Assembly: GCA_020723935.1 (NCBI GenBank)
Contig: DYHY01000008.1
Span: 21,602 to 32,090 of the forward strand
From: Candidatus Micrarchaeum sp.
Lineage (GTDB): Archaea > SpSt-1190 > DYHY01
Length of the DNA: 10,489 nucleotides
Direction: 5' to 3'
In this document: one piece after another, positions 1-10,489 of the stretch
How positions within the stretch are numbered: position 1 is the stretch's first letter
How the letters are laid out: the number at the start of each line of letters is the position of its first letter
The notes under the pieces: model-generated
What the model saw: the letters and a program-made list of their open reading frames with translations, nothing else
What the model was told of the DNA's origin: nothing
The model's database searches: none
Translations under genes and position numbers: made by a program

Positions 1-1055
1 GAGTGCAGAGGCGCGCTCGCCCTTGCCCGAAAGGTCGGAGACATACGCCCTGCTCTGCCCCTCGTCTATCGCGTAGAAGACGCCGTAGAGGGCGAACATC
101 GCCGCGACGGCCAGCCGGGAGCCCGCGAAGAGGAACCCGATGGAGACCGCGCCGTAGATCAGGTAGCCGAGGACGACGATCGCGCGCCTCCCGATCCCGT
201 CGCCCAGGCGCCCGATCGGCGCGGAGACGATGACGAAAGTCAGGTTGAAGAGGGCGTAGAGGAGGGCGATCTCCTTCGCCTCGAAGCCGACGATGACGGC
301 CTTCAGGAGGAGGAAAGCGTAGCTGAAATAGGCAAGCGAGAAGATCCCCGCGGCGAAGAGGTAGCGCTTGTAGGCCCCGCTCATCTTGCGGTATGTCTCA
401 AGAAGGCCCGCCTTCGCCGGGACCGCACGCTTCTTCGCCGCAGCCGCGACGGGCCTGTCCCTCACGAAAAGGGCGAGGACCAGGACCGCCAGGACGGCGG
501 GGACGAAGGCGACGAGGAACAGGAACCGGAACGCGCCCGGCGTTTGCCCGAGCCTGTCCAGGATCAGGTATGCGATCAGGGGCCCAACGACCGCCCCGGC
601 CTTGTCGAACGCCTTGTGTATCCCGAAGGAGAGGCCCCTTTTCTCCTTGCTCGCTATCGTCGAGATGAGCGCGTCCCTGGGGGAGCCGCGCACGGACTTG
701 CCCAGCCTGTCGATGAGCCGGAACAGGACCACGCCGACGAGAACAGGGCGAGTACCGCCTTGGCCACGGTCGATATCGAATAGCCGGCGACCGCGAGGGG
801 CTTCCTCTTTCCGCTGATGTCGGACTTGCAGCCGGAAAGGTAGTCCAGGGCCGAGGATGCGAAATCGGCGGCGCCCTCCAGGACGCCCACGAGGACGGTC
901 GAGATGCCCAGGACCGCCGTCATGAAGACGGACAGGACGGAGAAGATCATCTCGGAGCTGACGTCCGTGAGGAAGCTGACGATCCCCAGGATTACTATCT
1001 CGGGCGCCACGCCGAAGGGCAGGGCGCCCTTTCCCTTCCTCGTTTCCGGAGCCAT
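1..1055 (-). pseudogene. MFS transporter, frameshifted and truncated by the window edge
   Basis: This encodes a major facilitator superfamily membrane transporter, probably an exporter of unknown substrate. From ATG 1055 (a TTG at 1067 is the alternative) the first part reads through hydrophobic helices with a DVSSEMIFS motif, typical of MJ1317-like archaeal MFS proteins. Around 730-746 the homologous reading changes frame. The second frame continues as VVLFRLIDRLGKSVRG then SPRDALIS, the conserved loop 2-3 motif of this subfamily, and stays open with further helices to base 1. The shift equals loss of one base (or gain of two). About 350 codons are present of a usual 390-400, so the C-terminus lies outside. 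Family assignment is firm. Whether the frameshift is a real lesion or an assembly error cannot be told here. Confidence 0.85.
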
Positions 1056-1107
1056 TTCTTCGATCAACGTGCGGAGCCGCTTTTTGGGTTTTCCCCTGTA
1101 CCGCCCT

Positions 1108-1398
1108 CTAGACGACTACCCCGCCGTCCTGCTCGCCCTTGGTGATGACCAGCTCCCTCGTGCCTTCCTCAGAGGTCGTCTCGATGGAAGCGGTCTGGGC
1201 GGGGATCTTGATCCTCACCGACCTGTGCAGTTCCAGGAGCTTCTCTAGGTCTATGAAGAGCTCCTTGTCCTCGTCGCCCATCCCTCCGTCCTCCTCCCCA
1301 TCTTCCTCGACAAGGCCCGGGACCATGTTCTCGATGTCCTCCCGGGAGGGGGAGCTTGGCGCCGCCAAGGACCTTGAGGATCTGAATGAAGATGCCAT
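1108..1398 (-). CDS. Small acidic hypothetical protein
   Basis: I do not recognise this 96-residue protein. A Ser/Arg-rich N-terminus (1-20) leads to an acidic, Gly-rich linker (residues 30-45, VEEDGEEDGGMGDEDKE) and then a better-structured half with FIDLEKLLELHRSVRIKIP and a Val-rich end. No membrane segment or cysteines are seen. ATG 1398 has a GGAG eight bases upstream, and a T/A-rich promoter-like box lies at about 1449-1458 on the same strand, which together support the start. The stop is 52 bases before the MFS start, so the two may share a transcript. The low-complexity N-terminal part makes the gene call moderate; a chance ORF in GC-rich DNA remains possible. Confidence 0.5.
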   Translation of the reverse strand: MASSFRSSRSLAAPSSPSREDIENMVPGLVEEDGEEDGGMGDEDKELFIDLEKLLELHRSVRIKIPAQTASIETTSEEGTRELVITKGEQDGGVVV

Positions 1399-1448
1399 AT
1401 TGCGTTCTCCTTCTCTCTCTCTCTCGGTTCTCGCGCGCTCCTTATAGA

Positions 1449-1458
1449 CTTTTTAACC
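1449..1458 (-). promoter_or_regulatory. TATA-like box upstream of the 96-residue ORF
   Basis: On the minus strand this reads GTTAAAAAG. Initiation about 26 bases downstream would fall near 1427, giving a leader of roughly 29 bases that contains the GGAG before ATG 1398. Promoter call by pattern only. Confidence 0.4.
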
Positions 1459-1523
1459 CTAACCCCCCCGCCGGGCGCGCTCGCTCGCTCTCTCTAGGGC
1501 CCCGCGGCCCGAGACTGCCCGCA

Positions 1524-1560
1524 TCCGGAGCGCTCCGGAAAAAGAAATCGCATATATGCG
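1524..1560. repeat. Two adjacent perfect palindromes (16 and 12 bp)
   Basis: TCCGGAGCGCTCCGGA at 1524-1539 and CGCATATATGCG at 1549-1560 are separated by nine A-rich bases. Both are exact self-complements. The second contains a TATATA core, so it may be a promoter element or an operator overlapping one. Confidence 0.6.
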
Positions 1561-1566
1561 AGTTAG

Positions 1567-1621
1567 GCCCGATGCAGTGCATGGGAAAGAAGAAGAAGAA
1601 GCGTCACTGAGCCCATCGGGC
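1567..1621. repeat. Bulged hairpin with AG-rich loop
   Basis: GCCCGATG (1567-1574) pairs with CATCGGGC (1614-1621), and the adjoining CAGTG (1575-1579) pairs with CACTG (1605-1609), leaving a four-base bulge AGCC at 1610-1613 and a purine-rich loop. The 13 exact pairs in two steps suggest a structured RNA on either strand. No known RNA family is recognised. Confidence 0.5.
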
Positions 1622-1662
1622 GGCGCGCCAAGGCCGCGCACCTCCCCCCGGAAAAACATCAT

Positions 1663-1711
1663 CCTCCCGGGATATTTGCGCAGGCGTTCCTGTTCATCCT
1701 GCGCCGGGAGG
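1663..1711. repeat. Two-step hairpin
   Basis: CCTCCCG (1663-1669) pairs with CGGGAGG (1705-1711). Inside it GCGCAGG (1678-1684) pairs with CCTGCGC (1698-1704), with an eight-base one-sided bulge (1670-1677) and a 13-base loop. All 14 pairs are exact. No poly-T tract follows on either strand, so a simple intrinsic terminator is unlikely. Confidence 0.5.
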
Positions 1712-1785
1712 CCGTATTCTTCCCCCGCGCGCTCGGCTAGCTAGGGCGCTATCTGGGCATTTCCTCTTCAGAAGATCCCCCGCCG

Positions 1786-1801
1786 ATGCTCCGAAGAGCA
1801 T
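1786..1801 (-). other. UUCG tetraloop hairpin, 3' of the four-Cys gene
   Basis: On the minus strand this reads ATGCTC-TTCG-GAGCAT, a perfect six-bp stem closed by the exceptionally stable c(UUCG)g tetraloop. It begins 22 bases after the stop of the 53-residue ORF, the expected place for a 3'-end or transcript-stabilising stem. No T-run follows directly, so termination is only suggested. Confidence 0.45.
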
Positions 1802-1823
1802 GCTCAGCGAGAGCAGGATCCGC

Positions 1824-1985
1824 TCACTTCCGTTTGGGGAGATATTTCAGGCAGGCGGGATCGCTCCCCATCGTCGGGACGGGCGTCCTGAACGCCGTGC
1901 AGTTCCATTCCTTCAGATAGGCGCAGTCCCCGCAGATCCTCACTCCCAGGGCGCGCATCCTCGCAGCGAGCCGGTCCGCCGCCAT
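1824..1985 (-). CDS. Small four-cysteine (zinc-ribbon-like) protein
   Basis: A 53-residue ORF starts at ATG 1985, 19 bases after the TrmB gene stop, and ends with TGA. Its cysteines are at 18, 21, 29 and 45 in the pattern C-x2-C-x7-C-x15-C, with a basic C-terminal end (KYLPKRK). The sequence around the first pair is ICGDCAYLKEWNC, and the last Cys sits in DPACLKYL. That spacing suggests one bound metal, probably zinc, though I know of no named family. Start support is a weak GGCGG shortly upstream. The tight spacing points to co-transcription with the regulator. A role in nucleic-acid or protein binding is inference only. A random ORF is unlikely to give this Cys arrangement but cannot be excluded. 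Confidence 0.6.
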   Translation of the reverse strand: MAADRLAARMRALGVRICGDCAYLKEWNCTAFRTPVPTMGSDPACLKYLPKRK

Positions 1986-2004
1986 GTCCGCCGGCCCGGC
2001 CTAC

Positions 2005-2799
2005 CTACTTGCCCGTCCAGATGTGGTTGAAGAGCTCGCGCATCGCCTTCACGAAGTAGGGCGAATGCACCCAGAGGGCCGTGTCGTAGAGGGCGTGGAC
2101 GTCCTTGTTCGTGAAGAGCGAGAACACAGCCTCCTCGCCGTCCCGAAGGATGATCCTCGCCGAGATCGTCTTCACGATCTTCACCTCGGCTATCTTCTGG
2201 AGCTCCTTGAAGTACGGGTCGCTCTCCTTGAACGGCCCGGCTACGCGGATCTTGACCCCCTTGGCGGATGCCGAGCCCAGCCTGTCGAGGTGGAACTTGG
2301 AGAGGTGGTGTGCCTCCTCGGGCGTCGCGAGGATGTCGAGCGTCTTCTTGGCCGAGCCGAAGAGCGTGTCCATCTGGTGGCTGATGCCCCTGCGGGAGCG
2401 GAGGATCCCCGCCTTCTCGTGCTTCTCGACGAGCTGGCTCCCGGAGATGTGGAAGTCCTTGAGCTTCTGGGCGACCTCACCTGTCTTGAGCTTGTCGATT
2501 ATCTTGCTCTGCTCCTCCATCTTCTTGTCGTAGTTGACTTTGACCTGGGCGAGGATGTCTTGGGGCGGGAGGGCGATGTACTTCACCGGCCTCTGCTCCT
2601 TCTTGGCGCTTATGAGCTTCTTCTCGATGAGGCTTTCCAGGACGTCATAAGCCCTCGAGCGGGGCACCGCGGATATTTCCGAGAGCTCCCCGGCGGTGGA
2701 GATCCCCCGCGAGAGGAGCGCGAGCCACAGGCGCGCCTCGTAGAGGTTGAGGTCGAAAATCCGCTTCACGTCTTCGATTGTCTTCTCGTTGTGTATCAT
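2005..2799 (-). CDS. TrmB-family transcriptional regulator
   Basis: This is a DNA-binding regulator of the archaeal TrmB family, known for control of sugar uptake and central carbon genes. Residues 10-75 form a winged helix-turn-helix (LNLYEARLWLALLSRG, then STAGELSEISAVPRSRAYDVL, the recognition helix). Residues 80-115 look like a coiled-coil dimerisation segment. Residues 120-264 form the C-terminal PLD-like effector domain, ending LFNHIW as is common in this family. At 264 residues it matches the shorter TrmB class lacking the long sugar-binding extension, so its effector is unknown. ATG 2799 was chosen because GGTGAG lies four bases upstream; a GTG at 2808 would overlap that ribosome site and has only a distant GGAG. 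It is divergent from the 77-residue membrane protein, with an inverted repeat between them. Confidence 0.92.
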   Translation of the reverse strand: MIHNEKTIEDVKRIFDLNLYEARLWLALLSRGISTAGELSEISAVPRSRAYDVLESLIEKKLISAKKEQRPVKYIALPPQDILAQVKVNYDKKMEEQSKIIDKLKTGEVAQKLKDFHISGSQLVEKHEKAGILRSRRGISHQMDTLFGSAKKTLDILATPEEAHHLSKFHLDRLGSASAKGVKIRVAGPFKESDPYFKELQKIAEVKIVKTISARIILRDGEEAVFSLFTNKDVHALYDTALWVHSPYFVKAMRELFNHIWTGK

Positions 2800-2818
2800 T
2801 CTGCTCACCCTTAGGGTT

Positions 2819-2870
2819 TGTCACTCCTTCCAGTTAATCTTTAAATAACTAACCACTTTTCGGAGTGACA
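2819..2870. promoter_or_regulatory. 9-bp inverted repeat in divergent promoter: putative TrmB operator
   Basis: TGTCACTCC (2819-2827) and GGAGTGACA (2862-2870) are exact inverted copies, 34 bases apart and 43 bases centre to centre, about four helical turns. The left arm lies at the expected start of the TrmB-family transcript and the right arm abuts the plus-strand TATA box. The core TGTCAC/GTGACA resembles the TATCAC/GTGATA half-sites known for Thermococcales TrmB proteins. A smaller inverted pair, AGTTA (2832-2836) and TAACT (2846-2850), lies inside. Binding by the adjacent regulator is inference. Confidence 0.5.
2839..2846 (-). promoter_or_regulatory. TATA box for the TrmB-family gene
   Basis: The minus strand reads ATTTAAAG. 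A start about 26 bases downstream falls near 2817, just inside the left arm of the inverted repeat and about 18 bases before ATG 2799, a layout suited to autoregulation. Confidence 0.55.
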
Positions 2871-2878
2871 TTTTTATA
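2871..2878 (+). promoter_or_regulatory. TATA box for the 77-residue membrane protein
   Basis: TTTTTATA begins one base after the right arm of the inverted repeat. Initiation about 26 bases on would be near 2901, almost at ATG 2904. A protein bound to the arm would cover the transcription factor B recognition position. Confidence 0.6.
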
Positions 2879-2903
2879 GTCGGGGCGCCCGGGAGGGGGC
2901 GCA

Positions 2904-3137
2904 ATGCCAAAGAAAGACGCTCCAAGGGCCCCCGCCAAGGGCAAGGCTGCGGACGGCGATTTCCCCAGGGTCCTCACGGGCTTCATGATGACGATCGTAG
3001 GGTTCCTCCTCAGCATCACCGGGATAGGGATGATAATAGGGATCCCCGTCTTCTTCGTGGGGATGATAATCATGGGCTTCTTCTACATAAGGCTGCGCCG
3101 CGAGCAGCGCGAGCGGGGCAGAAGGGCCGCCGAATAG
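2904..3137 (+). CDS. Small two-helix membrane protein
   Basis: The 77-residue product has a Lys/Ala-rich N-terminus (1-20) and two hydrophobic helices at about 23-42 and 43-62, separated by a GIP turn. Both are rich in Gly and Met (SITGIGMIIGIPVFFVGM). It ends in a strongly basic tail (RLRREQRERGRR), so both ends are predicted to face the cytoplasm. I do not recognise the family. ATG 2904 is preceded by a purine-rich GGGAGGGGG about five bases away and by a TATA box. It is divergent from the TrmB-type gene and may be its target. Pyruvate kinase follows 36 bases later with its own TATA box. Confidence 0.8.
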   Translation: MPKKDAPRAPAKGKAADGDFPRVLTGFMMTIVGFLLSITGIGMIIGIPVFFVGMIIMGFFYIRLRREQRERGRRAAE

Positions 3138-3139
3138 CA

Positions 3140-3147
3140 TTTTTAAA
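3140..3147 (+). promoter_or_regulatory. TATA box for pyruvate kinase
   Basis: TTTTTAAA lies immediately after the upstream stop codon. Initiation about 26 bases downstream falls near 3170, leaving a leader of only a few bases before ATG 3174. Confidence 0.6.
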
Positions 3148-3173
3148 GGGGCGCCTGCGGCCAGAAGGCGCAG

Positions 3174-4643
3174 ATGACAAGGGAAAGCGCGCACGCGAGG
3201 CTCCCTCCCGGCAGGCGCACGAGGATCCTATGCACCCTAGGGCCGGCGTCCTTGGAGCGCGAGGTCCTGGGAAGGATGGCGGACGCCGGGATGGACGGCG
3301 TGAGGATAAACACCGCCCACGGGTCCCTCGAGCAGTATTCCCTGATGGTGGAGGCGGTGCGCTCCGTCGCGGACCTGCCGATAATGGTCGACATCAAGGG
3401 CCCTGAGATTAGGACGAGGGTCGCAGGGCCAATCTCCGTCTATCCCGGCGGCGAGGTGAAGTTCTCCTTCGAGCCCGGCGCGCGCACCTCCTTCTCCTAC
3501 AACTTCCTCCCCGAAGTCCCCGTCGGGACGAAAATACTCATTGCCGACGGCTCCCTCTCCTGCACGCTCGCCAGATCGGACGGCAAGGCCGCGGGGACCT
3601 TCGTCTTCGACAATCCCGGGATGCTCCAAGACAGGAAGGGGGTGAACATACCCTCCGTCCCGCTGAAAATCCCCTCTCTTTCCAAGAACGACCGCGAGGC
3701 GATCGCCTGGGCCCTTGAGAAGAAGGCCGACTTCTTCGCCCTCTCCTTCGCCCGCGACGCATCCGACGTCTCGGCGCTCAGGAAGCTCGTTCGCGGCGCC
3801 GGGATAATCGCCAAGATCGAGAATCACGAGGGCGTCAGGAACGCGGACGCGATCCTTGAGGAGGCCGACGGCCTGATGGTCGCCCGCGGGGACCTGGGGG
3901 TGGAGCTCCCCTCCGAGAGAATACCGATGATCCAAAAGGGCCTGATAAGGAAGTGCAACCAGGCGGGGAAGATCGCGATAACGGCGACGCAGATGCTCGA
4001 ATCGATGGTCTCGAGCCCCCGGCCGACGCGCGCGGAGACGAGCGATGTCGCGAACGCCATCCTCGACGGCACCGACGTCGCGATGCTCTCCTCGGAATCC
4101 TCCATCGGGAAATACCCCGTCCAGGCGGTCGCGGAGCTCGCGAGGATCGCCCGCGAGACGGACGCCCACGTCGCCCACAGGATAGAGAAGGCGCCCTTCC
4201 GGAACATCTCGAGCACGATAAGCAGCTCGATAGACACGATAGTCTCGCACATGCCCGTCGACAAGGTCGTTGCGGTCACGGACACCGGCTACACCGCGTG
4301 CCTCATCTCGCGCTTCAGGCTCCAGAAGCCCATTCTGGCGGTTACGCCTAGCGAGGCGGTTGCTAGGCGCCTTCGCCTCACCTGGGGGGTGGAGCCCATA
4401 GTCTTCTCCGGGATAGATAAGGAGGACAGGATAGGCTCGGTCGCCCGGTTCCTGGTGGAGCAGGGGACAATCGGGAAGGAGGAGCTCATCGCCTTCACGG
4501 CCGGCGCGCGGACCAAGAGGCCGCACGCGAGCAACGCAATAGAGGTCCACTACATCGGGGATCTGATGGACTTCTTTAGGAACGGCGGCGACAACCGCGG
4601 CGGCGGCTCCGGCTCCGCCGCAAAGAAGGCTCCGCCTGGCTGA
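3174..4643 (+). CDS. pyk: Pyruvate kinase
   Basis: Catalyses the last glycolytic step, phosphoenolpyruvate plus ADP to pyruvate plus ATP, in the cytoplasm. All family blocks are present in order: RTRILCTLGPAS (15-26), DGVRINTAHG (41-50), DIKGPEIRT (73-81), the B domain (about 85-165), AKIENHEGV with catalytic Lys214 and metal ligand Glu216, MVARGDLGVE with Asp240, ITATQMLESM (269-278) and PTRAETSDVANAILDGTDVA. The C-terminal domain runs from about 330 to 468. Compared with the rabbit enzyme, the potassium-ligand Ser and Thr positions are Ala48 and Ile74, while the Glu of GPEIRT is kept. The last 20 or so residues are a Gly/Ala/Lys-rich tail beyond the usual end. ATG 3174 was chosen because a TATA box sits about 30 bases upstream. 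It ends in TGA. Confidence 0.97.
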   Translation: MTRESAHARLPPGRRTRILCTLGPASLEREVLGRMADAGMDGVRINTAHGSLEQYSLMVEAVRSVADLPIMVDIKGPEIRTRVAGPISVYPGGEVKFSFEPGARTSFSYNFLPEVPVGTKILIADGSLSCTLARSDGKAAGTFVFDNPGMLQDRKGVNIPSVPLKIPSLSKNDREAIAWALEKKADFFALSFARDASDVSALRKLVRGAGIIAKIENHEGVRNADAILEEADGLMVARGDLGVELPSERIPMIQKGLIRKCNQAGKIAITATQMLESMVSSPRPTRAETSDVANAILDGTDVAMLSSESSIGKYPVQAVAELARIARETDAHVAHRIEKAPFRNISSTISSSIDTIVSHMPVDKVVAVTDTGYTACLISRFRLQKPILAVTPSEAVARRLRLTWGVEPIVFSGIDKEDRIGSVARFLVEQGTIGKEELIAFTAGARTKRPHASNAIEVHYIGDLMDFFRNGGDNRGGGSGSAAKKAPPG

Positions 4644-4669
4644 GCGCGGGCGCCCCGCAAAACGACGGG

Positions 4670-4678
4670 TATAAAAAT
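4670..4678 (+). promoter_or_regulatory. TATA box for thioredoxin reductase
   Basis: TATAAAAAT lies between the pyruvate kinase stop and the trxB start. Predicted initiation near 4700 gives a leader of about 16 bases. It shows that the two genes are separate transcription units. Confidence 0.65.
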
Positions 4679-4715
4679 CGCCCCGGCGGGAGGGGGGGCA
4701 GGTTGTGTTCTCAAT

Positions 4716-5675
4716 ATGGAAGCGGAACTGAAGAAGATCATCCAGAAAACGAAGGTCGCAATCCTGGGCTCGGGCTCCGCGGGCCTCTCCGCGGCGATAT
4801 ACGCGGCAAGGGCGGAGCTTGAGCCGATAGTGGTCTCCGGCTACGAGGAGGGCGGCCAGCTCACCCTCACAACGCTAGTTGAGAACTATCCCGGTTTCTC
4901 GGACGGGGTCCTCGGGCCGGACCTCATGACCGACATGCGGAAGCAGGCCGAGAAGTTCGGCGCCAAATTCATCCCGGTCAAGGTCGTCTCCTTCGCCAGG
5001 ATGCCTGGCGGCTTCAGGGTGGGCCTGGACAGCGGCGAGGAGATAGATGCGGCCTGCGTCATAATCGCCACGGGCGCCTCCGCCCGGTTCCTCAATGTCC
5101 CGGGGGAGACGGAGCTAGTCGGGCGCGGGGTCTCGACATGCGCCACCTGCGACGCCTATTTCTACAAGGGGAAGAGCGTCGCGGTGATAGGCGGCGGGGA
5201 TTCGGCATGCGAGGAGTCAGGGACCCTCTCCAAGTTCGCGGACAAGGTGACGATAATACACCGGAGGAACGAGATGCGCGCGAGCAAGATAATGCAGGCG
5301 CGAGTGAAGGCGAACCCCAAGATCTCCTTCATCTGGGACACGGTGGTCGAGGAGGTCCTCGCGGGCGAGACGAAGCTAAGGGCCCTCAAACTCAAGGATC
5401 TCAAGACCGGGAAGATCAGCGAATTCCCAGTTGATGGGATGTTCCTTGCTGTCGGCCACGTCCCGAACACCGAGGCCTTCCGGGGGGTCCTGGACATGGA
5501 CGAGCACGGCTTCATCAAGGCCGACAAGGGCATGAGGACGAGCGTCGAAGGGGTCTTTGCGGCGGGCGACGTCGCCGACCCGCGCTACAAACAGGCGATC
5601 TCGGCCGCGGGCGACGGGTGCAAGGCCGCGCTCGAAGCCGAAAGATACATCACCAGCCTTTCCGACAAGAAGTAG
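4716..5675 (+). CDS. trxB: Thioredoxin reductase (FAD/NADPH)
   Basis: A flavoenzyme that uses NADPH to reduce the disulfide of thioredoxin-like proteins in the cytoplasm. Visible motifs are the FAD-binding GSGSAGLSAAIYAAR (18-32), the ENYPGF segment (56-61), the second FAD motif VIIATGAS (115-122), the redox-active CATC (Cys142 and Cys145), the nucleotide-binding VIGGGDSACEE (157-167), HRRNEMRA (182-189) whose arginines fit NADPH preference, and the C-terminal FAD block AAGDVAD (282-288) with YKQAISAAGDG. At 319 residues it is full-length low-molecular-weight type. The usual Gly after CATCD is Ala147, a mild change. The start at ATG 4716 lacks a clear ribosome site but has a TATA box. It converges on the 98-residue membrane protein gene. 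Confidence 0.97.
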   Translation: MEAELKKIIQKTKVAILGSGSAGLSAAIYAARAELEPIVVSGYEEGGQLTLTTLVENYPGFSDGVLGPDLMTDMRKQAEKFGAKFIPVKVVSFARMPGGFRVGLDSGEEIDAACVIIATGASARFLNVPGETELVGRGVSTCATCDAYFYKGKSVAVIGGGDSACEESGTLSKFADKVTIIHRRNEMRASKIMQARVKANPKISFIWDTVVEEVLAGETKLRALKLKDLKTGKISEFPVDGMFLAVGHVPNTEAFRGVLDMDEHGFIKADKGMRTSVEGVFAAGDVADPRYKQAISAAGDGCKAALEAERYITSLSDKK

Positions 5676-5681
5676 TTAGTT

Positions 5682-5699
5682 GCGCGCCCGCGGGCGCGC
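5682..5699. repeat. 18-bp perfect GC palindrome between convergent genes
   Basis: GCGCGCCCGCGGGCGCGC is exactly self-complementary and lies six bases after the trxB stop and 14 bases beyond the opposing gene's stop. It could form a nine-pair stem on either transcript and so act as a shared 3'-end structure. It has no T-run, so factor-independent termination is not supported. Confidence 0.5.
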
Positions 5700-5713
5700 C
5701 CGTCCAGGGCGGT

Positions 5714-6010
5714 TTATCTCCCAGGACGCTGGATCTGCTCCCTGCTCCGGATGGCCTGCCTCGCCCTCTCCTGATGGTGGGCTATTGACGGGTGCTGCTG
5801 GGGGCTTGCCGACGGGTGGCTGACCTGCCCGCTCACCGTTCCGCCGTAATGGACCGACTCGTCCTGCGAGGAATAGTGGAGCCTCTTGTGGTAGCGGTCG
5901 AGGTACTTCTTCGCGCTGTCGGAAAACCATTTCAGGCCCATCCCCACCGCCGAAAGGGTGACGACGAAGACGGCTATGAACGCGAGGGTAGCGAGGAACT
6001 CGTCTGCCAT
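5714..6010 (-). CDS. Single-helix membrane protein with basic, His-rich tail
   Basis: The 98-residue product has one hydrophobic helix at about 6-27 (FLATLAFIAVFVVTLSAVG) followed by a cytoplasmic-looking tail. The tail holds a Lys/Tyr/His segment (KKYLDRYHKRLHY, 34-46), a Ser/Gln/Pro/His-rich stretch (about 60-80) and an Arg-rich end. I do not recognise it. The frame is open back to 6067, but ATG 6010 was chosen because a TATA box (CTTAAATTG, 6032-6040) is centred 26 bases upstream, which predicts a leaderless transcript. It lies 53 bases downstream of the metallopeptidase stop on the same strand. Confidence 0.7.
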   Translation of the reverse strand: MADEFLATLAFIAVFVVTLSAVGMGLKWFSDSAKKYLDRYHKRLHYSSQDESVHYGGTVSGQVSHPSASPQQHPSIAHHQERARQAIRSREQIQRPGR

Positions 6011-6031
6011 GCCCGACCGGACCTTCCGGGC

Positions 6032-6040
6032 CAATTTAAG
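6032..6040 (-). promoter_or_regulatory. TATA box for the 98-residue membrane protein
   Basis: The minus strand reads CTTAAATTG; 26 bases downstream is the A of ATG 6010, so the message would start at the codon itself. This decides the start against the upstream in-frame ATG at 6067. Confidence 0.55.
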
Positions 6041-6063
6041 GCTTTTCCCGCCGGGGCCCCCTT

Positions 6064-6558
6064 TCAACGGAAAAGGCGGATGAACATTCTGCGCTTTGGC
6101 GGCTCTTCGGCAGGAGGCTCGGGAGGGGCTGTTTCCTCCACAGGGCTTCCGGAGCCAAGCTGGGAATCGTCCCTGCGCGCGGCGGCTAGGCTCCTGTACC
6201 TCTGGTAGAGCCTCTCCACGTTCCTCTCAGTGACGTGGTCGCCGTGGTGGCGGAAGCCGCCCCCGAAGGCGCGCGGGATGTGCAGTATCTCGTGGACGAG
6301 GGTCCTCTCCTTCTCGTCCGCAGGCAGGCGGTCGTACGCCTCGCTTATGACCTCGATGAGGTAGTGGGCCTTCTTTCCCATCGCCGCCTGTCAGATGCGC
6401 GGCAGGGCGTAGCAGCGGGCGAGGGTGCGCCGGGCCTGGGAGCCGGTCGAGCGCACGCAGAAGACGCGCTCCATGTCGACGTGCTCGAGGCCCAGGGTCG
6501 CGACTATGTCGGAAACCTTCCTCCTGATGTCCTCGGCTTCGTAGAACCTTATAGTCAT
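6064..6558 (-). pseudogene. Predicted HExxH metallopeptidase, interrupted by an in-frame TGA
   Basis: Two ORFs in one frame make up one archaeal predicted metallopeptidase. The first runs from ATG 6558 for 55 codons (ending CYALPRI) to TGA at 6391-6393. The frame then continues QAAMGKK, and an ATG at 6381 could start the 105-residue second part. That part holds LIEVISEAYDRLP and the zinc motif HEILH, whose residues would be His89, Glu90 and His93 of the full frame, followed by FRHH with a possible third ligand. Relatives as I recall them read PRIWQ at the junction, so TGA stands where TGG (Trp) is expected. The uninterrupted length, 164 residues, fits the family. After the domain comes a Pro/Glu-rich tail. 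The gene begins seven bases after the S2 stop and is probably co-transcribed. A nonsense mutation or a base error is most likely. Confidence 0.85.
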
Positions 6559-6565
6559 GCTTCGC

Positions 6566-7144
6566 CTAGAGCTCGACGAACTCTTCCGGAGTGACTGAGA
6601 GGTCCAGGTTCTTCTGGAGCTCCCCGCGCTCCCGGAGGACGTACGTCGCGAGGGCCCAGTAGAGCATCCCGAGAGACTTCTTGCCCTTGTTGTTTCCCGG
6701 GATTATCAGGTCCACGTTCTCGCGGGTGTTGTTCGTGTCGCAGAAGGCGACGACCGGGAGCCCTAGCTGCTTTGCCTCCGTGACCGCCTGGCGATCAACG
6801 AGGGGATCCGCCACGACCACGATCTCGGCCTCTGTGAAGTCCGGCGATTCGGGGTTCGTGAGCGATCCGGGCATGAACCTGCCCGCTATCGAGCGGGCCC
6901 CTATGAGCTCGGAGAACTTCTTCGCGACGCCCTGGGCGTAATCGCGCGCCGCGACGACGAGGATCCCGTTGGGATTGTACTTTGCGAGGAACTTCCCAGC
7001 CGTCTGCAGGCGCTCGTCGACCTTCTGGATGTTCATGACCGCGAGGCCGTCGGAGCGGATCTTGTAGACGAACTCCTCCATGTCCTTCCTCCTCTTCTGC
7101 GTGCCGATGTGGACCCCGAAGGCGAGGAACTTGTCCTGTTTCAT
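6566..7144 (-). CDS. rps2: Small ribosomal subunit protein S2 (uS2), archaeal type
   Basis: A component of the 30S subunit that binds on the solvent side of the head-body junction. At 192 residues it carries the archaeal/eukaryotic S2 signatures FGVHIGTQKRRKDM (9-22), VMNIQKVDERL, ILVVAARDYAQ, GRFMPGSLTNP, the strand IVVVADPLVDRQAVTEA, GLPVVAFCDTNNTRENVDL and IIPGNNKGKKSLGMLYW. It lacks a long C-terminal extension. The frame is open to 7222, but ATG 7144 begins at the conserved N-terminus and a TATA box centred near 7178 gives a leader of about seven bases. Here it stands alone rather than in the common archaeal operon with RNA polymerase subunits and enolase. The metallopeptidase follows directly. 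Confidence 0.97.
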   Translation of the reverse strand: MKQDKFLAFGVHIGTQKRRKDMEEFVYKIRSDGLAVMNIQKVDERLQTAGKFLAKYNPNGILVVAARDYAQGVAKKFSELIGARSIAGRFMPGSLTNPESPDFTEAEIVVVADPLVDRQAVTEAKQLGLPVVAFCDTNNTRENVDLIIPGNNKGKKSLGMLYWALATYVLRERGELQKNLDLSVTPEEFVEL

Positions 7145-7173
7145 TGTGGTATCGGAGAAGGCCCAAAGAAGGC

Positions 7174-7182
7174 GGTTTTTAA
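7174..7182 (-). promoter_or_regulatory. TATA box for rps2
   Basis: The minus strand reads CTTAAAAAC. Initiation about 26 bases downstream falls near 7151, just before ATG 7144. Confidence 0.6.
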
Positions 7183-7269
7183 GCTTTTTTAGGACGGTTT
7201 TGGAAGCTCGGCGCCAAAACAATCCTGCGCTTCCCTTGCCAGTCCGAAACGGCCGGAGACGGTGAAAAC

Positions 7270-7277
7270 CATTTATT
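7270..7277 (+). promoter_or_regulatory. TATA box for the 149-residue membrane protein
   Basis: CATTTATT/ATTTATTG is centred near 7274; initiation near 7300 leaves about four bases before ATG 7304. It is divergent from the rps2 promoter. Confidence 0.5.
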
Positions 7278-7303
7278 GAGCGCGCGCTGTTGGCGGGTCC
7301 AAG

Positions 7304-7753
7304 ATGAGCGGGGTTCTGATTTCAGGGCCGGCCAGGCCATCCGTTTTCCAGGTTCTTGCAGTGGCATTTTCCGCCATTTTCGCGTTCATTCTGCTTGCCA
7401 AGATATCGAGCGCGTTCCGGCTGCAGATGTGGGCCGTGCTCGCCCTCGGCGCGCTCGTTTGCTTTCTGGTTTATTATTTCCTAAAACAGCGGTCAAGAGC
7501 CGGGCGGAGGCAACGGCAACGCCCGTTCCTTCCTCGCGGAATGAGGTACAAAGCCCAAGCCATCTTCGAGAAGGGCGTCGGCATTTTCAGGCGAAGGACC
7601 GGACGGCTCCCTAACCGGAACGAGATAGTTCGGATAGCGATAACCTCCAGTCACATCCTGATCAAGCGGAGAGGCGCGAGAGGGCATCTTATTCGGCAAA
7701 TGATCCGGAAGTACTTGCTTGAGCGACAAGGAATATCTTATAGGATGCGCTAG
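7304..7753 (+). CDS. Two-helix membrane protein with basic C-terminal domain
   Basis: This 149-residue protein is not recognised. Two hydrophobic helices at about 13-34 and 41-61 (VLALGALVCFLVYYFL) are followed by a very Arg-rich linker (62-75) and a compact basic domain of about 70 residues. That domain contains GRLPNRNEIVRIAITSSHI, RGARGHLIRQMIRKYLLE and a final RMR. The charge suggests the domain sits in the cytoplasm against nucleic acid, ribosome or membrane phosphates, which is inference. ATG 7304 is supported by a TATA box about 30 bases upstream. Codon choice is noticeably less GC-biased than in neighbouring genes, which hints at a recently acquired or fast-evolving gene. No partner gene is close. 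Confidence 0.75.
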   Translation: MSGVLISGPARPSVFQVLAVAFSAIFAFILLAKISSAFRLQMWAVLALGALVCFLVYYFLKQRSRAGRRQRQRPFLPRGMRYKAQAIFEKGVGIFRRRTGRLPNRNEIVRIAITSSHILIKRRGARGHLIRQMIRKYLLERQGISYRMR

Positions 7754-8059
7754 ATTCTTTTTGTGCTGAGACATAGAGAAGGAAACGCGGAATCTAGGTA
7801 GGCAGACAATGGCTGCTCTGTAAGTCGTTACTTATGCGAACCCGCCGGACATACTGAGGATGACCAGTAAGGAGGCGGCCAAGAAGAGGATAAACCGGAT
7901 GAGGCTTTGGAGGATGAAGAAGAGGATTAAGGAACTGAATAACGTAAGGTTGACAGACAAACTGTTCATTCAACTAATTGGATGCCCAATACTTCATGAA
8001 CCTCTCGAATAGCACTTTGTTATTTAGGCCCCTTTACAACGATATGGATACTTGAACCT
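7754..8059. other. AT-richer intergenic stretch, one possible small ORF
   Basis: Between the membrane protein gene and the exosome terminator the base composition drops towards AT. It holds one possible 50-residue ORF (7860-8012) and a weak hairpin set with outer arms GTTCAT/ATGAAC and inner arms ATTGG/CCAAT at about 7965-8002. No known RNA, repeat array or mobile-element ends were recognised. Confidence 0.4.
7860..8012 (+). CDS. Possible 50-residue basic protein
   Basis: ATG 7860 opens 50 codons ending at TAG. The first half is strongly basic and helix-prone (KEAAKKRINRMRLWRMKKR); the second is hydrophobic (LFIQLIGCPILHE). A weak A/T-rich box (ACTTATG, about 7829-7835) lies some 26 bases upstream, which would allow a leaderless message, and GAGG directly abuts the ATG. 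I recognise no family. The stretch could equally be non-coding. Confidence 0.35.
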   Translation: MTSKEAAKKRINRMRLWRMKKRIKELNNVRLTDKLFIQLIGCPILHEPLE

Positions 8060-8124
8060 CAAAAAATAAACTTTGAACGAAAAAAATATAGATTCGGGAG
8101 CCCGTCTCCTTTCCGGGCCCCCGG
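8060..8124 (-). terminator. Hairpin plus T-tracts ending the exosome operon
   Basis: Starting 15 bases after the rrp42 stop, 8114-8124 pairs with 8094-8104 (ten or so pairs, one A/C mismatch, nine-base loop). On the minus strand it is followed by a run of seven Ts at about 8080-8087 and another T-rich run near 8061-8066. Archaeal polymerase terminates at T-tracts, so this is a good terminator. Confidence 0.65.
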
Positions 8125-8138
8125 TTTTTCCCTGAGCC

Positions 8139-8924
8139 TTAAGGCAGAACCTTCCGGAGCTCCTTCGCGTGCCTGATCGAGTCCTCGATCATCCAGATGA
8201 TCTCGGTGTCGGTGAAGCCTGCGACGCCCCCCTTCTGGATGGCGCACACCTCGTCCTTGTCGTTGATCCCGACGGTGAAGCGGCAGCTCATTATCGCCTC
8301 CTCGTCGACCGTCGGGTCCACGATGAGCTTCGTCCCGATCTTGGCGTGGGTGACTCCTATCGCCTTGCCGTTCACCGGAACCGGGGCGGTCAGGTTCTCG
8401 TAGCCCGCCGTCTGCGTCTCGGCGTCGTATGTCGGCATCTTGGCCGTCAGGAGCGCCGCCATGCCGGCCAAAACGCCGGCGTCAATCAGGTTCCCGTCCA
8501 TGTCCAGGGTGTAGAGGTCCAGGTAGAGCATCCAGACCTTCTCCTTGGGCGTGATGCAGAGGGCCTTGGTGTCTATTATCCCGGACTCGCGTATGACGCG
8601 ATCCACCACCCGCGCGAACTCAACGCTCGCCGCGGAGGGCGGCCCCTTCTCGAAGTCGGAGCTCGCTATCGGCGCCATCTCGGCGCCCGTCGCCAGCACC
8701 CCTTCGTCCTGCTTGTCGGGGTAGGGCGTCCCGACCACGAGCTTCACGCCGGCCAGTATCTTGGTGAGGCCTAGCTCGATCAGGGCGCTCCCTTGGGCGT
8801 TCGGGACTATCCCCGTCGTTATCTTCGCGTTCCTGAACTGGTCTATTGTCCTTCCGTCCAGGCGCGCATTCGCTTCGACGAGGTCGATGATCGTCTTCTT
8901 GGTTATTTCGCTTGTGAGAGCCAT
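8139..8924 (-). CDS. rrp42: Exosome complex subunit Rrp42
   Basis: The non-catalytic RNase PH-type subunit of the archaeal exosome. It pairs with Rrp41 to form the hexameric ring that degrades and polyadenylates RNA from the 3' end. The 261 residues begin with the expected helical segment and ARLDGRTIDQFRNAKITTG (20-38). They continue with ALIELGLTKILAGVKLVVG, the family block SSDFEKGPPSAASVEFARVVDRVIRE, and the C-terminal strands TVGINDKDEVCAIQKGG. The length is normal. ATG 8924 lies one base after the rrp41 TGA, with GGAGGT nine bases upstream inside the rrp41 end, which shows coupled translation. It is the last gene of the operon here: a terminator follows rather than the ribosomal protein L37Ae and RNA polymerase P genes seen in many archaea. 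Confidence 0.98.
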   Translation of the reverse strand: MALTSEITKKTIIDLVEANARLDGRTIDQFRNAKITTGIVPNAQGSALIELGLTKILAGVKLVVGTPYPDKQDEGVLATGAEMAPIASSDFEKGPPSAASVEFARVVDRVIRESGIIDTKALCITPKEKVWMLYLDLYTLDMDGNLIDAGVLAGMAALLTAKMPTYDAETQTAGYENLTAPVPVNGKAIGVTHAKIGTKLIVDPTVDEEAIMSCRFTVGINDKDEVCAIQKGGVAGFTDTEIIWMIEDSIRHAKELRKVLP

Positions 8925-8925
8925 T

Positions 8926-9651
8926 TCACTCGTACCTCCTCTTGATGGCGGCCTTCTGCATCTCGTAGATCTCCCTGCAAGCCTTCTTCGCCATGGCCAT
9001 CCCGGCCCGCATCTCGTCTATCTTGAGGTTGCCGTCCATCTGCATCAGGGTGAACTGGTCGATGTTGGGCATGTAGGCGACCGCGCAGTCGGCGAGGCCG
9101 AAGTTGTCCTCCGGCTTGTCCATGTCGACCGCGACGACCTCCTCGCCGTTCTCCCCGTAGAGCTTCCCGAAGGAAACCGCCGTCACCATGTCCTTCATCG
9201 GGATCCCGGCATCCGCCAGAGCGACCGAGGCGGCAGTCAGAGCCGTGACCCTCGTGCTCGCATCCGCTTGGATCACTTCCATGAAGATGTCTATCGCCGT
9301 CTTGGGGAACCTTTCGACGAGTATCGCCGCCTCAAGAGCCTGCGCCGAGACCTTGGATATCTCGGTGGACCTCCTGTCGAGGCCAGGCCTTCTCCTTTCG
9401 GAGTCGACCGAGAACGATTCCATGTTGTAGGTGCAGCGCACGAGCGCCTTTGTGTCCTGCATCTCGTGCTTGGGATGGACCTCGCGGGGCCCGTGGACCC
9501 CGACGACCACCTTGGTCTTCCCGCATTCGATGTAGCAGCTCCCGTCCGCCTTGTCCAGGAACCCCGCTATCATCTTCATCGGCCTGACGTCGCCCGGGGT
9601 CCTCCCGTCGAGCCTGATGCCGTTCTTTATGAGCCATGCGGGTTTATCCAT
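8926..9651 (-). CDS. rrp41: Exosome complex exonuclease subunit Rrp41
   Basis: The catalytic RNase PH-type subunit, a phosphate-dependent 3'-5' exoribonuclease. Motifs from ATG 9651 are NGIRLDGR (10-17), the RNA-binding SERRRPGLDRRSTEIS (84-99), the phosphate-binding region ADASTRVTALTAASVALADAG (129-149) and NFGLADCAVAYMP (183-195), whose Asp188 matches the catalytic Asp of the family. The usual GGTR of the phosphate loop is here ASTR, a small departure. ATG 9651 was chosen over 9669 because it starts at the conserved MDKPAWLIKNG and has GGAGGA about ten bases upstream. It overlaps the rrp4 end by eight bases. The product is 241 residues, normal for the family. Confidence 0.98.
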   Translation of the reverse strand: MDKPAWLIKNGIRLDGRTPGDVRPMKMIAGFLDKADGSCYIECGKTKVVVGVHGPREVHPKHEMQDTKALVRCTYNMESFSVDSERRRPGLDRRSTEISKVSAQALEAAILVERFPKTAIDIFMEVIQADASTRVTALTAASVALADAGIPMKDMVTAVSFGKLYGENGEEVVAVDMDKPEDNFGLADCAVAYMPNIDQFTLMQMDGNLKIDEMRAGMAMAKKACREIYEMQKAAIKRRYE

Positions 9652-10411
9652 ATTCGAAGTCTCCTCCATCGTTGTTCTGCTGCGGTCCCTGCTGCTGTTG
9701 CTGAGGCCTCTCCTCCTCCGGAGGAAGCCCGAGGGACGAGCGGATCCTGTTCGTGAGGCCGCTGGTGTGCGCCTCCGCCTCTATCTGCCTGATCGTCCTG
9801 ATCGCGAGGGCCTCGCTCTTCCTGTTCTGCCCCTTGACCCAGACGCGCCCGTTCTGGCCGACGAGGATGTTGCACCCGGTGGCCTCCTTGAGCGTCCTTA
9901 TCATGCTCCCGCCCCTGCCGATGACCCTGGGCACCTTGGCGGAAGCCATCTCGAAGACGTGGCCGCCCTGCAGCTTCTGCAGGCCCGGCCCCCTCATTGA
10001 GACGTTCGTGTTCATCTGGCTGTCCACGAGCGCGACCCGCGCGAGAATCGTGTCGCCGATTGCGAAGAAGTCCGTCATGTCGTTCTTCCTCGTGTCGATG
10101 TAGGATTCCGAAGCCTCTGATATCGGCAGGACCGCCCCGTAGGGGCTGTTCACCTCAACCGACCAGTTCGAGAAGCGGACCCCGTCCACGACCCCTATCA
10201 CGACGTCCCCTTCCCTGGGAAGGTACTTTCCTCCCAGCGGGATGACTTTCACAAGCCTGCCTTTCTCCTCAAGGATTCCAAGGACGCTTGCGCGTATCTC
10301 CTCTCCGGCGCGGTATGTTCCGTCGCCGGGAAGCATGTCCATGCCCTTTGCCAAGGGCTGCCCGGGCACGACGATCTCTCTTGCGGCGCCGGGGTTTCCT
10401 TCTGCTGCCAT
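9644..10411 (-). CDS. rrp4: Exosome RNA-binding cap subunit Rrp4
   Basis: A cap protein that sits on the Rrp41-Rrp42 ring and feeds RNA into it. The 255 residues show an N-terminal domain (about 10-65, REIVVPGQPLA and GKYLPREGDVVIG), an S1 domain (about 66-145, DGVRFSNWSVEVNSPYGAVL to NVSMRGPG) and a KH domain (about 150-215) with the RNA-binding loop IGRGG at 164-168. The tail after 230 is disordered, rich in Gln and Asn, and acidic at its end (GGDFEYG). ATG 10411 is preceded by GGGTGA with an eight to ten base gap. No TATA box is evident upstream, so it probably belongs to a longer transcript that enters from the right edge, where an SBDS gene would be usual. Confidence 0.97.
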   Translation of the reverse strand: MAAEGNPGAAREIVVPGQPLAKGMDMLPGDGTYRAGEEIRASVLGILEEKGRLVKVIPLGGKYLPREGDVVIGVVDGVRFSNWSVEVNSPYGAVLPISEASESYIDTRKNDMTDFFAIGDTILARVALVDSQMNTNVSMRGPGLQKLQGGHVFEMASAKVPRVIGRGGSMIRTLKEATGCNILVGQNGRVWVKGQNRKSEALAIRTIRQIEAEAHTSGLTNRIRSSLGLPPEEERPQQQQQGPQQNNDGGDFEYG

Positions 10412-10489
10412 GTGTTTCTTTTCACCCTTGTATTTCGTTTTTTCTCTCTTTCGAGCGTGATTTCCGCGACCGGGGCGCCGCTCAGATGG

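Follow-up and report, generated by a model that had tools for sequence, protein, structure and literature searches.

An in-frame TGA at the usual Trp position of a PF18894 metallopeptidase-family gene in Candidatus Micrarchaeum sp., most likely a disrupted accessory gene under the standard genetic code

PF18894 (PhageMetallopep, a putative phage metallopeptidase) is a family with relatives in archaeal and bacterial genomes. A small zincin fold, of the kind predicted for the protein discussed here, is also found in the minigluzincins (selecase and jannalysin of M. jannaschii, abylysin of P. abyssi) and in SPRTN and the SprT-like proteases. Prokaryotic genes carrying one in-frame stop, with no other lesion and with intact flanks, have been described as pseudogene or readthrough candidates (PMC7918605). 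The gene described here is like them in these respects, and differs in being known from one genome of its species. It resembles PF18894 in having, in its read-through frame, both the HExxH motif and the later His, and departs from the family in two ways: the frame is broken by a TGA at codon 56, and a Pro/Glu-rich C-terminal tail extends past the end of the profile.

The window, that is, the whole stretch of 10,489 nt analyzed here, is exactly one contig lying between two 10-N gaps of its scaffold, C36 (21592-21601 and 32091-32100); it contains no N, and the TGA is separated from the flanking gaps by 4.1 and 6.4 kb. The gene occupies positions 6558-6064 of the minus strand and is formed by 165 codons with a single internal stop, the TGA at codon 56 (6393-6391), which the ORF reading and the family alignment place at the usual Trp position of the family. 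The N-terminal half (6391-6558) comprises 55 aa and the TGA; it is followed by CAG GCG GCG and, in unchanged frame, by an ATG at 6381, from which the C-terminal half of 105 aa runs to the terminal TGA at 6066-6064 (6064-6381). The coordinates given in the first-pass annotation for the 55-codon ORF, the HEILH-bearing ORF and the four codons between them were exact. The zinc motif HEILH (6280-6294, minus strand) corresponds to residues 89-93 of the read-through frame, and H105 (6244-6246, minus strand) is a candidate third zinc ligand; H89, E90, H93 and H105 are invariant in two family alignments, and metal binding is predicted. Apart from the TGA the gene is intact, with HExxH, H105 and coding signal on both sides of the stop. 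Directly upstream on the same strand lies rpsB, for ribosomal protein S2 (6566-7222), the TAG stop of which is 7 nt before ATG 6558; downstream, a short minus-strand ORF with no Pfam match (5714-6067) overlaps the terminal TGA and probably shares a transcript with the gene. Elsewhere in the window, positions 8139-10411 (minus strand) carry the archaeal exosome cluster rrp4-rrp41-rrp42, with a 26-nt overlap between the frames of rrp4 and rrp41.

With the TGA read as Trp, the frame matches PF18894 with E=2.9e-22 and 79.6 bits (Pfam gathering score, 23.7) and covers profile positions 2-117 of 134. Each half is also recognized alone, the N-terminal one at profile positions 2-53 (E=1.1e-6, 29.2 bits) and the C-terminal one at 60-118 (E=3.2e-7, 30.9 bits). 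Since the two halves match adjacent stretches of one profile, chance adjacency of two frames is excluded: 6558-6064 is one PF18894 gene split in two and not a pair of neighbors that share a frame. Judged from sequence, it is a disrupted copy of the family rather than a demonstrated enzyme. The gene is accessory, being present in 25 of the 101 genomes searched and absent from eight genomes of the same class (G002-G009); no relative was found in a search of IMG/VR, nor any homologue in a sequence search of the PDB.

We aligned 104 relative loci, drawn from the search of 101 genomes and from GTDB contigs, some genomes being present in both collections. At the position of codon 56, Trp is found in 67 loci, Met in 18, Leu in 7, Phe and Ile in 4 each and Val in 2; the two other residues, Gly and Gln, come from apparently misaligned rows. 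The corresponding codons are TGG (67), ATG (18) and for the rest mostly other hydrophobic codons, and a stop is found in none of the 104. The nearest relative (CSMAG_2918, labelled Candidatus Altiarchaeota) belongs to the same family, is 56% identical and reads GKIWQKAL, with TGG at this position; a TAG first taken to lie inside it, which would have suggested a conserved stop, is its terminal stop. Relatives were said in the first-pass annotation to read PRIWQ across this point: the motif is right, whereas the Trp is predominant only and not invariant. The alignment, with TGG in most relatives and a stop in none, supports a TGG ancestor and hence the single TGG-to-TGA change proposed there. 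Of the 67 relatives with TGG, 65 have CAG or CAA as the following codon, and the UGA-C context was therefore inherited and not evolved. Likewise, among 102 relatives the position of ATG 6381 is occupied by Leu in 83 and by Met in 14, so that this ATG is an inherited internal Met codon and not a new start; no clear Shine-Dalgarno sequence was seen upstream of it.

In an AlphaFold model (pLDDT 88, pTM 0.75), the read-through protein forms one domain, a small zincin. Three strands (4-7, 32-38 and 47-51) and a helix (9-22) are predicted before the stop, and beyond it come a strand (66-71) and the zinc helix (80-92); by alignment and model, the conserved R36, S37, A47 and R48 belong to the N-terminal half and the zinc helix to the C-terminal half. 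Selecase (Z 8.1), abylysin (Z 7.3) and SPRTN (Z 7.2), the last a DNA-protein-crosslink protease, are the best structural matches; with sequence identities of 14-20% and Z scores of 7-8 these matches are weak and may reflect a shared arrangement only, and the Pfam SprT-like profile stayed below its cut-off against the read-through frame. According to the model, the product that ends at the TGA would be without the zinc motif and the one that begins after it without the N-terminal strands, and both would be expected to have lost function.

The genetic code was surveyed in 375 kb of the 1.14-Mb genome, taken as stretches. Within the 240 ORFs of at least 200 codons in this sample, TGA is the commonest stop (115, against 85 TAG and 40 TAA) and TGG is used 894 times for Trp; pyk, rrp41 and the four-Cys ORF also end in TGA, as had been claimed. 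Rfam gave 44 tRNA candidates, which were typed with ARAGORN. The only tRNA-Trp found lies on contig C24 (about 36696-36907), has the anticodon CCA and a long intron, was missed by ARAGORN and scores only 18 bits with Rfam. Read by eye, its 5' exon is GGGGTCG...GCAGGCTCCAG and its 3' exon A-CCTGC...CGACCCCACCA, the anticodon stem has its full five pairs, and GGAG in the intron is able to pair with CTCC of the anticodon loop, as in bulge-helix-bulge introns. None of the 44 candidates carries a UCA, CUA or UUA anticodon and no tRNA-Sec scored over the cut-off, in a genome that is about 91% complete, so that a further tRNA gene could lie in the missing part. A tRNA-Stop(tta) called by ARAGORN at C1:7985-8093 is a tRNA-Lys(TTT) with a mis-split intron when read manually, and on C20 an apparent intron-containing tRNA-Leu(caa) seems to be spurious, its stems being mispaired. 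No SECIS-type Rfam match was found in window positions 5700-7000, around the gene. Pyl machinery was considered for the TAG-bearing genes described below: PylS gave only sub-cut-off matches, PylD none, and a PylT-like anticodon pattern gave 17 real and 17 control matches, one match being perfect. The release factor aRF1 is full length and intact, with TASNIKS, YLCEQRF and GGQ.

The same 375 kb were scanned for stops that are flanked on either side by strong coding signal in the same frame and are not soon followed by a start (an earlier Viterbi scan was discarded because, with the strands treated independently and a GC content of 63%, it called antisense genes that were spurious). There were 18 such cases. 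Two control genomes of lower GC gave one each, in 360 kb and in 207 kb, but the comparison is imperfect, because frames open by chance are longer at high GC and several of the 18 cases are simply the normal ends of genes. Sorting by hand left about 10 TAG, 3 TGA (the PF18894 gene included) and 1 TAA; one-step mutation from the codons of this genome predicts proportions of 0.60, 0.23 and 0.16, respectively. Frameshift-like junctions numbered 11, versus one in each of the two control genomes. A methyltransferase gene (C1:34790) and the gene at C1:132411 each combine an in-frame TAG with a frameshift-like junction. The convincing cases include in-frame TAG in the genes of an EamA-type transporter and of a ferric-reductase-like protein, as well as the sulfatase and glutamate dehydrogenase genes described next. 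The two further interior TGAs lie in a sulfatase gene (C1:61032) and in an ORF at C27:6762. Such mixed lesions, in the mutational ratio, point to gene decay or consensus error and would not be given by recoding of a single codon. A glutamate dehydrogenase gene, on the same scaffold as the window but outside it, across N gaps (C36, about 46120-47390; 421 codons), aligns over nearly its full length with solved glutamate dehydrogenases (447 bits) and is without a frameshift; it contains TAGs at C36:46517 and C36:46907, one of them at a Trp conserved in the solved structures. The region C1:17890-18550, with a MEDS-domain match, in-frame TGA and TAG, possibly a later TAA, and frame changes, looks like a pseudogene.

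Four origins of the interruption had been proposed in the first-pass annotation, and the evidence favors two of them, mutation and base-calling error, over readthrough and restart. Very probably, what interrupts the accessory PF18894 gene is a nonsense mutation of recent date or a variant of the strain, with a consensus error as the less likely alternative; taken separately, a true mutation at codon 56 is the probable origin, and an error of the assembled sequence there is unlikely. A genome-wide change in the meaning of UGA, to Trp or to Sec, would account for a TGA at a Trp site and for the interior TGAs of the sulfatase gene and the C27 ORF. Yet TGA terminates nearly half of the long ORFs, the tRNA-Trp found reads CCA, aRF1 is standard, neither a tRNA-Sec over the cut-off nor a SECIS-type match was found, and the interior stops are mostly TAG, as expected from mutation; both reassignment and Sec insertion are thus unsupported, their probability is close to negligible, and the earlier judgement that general reassignment is unlikely holds. 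More probable than this, but still very improbable, is reinitiation after the TGA, at ATG 6381, to give two polypeptides, which would function on their own or in assembled form. The ATG is in frame and 9 nt past the stop, coding signal is kept in both halves, and termination-reinitiation is reported in archaea (PMC6728339). Against it stand the inherited nature of this Met codon, the lack of a clear Shine-Dalgarno sequence before it, and the model, in which a single domain is predicted and R36, S37, A47 and R48 would be parted from the zinc helix.

Basal near-cognate readthrough, in which tRNA-Trp(CCA) would sometimes read UGA-C and yield enough full-length enzyme for function, is improbable, if somewhat less so than restart. 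The UGA-C context is leaky in bacteria and eukaryotes, the base after the UGA is C, and the lesion is a lone one in an otherwise intact gene. A low rate of UGA decoding as Trp is known from E. coli and Salmonella, and purifying selection acts on many in-frame stops of prokaryotes (PMC7918605). The C, however, belongs to the codon that usually follows in the family; the anticodon stem of the tRNA-Trp has 5 bp, whereas that of the UGA-reading form has 4 (PMC13092985); and a 2021 review lists Sec and Pyl alone as demonstrated stop readthrough in archaea (PMC8211752). Readthrough is without positive support here. A broader version, in which the lineage tolerates functional in-frame stops through widespread UAG and UGA readthrough without Sec or Pyl machinery, would make examples of the metallopeptidase TGA and of the two TAGs in the otherwise intact glutamate dehydrogenase gene; we consider it fainter still than restart.

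In the nonsense mutation that we prefer, Trp56 would have changed from TGG to TGA through one G-to-A substitution, a direction suggested by the relatives. The single aRF1 would terminate at the TGA and leave a 55-aa N-terminal stub devoid of the zinc motif; the C-terminal piece would remain unmade, or be a fragment from which three strands and a helix of the domain are missing. In the genome as given by the consensus, the gene is most likely without activity, although purifying selection often continues to act on prokaryotic genes that carry in-frame stops (PMC7918605), which counts against inactivation. As the rest of the gene is intact, inactivation, if any, was recent.

This case illustrates a way of testing for recoding when, in an archaeal genome assembled from a metagenome, a single TGA occupies a Trp site. 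For this genome the answer is most likely an ordinary one, the standard code and a disrupted accessory gene. It would matter only were the raised number of in-frame stops found to be translated, since Sec and Pyl are the only demonstrated cases of archaeal readthrough listed in the 2021 review (PMC8211752).
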